DNA from: an uncultured Alphaproteobacteria bacterium
GTDB taxonomy: Bacteria; Pseudomonadota; Alphaproteobacteria; UBA7985; CAJQQZ01
Assembly (NCBI GenBank): GCA_905480575.1
Contig: CAJQQZ010000164.1
Location: forward strand, 1 to 50,091
Reading direction: 5' to 3'
DNA length: 50,091 bases
The position numbers and the translations under genes are program-made. Shown in pieces: positions 1 to 50,091 of this stretch (its first letter is position 1; each line of letters starts with the position of its first letter). The notes under the pieces were generated by a model. The model was not told the origin of the DNA. It worked only from the letters and a program-made list of their open reading frames with translations, and did not search any database.

Positions 1-123
1 GAACTTTCAAATAGATGTCCACGGTGTATATCCTCAAACCCTCCCGACAAAACGAAAGGGATAAAGTGGACGACTTTTACGCCGCCCGCGACAACACAAT
101 GCCGCCGCTACCGTGGACTAATT

Positions 124-819
124 TTGCACCGCCGCACACAGCAGGAATTTTCTTCCATCCAAACAGACTTCAAACATGAGATTGATTCCTGGCATTCTAT
201 CTCTGACCTGTTGCGCTTTTTCTTAGCCAACCCCGACAAACAGCCCGATGAGCTGGAAGAAGCCGAAGTGAAGAATGATGCGGCAGCGAAGAACTGTATC
301 CAGAACATTCTCAAACTCGATATAAATGCTGAAAAGCCAGAAGACAGTCCTCCTCAGATTCTCAAACTTGTCTATCGTGACATACTCAGGTTGGAGGTCG
401 TAGACGCCAACGATAAAGAAGCGCTCAATGCTTTGATCCAACAGTATTGCCGACTACAAGTTCTACTCCGTCAACGTGATGCCCGCAGTATTAAGTCGCC
501 CTCAATGCTGGTTCTCATGCTTTGGGTCGTCGCCAGCGTGACGATCCTGCTTGCCTCTTTGGCGCTGTTATCCGTTCTTCAGGCGATGCCGATTATGGAT
601 ACAATGCCAGCGGCGGCCAGTGACTTGGTCTTTGTCTTTGCGGTCACCATTGTCGCCATGCCAATCACGCTCATGAACGTTACGATCAATGATCTCAGGT
701 TCCCTTTCGAAGGCGCATGGTCGGTCAATGTAAACAGCGACTATGTCAATTTGGTCAAGGCTTTAGAGATTGCCAATGAGGAGGAAAATCAGCTGAGGCT
801 TGAGGCAAATGTGGAATGA
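124..819 (+). CDS. Two-TM membrane protein, possibly bestrophin-like (DUF4239)
   Basis: Unknown function. The 231 residues comprise a polar helical N-terminal half and two hydrophobic segments at about residues 126-151 and 162-186. These are followed by a motif reading RFPFEGAW, which resembles the 'RPFDG' stretch after the last membrane helix of DUF4239 bestrophin-like proteins. That resemblance is from memory and weak. The only start codon I see is a TTG at 124. The same frame stays open to base 1, so the gene may be cut by the window edge. A different frame carries an ATG at 15 running to about 176, so an upstream frameshift or overlapping gene is possible. Confidence 0.6.
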   Translation: MHRRTQQEFSSIQTDFKHEIDSWHSISDLLRFFLANPDKQPDELEEAEVKNDAAAKNCIQNILKLDINAEKPEDSPPQILKLVYRDILRLEVVDANDKEALNALIQQYCRLQVLLRQRDARSIKSPSMLVLMLWVVASVTILLASLALLSVLQAMPIMDTMPAAASDLVFVFAVTIVAMPITLMNVTINDLRFPFEGAWSVNVNSDYVNLVKALEIANEEENQLRLEANVE

Positions 820-1135
820 AGCTTGACCAAAGCTCTTTTTGTGGGAAGCGCCATTTGCAGCACTCGGAACTGAGGTTATTAAATTCTAGCTACGAAGCCT
901 CTTATGCTCTCTTTGAGCTAAAACATGTTTGCTGCTCTTCAACCGCTTATATTCAGAGAATACAAGCGAGAACTCCGCAGACGAACTTTCCTGATTGCCC
1001 AAATATCTACATTGGGTAGGGATTAAACTCGGAGCATCAATGACGGCACATTTTCCCAAAACATATTTCTCACCAAAGGTGCTACGTTGATCGCAACTTA
1101 GTTGGCCTCTAGTTATTCGACTAAGGCTATCGTCT
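820..1135. other. Gap without a convincing gene
   Basis: This is a 316-base stretch between two convergent genes. A 67-codon frame starts at 816 and overlaps the end of the upstream gene, but its composition (many Cys, Ser and Gln, no RBS) does not look like protein. I see no tRNA, strong terminator or repeat here. Confidence 0.5.
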
Positions 1136-1792
1136 TCATCGGCTCGGCCTATTTTCGACCTTCCAGATCGCCCAAAGTGCTGCCAATCCACATAGCACCC
1201 AGACGATGATCCAGATTGACGCTGGGATCCAGGTTTTATTGGCCATAGACACAGCATCGTTGTGACCGTCGTGTCCGAACAACAACCAAGCGGAAGCAAT
1301 GCCTGAAGCGATCAGATAAAGCCCTATGAGCTGGAGGCAGAAACGCGCGATACCCAGTTGAGCAAAGCGCCAAATGGCCAGGAAAGATAGGATCAGCACG
1401 GCAGCTATCACCCAGGAAACCCAGTCCCGCATCCACAGCAAGACGGACAAAAAGACAATGGCCGCCAGAACCAAGGCCCACTTGTTGGAAACGGTCGGAG
1501 CTTTGGATGCAATTAGGTAAATCCCCGCCCCCCAAAGAATTGCTCCGAAGTAACCCGAGAACGTTACGATAGACGGCAAAACCGAATTGCCCGACATCAA
1601 CCTCCCGGAACCATCGAATCTCAATTCCATCGAAAACGCATTACCGCCTGTAATGTAGGCCCCAAGGCCGTGGCTCAGTTCGTGAAAGAAGGTGTTGTAC
1701 CATTCCAACACAGCATTGATGTAAGGCACTCTAGTCAAAACCAGGGCCAGCACAAAAAAGAGGATGAACTGCATCCCGCGCGAAAGGCTCAT
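1136..1792 (-). CDS. M50B-type membrane zinc metalloprotease
   Basis: A 218-residue polytopic membrane protein with the zinc-binding motif HELSH at residues 37-41, placed just after the first hydrophobic segment. That is typical of Peptidase_M50B-like proteins, which lie buried in the inner membrane. About six hydrophobic segments cover the protein. M50B members are poorly characterised; site-2-protease-like intramembrane cleavage is a family inference, and no substrate can be named. The gene starts 20 bases after the DUF1445 stop on the same strand, so the two are probably cotranscribed. Confidence 0.75.
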   Translation of the reverse strand: MSLSRGMQFILFFVLALVLTRVPYINAVLEWYNTFFHELSHGLGAYITGGNAFSMELRFDGSGRLMSGNSVLPSIVTFSGYFGAILWGAGIYLIASKAPTVSNKWALVLAAIVFLSVLLWMRDWVSWVIAAVLILSFLAIWRFAQLGIARFCLQLIGLYLIASGIASAWLLFGHDGHNDAVSMANKTWIPASIWIIVWVLCGLAALWAIWKVENRPSR

Positions 1793-1812
1793 TGAATTAC
1801 AGGCTCATCGAA

Positions 1813-2616
1813 TTAGAGAACGGCGAGCTGGCTGTTGAGCTGGTCCGTGATCAGCATGTGTCCGGGTTTATGCCCAATGCCAAAGGGGATCTTTGCACCC
1901 GCTACAGCGCGTTGAGCCGTCACACCACAAGCCCAGAAGACCGGCACTTCGCCTGGATAGATTTCAACTGCATCGCCATAGTCAGGTTTGGTGATGTCTT
2001 CAATACCGATGGCTGCTGGATCACCAAAGTGGATTGGTGCGCCGTGAACATCCGGGAAGCGCGAACAGATCTGGATTGCGCGGATTGCCTGCGCCGGTGT
2101 CATTGGCCGCATAGATACCACCATCGGAGTCTGAAAAGGACCGGCACCCTCGCATTGAATGTTGGTGTTCCACATGGAAACCGTGACGCCCATCTCGATA
2201 TTACGGATTGGAATTTCAGCATTGATCAGCGCCTCTTCAAAAGAATAGGAACAACCAACAGCAAAAGTCACGAGGTCGTCGCGCCAATGATCTTTAAGGT
2301 CAGTTACCTCGCCCACGGGCTCACCATTTTCATAGAGCCAATAGCGCGAAACATCTGTGCGAATATCAATGTCGTCACCACACATTGGCAACATAGGATC
2401 GCCCACATCGCTAACACCTAGAATCGGACAAGGCTTGCGGTTTGAATTACAAAAGCGCAGGAAATCACCGGCATATTCCTTCGGCATAATGGCCAGGTTC
2501 GCTTGAGCCAGCCCAGGTGTCATACCAGATGTTTGGCCGTCATAGGCACCAGAGCGCATGTCTAATCTTATTCTTTTGGCTTCTGCTCTTAACAATTGAA
2601 TTGAATTTTCTACCAT
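1813..2616 (-). CDS. DUF1445 putative hydro-lyase (YcsI / D-glutamate-cyclase-like)
   Basis: This 267-residue protein matches the DUF1445 'putative hydro-lyase' family in length and motifs. It opens with the family's R-x(3)-G-x(4)-QTSG segment and has the [14 protein letters not shown] stretch near residue 115, VSMRPMTP near 165 and a C-terminal [14 protein letters not shown]. Mammalian relatives convert D-glutamate to 5-oxoproline; bacterial substrates are mostly unproven. It is cytoplasmic, with no signal peptide or membrane segment. An AGGCTAGG-like RBS precedes the ATG. The M50B protease lies immediately downstream. Confidence 0.85.
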
Positions 2617-2675
2617 CTTGACCTAGCCTTTCCACAATAATACAGTAACTGCCTTTCGGCATCACAAAAACTCAT

Positions 2676-3127
2676 TTAAACCGCAGTGTCGTTTATCTGG
2701 AGTTTTTCAATTAGGGACGTGAATTCTGGAAAATTGTGATATTCTCCGCTAATTTTCCCCCAACAGTCTCTAAACAAAGGGCTCTGAAAAGATATATCCA
2801 TGCCGCTCTTCCAGATTCCCCAAGTTTCTGAATCAATTTTTTTGGATCTGAAAAGGAAGTACTCTTCCGAACACAGATTAACGTACTTCCTGAAGGCAAT
2901 CATAACCTTTAATCGTGATTTTTTTCCAAGCCCGAAAGCCTGTCTTTGAAATTGTTATCGATAACTTCCTCCGGAAACTCGGCCAATATATCAGAGTACC
3001 GCTTAGTGTATTCCGTAAAGACCGACAACCATACACGTTGCTTAACCCCATTCAGAGCAAACATCACCCCAACAGCGGCAACCAAAATAGAAATTGAAGA
3101 AATTATCGTATCAAGATCAATCGGCAT
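2676..3127 (-). pseudogene. Small membrane protein gene disrupted by a frameshift
   Basis: Two short frames on the same strand appear to be one gene. The first (3127 down to 2909, 72 aa) starts with a membrane helix at about residues 8-27, then a charged region containing VWLSVFTEYTKRY. The second (2903 down to 2676, 75 aa) continues the same kind of protein (YVNLCSEEYFLF..., ending PEFTSLIEKL). I recall single ~150-residue hypothetical proteins with this order. The break lies at a run of seven A on the coding strand near 2920-2926. One extra A, or a -1 slip on A_AAA_AAT, joins the frames through SRLKVMIAF. It could be a recent mutation, an assembly error or ribosomal slippage. Confidence 0.65.
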
Positions 3128-3204
3128 CCTTTATCCTTTAAAGCTTAGTACACCATTTATCCTTTGTGTATAACACTCACGCAATTCAAGCAAAGGGGAA
3201 GTCC

Positions 3205-4179
3205 ATGTCGCTCGAAAATCTCGGTCTGTCAGACATCTATCAAGCAAGAGAACGCATTCGTGGTACCGCTGTGCATACGCAGCTGATGCCTTCACCGTCC
3301 CTCTCTGAGAAATTCGGCGCAGACGTCAGGCTGAAGCTGGAGATGCAGCAACCCATTGGCGCTTTCAAAATCAGAGGTGCTGCGAACAAGCTGGCGTCCA
3401 TGTCAGAGGCAGAGCGCGCCCGTGGTGTGGTTACTGTATCAACCGGCAACCACGGCCGAGCGGTTGCTTATGCCGCTAAAATGCATGGTGTTCGCGCGGT
3501 CATTTGCATGTCGACCCTGGTGCCTCAAAACAAAAAGCAAGCCATCGCTCGCCTAGGTGCAGAAATCAAGATCCACGGCAAGACCCAGGATGAGGCCGAA
3601 ATTCTCGCTAACGAACTGGTCCGCGACGAAGGCCTGATCATGGTACACCCTTTCGATGATCCTTTCGTCATGTGTGGCCAGGGTACCATTGGCCTCGAGC
3701 TTATTGAAGACATGCCCGAGATCGAACAGGTTGTTGTGCCTTTGTCAGGCGCAGGGTTGCTCGGCGGCATCTCTATGGCGCTGAAAGCAATCAAACCCTC
3801 CATCCGCACCATTGGCGTTTCCATGCAACGCGGCGCCGTCATGATCGAAAGTTTGGAAGCCGGTAAACCGATCGAAGTCGAAGAGCTTCCTACTCTGGCG
3901 GACTCCTTGGGCGGTGGCATTGGTCTGGATAACGAATACACATTCAAAGCTGTACAAAAGTATGTCGACGAGACCATTCGTGTTTCTGAAGAAGAGATCG
4001 AAGCTGGTCTCCGCCATCTCTACTTCGAGGAAAAAGTCGTCGCTGAAGGCGGGTCCTCCGTCGGTATTGCTGCTGTCTTAGCTGGTAAGCTCGACCTTCA
4101 GGGCAAAGCGACCGCCTTCATCATTTCCGGCAACAACATCGACATGAAGAAGCACGCTTCGATCATGGCAAAAGGCTAA
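3205..4179 (+). CDS. PLP-dependent threonine/serine dehydratase family, EutB-like
   Basis: A fold-type II PLP enzyme of 324 residues. The PLP lysine is K55 in IGAFKIRG. The substrate loop STGNHG lies at 79-84 and the phosphate-binding SGAGLLGG at 181-188. The run from GGGIGLDN through FEEKVVAEGG resembles hydroxyectoine-utilisation dehydratase EutB more than classic IlvA, and there is no C-terminal ACT domain. The start at 3205 is preferred because GGGGAA lies just upstream; an in-frame ATG at 3166 lacks this. No other ectoine-catabolism gene is adjacent, so threonine or hydroxyaspartate dehydratase activity remains possible. It is divergent from the frameshifted gene. Confidence 0.85.
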   Translation: MSLENLGLSDIYQARERIRGTAVHTQLMPSPSLSEKFGADVRLKLEMQQPIGAFKIRGAANKLASMSEAERARGVVTVSTGNHGRAVAYAAKMHGVRAVICMSTLVPQNKKQAIARLGAEIKIHGKTQDEAEILANELVRDEGLIMVHPFDDPFVMCGQGTIGLELIEDMPEIEQVVVPLSGAGLLGGISMALKAIKPSIRTIGVSMQRGAVMIESLEAGKPIEVEELPTLADSLGGGIGLDNEYTFKAVQKYVDETIRVSEEEIEAGLRHLYFEEKVVAEGGSSVGIAAVLAGKLDLQGKATAFIISGNNIDMKKHASIMAKG

Positions 4180-4182
4180 GAT

Positions 4183-4785
4183 TTAGTCACAACCGTTATG
4201 CTTGCGCCACATGGTTGGGTCGTGACCTTCGGGCACCGAAGCGCAAGGATCATCTGTATAACCACGAAGCTGGTTATATTTTTGAATTTGTTCCGGCGTG
4301 AGGATGGCCGGTGTTGTCAGGTGCGCAGACAAATGTATGTTGCGTAGCGCACCCCTCGCCGTCGCCGCATCTGACAACAATGTCGACAATCGTGCCTCAT
4401 CAATATGGCCATGCTCAAAAGCTCGGCTGAGAGCTTCTTCTGCTTCAATATAAGTCTCTCCAGCGGCGATAGCCTGCTTTTGCATCGCTTGAAAAATCGC
4501 AGTGATTTCGTCAATCTGTTCCTCGGATAGATCCAGCTCGCTCTTCAGTTCAAGGACGTGCTTAGGGCCTGGCCAGCCATTGAGCTCTGCCGGTAGCGCC
4601 AACCCCCAGCCCGAACCCGCCTGAAGGGCGGCTATGTCTTCGTTCGATAGGCTTTTGATATTTCGCTTCGTGAAGTCGGCGTAGTGGTTCTTTGTGCCAG
4701 AAGCGAAGGCGGCTGAATTTTGCACCAAGATAAAAACAGCACACAAACCCACGAAGCGGACTAGGGAAAAGGCATTTGATTTCAT
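4183..4785 (-). CDS. Periplasmic Spy/CpxP-like protein
   Basis: This 200-residue protein begins with a signal peptide (hydrophobic core at about 8-25, cleavage near AFASG). The mature part is strongly helical. It contains LDLSEEQIDEI near 85 and LTPEQIQKY near 170, the LTxxQ-type motifs of Spy/CpxP/ZraP periplasmic helical proteins. These act as chaperones or metal sensors in envelope stress. The C-terminus carries a Cys-containing tail. It is transcribed away from the Crp-type regulator only about 70 bases off, so the regulator may control it (inference). Overall similarity is too low for a specific name. Confidence 0.6.
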   Translation of the reverse strand: MKSNAFSLVRFVGLCAVFILVQNSAAFASGTKNHYADFTKRNIKSLSNEDIAALQAGSGWGLALPAELNGWPGPKHVLELKSELDLSEEQIDEITAIFQAMQKQAIAAGETYIEAEEALSRAFEHGHIDEARLSTLLSDAATARGALRNIHLSAHLTTPAILTPEQIQKYNQLRGYTDDPCASVPEGHDPTMWRKHNGCD

Positions 4786-4819
4786 TGGAGCATCCTCACT
4801 AAGTACAGAAAGCTATGAC

Positions 4820-4848
4820 ATGACATTTTGCCACTTCGCTGTATATGA
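4820..4848 (+). promoter_or_regulatory. Sigma70-like promoter giving a leaderless mRNA
   Basis: A -35 box ATGACA (4820-4825) and a -10 box TATGAT (4843-4848) are separated by 17 bases, and each matches consensus at five of six positions. Transcription would begin about 4855-4857, on the A of the ATG at 4857. No Shine-Dalgarno sequence precedes either candidate start, which fits a leaderless transcript. Confidence 0.5.
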
Positions 4849-4858
4849 TAATTATCAT
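4845..4858. promoter_or_regulatory. Perfect palindrome over the -10 region and start codon
   Basis: ATGATAATTATCAT is a perfect 14-base palindrome covering most of the proposed -10 box, the predicted transcription start and the first bases of the regulator gene. The position suits a repressor operator, most simply autoregulation. It resembles the GATAAT half-sites of Fur-type boxes but is not a full 19-base Fur box. Confidence 0.5.
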
Positions 4859-5384
4859 GTCTGAATTAATTACAAACATCTTCTCCGAAGCACCCAACAT
4901 TTCGCTGGAACGGAATGAAACCTTGTTCCACACTGGTGACGATGTCACATCAATTTACTTGGTCACTTCAGGTCAGGTTGAGTTGATCCGCTACACCAAA
5001 GACGGTGTCTGTCTCATCCTTCAAACCGCGGAAGCCAATGACGTGCTAGCCGAGGCCTCTCTGCACTCTCTGCGTTATCACTGCGATGCAAAGGCAGCCG
5101 CACCGTCGACATTAAAAGCACTTCTAAAGTCTGATTATCTACGCCGCGTCAGTCACGAACCACTTCTCGCCGAGGCCTGGGCACAGCGTCTAGCCTTGGC
5201 TGTTCAATCAGCAAGAATACGGGCCGAAATCAGAACTCTTAAGACGGTCGCGGAAAGGCTTGAAGCATGGCTCGATTCAAGAGAAGCCTTGCCGCCCAAA
5301 GGTCGCTGGCAGAATTTGGCCCAAGAATTAGGTGTCTCAAAAGAAGCGCTCTACCGGGAATTGGCTAAACGGCGACCCAACTAG
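4857..5384 (+). CDS. Short Crp/Fnr-family transcriptional regulator
   Basis: A 175-residue protein. Residues about 15-80 form a cyclic-nucleotide-binding-like beta-roll (ETLFHTGDD..., YLVTSGQVELIRY). A dimerisation helix follows, and about 130-172 is a Crp-type winged helix with LAQELGVSKEALYREL as the recognition part. It is shorter than typical Crp/Fnr (about 210-240 aa), and there is no N-terminal Fnr-type Cys cluster. The ligand is unknown. The start at 4857 is chosen from the promoter spacing; ATG 4845 lies inside the palindrome. It ends 80 bases before the cystathionine beta-synthase gene, which it might also control. Confidence 0.8.
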   Translation: MSELITNIFSEAPNISLERNETLFHTGDDVTSIYLVTSGQVELIRYTKDGVCLILQTAEANDVLAEASLHSLRYHCDAKAAAPSTLKALLKSDYLRRVSHEPLLAEAWAQRLALAVQSARIRAEIRTLKTVAERLEAWLDSREALPPKGRWQNLAQELGVSKEALYRELAKRRPN

Positions 5385-5401
5385 GCCTTGGATTCTATTT
5401 G

Positions 5402-5454
5402 TGAGCTCCCATCTTTTCGAGTAGTAAATTCTTACCAAGCAATTCATGGGCTCA
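5402..5454 (+). promoter_or_regulatory. Interrupted inverted repeat upstream of the CBS gene
   Basis: TGAGCTCCCAT (5402-5412) can pair with ATGGGCTCA (5446-5454), leaving a two-base bulge and a loop of about 33 bases. It ends ten bases before the CBS start, where no good Shine-Dalgarno sequence is visible. A translational or attenuation role is only a possibility. It does not match a SAM riboswitch that I know. Confidence 0.25.
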
Positions 5455-5464
5455 AAATTTCATA

Positions 5465-6847
5465 ATGACCGCACCAGTATTCCACACCGTTATGGATGCC
5501 ATCGGCAATACGCCGATGCACGAAGTCACCCGCATAGATACCGGCAAGTGCCGCTTGTTTCTCAAGCTTGAGAATCAAAACCCAGGCGGGTCGATCAAAG
5601 ACCGCATCGGCAAAACCATGATTGAAGCTGCCGAAAAATCTGGCGACCTCAAACCCGGTGGTACGATCATTGAAGCGACAGCCGGTAACACTGGGCTGGG
5701 TCTTGCTTTGACCGCAGCGCAAAAAGGTTACAAGCTGATCATCGTCCTGCCTGACAAGATGGCTCAGGAGAAAATCTTCCACCTTCGTGCACTGGGTGCC
5801 GCTGTGCTGCTGACCCGCTCTGATGTCGGCAAGGGCCACCCCGAATACTACCAGGATATGGCTGAACGTCTCGCCGAAGAAAACGGCTATTTCTACGTCA
5901 ATCAGTTTGGTAACGACGCCAACCCCTTCGCGCATGAGACCACAACAGGCCCGGAAATCACGGCTCAGCTCGACGGATTGGACTTGAGCGTGGACGCGAT
6001 GGTTTGTGGTGTTGGTTCAGCCGGTACTATCACCGGCTTAGCTAACTATTTCAAAACCGCCTCCCCCGACGCCGACATGGTTCTGGCTGATCCGCAAGGA
6101 TCAATCCTAACGCACTACATCAAGACCGGCCAAGTTTCGAACGAAGTAGGCTCCTGGCAAGTCGAGGGCATTGGTGAAGATTTCCTACCACCAATCTCTG
6201 ACTTCACGCGTGTCAAACATGCCTATACCATTCCCGACAAACTGGCTTTTGAAACCGCCAGAGAATTGCTGTTGAAAGAAGGCATCTTGGCGGGTTCGTC
6301 ATCCGGTACTTTGATTGCGGCAGCACTGCAATACTGTCGCGAGCAGACCGAAGAAAAGAACGTTGTGACTTTTGTCTGTGACAGCGGCAACAAATACCTC
6401 TCCAAAATGTACAACGACTTTTGGATGCTGGACAACGGCCATATCGAACGGTCTAAACAAGGCGACCTCAGAGATCTTGTTACGCGTAAGTTTGCAGAAC
6501 AACAAATCGTCACTATGCCTGAAACAGAGAGCCTTTCCGCCGCTTACGGCAAGATGAAACTCTATGACATTTCTCAGTTGCCAGTAATGGAAGATGACCG
6601 GGTCATCGGCTTGGTAGACGAGGAAGACCTGCTCATCCATGTCTTCAAAAACAAAGGTTCGTTCGACGGCTCAATCGCCGACATCATGACCACCGACCCG
6701 ATTACCATCGACGCCGGAGAGCCCATTGAACGCTTGATGCAGGTGTTCAAGGGCGGCATGACAGCTCTGATCACCCACGAGGGCAAATTCGAGGGCCTGG
6801 TGACCAAGATCGACTTGCTTAATCACCTACAGCTTAACCAGCGTTAG
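5465..6847 (+). CDS. Cystathionine beta-synthase
   Basis: Condenses homocysteine and serine to cystathionine using PLP, the first step of reverse transsulfuration. Of the 460 residues, about 1-320 are the fold-type II catalytic core. The PLP lysine is K45 in GGSIKDR, EATAGNTG is at 68-75, and GSAGTITG lies near 180. Two C-terminal CBS domains (about 335-395 and 400-457) form a Bateman module. No heme-binding N-terminal extension is present, unlike the animal enzyme. A cysteine-synthase-like activity cannot be excluded. The gamma-lyase gene follows 29 bases later, making an operon very likely. Confidence 0.9.
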   Translation: MTAPVFHTVMDAIGNTPMHEVTRIDTGKCRLFLKLENQNPGGSIKDRIGKTMIEAAEKSGDLKPGGTIIEATAGNTGLGLALTAAQKGYKLIIVLPDKMAQEKIFHLRALGAAVLLTRSDVGKGHPEYYQDMAERLAEENGYFYVNQFGNDANPFAHETTTGPEITAQLDGLDLSVDAMVCGVGSAGTITGLANYFKTASPDADMVLADPQGSILTHYIKTGQVSNEVGSWQVEGIGEDFLPPISDFTRVKHAYTIPDKLAFETARELLLKEGILAGSSSGTLIAAALQYCREQTEEKNVVTFVCDSGNKYLSKMYNDFWMLDNGHIERSKQGDLRDLVTRKFAEQQIVTMPETESLSAAYGKMKLYDISQLPVMEDDRVIGLVDEEDLLIHVFKNKGSFDGSIADIMTTDPITIDAGEPIERLMQVFKGGMTALITHEGKFEGLVTKIDLLNHLQLNQR

Positions 6848-6876
6848 ACGCACGACAAAATAACAGGAACAAGACC

Positions 6877-8031
6877 ATGAAATCCAATCGTTTAGGCTTT
6901 GCCACACGTGCCATTCATGCTGGTCAAGGACCAGATCCCGTCACGGGCGCCATCATGACACCGATCTACGCGACCTCAACTTATGTCCAGGAAAGCCCTG
7001 GCATCCATAAGGGCTATGAATACAGCCGCACGAGCAATCCAACACGCCGCGCACTCGAGGACTGTGTTGCCAGCCTGGAAAACGGCACGCGCGGTTTTGC
7101 CTTTGCCTCAGGCCTCGCAACCACTGGGACAATCCTGGAAATGCTGGATAGTGGGTCACACATCATTGCAGCCGACGATCTTTATGGTGGTTCTTACCGT
7201 CTGTTTGAGAACGTCCGCACGCGCTCATCCAACCTTGAATTTTCCTTTGTTGATTTCAGCGATTTGTCTGCGGTCGAAGCGGCCTTCAAACCGAACACCA
7301 AGATGATCTGGATCGAAACACCGACCAATCCTTTGTTGAAGATTATCGATATCGAAGCAGTGGCGAACATCGCCAAGAAACACAAGTTGCTGTCTGTGTG
7401 TGATAACACCTTCTGCAGTCCCTATGTCCAGCGCCCGCTCGACTTTGGCGTCGACATGGTCATGCACTCTATGACCAAATACCTGAACGGCCACTCAGAC
7501 GTGGTTGCTGGTATCGTCGTAACGAAGAGTGACGAACTGGCCGATCAACTGGCCTATTTGGCCAACGCCGTCGGTTCGATCCTCGGACCCTTCGACTCAT
7601 TCCTCGTGCTGCGTGCTCTCAAGACTTTGCCGGTCCGCATGAAAGCCCACTGTGAGTCAGCGGCTGAAATCGCCAGCTGGCTAGAGGCTCACCCGAAAAT
7701 CGAGAAAGTCTACTACCCCGGCTTGAAATCTCATCCCAACCACGATGTGGCCACCAAACAGATGGATGGCTACGGCGGCATGGTAACCGCGGTGATCAAA
7801 GGCGGCCTCGACCCTGCGCGCAAATTCCTGGAACGCTGTCAGATTTTCTCCCTCGCCGAAAGCCTCGGCGGTGTCGAAAGCCTCGTCGAACACCCCGCCA
7901 TCATGACCCACGCCTCCATCCCCGCCGACATCCGTGCCAGCTTGGGCATTGATGATGGTCTTGTGAGATTGTCTGTCGGCATTGAAGATATTGGGGATTT
8001 GAAGGCAGATTTGGAGCAGGCGTTGCTCTAG
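6877..8031 (+). CDS. Cystathionine gamma-lyase / gamma-synthase family PLP enzyme
   Basis: A 384-residue Cys/Met-metabolism fold-type I PLP enzyme. The Schiff-base lysine is K201 in MHSMTKYLNGHSD, and other family landmarks are EYSRTSNPTR (48-57) and ASGLATT near 78-83. The C-terminal SLGGVESLVEHPA (around 328-340) is typical of cystathionine gamma-lyases. Directly following the beta-synthase, it most likely cleaves cystathionine to cysteine, 2-oxobutyrate and ammonia. Gamma-synthase activity cannot be ruled out from sequence alone. It is the last gene before a hairpin terminator. Confidence 0.9.
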   Translation: MKSNRLGFATRAIHAGQGPDPVTGAIMTPIYATSTYVQESPGIHKGYEYSRTSNPTRRALEDCVASLENGTRGFAFASGLATTGTILEMLDSGSHIIAADDLYGGSYRLFENVRTRSSNLEFSFVDFSDLSAVEAAFKPNTKMIWIETPTNPLLKIIDIEAVANIAKKHKLLSVCDNTFCSPYVQRPLDFGVDMVMHSMTKYLNGHSDVVAGIVVTKSDELADQLAYLANAVGSILGPFDSFLVLRALKTLPVRMKAHCESAAEIASWLEAHPKIEKVYYPGLKSHPNHDVATKQMDGYGGMVTAVIKGGLDPARKFLERCQIFSLAESLGGVESLVEHPAIMTHASIPADIRASLGIDDGLVRLSVGIEDIGDLKADLEQALL

Positions 8032-8059
8032 GAAAGCCCTGCTTTGCTACGACCGTTGA

Positions 8060-8095
8060 TTCGCTCCTGCAAACAGGGGCAGCGAAAGGGCTTTT
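8060..8095 (+). terminator. Rho-independent terminator after the transsulfuration operon
   Basis: TTCGCT-CCTG (8060-8069), loop CAAA and CAGG-GGC-AGCGAA (8074-8086) form a hairpin with one three-base bulge. It is followed within a few bases by CTTTTAT. It sits 28 bases beyond the gamma-lyase stop codon. Confidence 0.6.
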
Positions 8096-8160
8096 ATCTC
8101 AGCTCAATTTCTACTAAAGAGAGATTTAAAAATGGATAAAAATGTAAAGGCGATTTTGAA

Positions 8161-8637
8161 ATGACCAAACGAGACCGTTTCAAACCTCTTAGTATTAATG
8201 CGCTGCTGCTGGTCAGTGCGATGAGCCTGCTAGGCTGCTCTTCAGGTCAGGTTGCCCGGAACAGTGATTCAGTTGCTACTCATACGACGACAACAACTGT
8301 TACGTCGTCAGGCACGACGGTAGTTGAGAAAGACCTCCGAGTTCAGGATGTTGTTTCGACACTTGATCAAAAGACCTTCAACGTAAGACCTGTCAGGGAA
8401 GCCTGGACCGGGACATGGCGATTTGACTTCCCTCGCAGTGCTACAAACGTCATATCTTCCGGCGGCAACGCGCGCTTCACTCTAGTTTCACAAGGGAGTT
8501 CATTCTGTCACTCAGCTGGGGTACCCAGTGGGTGGACAGCAGGTGGCTGCTTCACGTTGACCAGCGACCCCAGTACCCCTGGCGGGTTTGTGATAGCCAA
8601 GGATGGTAAGGCCTACGCCAAGCTAACGCCCTCCTAA
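8161..8637 (+). CDS. Predicted lipoprotein of unknown function
   Basis: The 158 residues begin with a signal sequence ending in a lipobox LLGC (about residues 23-26), so the mature protein should be lipid-anchored at C26. A Thr/Ser-rich linker with a run of Thr (about 41-55) comes next. A small globular C-terminal part follows, with two Cys (near 119 and 130) that could form a disulfide. I do not recognise the family. It stands alone after the terminator, with about 390 bases of gene-free DNA downstream. Confidence 0.6.
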   Translation: MTKRDRFKPLSINALLLVSAMSLLGCSSGQVARNSDSVATHTTTTTVTSSGTTVVEKDLRVQDVVSTLDQKTFNVRPVREAWTGTWRFDFPRSATNVISSGGNARFTLVSQGSSFCHSAGVPSGWTAGGCFTLTSDPSTPGGFVIAKDGKAYAKLTPS

Positions 8638-9030
8638 TTGAATTTGCGATGATTCAATTGATCCTCGTCGCCTAACCTCTCTGTGGCTCGTCTCGGGTCC
8701 CGTTGAAAACCAGATTTCGTCAGCGGCCGCCAAATAGTCAGCCGGCGTCTCCTTGAGGTTAAACCGACAGCTAAGCTTGCACGACGGACTGTTCCTGGGC
8801 TCGGTAGCGGCTGAGTGCCAAATTTCACCCTAAGCGCCGCCGACAGGTGACCGTTTGTGAATTTCAGATTATGATACGGGTTATGATATGAAAATCAGAG
8901 GTTTTTTTGCCTTGGATTGAACCTGTTTTACAAACGAGCCTTTGAGAAATACCCTATGACCGATGCTGTGCATTTGACCAGTGTTTGTTATACCGTTGGA
9001 ATGTTCTTAGTCGATTGGTAGACAATAATT
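8638..9030. other. Gene-poor stretch
   Basis: Nothing here is convincing. A 64-codon frame on the minus strand (8634-8828) has atypical composition. A 21-codon frame at 8957-9022 (ATG ACC ...) has no RBS. A T-rich patch follows TCAGAGG near 8898-8908, without a strong stem. The region presumably carries the promoter of the next small gene. Confidence 0.4.
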
Positions 9031-9351
9031 ATGACCATTCTTGTTAACTGGCTCGTGCCTGTGCTTTTTGCCAATGCGTTTATATCGTTTTTCATAGCTT
9101 TTTTTTGGCAAGTAAAAGTAATCTTCATGCTTTTAGGAGTTTCAGACTGGGAAAACGCTTATGTTCCTTGGAAGGCTCCCGGCAAGCAGAATAGTCCGCA
9201 AGGTAGGTTTGGGCGATTTTTAGCAGGCGAAATTTTCCCTGAGTTGCGACTCAAGTGGCTGAAAGCCATTGCATATGTTGCTTTAAGCTTTGTTACGTTG
9301 TTTGGTGTTGTGGGACTAATACTGATGTTTACACCAGAATTATTAAACTGA
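9031..9351 (+). CDS. Small two-TM membrane protein
   Basis: A 106-residue protein with a hydrophobic segment at about 8-36 and another at about 80-100. They are separated by a polar, basic loop containing PWKAPGKQNSPQGRFGRF. Composition and hydropathy look like a genuine inner-membrane protein, but I cannot assign a family. The start has no clear Shine-Dalgarno sequence, which lowers confidence. Confidence 0.5.
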   Translation: MTILVNWLVPVLFANAFISFFIAFFWQVKVIFMLLGVSDWENAYVPWKAPGKQNSPQGRFGRFLAGEIFPELRLKWLKAIAYVALSFVTLFGVVGLILMFTPELLN

Positions 9352-9468
9352 CCCAAAGATTGAGTTGTACGTCGCAATCAATGGAAAATAAATCCGTGCA
9401 ATACACCTTAGACTAGACATTTGGCACTCAGTAGCGACCCCTTCCCGCGCAGCTCAAAGGCCTCCGTA

Positions 9469-9924
9469 CTATTTCACAAGACCTTCTGTCCCTTTGAGGA
9501 CAAAGGCATCGCGGTCGTCTTCGCAAGACGTTCCGTTCATGGTGAAAGAATTTTCGTCGCGTGCAATTTGGATTTCAAAACTGCCCCAATTGTTTGACGC
9601 GACACCGTAAGGGTCTTCCATCTCAAAACCGCATTTTTTGGATGCATCGCCGTATCTGAACCAAAGGCCACCGTGGGTTCCGGCGATACTACCACCTGAC
9701 GAGTATAGTGGGCCCAGATCATCAATGAAGTAAGTTATTGTTTTGTCCATTGTGTAATTTTGGTCCCGCAGCAGGTAGCGGAAAACGCCGTAGCTATCGA
9801 CTGCACCGTCCCAGTAAAGGGCCTCTGTTTCGGTCTCCCACCAGAAATCCGCCGAGGCCGGACCAGAGAAAACGACCGCAGCAACAAGGCCAGCGGCGAG
9901 AGTCATTGAACGAGAGAGTTTCAT
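9469..9924 (-). CDS. Small secreted protein of unknown function
   Basis: A 151-residue protein with a clear signal peptide (MKLSRSMTL..., cleavage near PASA-DFWW at about residue 25). The mature part is rich in aromatic and acidic residues. It has two Cys, in KKCGFE and TSCEDD, that could pair. No known domain is recognised. The RBS-like AGGAAC precedes the ATG. It is convergent with the small membrane protein, and no operon partner is evident. Confidence 0.6.
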   Translation of the reverse strand: MKLSRSMTLAAGLVAAVVFSGPASADFWWETETEALYWDGAVDSYGVFRYLLRDQNYTMDKTITYFIDDLGPLYSSGGSIAGTHGGLWFRYGDASKKCGFEMEDPYGVASNNWGSFEIQIARDENSFTMNGTSCEDDRDAFVLKGTEGLVK

Positions 9925-10152
9925 AGTTGTTCCTTTTGATTAGGAAGCTAACAGCGCGATCCTCCTCACAACCGTCGGCCAATCCATTTAGCATCACGCC
10001 AACCAGGATAATCAACTCGGACCAGGGATCCCTGTTTGGCTCCAGCACACCGTCACACTTACAGGAACAATGGTCAAGCTCTATACTCGAAACCTCCCAC
10101 TGTAGTTGACGACTAAAAATTTATAGACAGGATAAAGACACGATGCCGTTGC

Positions 10153-11013
10153 CTACCCCATCGCTTGCTGCGCGAAGAAGGAGGTGTCCTTTGGCTTCTC
10201 TGGCAACTGGACATCAATTTCCATGCAACGCACGCGGCCAGTTTCTTCACCGCGGATGAGCTCATAAGTGAATCTACTCGGCAGGTGGTTCTCATTCAGC
10301 TCAATGGCGTCTTCGGCGTAGTAGGTCGTGATGTAGAGCGTGCGTGATTTGTCTGACAGGTTGGGGGCTGATCCATGGAGCAGAGAGGAATGCATGAGGC
10401 AGACTGAGCCGGGTTTGCCGATGCATTTGACGATGTTGTCTTTATGCTCTTCGTAGACCTCGTCAGCGACTGTCCCAGTGAAGACACCGTTATGCCAATG
10501 GCTGTAAAGTGGCCCTGAGTGGGTGCCAGGCACGACCTCTAAAGGGCCGTTCTCAAGAGTGACTTCGTCTACGCAAAGCAAACAGGTGATCAAGTCGGTA
10601 TTGGTCATAACCTGGAAAGGGAAATCCTGGTGGAACTTAACCTTAGTCGCGGCTCCGGGGAGTTTTGAATTAACCTTCCCGTGATGGAAACGGAGGTTTG
10701 GTCCAAGCAGTTCAGCAACAATGTCCACCGTGCGGGCATTGCGCATGATGTCTTCATAGACTTCTGAAACTTCCTCGGGAGACTGTACGCGGCGCAAAGC
10801 TGGCTTTTCAGCAGAATGCCCCGGTTCCAAATCAAAGCGTTTGCGACCATCCAAGGTATCACCATAGTCATCGTCATGTTGGCGGCTTTCTTCAACCCAA
10901 CCTTCAAAAACCGACCGTAAACCGGCGAGCTGCTCAGGGGTCACTGCATCCTCGACAACCAAAAAACCGTCGCGCCAAAATCGATCCTTTTGTTCTTGTG
11001 TAAGCTCAGTCAT
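10153..11013 (-). CDS. Phytanoyl-CoA dioxygenase (PhyH) family protein
   Basis: An Fe(II)/2-oxoglutarate-dependent oxygenase of 286 residues. The facial triad is visible as H128-x-D130 (KFHQDFP) and H213 (LLHGSAPN). R224 is the likely 2-oxoglutarate ligand. A cosubstrate core GPLEVVPGTHSG lies at 156-167. Substrates in this superfamily range from ectoine and phosphonates to lipids and cannot be read from sequence. The ATG at 11013 is preferred because GGAGTG lies six bases upstream; the frame extends to 11115 but with an unlikely N-terminus. It is divergent from a GntR regulator, with an operator-like palindrome between. Confidence 0.85.
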   Translation of the reverse strand: MTELTQEQKDRFWRDGFLVVEDAVTPEQLAGLRSVFEGWVEESRQHDDDYGDTLDGRKRFDLEPGHSAEKPALRRVQSPEEVSEVYEDIMRNARTVDIVAELLGPNLRFHHGKVNSKLPGAATKVKFHQDFPFQVMTNTDLITCLLCVDEVTLENGPLEVVPGTHSGPLYSHWHNGVFTGTVADEVYEEHKDNIVKCIGKPGSVCLMHSSLLHGSAPNLSDKSRTLYITTYYAEDAIELNENHLPSRFTYELIRGEETGRVRCMEIDVQLPEKPKDTSFFAQQAMG

Positions 11014-11035
11014 GATTTCACTCCGGGACAAAAAT

Positions 11036-11049
11036 CTGGTATATACCAG
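11036..11049. promoter_or_regulatory. HutC/PhnF-type operator
   Basis: CTGGTATATACCAG is a perfect 14-base palindrome in the PhyH/GntR divergent intergenic region. The core TGGTATATACCA closely resembles known operators of HutC-subfamily GntR proteins, such as the TGGTATAGACCA sites of PhnF and YvoA. The adjacent regulator is of exactly that subfamily, so it is the probable binder, controlling the dioxygenase and possibly itself. Confidence 0.75.
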
Positions 11050-11116
11050 TAATTTGCTATATAGAAAATTCTGCCCTAGGCAATAGAAAATCACAGCCAA
11101 AGAAAATTTAGGCACC

Positions 11117-11851
11117 TTGCCCGATTCCTCTCAAAAGACGACACCCGACCTTCCCTTGTTCCGGCAGATCGTCGAACACATAAGATCACAGATCAATGAT
11201 GGCCGTTTGAACGCCCATTCCGCCCTGCCTTCCGAACGTGCCCTCGCCGAGGATCACGGCGTCAGCCGCATGACTGCCCGCAGAGCCCTGGAAGCGATTG
11301 AGGCCGAAGGTTTGGCCTACAGCGAAGAAAGACGTGGGCGCTTTGTGTCGCCCAGACGGCTAACCTACAACGTCAACTCCATGTCTAACTTCGTCGCTGA
11401 TGCAAAGCAGCAGAATATCGATGTTGAGGTTGAGTTGATTGAAAGCAAAGAGGTTACCGCGGACACCCGATTAGCGGAATTACTGACAATCGTTGAAGGG
11501 GCCAGCATAATTGAACGCACACGCTTGTTTCATTCAAACGATCACACGATTTTCTTTGAAACGGAATTCATCGCGCCTGATCTCTGCCCAGATCTTAGAA
11601 AACACGGTTCTGACGAGTTGTTAACCGAACGCTACGGCACACTAGGGCATACCGCTGATATCGTCGTCCGCATGGGTTCGATCAAGCCAACCGATGCTGC
11701 GCGTTTAAACGTGACGCCCTGGCAAGTCGGCATTGAACAAGAGCAGATCGTCAAGGATAGATCCGGCAAAGCATTCTGCTTCGTTCGTCAAATCTGGCGC
11801 GGCGAGCTTGTTCAGTTCTCCACTCAGGCAATCGAGAACCGTGAGAGCTAA
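11117..11851 (+). CDS. GntR-family regulator, HutC subfamily
   Basis: A 244-residue repressor-type protein. Residues about 12-78 are a GntR winged helix (LPSERALAEDHGVSRMTARRALEAIEAEG, the canonical recognition region). Residues about 95-238 are a UTRA ligand-binding domain. UTRA proteins sense small metabolites such as histidine derivatives, amino sugars or phosphonate-related compounds; the ligand here is unknown. The start is a TTG: no ATG or GTG lies between the upstream in-frame stop (near 11084) and this position. It faces away from the PhyH gene across the operator and probably regulates it. Confidence 0.88.
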   Translation: MPDSSQKTTPDLPLFRQIVEHIRSQINDGRLNAHSALPSERALAEDHGVSRMTARRALEAIEAEGLAYSEERRGRFVSPRRLTYNVNSMSNFVADAKQQNIDVEVELIESKEVTADTRLAELLTIVEGASIIERTRLFHSNDHTIFFETEFIAPDLCPDLRKHGSDELLTERYGTLGHTADIVVRMGSIKPTDAARLNVTPWQVGIEQEQIVKDRSGKAFCFVRQIWRGELVQFSTQAIENRES

Positions 11852-11963
11852 ATTTTGCTTTAGAAGGAGAGGCTTCACCGCCTTGTGACAAAGGGTTTAT
11901 TTCATAGGCCTTAGGATCGTTTTAAGAAGCGATAGACCAGCAAAAACTTGAAGCAGAGCCTTA

Positions 11964-12839
11964 ATGCCACCAATCGTCAAAGACCTCGGAGAGTTGACCG
12001 GCGCACTATTAGTGTTTGGCGGGCCGTATTCCAATCTCCAAGCGACCGAAGCGCTCTTTGCCAAGGCGGAACAACTTAACATTCCGGCCACGAACATCAT
12101 CTGCACGGGCGATGTGGTCGCCTATTGTGGCGATCCCGGTGGCACGACTGACCTCATCCAAAAGAGCGGCATTCATGTGATTAAGGGAAATGTCGAAATT
12201 TCACTGGCCGAAGGAGCTGGCGATTGCGGCTGTGGCTTTGAGGAAGACTCCGCTTGTGATCTGCTTTCCGTCCAGTGGTTCAACCAGGCTGTAAAAGAAG
12301 TTTCAGCGGATCAAATCGAATGGAAAGCCGCCCTACCAGACAGTCTACAGTTCAATTTTGCAGGTCAGCGATTTGAGGTCGTTCACGGCGCCAGGACAGA
12401 AGTCAGTCGCTTTGTCTTTGCTTCCCAAGATCACGCACCACTTCTTGAAGACATGGCAAACAGAGCGGTCGATGTGACACTAGCCGGACACAACGGCATT
12501 CCCTACACCAAGTGCCTCGGCTCAAAAGTCTGGCACAACGCCGGTGTTATCGGCATGCCTGCGAACGAAGGGCAGCCACACTGTTGGTTCTCACTGATCA
12601 AAGAACAATCTGACGGTTCAATCGAATTCAGTCATCACAAATTGTCATACGATTTCAACACCGCAGCAGCCACCATGCGGAAAAAGGGCTATCCAGAACC
12701 CTACGCTCAGGCGCTTTCAAACGGCTTGTGGCCAAGTTTGGATGTCCTGCCAGAAGTCGAAAAACTTATGACGGGTCGTCCTTTGTCTGATCAGGTGCGG
12801 TCTCAATTACTTCTGCCTCTACAGCAGAAAGCAGCTTAG
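11964..12839 (+). CDS. Metallophosphoesterase family protein
   Basis: A 291-residue calcineurin-like phosphoesterase of the YfcE/MJ0936 type. Visible metal-site motifs are GGPYSN near 19-24, CTGDVVAYCGDP near 47-58 (GD), KGNVE near 73-77 (GNHE-like, with V in place of H), VHGA near 138-141 and AGHNGIPY near 172-179 (GHT-like). The altered GNHE motif could affect chemistry. The substrate is unknown. It follows the GntR gene by 112 bases in the same direction, so a functional link with PhyH/GntR is possible but unproven. Its 3' end overlaps the convergent hemY by 74 bases. Confidence 0.75.
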   Translation: MPPIVKDLGELTGALLVFGGPYSNLQATEALFAKAEQLNIPATNIICTGDVVAYCGDPGGTTDLIQKSGIHVIKGNVEISLAEGAGDCGCGFEEDSACDLLSVQWFNQAVKEVSADQIEWKAALPDSLQFNFAGQRFEVVHGARTEVSRFVFASQDHAPLLEDMANRAVDVTLAGHNGIPYTKCLGSKVWHNAGVIGMPANEGQPHCWFSLIKEQSDGSIEFSHHKLSYDFNTAAATMRKKGYPEPYAQALSNGLWPSLDVLPEVEKLMTGRPLSDQVRSQLLLPLQQKAA

Positions 12840-14139
12840 GTCTGTTCTGTATTAACGTCTCGGCACGCCACTTTAGGCTATCAACAGTGCCACAAGATGA
12901 GCACAGCATTTGCCAATCTTTGTGCGGCTCCGAACAGGACTGACAGAGCCAGATTGATTCTTGGGGGATTGAGGCCGCCTTCTCCAAATAAGCGGTGATA
13001 GCAGCCGGGCTTCCACCTTCAGCGCGCTCGACCTTGGCCAGCAACTTATAGGCCTTTTCACTAGGCTTTTTGGCAATTGCCTCTTCTAAGCAATGCTTAG
13101 CCTCACCCCAAAGATCAGCCGCTAATGCTGTTTCCGCCTTGGCAATCAATGACACTGGATCATTCTCGTTGATGGCAAAGAGTTTCTCGCCCGCCTTGTA
13201 TTTGTCCATAGCCTCTGAAACTTTTTTAGCGTCAAAATAGATTGGCACCAAATCAGGATGAGGTTGTTTCTTCCAGGCTTTTTCAATTGCGGCGGCGGCT
13301 TTGCGATGGCGGTTTGTTGCAACATAGAGCCGAGCCTGTGCTTCCTGTGCTGCAACGAGACTTGGATCACGGTTTACAGCCTTGATAGCGCGGTTCAACG
13401 CAAACTCGAGGTCACCAGCCTTTTCTTTTTCAAGGGCTATTTGGGTTAGGACCACCGCTTGCTTATGTTTGCTTTCTTCCTTTGGTAACAGCTTGCGCGA
13501 CTGCGCTTCTTGCAGGGCTTCCAGTGCCTCGCTGTAGTGCCCTTCATTGGCTTCCAGCAAGTGCAACTGCTCAAAAACCCATTTGGAATCAGGGCGCAAT
13601 TTCTTTGCTTTGTAGGCAAGTTTTAACGCTTCATCCCTGTCGCCTTTTTTGATGGCTTGATTGGTCAGCCCTCTCAAACCGAGAAATGCTGTTTCTTCAT
13701 TGTCCAGCATCTGAATGAAGTATTTTCGTGCTGCGTTCTCATCACCATTCAGCTGCGCTGCCTGAGCTTGCAACAACATAGTTAGCGGCGGCTCATTGAG
13801 TAAAACATCGGCCTTTTTGGATTGCTTACGGGCCTCGTCAGGGTCCCCAGCAGCAACGGCTACCATGCCCAACGTCAGAGCTTTGTAGCCCCGAGAGCGT
13901 TTGTTGTTTTTGTAAACCCTCATCAAACTGCCGGGCGAGCGCCATAGCCCCCTTAGGACAGAGAAAGTAAAGATGACTAGAATCGTAAAAATCAACAGAA
14001 CCAGCAAAGCAATACCGGTGGAAAGCGAGACCTCTCGCCCGAACCAATTAATTTCAACGGTCCCAGGGTGTTGCGCAATCCAAAGCGATGCAAAAACAAC
14101 GATTGCAATGAGCAAAAAGAACCAAAGGATACGAAGCAT
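12766..14139 (-). CDS. hemY: HemY-like TPR membrane protein with C-terminal zinc ribbon
   Basis: A 457-residue HemY-type protein (not protoporphyrinogen oxidase). Two N-terminal membrane helices (about 3-22 and 38-60) precede a long TPR-like helical region (about 90-380). Near residue 397 begins CQSC...CSSC, two CxxC pairs forming a rubredoxin-like zinc ribbon as in the LPS-assembly TPR protein LapB. The exact biochemical role of HemY is unsettled; it is conserved beside hemC/hemD. The gene is last in the hem cluster, 11 bases after the mitofilin-like gene. Confidence 0.85.
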   Translation of the reverse strand: MLRILWFFLLIAIVVFASLWIAQHPGTVEINWFGREVSLSTGIALLVLLIFTILVIFTFSVLRGLWRSPGSLMRVYKNNKRSRGYKALTLGMVAVAAGDPDEARKQSKKADVLLNEPPLTMLLQAQAAQLNGDENAARKYFIQMLDNEETAFLGLRGLTNQAIKKGDRDEALKLAYKAKKLRPDSKWVFEQLHLLEANEGHYSEALEALQEAQSRKLLPKEESKHKQAVVLTQIALEKEKAGDLEFALNRAIKAVNRDPSLVAAQEAQARLYVATNRHRKAAAAIEKAWKKQPHPDLVPIYFDAKKVSEAMDKYKAGEKLFAINENDPVSLIAKAETALAADLWGEAKHCLEEAIAKKPSEKAYKLLAKVERAEGGSPAAITAYLEKAASIPQESIWLCQSCSEPHKDWQMLCSSCGTVDSLKWRAETLIQNRPKLLSAVEAEVIETAPDQTKDDPS

Positions 14140-14150
14140 AATGTGTTATC

Positions 14151-15287
14151 CTATTGACTGATCGCTTGAAGAGCGGTCAGTTGAAGTTCGGAGGACAATG
14201 AAATCGTTTTCTCACTTTCGATGGCTTTGGCCAGCCAATCCGAGGTTGCAGATTGATAGTTTTCACCCAAACTCTGCAATTCTTGAATGGCTTTGCTGAG
14301 ATCACTGTTATCCAACGCCAAAGAAACACGCGCTATGACACCGTCAACGCCCGGCAACGTTTCCGCACCATCGGTCCGACGAACCGTGACCACGGACGTC
14401 ATTTGTCCCAAGACAGCGTCCAACAAAGAAGCATCATTTTCGGTTGCCTCGATGGCTTTGATCTCTTTGATGAGAGCCGGCATCTGTGCTTTCAGAGCCT
14501 CAACGGTCGCAATACCAGATTTTGCGACAGGTGCGAGTTCCTCGATTGCCTTTTTAGAAGCGGTATCAGAACCCGCTAACTTTCGCAATGCATTGAGTTC
14601 TGATTCAAAATTCTGCCCAGACGTTGCAAGTATTTTAACCTGAGTAGCCGCCACCAAGAAAGCCGAGGCTTGTCCAGAATTACCGCTTGGTTCAGACTGC
14701 TTTTGCTCGACCGTAGCCAACCCGGAATTCACTGTTGCCAAAGCTGACCCAAGCTTGTCGTTTTCTGCGACCAGCGACTGAATTTTACTGTTCAATTGTT
14801 TGATTGTGCCTGCGTTTTGACTTAGGGCGGCTTTCATAGCTGACACTTGCTGGCTGAGCGCTGCAAGATCGTCAGAACTTACGCCCTTTGCCGAGGCAGC
14901 TGCAGCATCCGTGCGTAATTTGCTTAACTCGCCTTTGAGAGATTCTAATTGCTGCTTCAGATCCGCCACGGCTGTGTCTGCCGGTTTTTCGCGAACTTCT
15001 TTTTCAAGAGTCGCAAGTCTGCCTTGCAGGTTCTCGCTCAAGGCTGCAACCGATTGCGCCTGGCTACGACCCTCATTCCAACCAAGTGGCTCGCGCAGGA
15101 AGTAAGCAGCGGCGACAACAACAATAGAAACAACCAGCGCAACGAGTACGCTTGGCATTAAGCTGCCTTTTTGCAAGGTCTGATCTTCGCTCTGAAATTC
15201 TTCAATGACTTCGGGGTTATCGATGACTATCTCTTCCTTGCCATGCGGGTCATTGGGTTCGGATTGGGCCTTTTTATCTTCAGTCAC
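14151..15287 (-). CDS. Mitofilin/Mic60-like inner-membrane protein
   Basis: A 378-residue protein with an acidic cytoplasmic N-terminus and one membrane helix at about 45-66. A long coiled coil spans about 80-205 (many Q, L, K and E heptads). A helical C-terminal domain follows, with a mitofilin-signature-like end (about 290-375). Alphaproteobacterial Mic60 genes are known to sit next to hemY in this cluster, and their products shape membranes. The placement between hemD and hemY supports the call. It begins 30 bases after the hemD stop. Confidence 0.8.
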   Translation of the reverse strand: MTEDKKAQSEPNDPHGKEEIVIDNPEVIEEFQSEDQTLQKGSLMPSVLVALVVSIVVVAAAYFLREPLGWNEGRSQAQSVAALSENLQGRLATLEKEVREKPADTAVADLKQQLESLKGELSKLRTDAAAASAKGVSSDDLAALSQQVSAMKAALSQNAGTIKQLNSKIQSLVAENDKLGSALATVNSGLATVEQKQSEPSGNSGQASAFLVAATQVKILATSGQNFESELNALRKLAGSDTASKKAIEELAPVAKSGIATVEALKAQMPALIKEIKAIEATENDASLLDAVLGQMTSVVTVRRTDGAETLPGVDGVIARVSLALDNSDLSKAIQELQSLGENYQSATSDWLAKAIESEKTISLSSELQLTALQAISQ

Positions 15288-15317
15288 TTTGCAGTTTCGC
15301 CTTTCTCACAGCGGCAA

Positions 15318-16025
15318 TCAAATAAGTTTCACAAAATCATTGAGGTTAGGTTTAGGGGAAGTCAAAACACCCTCCCAAGCCTCTTCATTTATCTCTCTGG
15401 CCACAGCTTCACTCATGCATATGGCCTTTGTTAATGATAGATCAATCGGTGTGTCGCTGCCATCAATCAGTTTTGTAAAATTTCGAGCAGCCAGAGGCGA
15501 CAAGAAAGTCGCCGAATCAAGTCTTGTGTGATTTATTTCGAATTTAATGTTTTCTGGAATTTTTTCAAGCCAAACCGCTCTGTAGACCACAGCGCTTTCA
15601 ACTGAAAAACCTGCGGCGCTCAGCTTCGAATCCAAATCACCAGCTGTCTCTGCCCCCTTCAGATAGAGCAAAGGCCCAGCCAGTGGATCTAATCGTTCAA
15701 TAATCCTGTCTGTCAATGCCAAGACGTCACCGTTTGCACTCGTCACCGAAACAAACCCTGCTTCCCTTGCAAGTTCAGCCGTCGCATCACCAACGGTAAA
15801 ACAGGGTAGCGATTTCAGCAGTCGATCGTCACTGTCAATCGTACCCACAGCATTGCCACTTGTGAACACGATAGCCTGAAAGACGTTGAGGCTGGGCAGA
15901 GTAAAAGGAAGAAACTCAATTCTGCTCATGGGGCAGAAGACCGGCTCAGCCCCTTTGGCTCGGATCATCTCCGCAATTTTGTCCTTAGCCGGACCCTCTG
16001 GTCTCGTGACCAAAACTTTCTTCAA
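15318..16025 (-). CDS. hemD: Uroporphyrinogen-III synthase
   Basis: A 235-residue protein converting hydroxymethylbilane to uroporphyrinogen III, the last common precursor of heme, siroheme and cobalamin. HemD is poorly conserved. Support comes from the start VLVTRPEG, the two-lobed pattern with VFTSGNAV near 53-60 and FLSPLAARNF near 184-193, the length and the position. Its start overlaps the hemC stop by four bases (ATGA-type), indicating translational coupling. Confidence 0.9.
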   Translation of the reverse strand: MKKVLVTRPEGPAKDKIAEMIRAKGAEPVFCPMSRIEFLPFTLPSLNVFQAIVFTSGNAVGTIDSDDRLLKSLPCFTVGDATAELAREAGFVSVTSANGDVLALTDRIIERLDPLAGPLLYLKGAETAGDLDSKLSAAGFSVESAVVYRAVWLEKIPENIKFEINHTRLDSATFLSPLAARNFTKLIDGSDTPIDLSLTKAICMSEAVAREINEEAWEGVLTSPKPNLNDFVKLI

Positions 16026-16969
16026 GCGCCTATGGCCTCTATCTGGTCAAAGAAATCTTGCCCTAATTGATCGCGCATAGACCGGGCCAAATTAAGACCG
16101 AGTTCTTCAGCTTCTTCTGGAGCCCCAACAATTCTACTTGATTGCGCTTGCGTTCCGTCCGGCAGAGCCGCCCAGGCGCTCAAAATCAATTCGCCGCCAT
16201 CCAGCACGGCGTATCCAGCGATCGGCGTACGGCAAGAACCATCCAGGCCTTTCAACAAAGCACGCTCTGCTTTCACGACGATAGCAGTCTCAGGATGGTT
16301 CAGCTTTTGAGACCAAGCTCTGGCTTCTTCGTCATCACTTCTGATTTCAATGCCGACCGCACCCTGCGCAACCGCAGGCAACATAGCTTCCGGAGCTAAC
16401 ACTTGTGTAGCAATCTCTGGCTGTCCCAGACGATTGAGCCCGGCCAATGCCAACAAAGTCGCATCAGCGAGACCATCGCGAAGTTTGCCAAGTCTGGTTT
16501 GAACGTTTCCGCGGAACAGTGTCACTTTCAGATCAGGGCGTTTGGAAAGGATCATCGCCTGACGCCGAAGTGAGGCCGAGCCGATCACTGCGCCCGCTGG
16601 CATTTCATCCAAAGAGCCGTATTTCTCTGAGATCAGAGCGTCGCGTGGATCTTCACGCTCCAAGATAGTGGCTATTTCCAAGCCTTCAGGCAAGACCGTA
16701 GCCACATCTTTCATCGAATGTACAGCCAAGTCGATATCACCATCGAACAAGGCTCGCTCAAGCTCTTTCGTGAAAAGCCCCTTGCCGCCAACTTCTGACA
16801 AGGGCCGGTCTTGTATCTTGTCACCCGTTGTTTTCAAGATCACAACGTCGACTATCAGATCGACAGATTCCTTCGCAGCCTCAGCCAACAGAAGATCACG
16901 AACCTCATGGGCCTGCGCTAAAGCAAGCGGGCTGCCACGGGTACCAATAGAAAGGGTCTTTGCACTCAT
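16022..16969 (-). CDS. hemC: Porphobilinogen deaminase (hydroxymethylbilane synthase)
   Basis: Polymerises four porphobilinogens into hydroxymethylbilane. The 315 residues show the family fingerprints RGSPLALAQ (11-19), catalytic Asp region DIDLAVHSMKD (78-88), GSASLRRQA (130-138) and LFRGNVQTRLGKL (151-163). The dipyrromethane-cofactor cysteine is C246 in GLDGSCRTP. It is the first gene of a four-gene minus-strand cluster and divergent from tsaD, with a 67-base shared promoter region. Confidence 0.97.
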   Translation of the reverse strand: MSAKTLSIGTRGSPLALAQAHEVRDLLLAEAAKESVDLIVDVVILKTTGDKIQDRPLSEVGGKGLFTKELERALFDGDIDLAVHSMKDVATVLPEGLEIATILEREDPRDALISEKYGSLDEMPAGAVIGSASLRRQAMILSKRPDLKVTLFRGNVQTRLGKLRDGLADATLLALAGLNRLGQPEIATQVLAPEAMLPAVAQGAVGIEIRSDDEEARAWSQKLNHPETAIVVKAERALLKGLDGSCRTPIAGYAVLDGGELILSAWAALPDGTQAQSSRIVGAPEEAEELGLNLARSMRDQLGQDFFDQIEAIGA

Positions 16970-17036
16970 GGGTAAGACGTTTAAAAGCTATCAACTGACC
17001 TGACAAGAGCCCCGCGACCGAAAGAACCTTTTGTAA

Positions 17037-18101
17037 ATGATTGTTTTAGGGATCGAAACTTCCTGCGACGAGACTTCCGCTGCCGTAGTGACGTCCGAAA
17101 GGGATATTCTTTCGAATGTGATTCATTCTCAGCTGGATGATCACCGTCTCTATGGTGGTGTTGTGCCAGAGATAGCTGCCAGAGCACACCTTGTTAAGAT
17201 CGAGGCCATCATCGATGAAGCTTTACAACGCGCCGGGGTCGGATTCGAAGACCTGGACGGCGTGGCCGCAACCGGGGGCCCAGGGCTAATCGGTGGCTTG
17301 ATCATTGGCACCATGGCGGGCAAAGCTATCGCCGCTGCTCACGCCTTGCCCTACTTGGCTGTTAATCATCTCGAAGGCCATGCCTTGACCGCGAGGCTCA
17401 CCGATGACGTGGCATTCCCCTACCTCCTCTTGCTGATTTCAGGCGGGCACTGCCAGCTGTTGATCGTTAGAGGAGTTGGTGATTATCAGAGGATCGGCAC
17501 CACCCTTGACGATGCCTCAGGCGAAGCCTTCGATAAAACAGCAAAGATGTTAGATTTAGGTTTCCCAGGCGGTCCGGCCGTTGAGCGCGCTGCGCAGTCC
17601 GGTGACAAGGACCGCTTCGCACTTCCCCGGCCAATGCGTCGCAAGAAACATTGTGACTTCTCCTTCTCTGGTTTGAAGACAGCCGTCAGGCGGCAAAAAG
17701 ACTTGTTGGAACAGGAACGCCCGCTAAGCAACCGAGACCGAGCCGATCTAGCCGCCTCATTCCAAGAATCAGTAGCCGATAGTCTGGCCGACCGTACCAG
17801 CCGCGCCTTTGAAGTCATGACGGAACAGTTTGGGTCAGGTAGGCCTTTGGTCGTTGCTGGTGGTGTGGCGGCTAACAAACGGATCGCCGAAGTCCTCCGT
17901 ATTCAAGCAAAAGAAGCGGGTTCTCCTTTAATTACTGCACCGCTGGAACTCTGCACAGATAACGGCGCAATGATCGCCTGGGCTGGGATTGAGCGTCTAA
18001 AGTTAGGTCAAACAGACGGGCTGGATTTCGCCCCAAGACCGCGGTGGCCTCTTGATTCTTCTGCGCCAAAATCCATCTATGCAGGAGCAGCAAAGGCTTG
18101 A
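17037..18101 (+). CDS. tsaD: tRNA N6-threonylcarbamoyladenosine transferase
   Basis: A 354-residue Kae1/TsaD protein that transfers the threonylcarbamoyl group to A37 of ANN-decoding tRNAs, together with TsaB and TsaE. It starts with [14 protein letters not shown]. It has the metal-binding HLEGH near 116-120, the nucleotide loop SGGHCQL near 139-145 and the C-terminal [13 protein letters not shown] near 277-289. Its stop overlaps the region of the gpsA start, so the two are cotranscribed. Confidence 0.97.
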
Positions 18102-18103
18102 AC

Positions 18104-19105
18104 ATGGAACTCTTCTCTAAGATTGGTGTAATTGGCGCTGGAGCTTTTGGCACTGCACTCGCAATTGCTATCCACCAGCAAGGCCGGAACATTGTGCTGT
18201 GGGCGCACAAACCTGCGGCAGCCATGGCCATGAAAGAACGTCGCGAAAATGTTGAGCGGTTGCCCGGTGCCGCCATTCCTGGCGCCATCGACGTCACATC
18301 TAACCAGGAACGTTTATCCGATTGCGACCTTGTGCTTTACGTGGGGCCAGCTCAACAATTTGCACAATCCTTCAGAGACTGGGACGCTATCTTAGCCTCC
18401 GACACCCCTATGGTGATTTCTGCTAAAGGCATTGACCAAGCCAGCGGCGAACTCCTCACGACCATTGCCGTCAATCACGCTCCTAATCGTCCTGTTGCTA
18501 TCCTATCTGGCCCGAGTTTCGCCAAAGACATCGCTGCAGGTCTTCCAACCGCCCTCACACTTGCTTGTGTTGACGGAGCTCTTGGTGAAAAGATTTGCCT
18601 CTCAATCGGCAGTCGGACACTTCGTCCCTACTGGAGCGAGGACATCATTGGCACCCAGGTTGGAGGGGCCTTGAAAAATGTGATCGCCATCGCTTGTGGT
18701 ATTGTCCATGGTAAAGGGCTCGGCGAAAGTGCGCGCACAGCATTGATGACTAGGGGTTTAGCAGAACTCGCAAGATTGACAGCGGCCCTCGGCGGCGATC
18801 CCAAAACCCTGATGGGCCTTTCGGGAATAGGCGATCTGTCACTGTCTTGTAATTCTCTTCAATCACGTAACATGTCGTTTGGTAACGAACTCGGCCAGGG
18901 CAAAACCGTCCAAGATATCCTAAACAGCCGCTCCGCCGTCACCGAGGGCGTGATGACAACAAAGGCTGTCCATGAACTGGCACAAAAACTCGGCCTAGAA
19001 ATGCCAATCACCGCGGCAGTCTACGCCGTTGTTCACGACAACAAGCCTCTGGAAGACACCATTGACCTCCTCTTGGCCCGACCCTACAAAAAAGAAACTC
19101 AATAA
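18104..19105 (+). CDS. gpsA: Glycerol-3-phosphate dehydrogenase [NAD(P)+]
   Basis: Reduces dihydroxyacetone phosphate to sn-glycerol-3-phosphate for phospholipid synthesis. The 333-residue protein opens with the Rossmann motif GVIGAGAFGTALA. It has SGPSFAKDIAAGLPTA in the middle, the catalytic-lysine segment GGALKNVIAIACG and the C-terminal region MPITAAVYAV. The ATG at 18104 is chosen, three bases beyond the tsaD stop; a TTG two codons earlier (18098) overlaps that stop and is an alternative. The YciI-like gene follows 11 bases later. Confidence 0.96.
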   Translation: MELFSKIGVIGAGAFGTALAIAIHQQGRNIVLWAHKPAAAMAMKERRENVERLPGAAIPGAIDVTSNQERLSDCDLVLYVGPAQQFAQSFRDWDAILASDTPMVISAKGIDQASGELLTTIAVNHAPNRPVAILSGPSFAKDIAAGLPTALTLACVDGALGEKICLSIGSRTLRPYWSEDIIGTQVGGALKNVIAIACGIVHGKGLGESARTALMTRGLAELARLTAALGGDPKTLMGLSGIGDLSLSCNSLQSRNMSFGNELGQGKTVQDILNSRSAVTEGVMTTKAVHELAQKLGLEMPITAAVYAVVHDNKPLEDTIDLLLARPYKKETQ

Positions 19106-19116
19106 AAGGAAAATCT

Positions 19117-19398
19117 GTGCTTTTTGCCATTCACTGTTTCGACAAAGCCGACCATTTGCAAGTTCGCATGGATACTCGTACCGCTCATCTGGACCATCTG
19201 AAAGCCGTGAGAGATCGCATTTTTGCCGCTGGTCCTACCCTGGACAGTAATGGCAAACCTAACGGCAGCCTAATTATCGTTGAATATGACGATATTGCCG
19301 AAGCCCAAGCTTTGGCTGACGGCGACCCTTACAAGGCCGCCGGTTTGTTTGAGGCTGTAACTGTTCAGCCGTGGAATAAGATTGAATTGCCTGAGTAA
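19117..19398 (+). CDS. YciI-like family protein
   Basis: This 93-residue ferredoxin-fold protein of the YciI family is recognisable by LFAIHCFDKADHLQVR at the start, the HLDHLKAVRDRI helix and the C-terminal DPYKAAGLFEAVTVQPWNKI. Family members are proposed to be small enzymes or stress-related proteins, but the function is not established. It starts with GTG after an AAAAGGA RBS, 11 bases after gpsA, in an apparent tsaD-gpsA-yciI operon. This neighbourhood is common in alphaproteobacteria. Confidence 0.9.
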   Translation: MLFAIHCFDKADHLQVRMDTRTAHLDHLKAVRDRIFAAGPTLDSNGKPNGSLIIVEYDDIAEAQALADGDPYKAAGLFEAVTVQPWNKIELPE

Positions 19399-19410
19399 TC
19401 CTTTAGCCCC

Positions 19411-19506
19411 CTTGTCCTCGAGGGAGTGCAAGCGACCGAAGGACCTTGCGGAGACAAGCGAGTTCTAATCTTCGAAAAGATCCTTCGTCGCCTTGCTCCT
19501 CCAGGA
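19411..19506. repeat. Long imperfect inverted repeat between yciI and EVE genes
   Basis: The arm at 19415-19443 (begins TCCTCGAGGGAG, ends CGACCGAAGGA) is the imperfect reverse complement of the arm at 19481-19506 (begins TCCTTCGTCGCC, ends CTCCTCCAGGA). About 37 bases separate them, and these include a smaller hairpin ATCTTCGAAAAGAT (19468-19481). The size and shape suit a REP-like palindromic unit or a structured leader of the EVE gene. Confidence 0.5.
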
Positions 19507-19526
19507 TTGGAGATAAATATACCATC

Positions 19527-19943
19527 ATGAATTATTGGCTGATCAAATCTGAACCTGAAAGCTGGTCGTGGGACGATCAGATGTCGGTGGAAAAAGAACA
19601 TTGGGACGGCGTTCGTAACTACCAGGCCGCCAACAACATGAAGGCCATGAAAATTGGCGACCGCGCCTTCTTCTATCACTCAATTAAAGAAAAGCAGATC
19701 GTCGGCATCGTCGAAGTGGTCACAGAGTACTACCCGGACCACACCGATCCCAAAGGACGGTTTGGCATGGTTGATTTCAAAGCCGTCAAGCCTGTTAAGC
19801 GGCCCGTCACCTTGGCAGAAATCAAAGCCACTGAAAGCCTTTCAAACTTGGCGCTCGTCAAACAGTCTCGTTTGTCAGTGGTAGCGGTCACTGCCGAAGA
19901 GTGGCAAATCATCTGCGAAATGGCAGAAACGGATCCGAACTAA
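19527..19943 (+). CDS. EVE domain-containing protein
   Basis: A 138-residue single-domain EVE (PUA-like) protein. The start MNYWLIKSEPESWSWDDQ is diagnostic, followed by HWDGVRNYQAANNMKAMKIGDRAFFYHS. EVE domains bind modified bases in DNA or RNA; this short stand-alone form is widespread in proteobacteria and its role is not settled. The ATG at 19527 is supported by GGAG about 18 bases upstream (a wide spacing) and by family length; an upstream in-frame start at 19446 lies in the inverted repeat and is rejected. Confidence 0.92.
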   Translation: MNYWLIKSEPESWSWDDQMSVEKEHWDGVRNYQAANNMKAMKIGDRAFFYHSIKEKQIVGIVEVVTEYYPDHTDPKGRFGMVDFKAVKPVKRPVTLAEIKATESLSNLALVKQSRLSVVAVTAEEWQIICEMAETDPN

Positions 19944-20179
19944 AAGTCAGTACAGCGTCCGCCAACTTCCCAGTCACCGTAACGGGTAGGTTCCAAGCCC
20001 CCTCGCCCGCCGATTTCTTTGGGTTTGTCTGAGGAAGAGCCGCCTTTCGCCAGTTTTGCTTCGGCGAGCGCACGTTCCATATCTGCTCTCGATATGGGCT
20101 TATCTCCAGGCTTTGGTCTGGCTTTTAGGCGAGCACCGGTTGGTGTCGGGGCAGTATGGGATTTAAATTTTTCATTCAT
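19940..20179 (-). CDS. DUF1674 protein, SdhAF4-type succinate dehydrogenase assembly factor
   Basis: A 79-residue protein whose C-terminus EIGGRGGLEPTRYGDWEVGGRCTDF is the DUF1674/SDHAF4 signature, here near residues 55-79. The mitochondrial homologue chaperones flavinated SdhA before joining SdhB. The bacterial role is inferred by homology. The N-terminal half is basic and low-complexity. It is convergent with the EVE gene (4-base overlap) and divergent from htpX. Confidence 0.9.
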   Translation of the reverse strand: MNEKFKSHTAPTPTGARLKARPKPGDKPISRADMERALAEAKLAKGGSSSDKPKEIGGRGGLEPTRYGDWEVGGRCTDF

Positions 20180-20243
20180 TCCCCATATATGGCAGAGTAA
20201 CCAAAGAATTTAAAGAAGGGACCTGAAAGGTTTATTCACCGAA

Positions 20244-21110
20244 ATGAACTTTACTAAAACTGCTCTCCTACTCGCGGCACTAACCGCATTTTTCATGGGT
20301 ATGGGCTATTTGCTTGCCGGTGCTACAGGTGCATTGATCGCTTTTGTGATCGCACTTGGCATGAATGCATTCTCTTACTGGAATTCGGACAAGATGGTGC
20401 TGAAGATGCACAACGCCGAGCAAGTGACCGCCCAAACCGCACCCGATCTGGTCGACATGGTGGCTGAGCTGGCACGCAATGCCGAACTGCCGATGCCAAA
20501 GGTTTATGTCATTCGCGAAGACCAACCCAATGCCTTTGCGACCGGACGCAATCCGGAAAATGCCGCCGTCGCCGCAACCACTGGCTTGATGAACCGCCTC
20601 ACTTACGAGGAATTGGCGGGGGTGATGGCGCACGAGCTGGCGCACGTTAAGAACCACGACACACTCATCATGACGATCTCCGCGACGATAGCGGGCGCTA
20701 TCTCGATGCTTGCTAATTTCGCCATGTTTTTTCGTGGCGGTTCAAACCGTGGCGGCAACATCATCGTTGTTTTAATCGCGATGTTTTTTGCGCCGATGGC
20801 CGCTGGTGTCATCCAAATGATGATCAGCCGAACGAGAGAATACGCCGCAGATCGAATGGGCGCAGAGATTTGCAAGAACCCACTTTGGCTCGCAGATGCC
20901 TTGCGCAAGATCGAGCAAGCAGCTAAAGGCATTGATTACGAACGCGCAGAGCAAAATCCAGCCACCGCGCACATGTTTATCATCAATCCGCTGCATGGTC
21001 GTCCCGGTGACAGCCTCTTTTCTACCCATCCAAAAACAGCCAATCGTATCGAGGCTCTGATGGAAATGGCCAGAGAACAGGGGCAACTACACCAAGGCCC
21101 TTGGCGCTAG
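20244..21110 (+). CDS. htpX: Membrane protease HtpX
   Basis: An M48-family zinc metalloprotease of the inner membrane that degrades damaged membrane proteins. The 288 residues have two N-terminal hydrophobic segments (about 7-24 and 26-44). HELAH is at 130-134 with the third zinc ligand Glu in the later [11 protein letters not shown] segment (near 200), and two further hydrophobic stretches occur around 147-190. The length is standard. The rsmB gene begins 18 bases later on the same strand. Confidence 0.95.
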
Positions 21111-21128
21111 GGAATCCGCAAGAAGATA

Positions 21129-22502
21129 ATGGCTCGACCTCAGTTTAACCGCAACCAAAACTCCCGTCCCAATCCTAAGCCAAAAGTCAAAATCGATTTG
21201 GCTCGAACAATGGCACTGGAAGTGTTGATTGCGGTCTTGGATCGTGGGTTTCCGCTCGACAGCTCTTTCGATGAGAAAGCAAAGGAAGCCAATCTTGGAA
21301 ACCTAGACGTTCGTTTCGCTCGCCACCTGGTCGCCACGACCTTGCGCCGGATGGGGCAGATCGATTTGGTCCTTAACTCCTATTTGGAAAAACCGCTAGA
21401 GCATCGAAATAGAGAAGGTCTGCACATCCTTCGTATGGGGATTTGCCAAATCCTTTACATGGAAACCGCTGACCACGCCGCGGTCAGCACCTCTGTTGAC
21501 TTGCTCAACGCGCGGAAGATGTCTGGCATCGCAAAACTCAGCAACGCGGTCCTGCGCAAGGTTGTCGGCGATCAAGACAAATGGAAAGAGCGCATCGCAA
21601 ACGATGCTGGGCTACAACGTGTGTCTCTGCCCATCTGGCTGAGACAACGCTGGATAAAGGCTTACGGCCAAGAGCAAGTCACTGAGATTGCCAAAGTCTT
21701 CCTAGCGATCCCGCCTTTTGATTTGACCCTGCGCGATAGCAATGAACAAGGCGACTTGGTCGAAAAATTAGAAGGGCAAGCGCTTGGGCAGTCGACAATC
21801 CGCTTGCAATCCGTCGGCTCGACCATCACCTCGTTGCCAGGATTCGAGACGGGCCAGTGGTGGTTACAAGATCTTGCAGCAACCCTTCCCGTATTGGCCT
21901 TAGGCGATGTTCAGGGAATGGATATCGCTGATCTCTGCTCGGCCCCTGGCGGTAAAACGCTCCAGTTAGTGGCCGCCGGTGCAAAAGTCATCTCTCTCGA
22001 TAAGAGTGAACACCGCCTGACACGCGTTCATGAAAATCTCGCGCGCATGAACCTCAAGGCCGACGTCATTGAAGAAGACGTCGCCGAGTGGGCAGGTAAA
22101 ACCTCTAAGCGTTTCGATGTGGTGCTCCTTGATGCGCCGTGCAGCGCGACTGGCACGATTAGGCGCCACCCAGACATTCTTTGGAACCGCGATCCCGCTC
22201 AGCTGTTGCAATACGTTCCTGTACAAAAGGACATGCTGCACGCCTCCGCCAACCTGGTTAAACCAGGGGGCTGTTTGCTCTATGCCGTTTGCTCTCAAGA
22301 GCCAGAGGAAGGCGAAAGGCAAGTCACTGCTTTCCTTTCGCGTCATCCAGAATTTGAGACTTCTCCCATCAGCCCCGAAACCTTACCGCTTGTTCCCGAG
22401 GCCATCAGTGATGAAGGCTGGGTCCGCACTTTGCCAACAATGCTCGCCGACCAAGGCGGTATGGATGGTTTCTTCTTTGCCAAGCTAAAACGCAAGAATT
22501 GA
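21129..22502 (+). CDS. rsmB: 16S rRNA m5C967 methyltransferase RsmB/Fmu-like
   Basis: A 457-residue two-domain protein. The N-terminal NusB-like helical domain (about 20-160) is followed by a SAM methyltransferase domain. In the latter, CSAPGGKT (near 266-273) binds SAM, LDAPCSATGTIRRHPD (near 335-350) carries one conserved cysteine, and YAVCSQEPEE (near 384-393) carries the other cysteine used in m5C chemistry. It sits in the common alphaproteobacterial order rsmB-heparinase-purH and directly follows htpX. Confidence 0.92.
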   Translation: MARPQFNRNQNSRPNPKPKVKIDLARTMALEVLIAVLDRGFPLDSSFDEKAKEANLGNLDVRFARHLVATTLRRMGQIDLVLNSYLEKPLEHRNREGLHILRMGICQILYMETADHAAVSTSVDLLNARKMSGIAKLSNAVLRKVVGDQDKWKERIANDAGLQRVSLPIWLRQRWIKAYGQEQVTEIAKVFLAIPPFDLTLRDSNEQGDLVEKLEGQALGQSTIRLQSVGSTITSLPGFETGQWWLQDLAATLPVLALGDVQGMDIADLCSAPGGKTLQLVAAGAKVISLDKSEHRLTRVHENLARMNLKADVIEEDVAEWAGKTSKRFDVVLLDAPCSATGTIRRHPDILWNRDPAQLLQYVPVQKDMLHASANLVKPGGCLLYAVCSQEPEEGERQVTAFLSRHPEFETSPISPETLPLVPEAISDEGWVRTLPTMLADQGGMDGFFFAKLKRKN

Positions 22503-22626
22503 TATCTTCTTGCTGCTAGGGCTTCGATTCGCTACAAAAAAGTCTGAATTGTTTTGGCCGCCTAAGGCGACCACATAGTTTTCAAAGCAATTTGAGTTTA
22601 TTGCTTATCAGATTGATCTTTTTGAA

Positions 22627-24312
22627 GTGCTGCAACAGATTAACATAAAAGAGATAACGGCTAAGCTGAGCGAGCTTTGGCGCGGCGATGAGCCCGCGCC
22701 CATTAGGTTTGAAAAACTCGGCTATCGCTTGAAGATGCCCTATCTTGCGTCGCCGCTCTATCCGCTTGTTCTCAACCGCCGAAATCCTGAAACAGTGAAC
22801 ACGTCAGCGACGTCCCTTTGGCCTGGTTCAGCCGAGCGAGGACAGCGGCTGTTGGATGGGCAATTTGAGTTCGACAATGAGCTGATCCAGATAGCTGAAC
22901 CGACTTGGGCACCCGCTGGAGCTTCCCGTCACTGGAAGAAGGAACTTCATTCCTTCGTTTGGTTGAGGGATTTGCGCGCCGTTGGCGATAAAGAGGCTTC
23001 GATCGCCGCCCAAAAAACGGTCTCCTTCTGGATCAGCAAAAACCGCTACTGGTGGCCGAACTCTTGGCATCCTTTGGTGACAGGGCGACGGCTCCATCAT
23101 TGGACATCTTCTCTCGATTTTCTATCACAAAACGCCCCAGCAGACTTTCATAAGGAAGTCGCTACCTCGATCTATATCCAGGCCAATCATTTGGCCCAGG
23201 TTTTACCAGCTGGTCTGAGAGGGGCCAGACTTGTCACCGCCGCGAAAGGCCTCGTCACGGCAGGTTTGGCTCTACCACGTTGCCCTAAGCTTTGGCGTCA
23301 AGGGATCACTTTGATCGAAGAGGCGCTCAAGACCGATGTTGCTAGCGATGGTTTTCACAGAGAACGGTGTCCCAAAAGCCAATTCATCGTGCTTCGCGAT
23401 TTGATCGACCTCAGGAACGCCTTTGCTCAAGCTGAACTAGCAGAGCCAAGTTTCCTGGATGAAGCCATCACCAAAATGGCACCAGCGCTAAGGTTTTTCA
23501 TACAACCAGATGGACAGATCACACACCTCAATGCTGTTCCGTCAGTGTCTCCCGAGGCCGTCCAGCGGTTGCTAAAATGGGCAGACGGAGGGGCTGGGCC
23601 AACCGCACAAGAATCAACAGAGCTTGGTTTCCAAAGGCTCTCCAGTAAAAACGCCTGCCTTTTTGCTGACGTTGGCGTCCCTGCTCCTTCCGGGTATGAC
23701 AGGTCAAGTCATGCCGGTACGCTAAGCTTTGAGTACAGCTCAGGCAAAACCAAGCTCATTGTTAACTGTGGTAGCCATGTCGAGAAAGCACTTTGGGGCA
23801 AGCCACAGCGCGTGACGGCAGCGCACTCAACGCTTGTGGTCAATGAGACCAATTCCTCCGAGATTTTGGAAACAAAAGGCCTGGGTCGGCAGCCTCGATT
23901 GGTTACGGCCATCCGTTCTGAAACCAATGACACGCTGATGTTGGACACCAGTCATGACGGGTACGAAGAACTCGGGCTGGGCATTCATCACCGCCGTTTG
24001 AGAATGGCCCAGTCTGGTGCATTGCTAGAGGGTGAGGACCGATGGGAAAGTTCAGCGGAAGTGCCCGCTGTTCTCCGCTTTCATTTGCATCCCGAGGTGA
24101 GAGCCTCTCTAACGACCGACGGTACAGCGGTCTTGCTCAACCCCAATAAGGGGCCGGGCTGGCGTTTCCAGGCCCACGGCGGCTCGTTAGAAGTCACTGA
24201 GTCCATCCACCTGACAGGCAACGAACACCGTCGAACAAGTCAGATCGTGGTGCACCTCAACCCTGCTCATCAATCACGACTGATCGTCTGGTCCTTTTCA
24301 AAACAAAGTTAA
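22627..24312 (+). CDS. Heparinase II/III family protein
   Basis: A 561-residue protein with an N-terminal alpha/alpha-toroid-like part (about 60-300) and a C-terminal beta-rich heparinase II/III domain (about 330-555). The latter contains FADVGVPAPSGYDRSSHAGTLSFEY and VTAAHSTLVVNETNSSE. Polysaccharide lyase activity is the family expectation; this subfamily, linked to purH across alphaproteobacteria, has no established substrate. No signal peptide is visible. The GTG at 22627 is a weak start with no clear RBS; translation might begin elsewhere nearby. Confidence 0.85.
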   Translation: MLQQINIKEITAKLSELWRGDEPAPIRFEKLGYRLKMPYLASPLYPLVLNRRNPETVNTSATSLWPGSAERGQRLLDGQFEFDNELIQIAEPTWAPAGASRHWKKELHSFVWLRDLRAVGDKEASIAAQKTVSFWISKNRYWWPNSWHPLVTGRRLHHWTSSLDFLSQNAPADFHKEVATSIYIQANHLAQVLPAGLRGARLVTAAKGLVTAGLALPRCPKLWRQGITLIEEALKTDVASDGFHRERCPKSQFIVLRDLIDLRNAFAQAELAEPSFLDEAITKMAPALRFFIQPDGQITHLNAVPSVSPEAVQRLLKWADGGAGPTAQESTELGFQRLSSKNACLFADVGVPAPSGYDRSSHAGTLSFEYSSGKTKLIVNCGSHVEKALWGKPQRVTAAHSTLVVNETNSSEILETKGLGRQPRLVTAIRSETNDTLMLDTSHDGYEELGLGIHHRRLRMAQSGALLEGEDRWESSAEVPAVLRFHLHPEVRASLTTDGTAVLLNPNKGPGWRFQAHGGSLEVTESIHLTGNEHRRTSQIVVHLNPAHQSRLIVWSFSKQS

Positions 24313-24435
24313 TGTGCTGGTTAGGATACTTGAAACTAGTACGACAAAGCGCCGCTTAATGCGCCGGTTGGTTGACCCCTTTGGTTGGCCACCTTATCTC
24401 AGCACCAAGTTTCACTCAAACATCAGGGTCCAGTC

Positions 24436-25980
24436 ATGACCATTAAACGCGCCTTGCTTTCTGTTTCCAACAAAGCCGGTTTGCTGCCGCTTGCTCGAGG
24501 TTTGAGCGATAAGGGCGTACAGCTTTTTTCAACTGGCGGAACTGCGAAAACCATTCGCGATGCTGGGATTGCTGTCACGGATGTGGCGGAGCTGACTGGA
24601 TCTCCAGAAATTCTGGGCGGTAGAGTTAAAACGCTCCATCCTAAAGTCCACGGCGGCATTCTAGGGCGCCGGGATTTGGATGACCATCTTGCTCAGATGA
24701 AAGAGCATGGAATAGAGGCCATCGACCTGGTTGTCGTCAACCTCTACCCCTTCAGAGAAACACTGGCATCAGGCGCGGACTACGACACATGTGTTGAGAA
24801 CATCGATATCGGCGGTCCCGCCATGATCAGAGCCGCCGCAAAGAACCACGCTTCCGTGGTCATTCTGACTGATCCAAACGACTATGACAGTTTCCTTGGC
24901 GCTTTTACGCAATCAGGGGATGTCTCTGTTGAACAGAAACGGTCTTACGCTGCAAAAGCCTACGCCCACACAGCCGCATACGACACTGCCATCTCAACCT
25001 GGTTGACCAAAGAAGCCGGCACCGAAATGCCATTGGAAATATCTTTTGCCGGTAAGAAGATATCCACTCTTCGCTATGGTGAAAACCCCCATCAAAGTGC
25101 AGCGGTCTATGCCAACGGCGATAAGAGACCGGGTGCTATCAACGCCGAAATCGTCCAAGGCAAGGCCCTTTCCTACAACAATCTGAACGACACCGATGCC
25201 GCCTTTGAATGCGTGTCAGAGTTCTTGGTTCCTGCAGTTGCAATCATCAAGCATGCCAACCCTTGTGGTGTCGCCATGCGTGAATCTTTGGCTGAAGCTT
25301 ATAGGGCAGCCTTGGCTTGCGATCCTGTCTCTGCCTTCGGCGGTATCATTGCTTGCAACCGTCCTTTGGACGGGGAGACAGCTACTGAAATCGTTAAGAT
25401 CTTCACGGAAGTTATCATTGCGCCTGGAGCTGATGAAGCCGCTCTAGCGGTTATTGCCTCCAAACCAAATCTGCGCTTGTTGTTGACGGACGGCTTGCCA
25501 GACCCCGCAGAGCCTGGAATGGCCTACAAATCAATCGCTGGCGGTCTGTTGGTTCAAAATCGCGATGCCGGACAAGTAGGCCCCGACGAGCTGAAAATCG
25601 TCACAAAGCGCCAACCGACTGCTTTGGAAATTGCCGACCTGTTGTTTGCCTTCCGCGTCGCCAAACACGTAAAATCTAACGCGATCATTTACGCCAAAAA
25701 TGGTTCCACTCTTGGTGTCGGTGCCGGTCAAATGAGCCGCGTCGATTCAGCAAGGATCGCCGCTAGAAAGGCTGATGACGCCAATCTTCCCACAGAAGGC
25801 TGTATCGTAGCATCCGACGCATTCTTCCCCTTTGCAGACGGATTGGATGCCGCCATTAATGCCGGGGCCAGCGCAGTAATCCAGCCAGGCGGTTCTATGC
25901 GCGATCAGGAAGTGATCGATAGGGCTGACAAGGCGGGACTCGCAATGGTCTTCACAGGAATGCGCCATTTCCGTCATTAA
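24436..25980 (+). CDS. purH: Bifunctional AICAR formyltransferase / IMP cyclohydrolase
   Basis: Catalyses the last two steps of de novo IMP synthesis. The 514 residues comprise an N-terminal MGS-like cyclohydrolase domain (about 1-145; [38 protein letters not shown]). The formyltransferase domain follows (about 150-514; [35 protein letters not shown]). The start at 24436 matches the conserved family N-terminus ([11 protein letters not shown]) and is preferred to the in-frame start at 24385. The preceding 123 bases hold no other gene. Confidence 0.97.
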
Positions 25981-26104
25981 TGCTCTCATTCAATCGCGTT
26001 TGCTCGCGCTGTCATTGACAGTCCCCTAAACAGTGCCTATCTGTGTGGCCGGTTTACCCAAGCCATTTTGCAATGAAATCAGTTTAGTACAGGATTAGGG
26101 CTCT

Positions 26105-28780
26105 ATGTTTGCAGGAATTGCCAAAAAGATTTTTGGCTCTGTTAATGACCGGCAGGTTAAGAAATTGTTGGCGCGCGCCGAAAAAATAAGCGCGCTAGAG
26201 CCACAATATGAGGCCCTAAGCGATGACGATCTGAAAGCTTGCACAGCCCGGTTTCGCGAAAGACTGGCGAACGGCGAAACACTAGATGACGTCATGAATG
26301 AAGCCTTCGCGGTTGTCAGAGAAGCCTCCAAACGTACCCTCGGCCTTCGGCATTTTGATGTCCAAATGGCTGGTGGCATGATCCTCCACGAAGGTATTAT
26401 TGCTGAGATGGCTACAGGTGAAGGTAAAACCCTAACAGCCACACTGCCCGTCTACCTCAATGCCATTGAAGGCAAAGGCGCACACGTCGTCACAGTCAAC
26501 GACTATCTGGCGAAACGTGATGCCGAAGACATGGGTCAGATTTATGGTTTCTTAGGCTTAACAACCGGTGCCATCGTCCCGGGCATGGACGACGATGATC
26601 GCCGGGTAGCCTACGCTTGCGATGTTACTTACGGTACTAACAACGAACTTGGTTTTGACTATTTGCGCGATAACATGAAATTCCGTCTGGACTCCATGGT
26701 CCAGCGAGATTTCAATTTTGGTATTGTTGATGAAGTTGATTCGATCCTCATCGACGAAGCCAGAACGCCTCTAATCATTTCCGGTCCTGCGGAGAATTCT
26801 TCCGACCTCTACCGCGATGTCGACAAAGTCATGCCTGGCATGGTCGAAGCCGACTATGACATGGACGAGAAAGCCCGTTCTATCAACATGACCGAAGAAG
26901 GCATTGAACATGCCGAAGCTTTGCTTGTAGAAGCAGGTCTTATGGAGCAGGACTCAACCCTCTATGACATGCACAACATCGCTTTGTTGCACCATATCAA
27001 CTCTGCGCTGAGAGCCCACAAGCTCTTTACCAAAGACAAGGATTACATGGTCCGGAACGACGAAATCGTCATCATTGACGAGTTCTCCGGACGTGCCATG
27101 GAAGGACGCCGTTTCTCTGAAGGGCTGCATCAAGCCCTTGAGGCCAAAGAAGGTGTTTCAATCCAGGCAGAAAATCATACGCTCGCTTCTATCACTTTCC
27201 AGAATTTCTTCCGCCTCTACCCAAAGCTGGCTGGTATGACCGGTACTGCTTTGACCGAGGCTGGCGAATTCAGCGAAATCTACAATCTGGAAGTCACGGC
27301 GGTTCCAACCAATGAACCCATGATCCGGATCGACGAAGACGACAAGGTTTTCAGAACTGAGCAAGAAAAATACAAAGCGATTGTTGATGAAATCGTAGAA
27401 GCCAGCAAAAAACAGCAACCGGTGCTGGTTGGTACAGTTTCGATTGAGAAATCAGAATTCCTGGCTGGCGAGTTAACCAAGCATGGCATCAAACACTCCG
27501 TTTTGAACGCTCGTTTCCATGAGCAAGAAGCTAATATTATTGCTGAAGCCGGTGTCCCCGGTTCTGTGACAATCGCAACGAACATGGCCGGTCGCGGTAC
27601 TGATATTCAGCTTGGCGGTAACCTAGCCAAACAAATCGAGAATGAAGTCAGCGAAGATGATAGCGACCAGGTAAAGGCTGAGAAAACAGCCAAAATCAAA
27701 GCTGACATCGCTGAACGGAGAAAACAAGTTCTCGAAGCAGGTGGCCTTTATGTGATCGGTACTGAACGTCATGAAAGCCGACGCATCGATAACCAGTTGA
27801 GAGGTCGTTCTGGTCGCCAAGGCGATCCCGGTAGAACACAGTTCTTCCTCAGCCTTCAAGACGATCTGATGAGAATCTTCGGTTCAGACCGCATGGATTC
27901 AATGCTTCAAAAATTGGGCCTTGAAGAGGGTGAAGCCATCGTCCACACCTGGATCAACAAGGCCATCGCCAAAGCTCAAACAAAGGTTGAAGGCCGTAAC
28001 TTCGAAATTCGTAAGAACCTGTTGAAGTACGATGATGTGATGAATGACCAGCGTAAGGTCATCTATGAACAGCGCCGTGATATCATGAAGGCGGACGATG
28101 TGTCGGAGACCGTGACTGACATGCGTCACCAGGCAATCGAAGATGCCATCACTGTCCATATTCCTGCGGGCTCTTATCCTGAGCAGTGGAATACAACTGG
28201 CCTAGAAACATCAATCGAAGATCTATTGGGCTTAGGCTTGCCCGTCGCTGAATGGGCGGCGGAAGAAGGCGTTGCAGACGAAGAGCTTTATGATCGCATC
28301 GTGGCAGAAGCCGACAAACACATGGCTCGTAAAGCAGCCAACTTTGGCCCAGAGACGATGCGTCTTGCCGAGAAATCTATTTTGCTACAGATCCTGGATC
28401 AACAGTGGAAAGAGCATCTGTTGCTCGTCATTCAGCTGCGTGACGGCATTGGCCTCAGAGCTATCGGCCAACGCAATCCACTCAACGAATACAAACAAGA
28501 AAGCTTTGCACTGTTTGAAGAGTTGTTAGGCAACATCCGTAAAACAGTTTGTGTCGTCATTAATCGTATTGAACTGCAGTCAGCAGAAGAGATGGATTAT
28601 CCAGACGACGATGATATCCCTTCACCCGAGACTATTGAACCGGCACAACCCTTTCGCAACCAAGCAGCCGATGAGATCAATCCGAACGACTCTAGCACAT
28701 GGGGTAAAGTGCCAAGAAACGCACCCTGCCCTTGTGGATCAGGTAAGAAGTTCAAACAGTGTCACGGTGCTGTAAGCTAA
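26105..28780 (+). CDS. secA: Preprotein translocase ATPase SecA
   Basis: The motor of Sec-dependent export, acting at the inner membrane with SecYEG. The 891 residues have Walker A ATGEGKT at 103-109 and a DEVD Walker B near 210. The helicase-like NBD2 carries NMAGRGTDI (around 497-505) and the [21 protein letters not shown] segment. A C-terminal zinc-binding SEC-C tail, [13 protein letters not shown], uses C-x-C...CH to bind SecB and phospholipid. The length is standard, and AGGATTAGGG upstream serves as RBS. It is monocistronic by context and converges on accA. Confidence 0.98.
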
Positions 28781-28866
28781 AGTTAAAGGCCTCAGCTTAG
28801 CAGCAGAGGAAATACTAACGCCAATGGCTTTTGACTCACCGGGGTTTGTGGACGCGGCGCTTGAGC

Positions 28867-28894
28867 GCAAACTAAAGGCAAGCTTTCAGTTTGC
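28867..28894. terminator. Hairpin between convergent secA and accA
   Basis: GCAAACT-AAAG (28867-28877) pairs with CTTT-C-AGTTTGC (28883-28894), giving an 11-pair stem with one bulge. No T-run follows on either strand, so it may act as a weak bidirectional terminator or an mRNA-end stabiliser. Confidence 0.4.
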
Positions 28895-28911
28895 CCTAGT
28901 ATAAGTTTCGA

Positions 28912-29877
28912 CTACCCAACCAAACCTTCTTGTCCCATTGCCGAGAACTTTTCACGGCGATGGGCTTTCAATTCAGTCTTGCCGAGACCAGAGAGCGAAA
29001 TCAAGCTTTTCTCGATCGTGTCGCCCAAAGCCGCAATGGTTTGTGTAGGATGCCTGTGCGCACCACCCAACGGTTCCTCGACGATGTCATCAATCACTTT
29101 GAGAGATTGAAGATCCTGGGCCGTAATTTTCAACGCGTTCGCCGCATCGACATTGTACTCGCCATCACGCCACAATATCGAGGCACAGCCTTCGGGAGAA
29201 ATCACTGAATAAACCGCGTGTTCCAGCATCACGACATGATTGGCCGCCGCAATCGCAATGGCCCCGCCAGAGCCGCCTTCACCAATCACAGTAGAAATCA
29301 TCGGCACCTGTAGATTGAGGCAAGTTTGGATAGATCTTGCGATAGCCTCTGCCTGACCACGTTCTTCAGCACCGACACCAGGATAAGCGCCCGCGGTATC
29401 AACAAAGGTTAGAACGGGAAGGCCAAAACGGTCCGCCATCTCCATCAAACGAATGGCTTTACGATAGCCCTCAGGCCGTGTCATGCCAAAATTATGTTTC
29501 ATCCGGCTGGCCATATCGCGGCCCTTTTCCTGGCCCATCGCGATGACAGATTGGCCCCTGAAACGCCCGATACCGCCAACTAGCGCGTGATCTTCAGCGT
29601 AAGCACGGTCACCAGCCAAAGGCATGAAATCATCAATCAATCCGTTGATGAAATCCTGACTATGCGGCCGATCTGGGTGTCTCGCTATCTGAGTTTTCTG
29701 CCAAGCCGTTAGATTTGTGTAGGCCGATTTAAGCTGTTTGTCGATTTTCGCCTGCAGCTTCGTGACTTCGTCAGCAATGTTAAAATCTTCGCTGTCGGAC
29801 AAACGCCGCAGCTCATGAATCTTACTTTCAAGTTCTACAACGGGGCGTTCAAAGTCCAAAATGTGCAAACTGCTCAT
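28912..29877 (-). CDS. accA: Acetyl-CoA carboxylase carboxyltransferase alpha subunit
   Basis: The alpha subunit of the carboxyltransferase that makes malonyl-CoA for fatty-acid synthesis, working with AccD. The 321 residues show the N-terminal LDFERPVVELESKI. The crotonase-fold core includes HNFGMTRPEGYRKAIRLM, DTAGAYPGVGAEERGQAEAIA and EGGSGGAIAIA; the SPEGCASILWRD segment follows. The length is typical. It lies downstream of xerD on the same strand, an order common in alphaproteobacteria. Confidence 0.97.
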   Translation of the reverse strand: MSSLHILDFERPVVELESKIHELRRLSDSEDFNIADEVTKLQAKIDKQLKSAYTNLTAWQKTQIARHPDRPHSQDFINGLIDDFMPLAGDRAYAEDHALVGGIGRFRGQSVIAMGQEKGRDMASRMKHNFGMTRPEGYRKAIRLMEMADRFGLPVLTFVDTAGAYPGVGAEERGQAEAIARSIQTCLNLQVPMISTVIGEGGSGGAIAIAAANHVVMLEHAVYSVISPEGCASILWRDGEYNVDAANALKITAQDLQSLKVIDDIVEEPLGGAHRHPTQTIAALGDTIEKSLISLSGLGKTELKAHRREKFSAMGQEGLVG

Positions 29878-29990
29878 AGTCTAAATCTTACTCTTAGTAT
29901 TGAGGGACTGAGTTAGGCATGACGGAGGAGAAATTCAAATAGATTGAATTAAAACTTTGGTGCCTGCTCTAACTTTTGCACAGACAAAGA

Positions 29991-30908
29991 TCAACCGGAT
30001 TTCGACCGCGACGCCAAAGGATGGTGCTCTTGAACCAATTTTTGTAATCGCGAATCCAACACATGTGTGTAAATCTGAGTCGTTGAGATATCTGCATGCC
30101 CCAGCATCTTTTGTACAATCCTGAGGTCGGCGCCGTTGGCCAAAAGGTGGCTGGCAAAAGCATGACGCAGAACGTGCGGCGACACCTTCTTGGGTTCTAA
30201 ACCCGCCTGTGACGCTGCTTCTTTCAACAACTGGCCGAACCGCTGTCTCGTCAAACGGCCTTCTGCTCCGCTTGAAGGGAACAGCCAAGGTGATTCTATT
30301 CCAGCTTTCAAGAATCGAACTCGCAAGGGCAAATAGCGCGAAAGTGCATTCCGAGCCGCCGATCCCACTGGAACCAAACGCTCCTTGTCACCCTTGCCCT
30401 TTACCAGCAGCAACTGAGGATCTCGAGATACAGCTGCCAATGGCAGGCCGACCAGTTCACTGACCCTCAAACCCGTTGCGTACAAAAGCTCGATCAAAAG
30501 AAAAAGTCGCATTGCCTCAGGGCTGCCTTTTTCATCCGCCTCTTTGCGAACGAAAGTCAACAAACTCTCGATTTCTTTTTCAGACATAACCTTCGGTAAC
30601 GAGCGCCCTTGCTTAGGGCTTTCAATCCGATCTACCGGATTGTCTTCTCTTAAGCCCTCATCCAAAAGAAAGCGATAGAATTGGCGGAGACTGGACAAAC
30701 GTCGCGCAACCGTGCGTTCCGACACACCCTCTTTCTTTTGATGGCTGAAATAGGCCCTCAAGTGTTCCGTTTGTGCGGACTTCAGAGCACCCAGTTTTTT
30801 GTGGGACAGGAAGTCCGATACAGAGACCAAGTCCCGAGTGTAAGCTTCGACGGTGTTTTTTGCGGCACCGCGCTCAGCAACAAGCATCTCTAGAAATAGC
30901 TCTAACAC
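29991..30908 (-). CDS. xerD: Tyrosine recombinase XerD
   Basis: A site-specific recombinase that resolves chromosome dimers at dif with XerC. From the GTG at 30908 it is 305 residues. The N-terminal SAM-like core-binding domain spans about 5-90. The catalytic domain includes ATGLRVSEL (Arg), HVLRHAFASHLL (His-x-x-Arg), LGHADISTTQIYTHV (His and the nucleophile Tyr). The frame is open further upstream to 31025, but that stretch overlaps the small membrane gene and is unlike XerD. The GTG lies two bases beyond that gene's stop, so coupling is likely. Confidence 0.92.
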   Translation of the reverse strand: MLELFLEMLVAERGAAKNTVEAYTRDLVSVSDFLSHKKLGALKSAQTEHLRAYFSHQKKEGVSERTVARRLSSLRQFYRFLLDEGLREDNPVDRIESPKQGRSLPKVMSEKEIESLLTFVRKEADEKGSPEAMRLFLLIELLYATGLRVSELVGLPLAAVSRDPQLLLVKGKGDKERLVPVGSAARNALSRYLPLRVRFLKAGIESPWLFPSSGAEGRLTRQRFGQLLKEAASQAGLEPKKVSPHVLRHAFASHLLANGADLRIVQKMLGHADISTTQIYTHVLDSRLQKLVQEHHPLASRSKSG

Positions 30909-30912
30909 CCCC

Positions 30913-31098
30913 CTAATCCACTGGCTGCGGTACGTTAAGTCCTTCAAATGTTTCAGGAGGTAAAATTTTCTCGATCTTCCGCAGCGGTGGCGGCATGTCC
31001 CACGAATAAACGATAGCACCGGCAAAAGCCCCCACCAGCAGCAGAATTATAAGGATGAAAATCCAGATGCCAGATGATTGTTTACGGCGACGGGGCAA
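30913..31098 (-). CDS. Small single-pass membrane protein ahead of xerD
   Basis: A 61-residue protein with a basic N-terminus (MPRRRKQS), one membrane helix at about 11-32 and a Pro-rich C-terminal tail. There is no known family. It looks real because the hydropathy is clean, it begins after a divergent promoter region, and its stop abuts the xerD GTG with the purine-rich GGATTAGGGG stretch spanning both. Confidence 0.55.
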   Translation of the reverse strand: MPRRRKQSSGIWIFILIILLLVGAFAGAIVYSWDMPPPLRKIEKILPPETFEGLNVPQPVD

Positions 31099-31288
31099 AG
31101 CTTAAACTTTCTTGGTTCACGGGTGATTTCAGGGCAACGGTCACGGAATAAGGGATTTTACAGGTTTCAACAGCGAGTCCGCAATTGAAAAAGTGCATGG
31201 AGTGCCTTACAGGCCATTGGAAAATGACGTTAAAGCGCCTATTTAGAGCTTTCGCAAAGATCTGCGGTAATCAGGTTAGTAGAACCAC

Positions 31289-31843
31289 GTGAGTAAAAAA
31301 TCCGACATAGCTTTGATACAGAAGAAGCTGGACAAGACCATCGTCTTGGTCGGGTTGATGGGCTGCGGGAAATCCTCCCTAGGCAGGCGCTTGGCTGAAC
31401 GCATTGAACTGCCATTTGCCGATGCCGATTCCGCGATTGAGGAAGCCGCAGGCGCAACGATACCCGAAATTTTTGAGCAGCATGGCGAGGCCTTCTTCCG
31501 TGACGGCGAAAGAAGGGTAATTCAGCGCATCCTCGGTGAAAAACCTCTCGTGCTTGCAACTGGCGGCGGTGCCTTCATCGATCCCGAAACGAGAAAAGCC
31601 ATCAAAGAGCAATCTTTGTCTGTATGGATCAAAGCTGACCTCGATCTATTGGTCAAGAGAACCGCTAAGCGAAACAACCGCCCTTTGCTAAAACAAGGGA
31701 AGCCGCGGGAAATTTTGGCTAACCTCATTCAAAAACGCCACCCGTTCTACGGCACGGCTGATGTGACCGTGGAAAGCGTAGATGGCCCTCACGAGCGAAC
31801 TTTAACAAAACTTTTACGAGCCATAGCGGCGGAGTTGGGATGA
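31289..31843 (+). CDS. aroK: Shikimate kinase
   Basis: Phosphorylates shikimate in aromatic amino-acid synthesis. In 184 residues it has the Walker A GLMGCGKSS (about 19-27), the shikimate-binding DADSAIE segment (near 46), ATGGGAF near 91 and the lid arginine region KRNNRPLL near 129. The start is GTG. It overlaps the aroB start by four bases, so the two enzymes are translationally coupled. It is divergent from the xerD operon across about 190 bases. Confidence 0.95.
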   Translation: MSKKSDIALIQKKLDKTIVLVGLMGCGKSSLGRRLAERIELPFADADSAIEEAAGATIPEIFEQHGEAFFRDGERRVIQRILGEKPLVLATGGGAFIDPETRKAIKEQSLSVWIKADLDLLVKRTAKRNNRPLLKQGKPREILANLIQKRHPFYGTADVTVESVDGPHERTLTKLLRAIAAELG

Positions 31844-32952
31844 CAAAAACGCGGAACGAAATCACAGTCGATCTTGGAGACCGTTCTTACCCCATCATCA
31901 CCAAAGCTGGCTTGTTGTCTGAAGCTGGAGATCTGCTGGAACCTTTGGTTGCTTCGCGACGGCTGTTCATTATCGCCGATCAAAATGTCTATGACCTCCA
32001 CGGTAGTCAATTGAAACAAGCTCTCGACAAGTCATCTTTTGAGCAAGTATGGATAACGGTACCGGCTGGAGAATCTTCCAAAGGTTGGTCCCAGTTTACG
32101 CGCCTTTGCGAAGAACTGTTGAGCGCTAGGATTGAGCGATCTGACACCGTCATTGCTTTTGGTGGCGGCGTCATTGGAGACTTAGCTGGCTATGTTGCGG
32201 CGTCGGTCCTGCGTGGCGTCAACTTTGTCCAAATTCCAACCTCTCTGCTAGCCCAAGTTGACAGCTCCGTTGGTGGAAAAACTGGTATTAACACGCCACA
32301 AGGCAAGAACTTGGTCGGCGCATTTTACCAGCCAAAAGCTGTGTTCATTGATCTCTCTGTCTTAGAAACCCTACCCAATCGTGAATTGCTGGCGGGTTAT
32401 GCCGAGGTCGTAAAATACGGCCTGATCCGCGACTACGCTTTCTTTGAATGGTTGGAGCAAAAGGCCGCCGAAATGCTTGGTGGCGATTTAGATCTGCTGC
32501 AACATGCCATCATGCGCTCTTGTGAAGTTAAAGCCGAAGTCGTCTCCGCTGATGAGCGTGAGGGCGGAGTGCGCGGTCTCCTTAATCTAGGACATACTTT
32601 TGGTCATGCCTATGAAGCTGAAATGGGCTACGATGGACGACTGCTGCATGGTGAGGCTGTTGCCATTGGCACCCGCCTAGCCGCAGAAAGTTCCGTCCGC
32701 CACGGATGGATGGAACGCCAGGAAGCAACGCGTATCGAACAACACTTTCAATCACTCGGGCTAAACTGTGATTTTAGTGCTTACGATGGCACACACGTCA
32801 CTGTCGCAGCGCTGATGGATCACATGACTCGAGACAAAAAAGTAAAAGGCGGACAGTCTACTTTTGTTATGCTTTCCCGCATAGGAGAAGCCTTTTTGAC
32901 CAAAGAAGTCGACAAAGATATGGTTTCGACCCTGCTTTCGGAAACGCTGTAA
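31840..32952 (+). CDS. aroB: 3-Dehydroquinate synthase
   Basis: Converts DAHP to 3-dehydroquinate, the second step of the shikimate pathway, using NAD and a divalent metal. The 370 residues contain the NAD-binding GGGVIGDLAGYVAA (near 107-120), the PTSLLAQVDSSVGGKTGIN segment (near 132-150), and the metal ligands in NLGHTFGHAYE (around 250-260) and LLHGEAVAIG (around 268-277). The length is normal. It forms an operon with aroK and probably with the CorC-like gene two bases after its stop. Confidence 0.97.
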   Translation: MTKTRNEITVDLGDRSYPIITKAGLLSEAGDLLEPLVASRRLFIIADQNVYDLHGSQLKQALDKSSFEQVWITVPAGESSKGWSQFTRLCEELLSARIERSDTVIAFGGGVIGDLAGYVAASVLRGVNFVQIPTSLLAQVDSSVGGKTGINTPQGKNLVGAFYQPKAVFIDLSVLETLPNRELLAGYAEVVKYGLIRDYAFFEWLEQKAAEMLGGDLDLLQHAIMRSCEVKAEVVSADEREGGVRGLLNLGHTFGHAYEAEMGYDGRLLHGEAVAIGTRLAAESSVRHGWMERQEATRIEQHFQSLGLNCDFSAYDGTHVTVAALMDHMTRDKKVKGGQSTFVMLSRIGEAFLTKEVDKDMVSTLLSETL

Positions 32953-32954
32953 GC

Positions 32955-34256
32955 ATGCTTGAAAACCTTACAGTTTTTTTGACAAGCTACTGGGATGAGA
33001 TCGTCACGATCGTCGCGATCGTCGCCCTTCTGACCCTTTCTGCGTTCTTCTCAGGCTCAGAAACCGCGCTAACAGCCGCCTCTAAACCACGCATTCACAC
33101 CTTAGAAAGACGCGGCAGTCGAAGGGCGAGCATCGTTAACCTTCTTTGGAAAGATCAGGACAGATTGCTCAGTGCCATATTGCTCGGCAATAACTTGGTT
33201 AATATTTTGGCGTCGGCCCTTGCCACATCTCTCCTTCTTAAAGCATTTGGTGATGCAGGCGTTCTTATCGCAACGCTGATTATGACACTTACTATCGTAA
33301 TTTTCTCCGAAGTTTTGCCGAAAACCTACGCCCTGCTCCACGCTGACCGGGTTGCACTGGTTATCGCGCCGACAATGAAGAAAATTGTCTTGTTGCTTAA
33401 ACCCTTCACGACCATCGTTAGAATTATTGTTCGCGGATTGATTAAGGTCTTTGGCTTGACACATGCCGCTGATCATGAGGACGCGGCGGAAGAAGAATTG
33501 CGCGGCGCCATTGAGCTTCACGCGGCGAACAATCAAGAGGAAAAGCGTGAAGCGAAACATATGCTTCATTCAATCCTAGACCTCGACGAGATATCGCTAG
33601 AAGAAATCATGACCCACCGCAGCTCCGTTGATCTTATCGATATCGAGCTATCACCAGAAGAAACGGTGGCCGCGGTCCTCAACAGCTCCTATACGCGCCT
33701 CCCTCTTTACAGTGGAGACCCTGACAACATCATTGGTGTTGTCCATGCAAAGGGCCTACTTCGCGCTATCCAGGAACTCAACGGTGATCTCAGCAAACTC
33801 AATTTGAAGAAGATTGCGACCCCGACTTGGTTTGTACCGGAAACCACCTCCCTGCTTGATCAGCTTGAGGCTTTCCAATCTCGCAAAGAACATTTCGCGG
33901 TTGTGATCGACGAGTATGGCACCGTTCAGGGGATAGTAACACTGGAAGACATTCTCGAAGAAATCGTTGGCGAAATCGATGACGAGCACGATACTATGAC
34001 GGCCGGTGTCGCACCTCAGAAGGACGGGACTGTCATAGCAGAAGGCATCGTTACCATCCGCGATCTTAACCGGCAATTTGATTGGCTGCTGCCTGACGAA
34101 GAGGCCGCCACGATTGCTGGCCTGGTTCTCTATGAGGCGCGCCATATTCCAAATGTTGGTCAGATATTTGATTTCCACGGGTTCCGATTTGAAATCCTTG
34201 AACGCCAGCGTAATCAGATTACATCCCTAAAAATCACTCCTCCGAAACGTTCGTGA
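32955..34256 (+). CDS. CNNM/CorC-family (HlyC/CorC) transporter-associated protein
   Basis: A 433-residue membrane protein. An N-terminal CNNM/DUF21 domain with about four membrane segments (about 15-175; FFSGSETALTAASKPRIH is diagnostic) is followed by two CBS domains (about 205-330; MTHRSSVDLID..., VVIDEYGTVQGIVTLEDILEEIVGEI). A C-terminal CorC_HlyC domain completes it (about 350-430). Family members act in Mg2+/Co2+ efflux or resistance; the older 'haemolysin' label is misleading. It starts two bases after aroB and is likely cotranscribed. Confidence 0.9.
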   Translation: MLENLTVFLTSYWDEIVTIVAIVALLTLSAFFSGSETALTAASKPRIHTLERRGSRRASIVNLLWKDQDRLLSAILLGNNLVNILASALATSLLLKAFGDAGVLIATLIMTLTIVIFSEVLPKTYALLHADRVALVIAPTMKKIVLLLKPFTTIVRIIVRGLIKVFGLTHAADHEDAAEEELRGAIELHAANNQEEKREAKHMLHSILDLDEISLEEIMTHRSSVDLIDIELSPEETVAAVLNSSYTRLPLYSGDPDNIIGVVHAKGLLRAIQELNGDLSKLNLKKIATPTWFVPETTSLLDQLEAFQSRKEHFAVVIDEYGTVQGIVTLEDILEEIVGEIDDEHDTMTAGVAPQKDGTVIAEGIVTIRDLNRQFDWLLPDEEAATIAGLVLYEARHIPNVGQIFDFHGFRFEILERQRNQITSLKITPPKRS

Positions 34257-34283
34257 ACTCGGATCAAATTCAGGACTTAATCA

Positions 34284-34865
34284 ATGCCTCTTTCAAAGCC
34301 TGCTAAGAGAAAACATCTGCATAGCCGTAACTATTCCTTCGCGGGCTATGAACGCGAAGACGGCTTGTTCGACATTGAGGGTCATATGACCGACACAAAG
34401 ACCTATAGCTTTGATTCGACATTTCGCGGGCATGTTGCGGCGGGCGAACCCATTCATGACATGTGGATTCGCATGACCATCAACGATTCTTTGGAAGTCA
34501 TCGACGTGGAGGCCAAAACGGTGTCAGGCCCCCACGCGATCTGCCCCGCGATCAACGATCAATATAAAGCAATCATTGGCACGCGTTTGGTTGCCGGATG
34601 GAACCATCAAGTAAGAAAGGCAGTTTCCGGCGTTCATGGCTGCACTCATCTAACAGACATGTTGCGCAACATGGGAACAGTCGCCTATCAAACCATGTGG
34701 CCAACCCTCAACAGAAAAGCCAATGAAAAGCGGGCTGCCAATCCCGACAAAGAACGCAGCCGTCCCCTATTGCTCAACACCTGTCATGCCTATGCAAGCG
34801 ACAGCGAAATCGTCGAGCGGGATTGGCCTGAGTATTACACCGGTGACACAGCCAAAGCTGACTAA
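34284..34865 (+). CDS. DUF2889 domain-containing protein
   Basis: A 193-residue protein with DUF2889 features: LHSRNYSFAGYEREDGLFDIEGHMTDTK near 11-38, a beta-rich middle (HDMWIRMTIND), a C/H-containing loop (SGPHAICPAIN) and VHGCTHLTDML near 118-128. The function is unknown. In some genomes it neighbours aromatic-compound degradation genes, but here it trails the aro-corC operon by 27 bases. Its 3' end overlaps the convergent bolA by four bases. Confidence 0.85.
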   Translation: MPLSKPAKRKHLHSRNYSFAGYEREDGLFDIEGHMTDTKTYSFDSTFRGHVAAGEPIHDMWIRMTINDSLEVIDVEAKTVSGPHAICPAINDQYKAIIGTRLVAGWNHQVRKAVSGVHGCTHLTDMLRNMGTVAYQTMWPTLNRKANEKRAANPDKERSRPLLLNTCHAYASDSEIVERDWPEYYTGDTAKAD

Positions 34866-35122
34866 ACTTTGCTAACCTTCAGCTGAAGCGCATGAACAGG
34901 GCCCGTCAGTTCCTCTGACAGAACTTTGTTGACCGCCCGCTGCTGTGCAACTCTATTTAACCCATCAAAAGCATCCCCGGCGATCTCCACATAAAAATGG
35001 GTTTCCCCTTCTGGTTTGGCACCGATGTGCCCCGCATGCAAATGCGAGTCATCTCTCACAATAAGCTTTGCAGGTTGAAAAGCTTCTTGTAGTTTTTTTT
35101 CGATTGTTGCTGCTACTGTCAT
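34862..35122 (-). CDS. BolA family protein
   Basis: An 86-residue BolA-like protein. It shows the class-II-KH-like fold signature (I-x-x-KLQEAFQPAKLIVRDDSHLHAGH) and the C-terminal LSEELTGPVHALQLKV. BolA proteins work with monothiol glutaredoxins in Fe-S handling and in transcriptional regulation. Placement divergent from the J-domain protein and upstream of cobS/cobT is a recurring alphaproteobacterial arrangement. Confidence 0.93.
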   Translation of the reverse strand: MTVAATIEKKLQEAFQPAKLIVRDDSHLHAGHIGAKPEGETHFYVEIAGDAFDGLNRVAQQRAVNKVLSEELTGPVHALQLKVSKV

Positions 35123-35203
35123 TTCTCGGCTTCACAAGTTGATCACGACTCGATATCATGGGCGCTCTTCAAAACCAAGCCTTCAAAACAAAGGACCAAA
35201 ATC

Positions 35204-35791
35204 TTGGCGCGCCGCAGCTCAATCAAGGACGATCTCCTGAATGCCCCTTTTGGCAAACCAGTGTCAAAAGAACGACTTTGTGACGCCGACGATTGCGAAG
35301 AATTGGGTGAACACCGCGCACCAAAGAGCAAACAGCAGCTCAATGAGTACTATTGGTTCTGCATAAAACATATCCAGGAATACAATAAATCCTGGAATTT
35401 CTATGAGGGCATGACCCCTGGCGAGATAGAAAGTCACCGCAAGGCGGACACGACGTGGCAGCGACCAACCTGGAACACGCGTTCTGGTAAAGTAGGCCAA
35501 GCCAGCCTCGGCGCCGATTCAGTTGCCGATCCCTTAGGTATTTTGGGGAATGAAGCCGACATTGCCCGAGTGAAGAGAGAACATCTCTATAAGTCGCTGA
35601 CCGGTGTGCAAAAGCGCGGCTTAGATCTGCTGAATCTAGAGGCCCCCTGTACAGCAGAGGAAGTCAAAAAGGCTTACAAAGAAATGGTCAAGCGGTACCA
35701 CCCTGACTTAAATCAAGACGATCCCGATGCAGAAGAACGGCTAAAAGAAATCAACGAAGCCTTCGCAGCTCTCAAAAAGGGTATCCACTAA
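35204..35791 (+). CDS. J-domain protein with N-terminal Cys/His motif
   Basis: A 195-residue protein with a C-terminal J domain (about 135-190) that has HPD in VKRYHPDLN. This would stimulate a DnaK ATPase. The N-terminal part carries a conserved-looking pattern C-x4-C...H-x-AP...WFC-x2-H (about 26-65) that may bind zinc. It lacks the Gly/Phe and CxxCxGxG parts of DnaJ, so it is a specialised type-III J protein with an unknown client. The start is TTG, with no alternative ATG upstream. Confidence 0.85.
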   Translation: MARRSSIKDDLLNAPFGKPVSKERLCDADDCEELGEHRAPKSKQQLNEYYWFCIKHIQEYNKSWNFYEGMTPGEIESHRKADTTWQRPTWNTRSGKVGQASLGADSVADPLGILGNEADIARVKREHLYKSLTGVQKRGLDLLNLEAPCTAEEVKKAYKEMVKRYHPDLNQDDPDAEERLKEINEAFAALKKGIH

Positions 35792-35807
35792 CGCCTTTTG
35801 CAGTTTC

Positions 35808-35828
35808 TTTTGCAAGGAATTTGCAAAA
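35808..35828. repeat. Short inverted repeat before cobS
   Basis: TTTTGCA (35808-35814) and TGCAAAA (35822-35828) can form a seven-pair stem with a seven-base loop, 17 bases after the J-protein stop. No T-run follows, so terminator activity is doubtful. The remaining roughly 90 bases to cobS show no cobalamin riboswitch. Confidence 0.3.
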
Positions 35829-35917
35829 AGTGGCTGTACCCATGGGACTACAAGCTCTAGTATGAACAGCGTTGATTCTCTCAACGAGGCTAAATTCACC
35901 AACAAGGATAAGTAGTT

Positions 35918-36913
35918 ATGGCAATGGTGGCCGAGGATAACTTTGGCGGCATTGGTCTGCCCGATACCAAAGTTTCTGTTTCTGAAACATTTAGTTTTGA
36001 ATCAGGTCTAATGGTGCCTGCCTTTTCAGAGCACACAGAACATGTGCCTGAGATCGATCCTGCTTATTGTTTTGATCCCGATACAACACTGGCTATTCTG
36101 GCCGGATTTGCCCACAATCGTCGTGTGATGATTCAGGGCTATCATGGTACGGGAAAATCGACACACATCGAACAGGTTGCGGCGCGCCTAAACTGGCCCT
36201 GTATCCGCATCAACCTCGACAGCCATATCAGCCGTATCGATCTCGTTGGTAAAGATGCCATCGTCTTGAAAGACGGTAAGCAAATCACAGAATTCCGCGA
36301 AGGTTTGTTGCCTTGGGCTTTGCAACGCCCCACCGCACTTGTTTTCGACGAATATGATGCCGGTCGCCCGGATGTAATGTTTGTTATCCAACGTGTTTTG
36401 GAAGTTGGCGGAAAGCTGACCCTGCTCGATCAAAGCAAGGTCATCAAAGCGCACCCTTCTTTCCGCTTGTTCGCAACATCAAACACCGTCGGTTTGGGTG
36501 ACACTTCTGGCTTGTATCATGGTACACAGCAAATCAACCAAGCCCAGATGGACCGTTGGTCAATCGTATCAGCGTTGAACTATCTGCCACGTCAGCAAGA
36601 AGTTGATATTGTGCTCGCCAAATGCCCAAGCTACGATACTGACGAAGGTCGCAAAATTGTCGAGTCCATGGTTGCCTTGGCCAGTTTGACCCGCGAAGGT
36701 TTCATAAATGGCGATATTTCTACAGTGATGAGCCCTAGAACAGTGATCAACTGGGGGGACAACGCTTCGATTTTCGAAGGCGACTTGGGCCTCGGTTTCC
36801 GCCTGACCTTCCTCAATAAGTGTGACGAGGTCGAACGCTCGACCATTGCTGAATATTACCAAAGAGCAATGGGCGAGGACCTGCCACAGTCTTCCATCAG
36901 CGGTATCGGCTAA
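35918..36913 (+). CDS. cobS: Aerobic cobaltochelatase subunit CobS
   Basis: The AAA+ ATPase subunit of the CobNST complex that inserts cobalt into hydrogenobyrinic acid a,c-diamide. The 331 residues contain Walker [10 protein letters not shown] (about 74-82), Walker [11 protein letters not shown] near 140-149 and the sensor [10 protein letters not shown] near 187-196. The length matches CobS. It precedes cobT by six bases. The large subunit CobN is not in this window. CobS-like MoxR ATPases exist, but the pairing with CobT settles the call. Confidence 0.95.
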
Positions 36914-36919
36914 GCGCTC

Positions 36920-38803
36920 ATGTCTGCCAACAAAGACAACGATCCAGTAGAACATTTTCGCCGTTGCTTGAGTGCAGCAACCAGAGCCGTCTCTGGCGAA
37001 AAAGAATTGGAAGCTGTTTTTGCTGCAAACGCACGTGGTATCTTTGGGCAAGAACTTTACTTGCCTACTCCGGCTCGCAATCTACCTGCTGACGAAGTTG
37101 CCTTGGCTCGCGGAGAGGCTGATGCAGCCGCTCTCAAGCTGCGCCACCATGATGAAAAGATTCACAGCCGTCGCGCACCGACCGATATGTCAGCCCGTGC
37201 TATCTTCGATGCAGTTGAACAGGCCCGCTATGAGGCTGTAGGCAGTCAAGCTTTTCACGGCATCCGCGCCAACCTCGGTAAAGCCCTGGAAGACCGCTGT
37301 ACTAACAATAACTACCAAAGCCTGACGGACCACAACGCAGTTCCTTTGTCTGAAGTTATGCGGTTGATGGTGCGCGAAGCCCTCACCGGCGAAACACCGC
37401 CAGAAGCTGGTCAACACATCATCGATCTGTGGAAGCCACACCTCGACGAGAAGGTCTATGAGGATCTTGATCGTTTAAGCGATCATGTTGATGACCAAAA
37501 TGAGTTCGCTTCTGCTATCCAAGACCTGCTAGCCGACCTCAACTATGAAGTCTCTGAGGGCGACGGCGACCAAGGCGACGATTCAGATGACGGCGAAGAA
37601 GGCGACACCGAAGAAGAAGACGGTAACGACGACATTCGCGGCGAATCTTCGGAAGATCAAGACGACGATTCTTCCATGTCCATGGATGGAAATCCGAGCG
37701 AAGACGAGGGCGACCCTTCCGGTGAGACCGAAGAAATGTCCATGGATGATGACGCCATGGACGGTGCCACCGAAGATGAACCAGGTGGTCCTCAAGACTT
37801 GCCACAAGCCAACATGGGCCATAATTCTGGCAATGAGCGCGCTTATGAAGCTTTCTCCACAAAGAACGATGAAATCGTTAATGCCGATGAGCTTTGCGAT
37901 GGCGAGGAACTGACACGGTTGAGAGCCATGCTCGATCAGCAAGTTGCCTCTATCCAATCTGTCATCTCCAAACTTGCCAATCGCTTGCAACGCAAGCTGA
38001 TGGCCAAACAAACGCGCTCTTGGGAATTTAACCTCGAAGAAGGCCTGCTGGATACCGCTCGCTTAGACAGGGTTGTTCTCAATCCAATGAATGCTTTGTC
38101 ATTCAAGTTAGAGAGCGATACAGAATTCCGCGACACCGTCGTCACTTTGTTGATTGATAACTCTGGTTCAATGCGAGGCCGTCCGATCTCAACGGCTGCT
38201 ATTTGCGCCGATATTCTGGCGCGTACTTTGGAACGCTGTGCTGTTAAAGTTGAAATTCTCGGCTTCACAACCAAGATGTGGAAAGGTGGACAGGCAAGAG
38301 AAACTTGGTTGAACGCCGGTAAACCAGCCAACCCAGGACGCCTCAATGACTTGCGCCACATCATTTATAAATCTGCCGATGCACCCTGGCGCCGGGTTCG
38401 CAAGAACCTAGGCCTGATGCTGAGAGAAGGTCTTCTCAAAGAAAACATCGATGGTGAGGCGCTGTCTTGGGCACATGAGCGTCTGATGGTTCGCCAGGAG
38501 CAGCGCCGTATTCTGATGGTGATTTCTGACGGCGCGCCAATTGATGATTCAACACTCTCTGTCAATTCAGGCAATTATCTCGAAAGACATTTGAGGGAAG
38601 TGATCGACGAGATTGAGAACAAGTCTCCTGTCGAGTTGGTTGCCATTGGTATTGGCCACGACGTAACCCGCTACTACAAACGAGCTGTGACAATCGTCGA
38701 TGCCGAGCAACTGGGCGGTGCGATGATGCATCACTTGGTCGAACTCTTCGACGAAAAACCCGCCAAAAAGGGCGGCTCTGGTCGAGGCCGACGCGCGGCT
38801 TGA
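36920..38803 (+). CDS. cobT: Aerobic cobaltochelatase subunit CobT
   Basis: A 627-residue partner of CobS. The N-terminal helical region (about 1-200) is followed by a very acidic, low-complexity linker (about 208-295, mostly Asp and Glu) typical of CobT. A C-terminal von Willebrand A domain (about 405-610) has the metal-ion-dependent adhesion site DNSGSMRG near residue 412. It chelates Mg2+ and tethers to CobS and CobN. The next gene starts with TTG within its stop codon. Confidence 0.95.
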
Positions 38804-39768
38804 AGGCCGTGAAAACATTTCTATCAATTTTCTTGTGTGTTTTCGCCTGCCTTTTTACCCTAGAGCAAAAAGCGAAAGCGGGTGATCTTTCCGTTCGCAG
38901 TTCCGTCTTCCCCAAGCCCAATCTAAGTTCAATCAGTCCACGGTTAGAGTGGCGCGGTGGTCTAGCTTTAGCCGCCTGGTCAGCGAGTTTTGGTGGCTTT
39001 AGCGGCCTTCTTATCGATCAGCGTGGTGAAACCATAACAGCCCTCACAGATAAAGCTGATATCCTCTCCGCTTCCCTATTCTACGACAGTTCCGGTAGGC
39101 TCGGGACGGTCAACCAAGCTTCCATGTCTTCCTTACAGGTTGAAGCGCACATCACTCATTTCAAGCGGTATGACAGTGAGTCCCTTACCAAACTGAGCGA
39201 CGGATCGTTCATCGTATCATTTGAACGCGCACATCGGTTCCGCCAGTATAGGGACCTCGATGGTAACGGCACAACACTCCCCAACCCTGTCGCAATCAAC
39301 CATTCAAGTCTTAACAATGGTGTTGAGGCCGTGACCGACTTACCCGGTAACCGACTGTTCGCGGTCGCAGAAAAACTCCGACGACAAGGCGGCTATCGCG
39401 CCTGGATCTTCGATGGCAACCAATGGGAGATCCTGGTTTATCCACGCGATCAACGCTGGCAAGCAACGGGCGCAACCACCAGCCCAAATGGCAACAAGGT
39501 CTGGTTAACCGAACGACGTTTCCACGGCTTCACTAAAGGCTTTGAAAGCCGGATTGTAGAGCTGGACGTAATTGACATCCAACCCGGCGCGTTCTTGCAG
39601 CCAAAGATCCTGGCACACTTCGGTTTAGGAACAGAGCTCGGACGCAATTTCGAGGCTATCTCAGCCGTGGAACGGCCCAATGGTGAAACCTGGATCTATT
39701 TGATGACCGACAACAACTTCAATCCGCTGCAATCAACTTTGCTCATCGCTTTTGCGATTTCTAGCTAG
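38800..39768 (+). CDS. Secreted phytase-like / esterase-like beta-propeller protein
   Basis: A 322-residue protein with a signal peptide (hydrophobic stretch about 6-20, cleavage near QKAKAG). It has motifs of the 'esterase-like activity of phytase' family: [14 protein letters not shown] near 66-79, [20 protein letters not shown] near 171-190 and [24 protein letters not shown] near 283-306. The catalytic function of this family is uncertain. The TTG start overlaps the cobT stop, so it is coupled to cobT, though a link with cobalamin synthesis is not obvious. Confidence 0.8.
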
Positions 39769-40041
39769 TCTCTTCCTTATCCACATCGACAACCCCATGA
39801 GCGCCAGCCCAGCGAACATACCTGTAAACGATGTTACTGAACTGGAAAGAAACTGGTCGCGTGTCAGGATCGTGGTTTTCGCCAAATAGCCATAAATGTC
39901 CGACCAGAACTTGATGACAAAAACCACGAAAATGACGAGGCCAATGCCAAGCATCTTTCCCAGTCCGTCGCTTTTTTTACTGATAAACAAAGACATGGCG
40001 ACCCCTTCGGTTTCAAACTCTGCTTTTTTGTAGACCAGCAT
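39733..40041 (-). CDS. Small two-TM membrane protein
   Basis: 102 residues from the ATG at 40041, with hydrophobic helices at about 31-52 and 68-86 and a basic C-terminus. An alternative ATG at 39996 (87 residues) has a better RBS (GAAGGGG five bases upstream); the first has GAGGT. I cannot choose firmly. No family is recognised. The 3' end overlaps the convergent phytase-like gene by 36 bases. Confidence 0.55.
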   Translation of the reverse strand: MLVYKKAEFETEGVAMSLFISKKSDGLGKMLGIGLVIFVVFVIKFWSDIYGYLAKTTILTRDQFLSSSVTSFTGMFAGLALMGLSMWIRKRLARNRKSDEQS

Positions 40042-40170
40042 TGCTTGACCTCAAAGACAAAAGCTGTCAAAGCGCCTGCCATCACTTAACCCACGACAAC
40101 TCTACTTGGTGAAAGCCGCTGGTCTATCATGCCGGTCAGGTATCAGGAGAGCAAAAGAAGGATGTGGCAC

Positions 40171-40704
40171 ATGACGAAACTATCACTCTCGACAGTGATG
40201 GCTGGCCTTGCAATGGCCTTTACCATTTATATTTCTAATGTTTTGGTCCAGCACCCCATCAACAATTGGGTCACTTGGGCAACGTTCACTTTCCCCCTCG
40301 CCTTTTTGATCACCGATGTCACCAACCGTCTGTTGGGCACGCGCAACGCTTACGTTGTCATCTTCTTCGGTTTTATTGCCGGTGGCATCATGTCTATCCT
40401 TGGTGGCGACGTCCGTATCGGCTTGGCTTCTGTCTCTGCCTTTTTGGTAGGCCAGATCCTGGATGTGACTGTCTTCAATCGCTTCCGTCTGTTGGATTGG
40501 TGGAAGGCACCATTGATTTCATCCTTTATTGCATCCGCGGTTGATACCGCGCTGTTCTACTCCCTCGCCTTCTATGGCCAGGATTGGAATTGGCAGCAAG
40601 TCGCCTTGGGTGACTTCGGTGTTAAGGTCGCAATGGCATTGTTGCTTCTCGTTCCTTTCAAGCTGGCTATCGCCTGGTGGATCGGAAACAAAGCTGAAGC
40701 TTGA
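40171..40704 (+). CDS. Queuosine precursor transporter (VUT/YhhQ family)
   Basis: A polytopic membrane protein of 177 residues with about six hydrophobic segments. The family motif region is FPLAFLITDVTNRLLG (about 39-54), and DVTVFNRFR...WWKAP and SSFIASAVDTALFYSLAF follow. YhhQ imports preQ0/preQ1. The ATG at 40171 is chosen because AGAAGGA lies eight bases upstream; the in-frame ATG at 40162 and start at 40129 are poorer. It stands three bases ahead of queA, which makes the transport role convincing. Confidence 0.9.
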   Translation: MTKLSLSTVMAGLAMAFTIYISNVLVQHPINNWVTWATFTFPLAFLITDVTNRLLGTRNAYVVIFFGFIAGGIMSILGGDVRIGLASVSAFLVGQILDVTVFNRFRLLDWWKAPLISSFIASAVDTALFYSLAFYGQDWNWQQVALGDFGVKVAMALLLLVPFKLAIAWWIGNKAEA

Positions 40705-40707
40705 TCC

Positions 40708-42889
<2,182 letters not shown>

Positions 42890-43029
42890 ATAAAAATTTA
42901 CCGAGCAAAAGCCTTCCCTTGCGCGCCAAGATCGCTTAGGTTCGCCCTCGAGTTTATAGATTCGCGACGCGGGAAGCCACTTGCTGGCTTGCGACGGTAC
43001 AAACCCATACAGCCAAGAGGAGATTTTCC

Positions 43030-43371
43030 ATGGGTAGACGTGATGATTTGATCGCACAGTATGCAGATGATCTGAAGAACAAATGTGGTATGACAGCAGA
43101 TATGGATCTGCTTGAGAAGGTAACAAAGGGCTGCGGTCCTGCGATCTACAACGCAGATGCGTCCACTGTTGCGGCTTCTCAGCCTGCGGAACTGGAAACA
43201 GTGAAGAACAACTTCCTCATCAAGAAGCTTGGCCTTTCCGACGGTCCTGAACTTGATGCTGCTATCCAAAAAGCCATCGAGACTTATGGCCGTTCAGAGC
43301 GCAACAAGTTCCGTGCTGTGATGTACTACATGTTGACTAAGCATTTTGGTAAAGAGTCCATTTACGGCTAA
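43030..43371 (+). CDS. DUF2853 family protein
   Basis: A 113-residue soluble protein matching DUF2853: GRRDDLIAQYADDL at the start, AIYNADASTVAASQPAELETVKNNFLIKKLGL in the middle and KFRAVMYYMLTKHFGKESIYG at the end. The function is unknown; the fold is small and helical. A strong RBS (AAGAGGAG) precedes the ATG. It lies between tgt and queG and has its own strong terminator, suggesting a separately and highly expressed transcript. Confidence 0.9.
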   Translation: MGRRDDLIAQYADDLKNKCGMTADMDLLEKVTKGCGPAIYNADASTVAASQPAELETVKNNFLIKKLGLSDGPELDAAIQKAIETYGRSERNKFRAVMYYMLTKHFGKESIYG

Positions 43372-43394
43372 GTCTGGATACTTTCGACTTTTGA

Positions 43395-43426
43395 AAAGAC
43401 CGGTCTTTATGGCCGGTCTTTTTGTT
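43395..43426 (+). terminator. Strong Rho-independent terminator after DUF2853
   Basis: AAAGACCGG (43395-43403), a nine-base loop and CCGGTCTTT (43413-43421) form a perfect nine-pair stem. A T-rich tail (TTTTTGTTT, including stem bases) follows directly. It ends 13 bases before queG. Confidence 0.9.
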
Positions 43427-43438
43427 TGAGCAATCACA

Positions 43439-44560
43439 ATGTCTACTTCGATGCAGGATCTGAAAGCCTCGATCAACGAATTCGCACTTAGTTGCGGTTT
43501 CGATACGGTTGGTTTTGCCTCGACCGAAATGTCACAAGTCAACCAACAGGGTTTTGATGAATTCCTGTCACTTGGCTTTCAAGGTGACATGACCTGGATG
43601 GAGAGGCGCAAAGAACAACGTGCTTCGCCACAAGGCCTTTGGCCAGAATGCCGTTCTGTAATCTCGCTTGGATCCAATTACGGACCTGCCTTTGATCCGC
43701 TCAAAAAACTCGAGATCAAAGAGCAGGCGAATGTATCCGCCTACGCGCAAAACAAAGACTACCATGATCTGGTCAAAAAACGCCTGAAGCAGATTGCGCG
43801 CTGGATGGTTGCTGAGTATGGCTGTGAGCTGAAGGTCTTTGTCGATACGGCACCAGTGCTTGAGAAGCCCTTGGCTCAGTCGGCCGGGATTGGATGGCAA
43901 GGTAAGCACACTAACATTGTATCGCGAGACTTTGGTTCCTGGTTGTTTCTGGGCGAGATCTACACAACCCTTGAGATCGAGCCTGACACGGCAGAAAGCG
44001 ACCACTGTGGTGGATGCAGGCGTTGTTTGGACATCTGCCCTACAGCGGCCTTCCCCCGGGCCTATCAGCTCGATGCGCGCCGTTGTATCTCCTACCTCAC
44101 CATCGAGCACAAAGGGCCGATCCCCAGAGAATTTCGACAAGCGATAGGTAACAGGATCTACGGCTGTGATGACTGTCTCGCGGTTTGTCCGTGGAATAAG
44201 TTCGCCAAACAAACCGAAGAACTTGCTTTCTTACCCAGAGAAGCACTTGTCACACCAAAGCTCAGAGATTTCCTGGAATTGGACGATGCTTCCTTTCGGG
44301 CACTCTTCTCCGGTTCGCCCATCAAACGCATCGGCATTGATCGTTTCTTGCGCAATGTTTTGATCGCTTGCGGAAATTCAGCAAGTCCTGAATTACGACC
44401 ATCAATCGAAAAACTCCTGGCGCATGGTAGCCCAGTCGTGAGAGGTGCTGCTGTCTGGGCCCTGTCACAACTCTGCACAAATCAAGAGTTTCAGACCTTA
44501 CAGACAAACCATCTCTCAAACGAGAAGGATGCCAGCGTTCGTCTTGAATGGCAGGCATAA
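43439..44560 (+). CDS. queG: Epoxyqueuosine reductase
   Basis: Reduces epoxyqueuosine to queuosine on tRNA, using cobalamin and two 4Fe-4S clusters. The 373 residues include QSAGIGWQGKHTNIV (near 146-160). Ferredoxin-like CGGCRRCLDICPTAAF (near 185-200) and a second cluster motif CDDCLAVCPWNKF (near 242-254) follow. A C-terminal HEAT-like helical tail spans about 290-370. The start near 43439 lies close to the DUF2853 terminator, so its promoter may lie upstream or overlap. It completes the transporter-queA-tgt-queG set. Confidence 0.95.
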   Translation: MSTSMQDLKASINEFALSCGFDTVGFASTEMSQVNQQGFDEFLSLGFQGDMTWMERRKEQRASPQGLWPECRSVISLGSNYGPAFDPLKKLEIKEQANVSAYAQNKDYHDLVKKRLKQIARWMVAEYGCELKVFVDTAPVLEKPLAQSAGIGWQGKHTNIVSRDFGSWLFLGEIYTTLEIEPDTAESDHCGGCRRCLDICPTAAFPRAYQLDARRCISYLTIEHKGPIPREFRQAIGNRIYGCDDCLAVCPWNKFAKQTEELAFLPREALVTPKLRDFLELDDASFRALFSGSPIKRIGIDRFLRNVLIACGNSASPELRPSIEKLLAHGSPVVRGAAVWALSQLCTNQEFQTLQTNHLSNEKDASVRLEWQA

Positions 44561-44591
44561 AAAAAGGCCCACCAAAGAGGCAGGCCTTTTT
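44561..44591. terminator. Bidirectional terminator between queG and rpmB
   Basis: AAAAAGGCC (44561-44569) pairs with GGCCTTTTT (44583-44591) across a 13-base loop. The A-run and T-run serve both convergent genes. Confidence 0.85.
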
Positions 44592-44608
44592 CAAAAATCT
44601 GTTTAGAT

Positions 44609-44902
44609 TTACGCAGCAGCAGAAGCAGCTTTCTTCTTAATGCGGCTCTTGATCTTAAGCGCATCAGGACCGAGGTTACGGTCGGCTGTAGACATCAAGA
44701 ATGAGTCCAAACCACCGTTATGCTCGATAGTGCGAATGCCGCGAGCTGTTAGGCGAACCTGAATAACTTCGCCCAGAATTTCGCTCACGAATGAACCTTT
44801 TTGCATGTTCGGCAAATAGCGACGGCGCGTCTTGTTATTCGCGTGGCTAACATTGTTGCCAGTCTGAACGCCTTTACCAGTAAAATCACAACGGCGTGCC
44901 AT
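44609..44902 (-). CDS. rpmB: 50S ribosomal protein L28
   Basis: A 97-residue ribosomal protein, the usual alphaproteobacterial length. [31 protein letters not shown] at the start is diagnostic, with the C-terminal [21 protein letters not shown]. It assembles into the large subunit. It is monocistronic: one terminator lies just upstream (from the ABC gene) and one just downstream. Confidence 0.98.
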
Positions 44903-44924
44903 GGGACCACCTATTCCTATTAAT

Positions 44925-44954
44925 CAAAACAAAAGGGTGGGCAAACAGCCCACC
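44925..44954 (-). terminator. Terminator of the ABC-exporter transcript
   Basis: On the minus strand GGTGGGC (44954-44948), loop TGTTT, GCCCACC (44942-44936) make a seven-pair GC-rich stem. A T-rich tail CTTTTGTTTTG follows. It separates the exporter gene from rpmB. Confidence 0.8.
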
Positions 44955-45014
44955 ACGTTGAGCGGTGTTCTAGGGGAGTGACCCGCTCAGGTCAAGCAAC
45001 TTTGCATTAAGAAT

Positions 45015-46886
45015 CTAGGCTGCGGCCTTTTCTTCCTTTGCTTGGGCTTCTTGTTGGCGTTTCCACATCTCTGCATAGATTGAATTGGCCTTTAACAACG
45101 CATCATGCGTGCCCTTTTCTGCGATTCGTCCTTGATCCAACACGATAATTTCGTCCGAATCAATAATGGTAGAGAGCCGGTGTGCCACCACCAGAGTCGT
45201 TCTGCCTTTTGAGACCTCAGCCAAAGACCTCTGGATTTCTTTCTCAGTTCGACTGTCCAGGGCGGATGTGGCTTCGTCAAAGAGGAGGATTTCGGGGTTC
45301 TTAAGAATCGTTCTAGCAATCGAAACGCGCTGCCTTTCACCGCCAGAGAGTTTGAGTCCTCTTTCGCCGACAACGGTGTCGTAGCCATCAGGAAGCGATA
45401 GGATAAAGTCATGAATTTGAGCCAATTTGGCGGCCTCAACAACCTTCTCCTGGCTAGACCCAGGGCGTCCATAGGCAATGTTATAAGCGATTGTATCATT
45501 AAACAGAACGGTATCCTGAGGCACAATTCCGATTTGGCCACGAACTGTTTGTTGCTGGCAGTCGCGCAAATCTTGCCCGTCAATACGGATAGCACCAGCA
45601 TTTACGTCATAGAAACGATACAGCAGACGACCAATCGTTGACTTGCCTGAACCTGACGGCCCGACGACGGCAGTGGTTGTACCCTTGGGAACACTGAAAG
45701 AAACGCCATGCAGTATCTGACGTTCAGGATTGTATGAGAACTCAACAGCTTCAAATTCTACGTCGCCGCCGGAAAGCACCAAAGGCTTGGCTTGAGGTGC
45801 ATCAACGACTTCAGTCGCTTCATCAAGGAGATTGAACATGAATTCCATGTCGACCAGCGATTGTTTGATCTCTCTGTAGACGAAACCAAGGAAATTGAGC
45901 GGCATGTAAAGCTGGATCAAATAGGTGTTCACCAAAACGAAGTCACCCAACGTCATGGTGCCATTTTTAACGCCGTAAGCCGCCATCAACATGACAAGAG
46001 TGACGCCAATTGAAATGATCGCTGCCTGGCCAATGTTGAGGAACGACAAGGAAACATTACTGCGGATGGCCGCTTTTTCATATCCCGCCAGGGCGCCATC
46101 GAAACGATTGGCTTCATGCTCCTCATTATTGAAATACTTAACGGTCTCAAAGTTGAGCAGGCTATCGATAGCCTTAGTATTAGCCTCTGAGTCGGACTTG
46201 TTCATCGCACGACGAAACTTAAGCCGCCATTCAGTAACCGAAATCGTATAAACGATATAGCCAACAATGGTCGTGAACGTCACGGCTGCATACCAGAAAT
46301 CAAAGAGCGTCCAAAGAATTCCACAGACCAGAAAGATTTCGAGCAGCGTCGGGAAAATCGAAAAGAGCACAAAACGAAGAAGAAAATCGATGCCCTTCGT
46401 TCCGCGTTCAATGGCCCGGCTCAGCCCCCCGGTCTGTCGGTCCAAGTGAAACCGCATCGATAGCGCATGGAGATGGCGAAAGGTTGAAAGTGCCACTTTG
46501 CGGATAGCGTTCTGTCCGACCCGCGCGAATAGAGCATCTCTCAGTTCACCAAATGCCAGTGATAGAACACGCGCTGCACCATAGGCCAATATGATGCCCA
46601 CTGGCACAAGCACTATCGCCCCTGCCTTACTGTCTAAGGCATCAACAGCCAGTTTCAGAAAGTAAGGAACCGTGACGTTGGCAACTTTTGACAAGACCAA
46701 AAAGGTCAGCGATGCAATAACGAGAAACTTGAGATCAAAGCGGCCTGTCGGCCAAATATGAACGATCAACCGTTTCAATGTACCCCAAGGATCGCCGTCC
46801 TGCTCGTAAGACGGCTTAGGGGCCGCCGAATTGGCGACCCCCTTACCTTGCTGCTGTTTCTTATTCTCCGGTGATTGACCGGCCAT
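45015..46886 (-). CDS. ATM1-type ABC exporter (fused membrane and ATPase domains)
   Basis: A 623-residue half-transporter. A polar N-terminus, six membrane helices (about 50-330) and a nucleotide-binding domain follow one another. The NBD has Walker A GPSGSGKST (about 405-413), signature LSGGERQRV (around 512), Walker B EILLFDEATSALD (around 530) and H-loop AHRLSTI. The glutamine-rich helix-6 area and RAIERGTKGIDFLLRFVLFSIFPTLLEI resemble Atm1/HMT1-type exporters of glutathione or Fe-S-related compounds; the substrate is inferred. It starts 11 bases after the coiled-coil gene, so the two form an operon ended by the terminator at 44925-44954. Confidence 0.88.
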   Translation of the reverse strand: MAGQSPENKKQQQGKGVANSAAPKPSYEQDGDPWGTLKRLIVHIWPTGRFDLKFLVIASLTFLVLSKVANVTVPYFLKLAVDALDSKAGAIVLVPVGIILAYGAARVLSLAFGELRDALFARVGQNAIRKVALSTFRHLHALSMRFHLDRQTGGLSRAIERGTKGIDFLLRFVLFSIFPTLLEIFLVCGILWTLFDFWYAAVTFTTIVGYIVYTISVTEWRLKFRRAMNKSDSEANTKAIDSLLNFETVKYFNNEEHEANRFDGALAGYEKAAIRSNVSLSFLNIGQAAIISIGVTLVMLMAAYGVKNGTMTLGDFVLVNTYLIQLYMPLNFLGFVYREIKQSLVDMEFMFNLLDEATEVVDAPQAKPLVLSGGDVEFEAVEFSYNPERQILHGVSFSVPKGTTTAVVGPSGSGKSTIGRLLYRFYDVNAGAIRIDGQDLRDCQQQTVRGQIGIVPQDTVLFNDTIAYNIAYGRPGSSQEKVVEAAKLAQIHDFILSLPDGYDTVVGERGLKLSGGERQRVSIARTILKNPEILLFDEATSALDSRTEKEIQRSLAEVSKGRTTLVVAHRLSTIIDSDEIIVLDQGRIAEKGTHDALLKANSIYAEMWKRQQEAQAKEEKAAA

Positions 46887-46897
46887 AATTTCGTCCT

Positions 46898-49438
46898 TTA
46901 AGCGGCGGCTTCCAACTGTCCCAAAGACTGAGTGAGGAAAATATAGAGTTTTCCAAGGTCACCCGTCAGGAACGTTGTGTGAAGCAGCTTAGATGGATCA
47001 CTAACCTTGGACTGGTCAAGTAAATCCTTGAAAGTCTTTAGATAGGTTTCCACAGCCGCATTAAAAGAGGCGTCGCTGTGATAAAGCGAAGAAATCCGGT
47101 CCGCGTGTTGTGGTGTTTTGCGTTTCAACAGTCGGCGAACCGAGATGCCCTTGTCACCGGCTTGATAGGCCTGGATGATTTCTGGGGACAACTCACCCAT
47201 CATGATTTGCTCAACATCAATGGCTGATTGGTTCAATCGACCAACCAAAGCCCCTGCATCTTTGAGGAACGCATCTTTCTGATTAGCCAACATCTGGTCC
47301 GTCAACTTGCGAGCACGATGCTCAGCTTCCAAACCCGCTTCATTCAACATCTTGCGATGCTGGGCTGCGGAACCACCGACTGAATTCACGAGATCTTTCA
47401 GCTCTGTTACAGACGATGCGAACTCGCGCAACTTACCGCCAACCGCTTGAGAGGTGGACTGGACAGCGCCAACGGCTGTTTGCGAGATGCGGTCCAGGTC
47501 CTCAACTTCGCGCCTTGCGACTTCCGCAACACGGGTAACATTTGAGATGTATTCGTCCGAGAACTCGATCGTCTCATCAGCATGGAGCTGCATAGCTTTT
47601 TGTGCTTCATGCCAGGCAAGTCGTGCCTTCGATGTTGATGTGTCGATCAGATGCGTTTGCGCATTGATATTGGATTCAACCTCTGAACCAATAGCCTTAA
47701 GCTCCTCGTAGTAAGCTGATACTTCTTCCAGGCGCTTCTCAATAGCGACGTTGGCCTCCTGAAGATGCTCGGCTGTGCTGACAACGTGTTCGCCCACTTC
47801 AGAATACTTGGCAATAACCTGCTCTGAGGCTTCACGAACCTTATTGTCCAACTCCTCGGTTGTCACCATGAGGTCACTTGGCAGTCGCTTCAAGTCACTT
47901 CGGATTTGATCACCGTAAGACATGAGGTCAGCAGCTGAACGGGCCAAATGTTGGCTCTGTGCCACGATATCACCACCTGCGTTTTGCAAACGAAGCGCGG
48001 TTCCTTCTGCCGTATCACTGATGGCCTTTGTCATCTCTGGCAGCTCTTGGGCAAGCTTGAGAACCGACTGCATTGATTGTTGTCCTGCCTCGTCCAACTC
48101 GCCGGCGAAGCGACTAACCATCTGACCAACATTGTTGGTGGCTTTTTGTCCGGCTTCTTCTAGAGAAGTTTCGAATTTCAATATGGATTCACCGGCTTCT
48201 TTGATCCGGCCATCCAGTTGTTCGACCAAACCATTAACCTGGGTTTGCAGCTTTTCATCGAAGTCGGTTGCTTGCGCTTCCATTTCTTTAAGGCGCTCTG
48301 CTACTGAATCACCTAATTCATTCGTGCGTTCTTTTAGGCCAGCGCCGGCGACTGAGATCTTCTCTTCGATGGTTCTGCCCGCTTTCTCCGCAGAAGAAAG
48401 AATATCGGTGACTTTCGTTTCGAAAGTCTCAGTCAACGAGGTGCTACGCTCATCGAAGCTGTCTAGAAGAGCTTCCAAAGATTCTGCTTGGCTTTTGACA
48501 GCAGACTCTAATTCTTTGGCTTTAGAAGTGAGTGACTCGCCAACGCCTTCCATAGACTCTTTCTGAGCCGCAATCTGGTTTTCAATGCCTGACGTGAGAT
48601 CCGCTGCCTTCGCTCCAATTTCTTCAATTTGTGAAATTCTTGGTTCTAGTTTTTCAGCGAAAGCATCAACCTCTGAAACAGCCTGTCGTGTCACATGGCC
48701 GATTTCGTGTGCTTGTTGCTCCAAAGCGAGCTTTGCTTCTTCTGCCATACCTTGACTGGAAGAATAGGCCGTCTCGAGGTTCTTAAGCTGGTCCCAAATT
48801 TCTGAAGTGAGGCCCTTGACGTTGCCAGCTGTCACATTGAGGCTGTTGTTTGCACGAACCAGATCACCATCAACAACAGCAGAGATTTCCTGGCCCACGC
48901 GCTGGGCGGCTCTCGTCGCGTCTTCGATTGTAGAGAAAAGTGCCTCTGTGCGCTTTTCACTGTTGGTCAGTGCAGATGTTTGATGATCGAAGAGAGTTTG
49001 AATGTAATCCCGTTGCTCCTGGAGCGAGGCGCTGAAAGCGGCCATGTTGCGGGTCTGCTCTTCATAAGCAACCGACATCTGCGCAAAAGTGCCCAGGCTC
49101 TCTTCGGCGCTGGCATGAAATTCTCTTGCCTGTCTGTGAAAAGCGTCTGTGATCGCTGCGATATGATTGTCGAGCGTATCGGGCAGGATCTGAACCTTCT
49201 TAAGGCTATCGATTTTCTGGGCTAACAAGATGCGGCCATGGCGTTCCTTAGCCCGTGTCACCAACAATGACCAAGTAAGGACGAGCGGCAAAAAGATGCC
49301 TGTTAAAATCATTCCTTGATCGCCAATGGCGAGCTTAGAAAGATTTCCCAAACCGACTGTTGTGTGAAGATACCAACCGCAAATAGCAAGCCACATGGCA
49401 CTAAAGGTAAGAGCGAGGACGCGCGTGATCCCAAACAT
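46898..49438 (-). CDS. Large membrane-anchored coiled-coil protein, TipN-like in layout
   Basis: An 846-residue protein with two membrane helices near the N-terminus (about 6-26 and 42-62). An extended helical, coiled-coil region rich in A, E, S and Q follows (about 75-720). The C-terminal part is more globular (about 735-846; ELSPEIIQAYQAGDKGISVRRLL..., TTFLTGDLGKLYIFL). No HAMP or methyl-accepting hairpin motif is visible, so it is not a normal chemoreceptor. The layout resembles Caulobacter TipN, a polarity factor with two N-terminal TMs and a long coiled coil; homology is not established. It is cotranscribed with the ABC exporter. Confidence 0.75.
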   Translation of the reverse strand: MFGITRVLALTFSAMWLAICGWYLHTTVGLGNLSKLAIGDQGMILTGIFLPLVLTWSLLVTRAKERHGRILLAQKIDSLKKVQILPDTLDNHIAAITDAFHRQAREFHASAEESLGTFAQMSVAYEEQTRNMAAFSASLQEQRDYIQTLFDHQTSALTNSEKRTEALFSTIEDATRAAQRVGQEISAVVDGDLVRANNSLNVTAGNVKGLTSEIWDQLKNLETAYSSSQGMAEEAKLALEQQAHEIGHVTRQAVSEVDAFAEKLEPRISQIEEIGAKAADLTSGIENQIAAQKESMEGVGESLTSKAKELESAVKSQAESLEALLDSFDERSTSLTETFETKVTDILSSAEKAGRTIEEKISVAGAGLKERTNELGDSVAERLKEMEAQATDFDEKLQTQVNGLVEQLDGRIKEAGESILKFETSLEEAGQKATNNVGQMVSRFAGELDEAGQQSMQSVLKLAQELPEMTKAISDTAEGTALRLQNAGGDIVAQSQHLARSAADLMSYGDQIRSDLKRLPSDLMVTTEELDNKVREASEQVIAKYSEVGEHVVSTAEHLQEANVAIEKRLEEVSAYYEELKAIGSEVESNINAQTHLIDTSTSKARLAWHEAQKAMQLHADETIEFSDEYISNVTRVAEVARREVEDLDRISQTAVGAVQSTSQAVGGKLREFASSVTELKDLVNSVGGSAAQHRKMLNEAGLEAEHRARKLTDQMLANQKDAFLKDAGALVGRLNQSAIDVEQIMMGELSPEIIQAYQAGDKGISVRRLLKRKTPQHADRISSLYHSDASFNAAVETYLKTFKDLLDQSKVSDPSKLLHTTFLTGDLGKLYIFLTQSLGQLEAAA

Positions 49439-49877
49439 AATTCTTTTCCATCAAATCGAAGCCTGATTTCCAGCAGCCACAGACGAAAATGTCTATCGTG
49501 TCTGCCTTCTCATACGAGGCATAAAATCTCGGCGTTTCCGCCAAATAAAAATTGAAAATGGTCACTAAAATAGAAAATGGGACCATCTCCGACTCGGACT
49601 ATAGCGCGCGAATCGAAATCTGGCAATGGAGTCGTTTCATTTTTCGACTCCGAAACTAGAAAATGTATCGCTCTCAACTACCCATACTAAATATGGTATA
49701 TCTGGTGGTCCACGAGTTTGAGTTTAGAGTCGGCCAACAAGATCTTGAGAAGATCTTCATTTTTCCAGACAGCCAAGCAACCGCAAAAAACCAAAAATGT
49801 AATTTCAATCACATTAATGAATTCGAAAGACCAGCATTGTTCTCCTGCGCTCCAGTTTCAAACAAAGGAGAAAGAGA
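49439..49877. other. Intergenic region with a hairpin; no clear gene
   Basis: This region divides the coiled-coil gene from the small ORF at 49878 and must hold promoters for both. AAGATCTT occurs twice (49739-49746 and 49750-49757) around GAG and could form an eight-pair stem followed by CATTTTT, a weak terminator candidate. CCATA-CTAAA-TATGG (49682-49696 region) is another small palindrome. An 86-codon frame at 49663-49923 is Lys/Gln-rich, without an RBS, and probably not real. Confidence 0.4.
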
Positions 49878-49958
49878 ATGGAAGAGCTACTACAAACAGA
49901 CTTCACAGATATTGCAGAAGTAGGATCAAACCTCCTTAATGCAGAACCTAACCTGTAG
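49878..49958 (+). pseudogene. 5' fragment of a gene, apparently truncated by an IS
   Basis: ATG at 49878 is preceded by a strong RBS (AAAGGAG, seven bases upstream). It encodes 26 residues, starting MEELLQTDFTDIAEVG. The TAG stop (49956-49958) lies inside the sequence I take to be the terminal repeat of the neighbouring element. The simplest reading is the start of a longer gene cut by insertion. A genuine 26-residue peptide remains possible. Confidence 0.4.
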
Positions 49959-50091
49959 AAGTTCAGACCTGATCTGACAGTTTCCGGATTTTGATGCGGT
50001 GTCTGTCGGATCAAATTCAGTTTATGAACTTGGCCTTCCAGATTTCTTTGCCCTCTATCATTGTCTCAAATGGCGTTCTTCCGCAACATCT
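49954..50091 (-). mobile_element. Right end of an IS481-like insertion sequence (partial)
   Basis: From 49954 the plus strand reads TGTAGAAGTTCAGACC then TGATCTGACA. It begins with TGT, as IS3/IS481-type ends do (element end ...ACA on the other strand). It is followed by about 40 non-coding bases and then the transposase stop codon. The rest of the element is beyond the window. The boundary is inferred from the motif, not from a seen second copy. Confidence 0.45.
50017..50091 (-). CDS. Transposase C-terminal fragment (IS481-like), running off the window
   Basis: The minus-strand frame is open from the window end to a TGA at 50017-50019 and encodes 24 residues, including GRTPFETMIEGKEIW. 'G-R/K-TP-x-ET-x-x-x-G-K' followed by a Lys-rich end resembles the C-termini of IS481/IS3-group DDE transposases. 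Only the tail is visible, so the call rests on this short match and on the adjoining repeat-like end. Confidence 0.5.
   Translation of the reverse strand, partial: RCCGRTPFETMIEGKEIWKAKFIN

Follow-up and report, generated by a model that had tools for sequence, protein, structure and literature searches.

CRP and FNR are global regulators, and the site from which they function as class II activators is centered at -41.5. The FNR consensus is TTGAT-N4-ATCAA. DNR, a Crp-Fnr regulator from Pseudomonas, is a Crp-type sensor that operates without cAMP. Many metal sensors work as repressors of divergent gene pairs.

The locus analyzed here lies in a stretch of 50,091 nucleotides from an uncultured alphaproteobacterium (contig CAJQQZ010000164.1), the whole of which is referred to as the window. 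It harbors a gene for a short Crp/Fnr-type protein and, divergently oriented, a gene for a Spy-like protein. The regulator resembles CRP and FNR in its Crp fold, in the TGA...TCA core of the dyad at its gene, and in the distance of 41.5 bp between this site and the predicted start of its target. CRP and FNR are global, whereas this regulator appears to be dedicated to one site, and unlike theirs, its site is also fused to its own start codon. The literature searched, with most subscription papers outside its scope, contains no description of the regulator, and a text search of PMC10141476 and PMC6308992 found no Crp/Fnr protein.

Features of the regulator protein

The regulator gene (positions 4857 to 5384, forward strand) encodes 175 residues, and an alternative in-frame ATG at 4845 would give a protein beginning with MIIIMSEL. 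The protein contains a cNMP-binding domain (PF00027; E value, 5.6e-12), a beta-roll present in all 72 members of the family alignment. In the AlphaFold2 model (pLDDT, 92.9), the Crp beta-roll is accompanied by a long dimer helix and by three helices of the DNA domain, the last of which has no strand (wing) after it. Foldseek matched NtcA, Clr, and CRP, with E values of about 1e-12 for NtcA and CRP. The model has the overall fold of the Crp superfamily, that is, a beta-roll, a long dimer helix, and a C-terminal helix-turn-helix. Pfam lists no Crp-type helix-turn-helix family for the 72 members, and a helix-turn-helix with a wing was not recognized. Since the helix-turn-helix is divergent, we have placed the regulator as an atypical Crp/Fnr member on the basis of its fold, in agreement with a preliminary description of this DNA, which had called it a short, atypical Crp/Fnr protein.

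No match of the window protein reaches an NCBIfam cutoff; the best, to LdrP (NF052518), scores 26.7 against a cutoff of 300, and FtrB (NF006901), the best partial match for 39 of the 72 members, scores 20.7 against 211 with the window protein. The best profile match to a solved structure is to DNR (PDB 3dkw; E value, 4e-15). Unlike the regulator, DNR lacks a His-Cys pair where the two proteins align, and a further difference is that the predicted outputs of the regulator are small periplasmic proteins. Six other Crp-domain genes are present in the genome to which the window belongs.

The predicted ligand pocket includes His75-Cys76-Asp77 (codons at 5079 to 5087, forward strand), of which the His and the Cys are invariant in 72/72 members. 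In place of His-Cys, Tyr-Cys is found in one homolog (L180) and Gln-Cys in two (L024 and L025). Cys76 is the sole Cys conserved among the 72 aligned members, and the cysteines of the FNR 4Fe-4S cluster are absent. Y74-H75-C76 aligns with R-S-A of the cAMP phosphate cassette in 4ev0, in a register that depends on a one-residue gap. The Arg-Ser of the CRP phosphate-binding cassette is thus missing, and where CRP has R-S, the regulator has Y74-H75 followed by the invariant Cys.

Some homologs appear to be interrupted. The one on pSymA of S. meliloti 1021 (L158, record 560086-560561) matches in two pieces and may be broken, and two regulator matches in related genomes (L028/L032 and L029/L033, in G244 and G144) are likewise in two pieces, as if split.

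Conservation of the palindrome at the regulator start

A perfect 14-base palindrome, ATGATAATTATCAT, is located at 4845 to 4858, where it comprises the half-sites ATGAT and ATCAT around AATT. No other match with up to two mismatches is present in the 50,091-base window, in which shuffling predicts 0.11, and the palindrome is not due to chance. We regard it as the core of a predicted operator, ATGAT-N4-ATCAT, hereafter the box. It extends to a dyad, A-Y-ATGAT-N4-ATCAT-R-T (ATATGATAATTATCATGT, 4843 to 4860), of which this is the sole exact copy in the genome. As the preliminary description had noted, the palindrome contains most of a TATGAT -10 element (4844 to 4849), and it takes in the first two bases (AT) of the start codon at 4857. 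The window also contains three longer perfect palindromes of 16 bp, at 46159, 34658, and 5559, one of them within a cystathionine beta-synthase gene.

Protein matches were obtained in 22 of 385 genomes of the class. Searching named genomes with an alignment of 10 members gave 187 confirmed relatives, from which 80 loci were kept by the peptide pattern [LI]GV[ST][PR]EALY, that is, by the protein alone and not by the box; residues 158 to 166 of the regulator are therefore conserved by construction. The counts that follow include near-copies (L009/L040, which are one locus, L086/L089, L081/L093, and L028/L029). ATGAT-N4-ATCAT is present at the regulator start exactly in 74 of the 80 loci and with one mismatch in 3, and in the remaining 3 the box precedes the neighboring target gene (in L074 with one mismatch). 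Alignment on the box was made for 75 of the 80 loci, as 3 had no box there and 2 were too near a contig end, and the ATGAT half-site occurs in 75/75. Only 2 exact boxes were found in 1,053,141 bases of the same loci beyond ±1.2 kb of the regulators. When the 24 loci from the genome searches (the window included) are taken together with the 80 named ones, the box is exact in 98 of 104, one base off in 4, and absent in 2 (L030 and L031), which are homologs without the His-Cys motif. It is also absent from all loci fetched around the six other Crp-domain genes of the genome. In the wider phylum, 28 of the 299 genomes searched encode the protein, 16 of them outside the class. Nineteen phylum loci were fetched, and the 16 new ones have an exact box in 13 cases, a one-mismatch box in 1 (L194), and none in 2, one of which (L195) ends soon after the gene. 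The conservation of the palindrome in orthologous regions, which the preliminary description had proposed as a check, holds, and as far as comparison can tell, the arrangement of the putative operator and the regulator is kept across many alphaproteobacteria.

The extended dyad occurs once in the genome of the window, between genes. All other core matches, 15 in number, fall within long open frames, as do the near matches to the 18-bp dyad, for which reason we rejected a many-gene regulon. In 16 gene-bearing genomes, the dyad was found 13 times, 12 of them at the regulator; the second site in G306 is within an apparent coding region, as judged by eye. Four of these 16 genomes lack the full dyad; their loci, L010 to L013, all have the core box between different flanking bases. 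Across the class, it is present in 40 of 385 genomes, 12 of the 22 with a protein match and 28 of the 363 others, and the long dyad alone is therefore not diagnostic.

These distributions bear on the possibility that a different FNR-like regulator of the cell (FnrN/FixK type) uses the box and has the encoded protein as one of its targets. The box core does resemble the FNR consensus. However, a global regulon is not what a single intergenic copy would represent, and the box follows the protein family (98/104 exact, 4 with one mismatch, and none in the two homologs without His-Cys), which makes this explanation highly improbable.

One could also consider that the box is coding sequence. If translation began at 4845, ATG-ATN-NNN-ATC-ATG would specify a fixed N-terminal peptide, MIxIM, and the box is indeed in frame with the regulator gene and followed by G in 74/75 loci. 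However, the same box is found outside the gene, ahead of a neighboring target gene, in L021 to L026, L082, and L085 (exact), in L074 (one mismatch), and in loci of another class, and in L010 to L012 it lies about 56 to 62 nt upstream of the aligned protein. Moreover, the four spacer bases are dyad symmetric, with n1 complementing n4 and n2 complementing n3, and the ATN that would be the second codon is ATA in 25/75, although ATA makes up 8.6% of the Ile codons of these loci. The spacer symmetry and the ATA excess indicate a constraint on DNA and not on the peptide. With the boxes found away from the gene, they led us to discard coding constraint as the cause of the box, a reading that we consider very unlikely.

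Predicted promoters on the two sides of the box

On the regulator side, there are two copies of ATGACA, at 4815 and 4820, followed by TATGAT at 4844. The putative promoter consists of the -35 element at 4820 to 4825 and the -10 element at 4844 to 4849, both on the forward strand, with a score of 10/12 and a spacer of 18; the two hexamers are those of the preliminary description, whose spacer of 17 becomes 18 when counted from 4820. In the box-aligned loci, the columns read TTG(C/G)CA, 17 to 18 bases, and A-(T/C)-ATGAT-N4-ATCAT-G-T; the -10 is (T/C)ATGAT in 75/75, with CATGAT replacing TATGAT in 28. The conserved TTG(C/G)CA can also be read as TG(G/C)CAA of the target promoter, by which the regulator -35 is partly confounded. 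C at target position -12, which equals the G of TTG(C/G)CA, is found in 44/76 sites overlapping the regulator start and is rare at the others (1/12), and this argues that the regulator promoter with its -35 is real.

The ATG at 4857 begins 7 nt past the -10, which makes a transcription start on or beside its A plausible. No Shine-Dalgarno-like sequence precedes this ATG, as had been stated earlier, and among the 75 overlapping loci such a 4-mer precedes the regulator ATG in only 1. Ahead of the first ATG in the box, one is found in 15/75 (347/1500 in shuffled sequences). On the target side, 70/76 loci have one before some start codon, a lenient count in which any start codon within a 58-nt stretch was accepted. 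Given this contrast, the simplest interpretation is an mRNA with no leader or almost none, and the 5' end of the regulator mRNA is probably on the AUG or no more than a few bases away. Two reports describe 171 mapped leaderless mRNAs in S. meliloti (PMC3616915) and 375 in Caulobacter (PMC4117421), indicating that this mode is ordinary in alphaproteobacteria. What differs here is that a promoter presumed to yield a leaderless mRNA is fused with the operator of the protein that it expresses, an arrangement kept across families. An ATG in frame with the gene stands upstream of the box in 30 of the 75 overlapping loci, and a GTG or TTG in frame does so in 15, and in some loci a longer regulator protein may be made from such a start.

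On the other side is the predicted target, a Spy-like protein with Metal_resist/LTXXQ domain matches (4183 to 4785, reverse strand), preceded on the same strand by a Shine-Dalgarno-like GAGGA (4793 to 4797) and an extended -10-like TGT-CATGTC (4817 to 4825), which occupies the same bases as the regulator -35. The transcription start of this gene is predicted at about 4810, and the operator center is 41.5 bp upstream of it. The hexamer of the window itself, CATGTC, is weak, with A at -11 and no T at -12 or -7. Across the loci, the -10 hexamer toward the neighboring gene begins 22 bases past the box, placing the box center at -41.5. At the 12 sites away from the regulator start, T-12 is present in 10, A-11 in 10, and T-7 in 8, and TAnnnT is found at the -12 offset in 7 of the 12 and at none of the other listed offsets. 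The 76 sites that overlap the regulator start have A-11 in 70, T-15 in 57, G-14 in 65, and C-12 in 44. The spacing rule was fixed before the phylum boxes were examined, and outside the class xAxxxT lies at the expected distance from 8 of 9 boxes when the strand that runs away from the regulator is read; one of the 8 hexamers is TATAAT. A site near -41.5 and a -10 at a fixed spacing are the properties of a class II promoter, and activation is predicted from them. This spacing, common to divergent and nondivergent loci and confirmed outside the class, is the strongest new result of the comparison. The comparison also supports the earlier link between the Spy-like gene and the regulator.

Predicted target genes and the possible signal

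At the 98 sites that could be typed, the gene ahead of the box belongs to one of five unrelated families: an unannotated His/Met-rich family with HHQ-HH-type motifs at the C terminus (45 sites), Spy-like proteins (37 sites, among them L015 and L017), cytochrome c'-like CxxCH proteins whose cytochrome c' matches are below the Pfam cutoff (9 sites), a second His/Met-rich family (4 sites), and DUF4395 (3 sites). On the regulator tree, 17 changes of target family are needed, with a minimum of 4 and a value of 42.7 after shuffling, which suggests that the regulator and the operator stayed linked through several replacements of the output. The first family, represented by L046:9336-9935 (reverse strand), L024:2115-2825 (forward strand), and their relatives, is periplasmic with GFIG...HHQ-HH near the C terminus; it has no convincing Pfam match and is a candidate copper-binding family. 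In L074, L082, and L085, near 11334 to 11344, the box precedes a DUF4395 gene that is convergent with the regulator gene, and on visual inspection the gene on the other flank resembles a cation/proton antiporter.

Among the downstream neighbors of the regulator, of which 60 of 77 were scanned, any one family turns up 3 times at most, and a cystathionine beta-synthase neighbor is found only in the same-genus locus L009 (= L040). The transsulfuration operon, which the preliminary description had included in the switch, was therefore rejected as an output, and its proximity is, by this comparison, incidental. Elsewhere in the window, a PALP-family dehydratase (3166 to 4179) scores above the cutoff of the EutB (hydroxyectoine) models and also adjoins the pair in L009.

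Within ±6.5 kb of the 80 loci, we found a multicopper oxidase cluster in 10, CopA-type ATPases in 7, and CueR/MerR-type genes in 5, as counted by scanning representatives and assigning members by BLAST. The class background is 149 multicopper-domain matches in 60 of 115 genomes (about 213 Mb for those 60 when their listed sizes are added up), from which at most 0.9 would be expected in 1.28 Mb; copper genes are enriched near the regulator loci. Plasmid copies adjoin CopC/CopD/DUF411, copper oxidase/azurin-type genes, CopA with cueR, or other metal genes. The copper genes are near a minority of the loci, and most, the window included, have none adjoining the regulator-target pair. From these neighborhoods, the plasmid contexts, the composition of the targets, and the His-Cys pair, copper is our best guess for the signal. 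With less confidence than for the other parts of the circuit, we suggest that copper or another thiol-reactive agent would be sensed at the invariant His75-Cys76. The comparison supports the stress or metal theme that had been put forward for this locus.

Discussion

Our results are likely to be best explained by one operator that would serve both for class II activation of the divergent target and for occlusion of the regulator's own promoter. We infer that the palindrome is bound by the Crp/Fnr-type protein encoded at 4857 to 5384 and used in two directions. Toward the Spy-like gene, a dimer at -41.5 would contact RNA polymerase as a class II activator. Toward its own gene, the operator covers the -10 and the start codon, so that a bound dimer should block the regulator promoter. 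The two predicted promoters lie back to back, with the bases of the regulator -35 also serving as the -10 region of the target, so that only one could be occupied at a time. With an mRNA that probably starts at or near the AUG, the -10, the operator, and the start codon would all fall within about 20 bp. The preliminary description had suggested possible autoregulation, and the conserved position of the box over the -10 and ATG argues for autoregulation. Autorepression stands as a second effect and not as the primary role, the site being first of all the predicted class II site of the divergent gene.

A pure repressor that blocks both promoters until it is freed by a signal, in the manner of the classical repressors of divergent gene pairs, would also account for the overlap of the operator with the regulator promoter, and it would match the behavior of many metal sensors. 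We consider this unlikely, as in divergent and nondivergent loci alike the site is at -41.5 from the target and leaves the target's -10 and start free. Activation of the target combined with autorepression remains the reading that we prefer.

A broader proposal, which we make only tentatively, is that this unnamed Crp/Fnr subfamily is a one-site metal sensor, probably for copper, in which the cAMP pocket has been rebuilt around His-Cys, the periplasmic cargo has repeatedly been swapped among at least five families, and the operator has remained fused to the regulator's -10 and start codon in most alphaproteobacterial loci. A possible Crp/Fnr-type metal sensor is thereby pointed to, and unannotated His/Met-rich periplasmic families are tied to one regulator. 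A widespread gene annotated only as "Crp/Fnr family transcriptional regulator" gains an explanation, and sequence alone yields a proposal for the full circuit, i.e., the binder, its site, the direction of each promoter, and the output gene. In this compact design, in which the operator coincides with the -10 and the start codon, autorepression and divergent activation would be one binding event.
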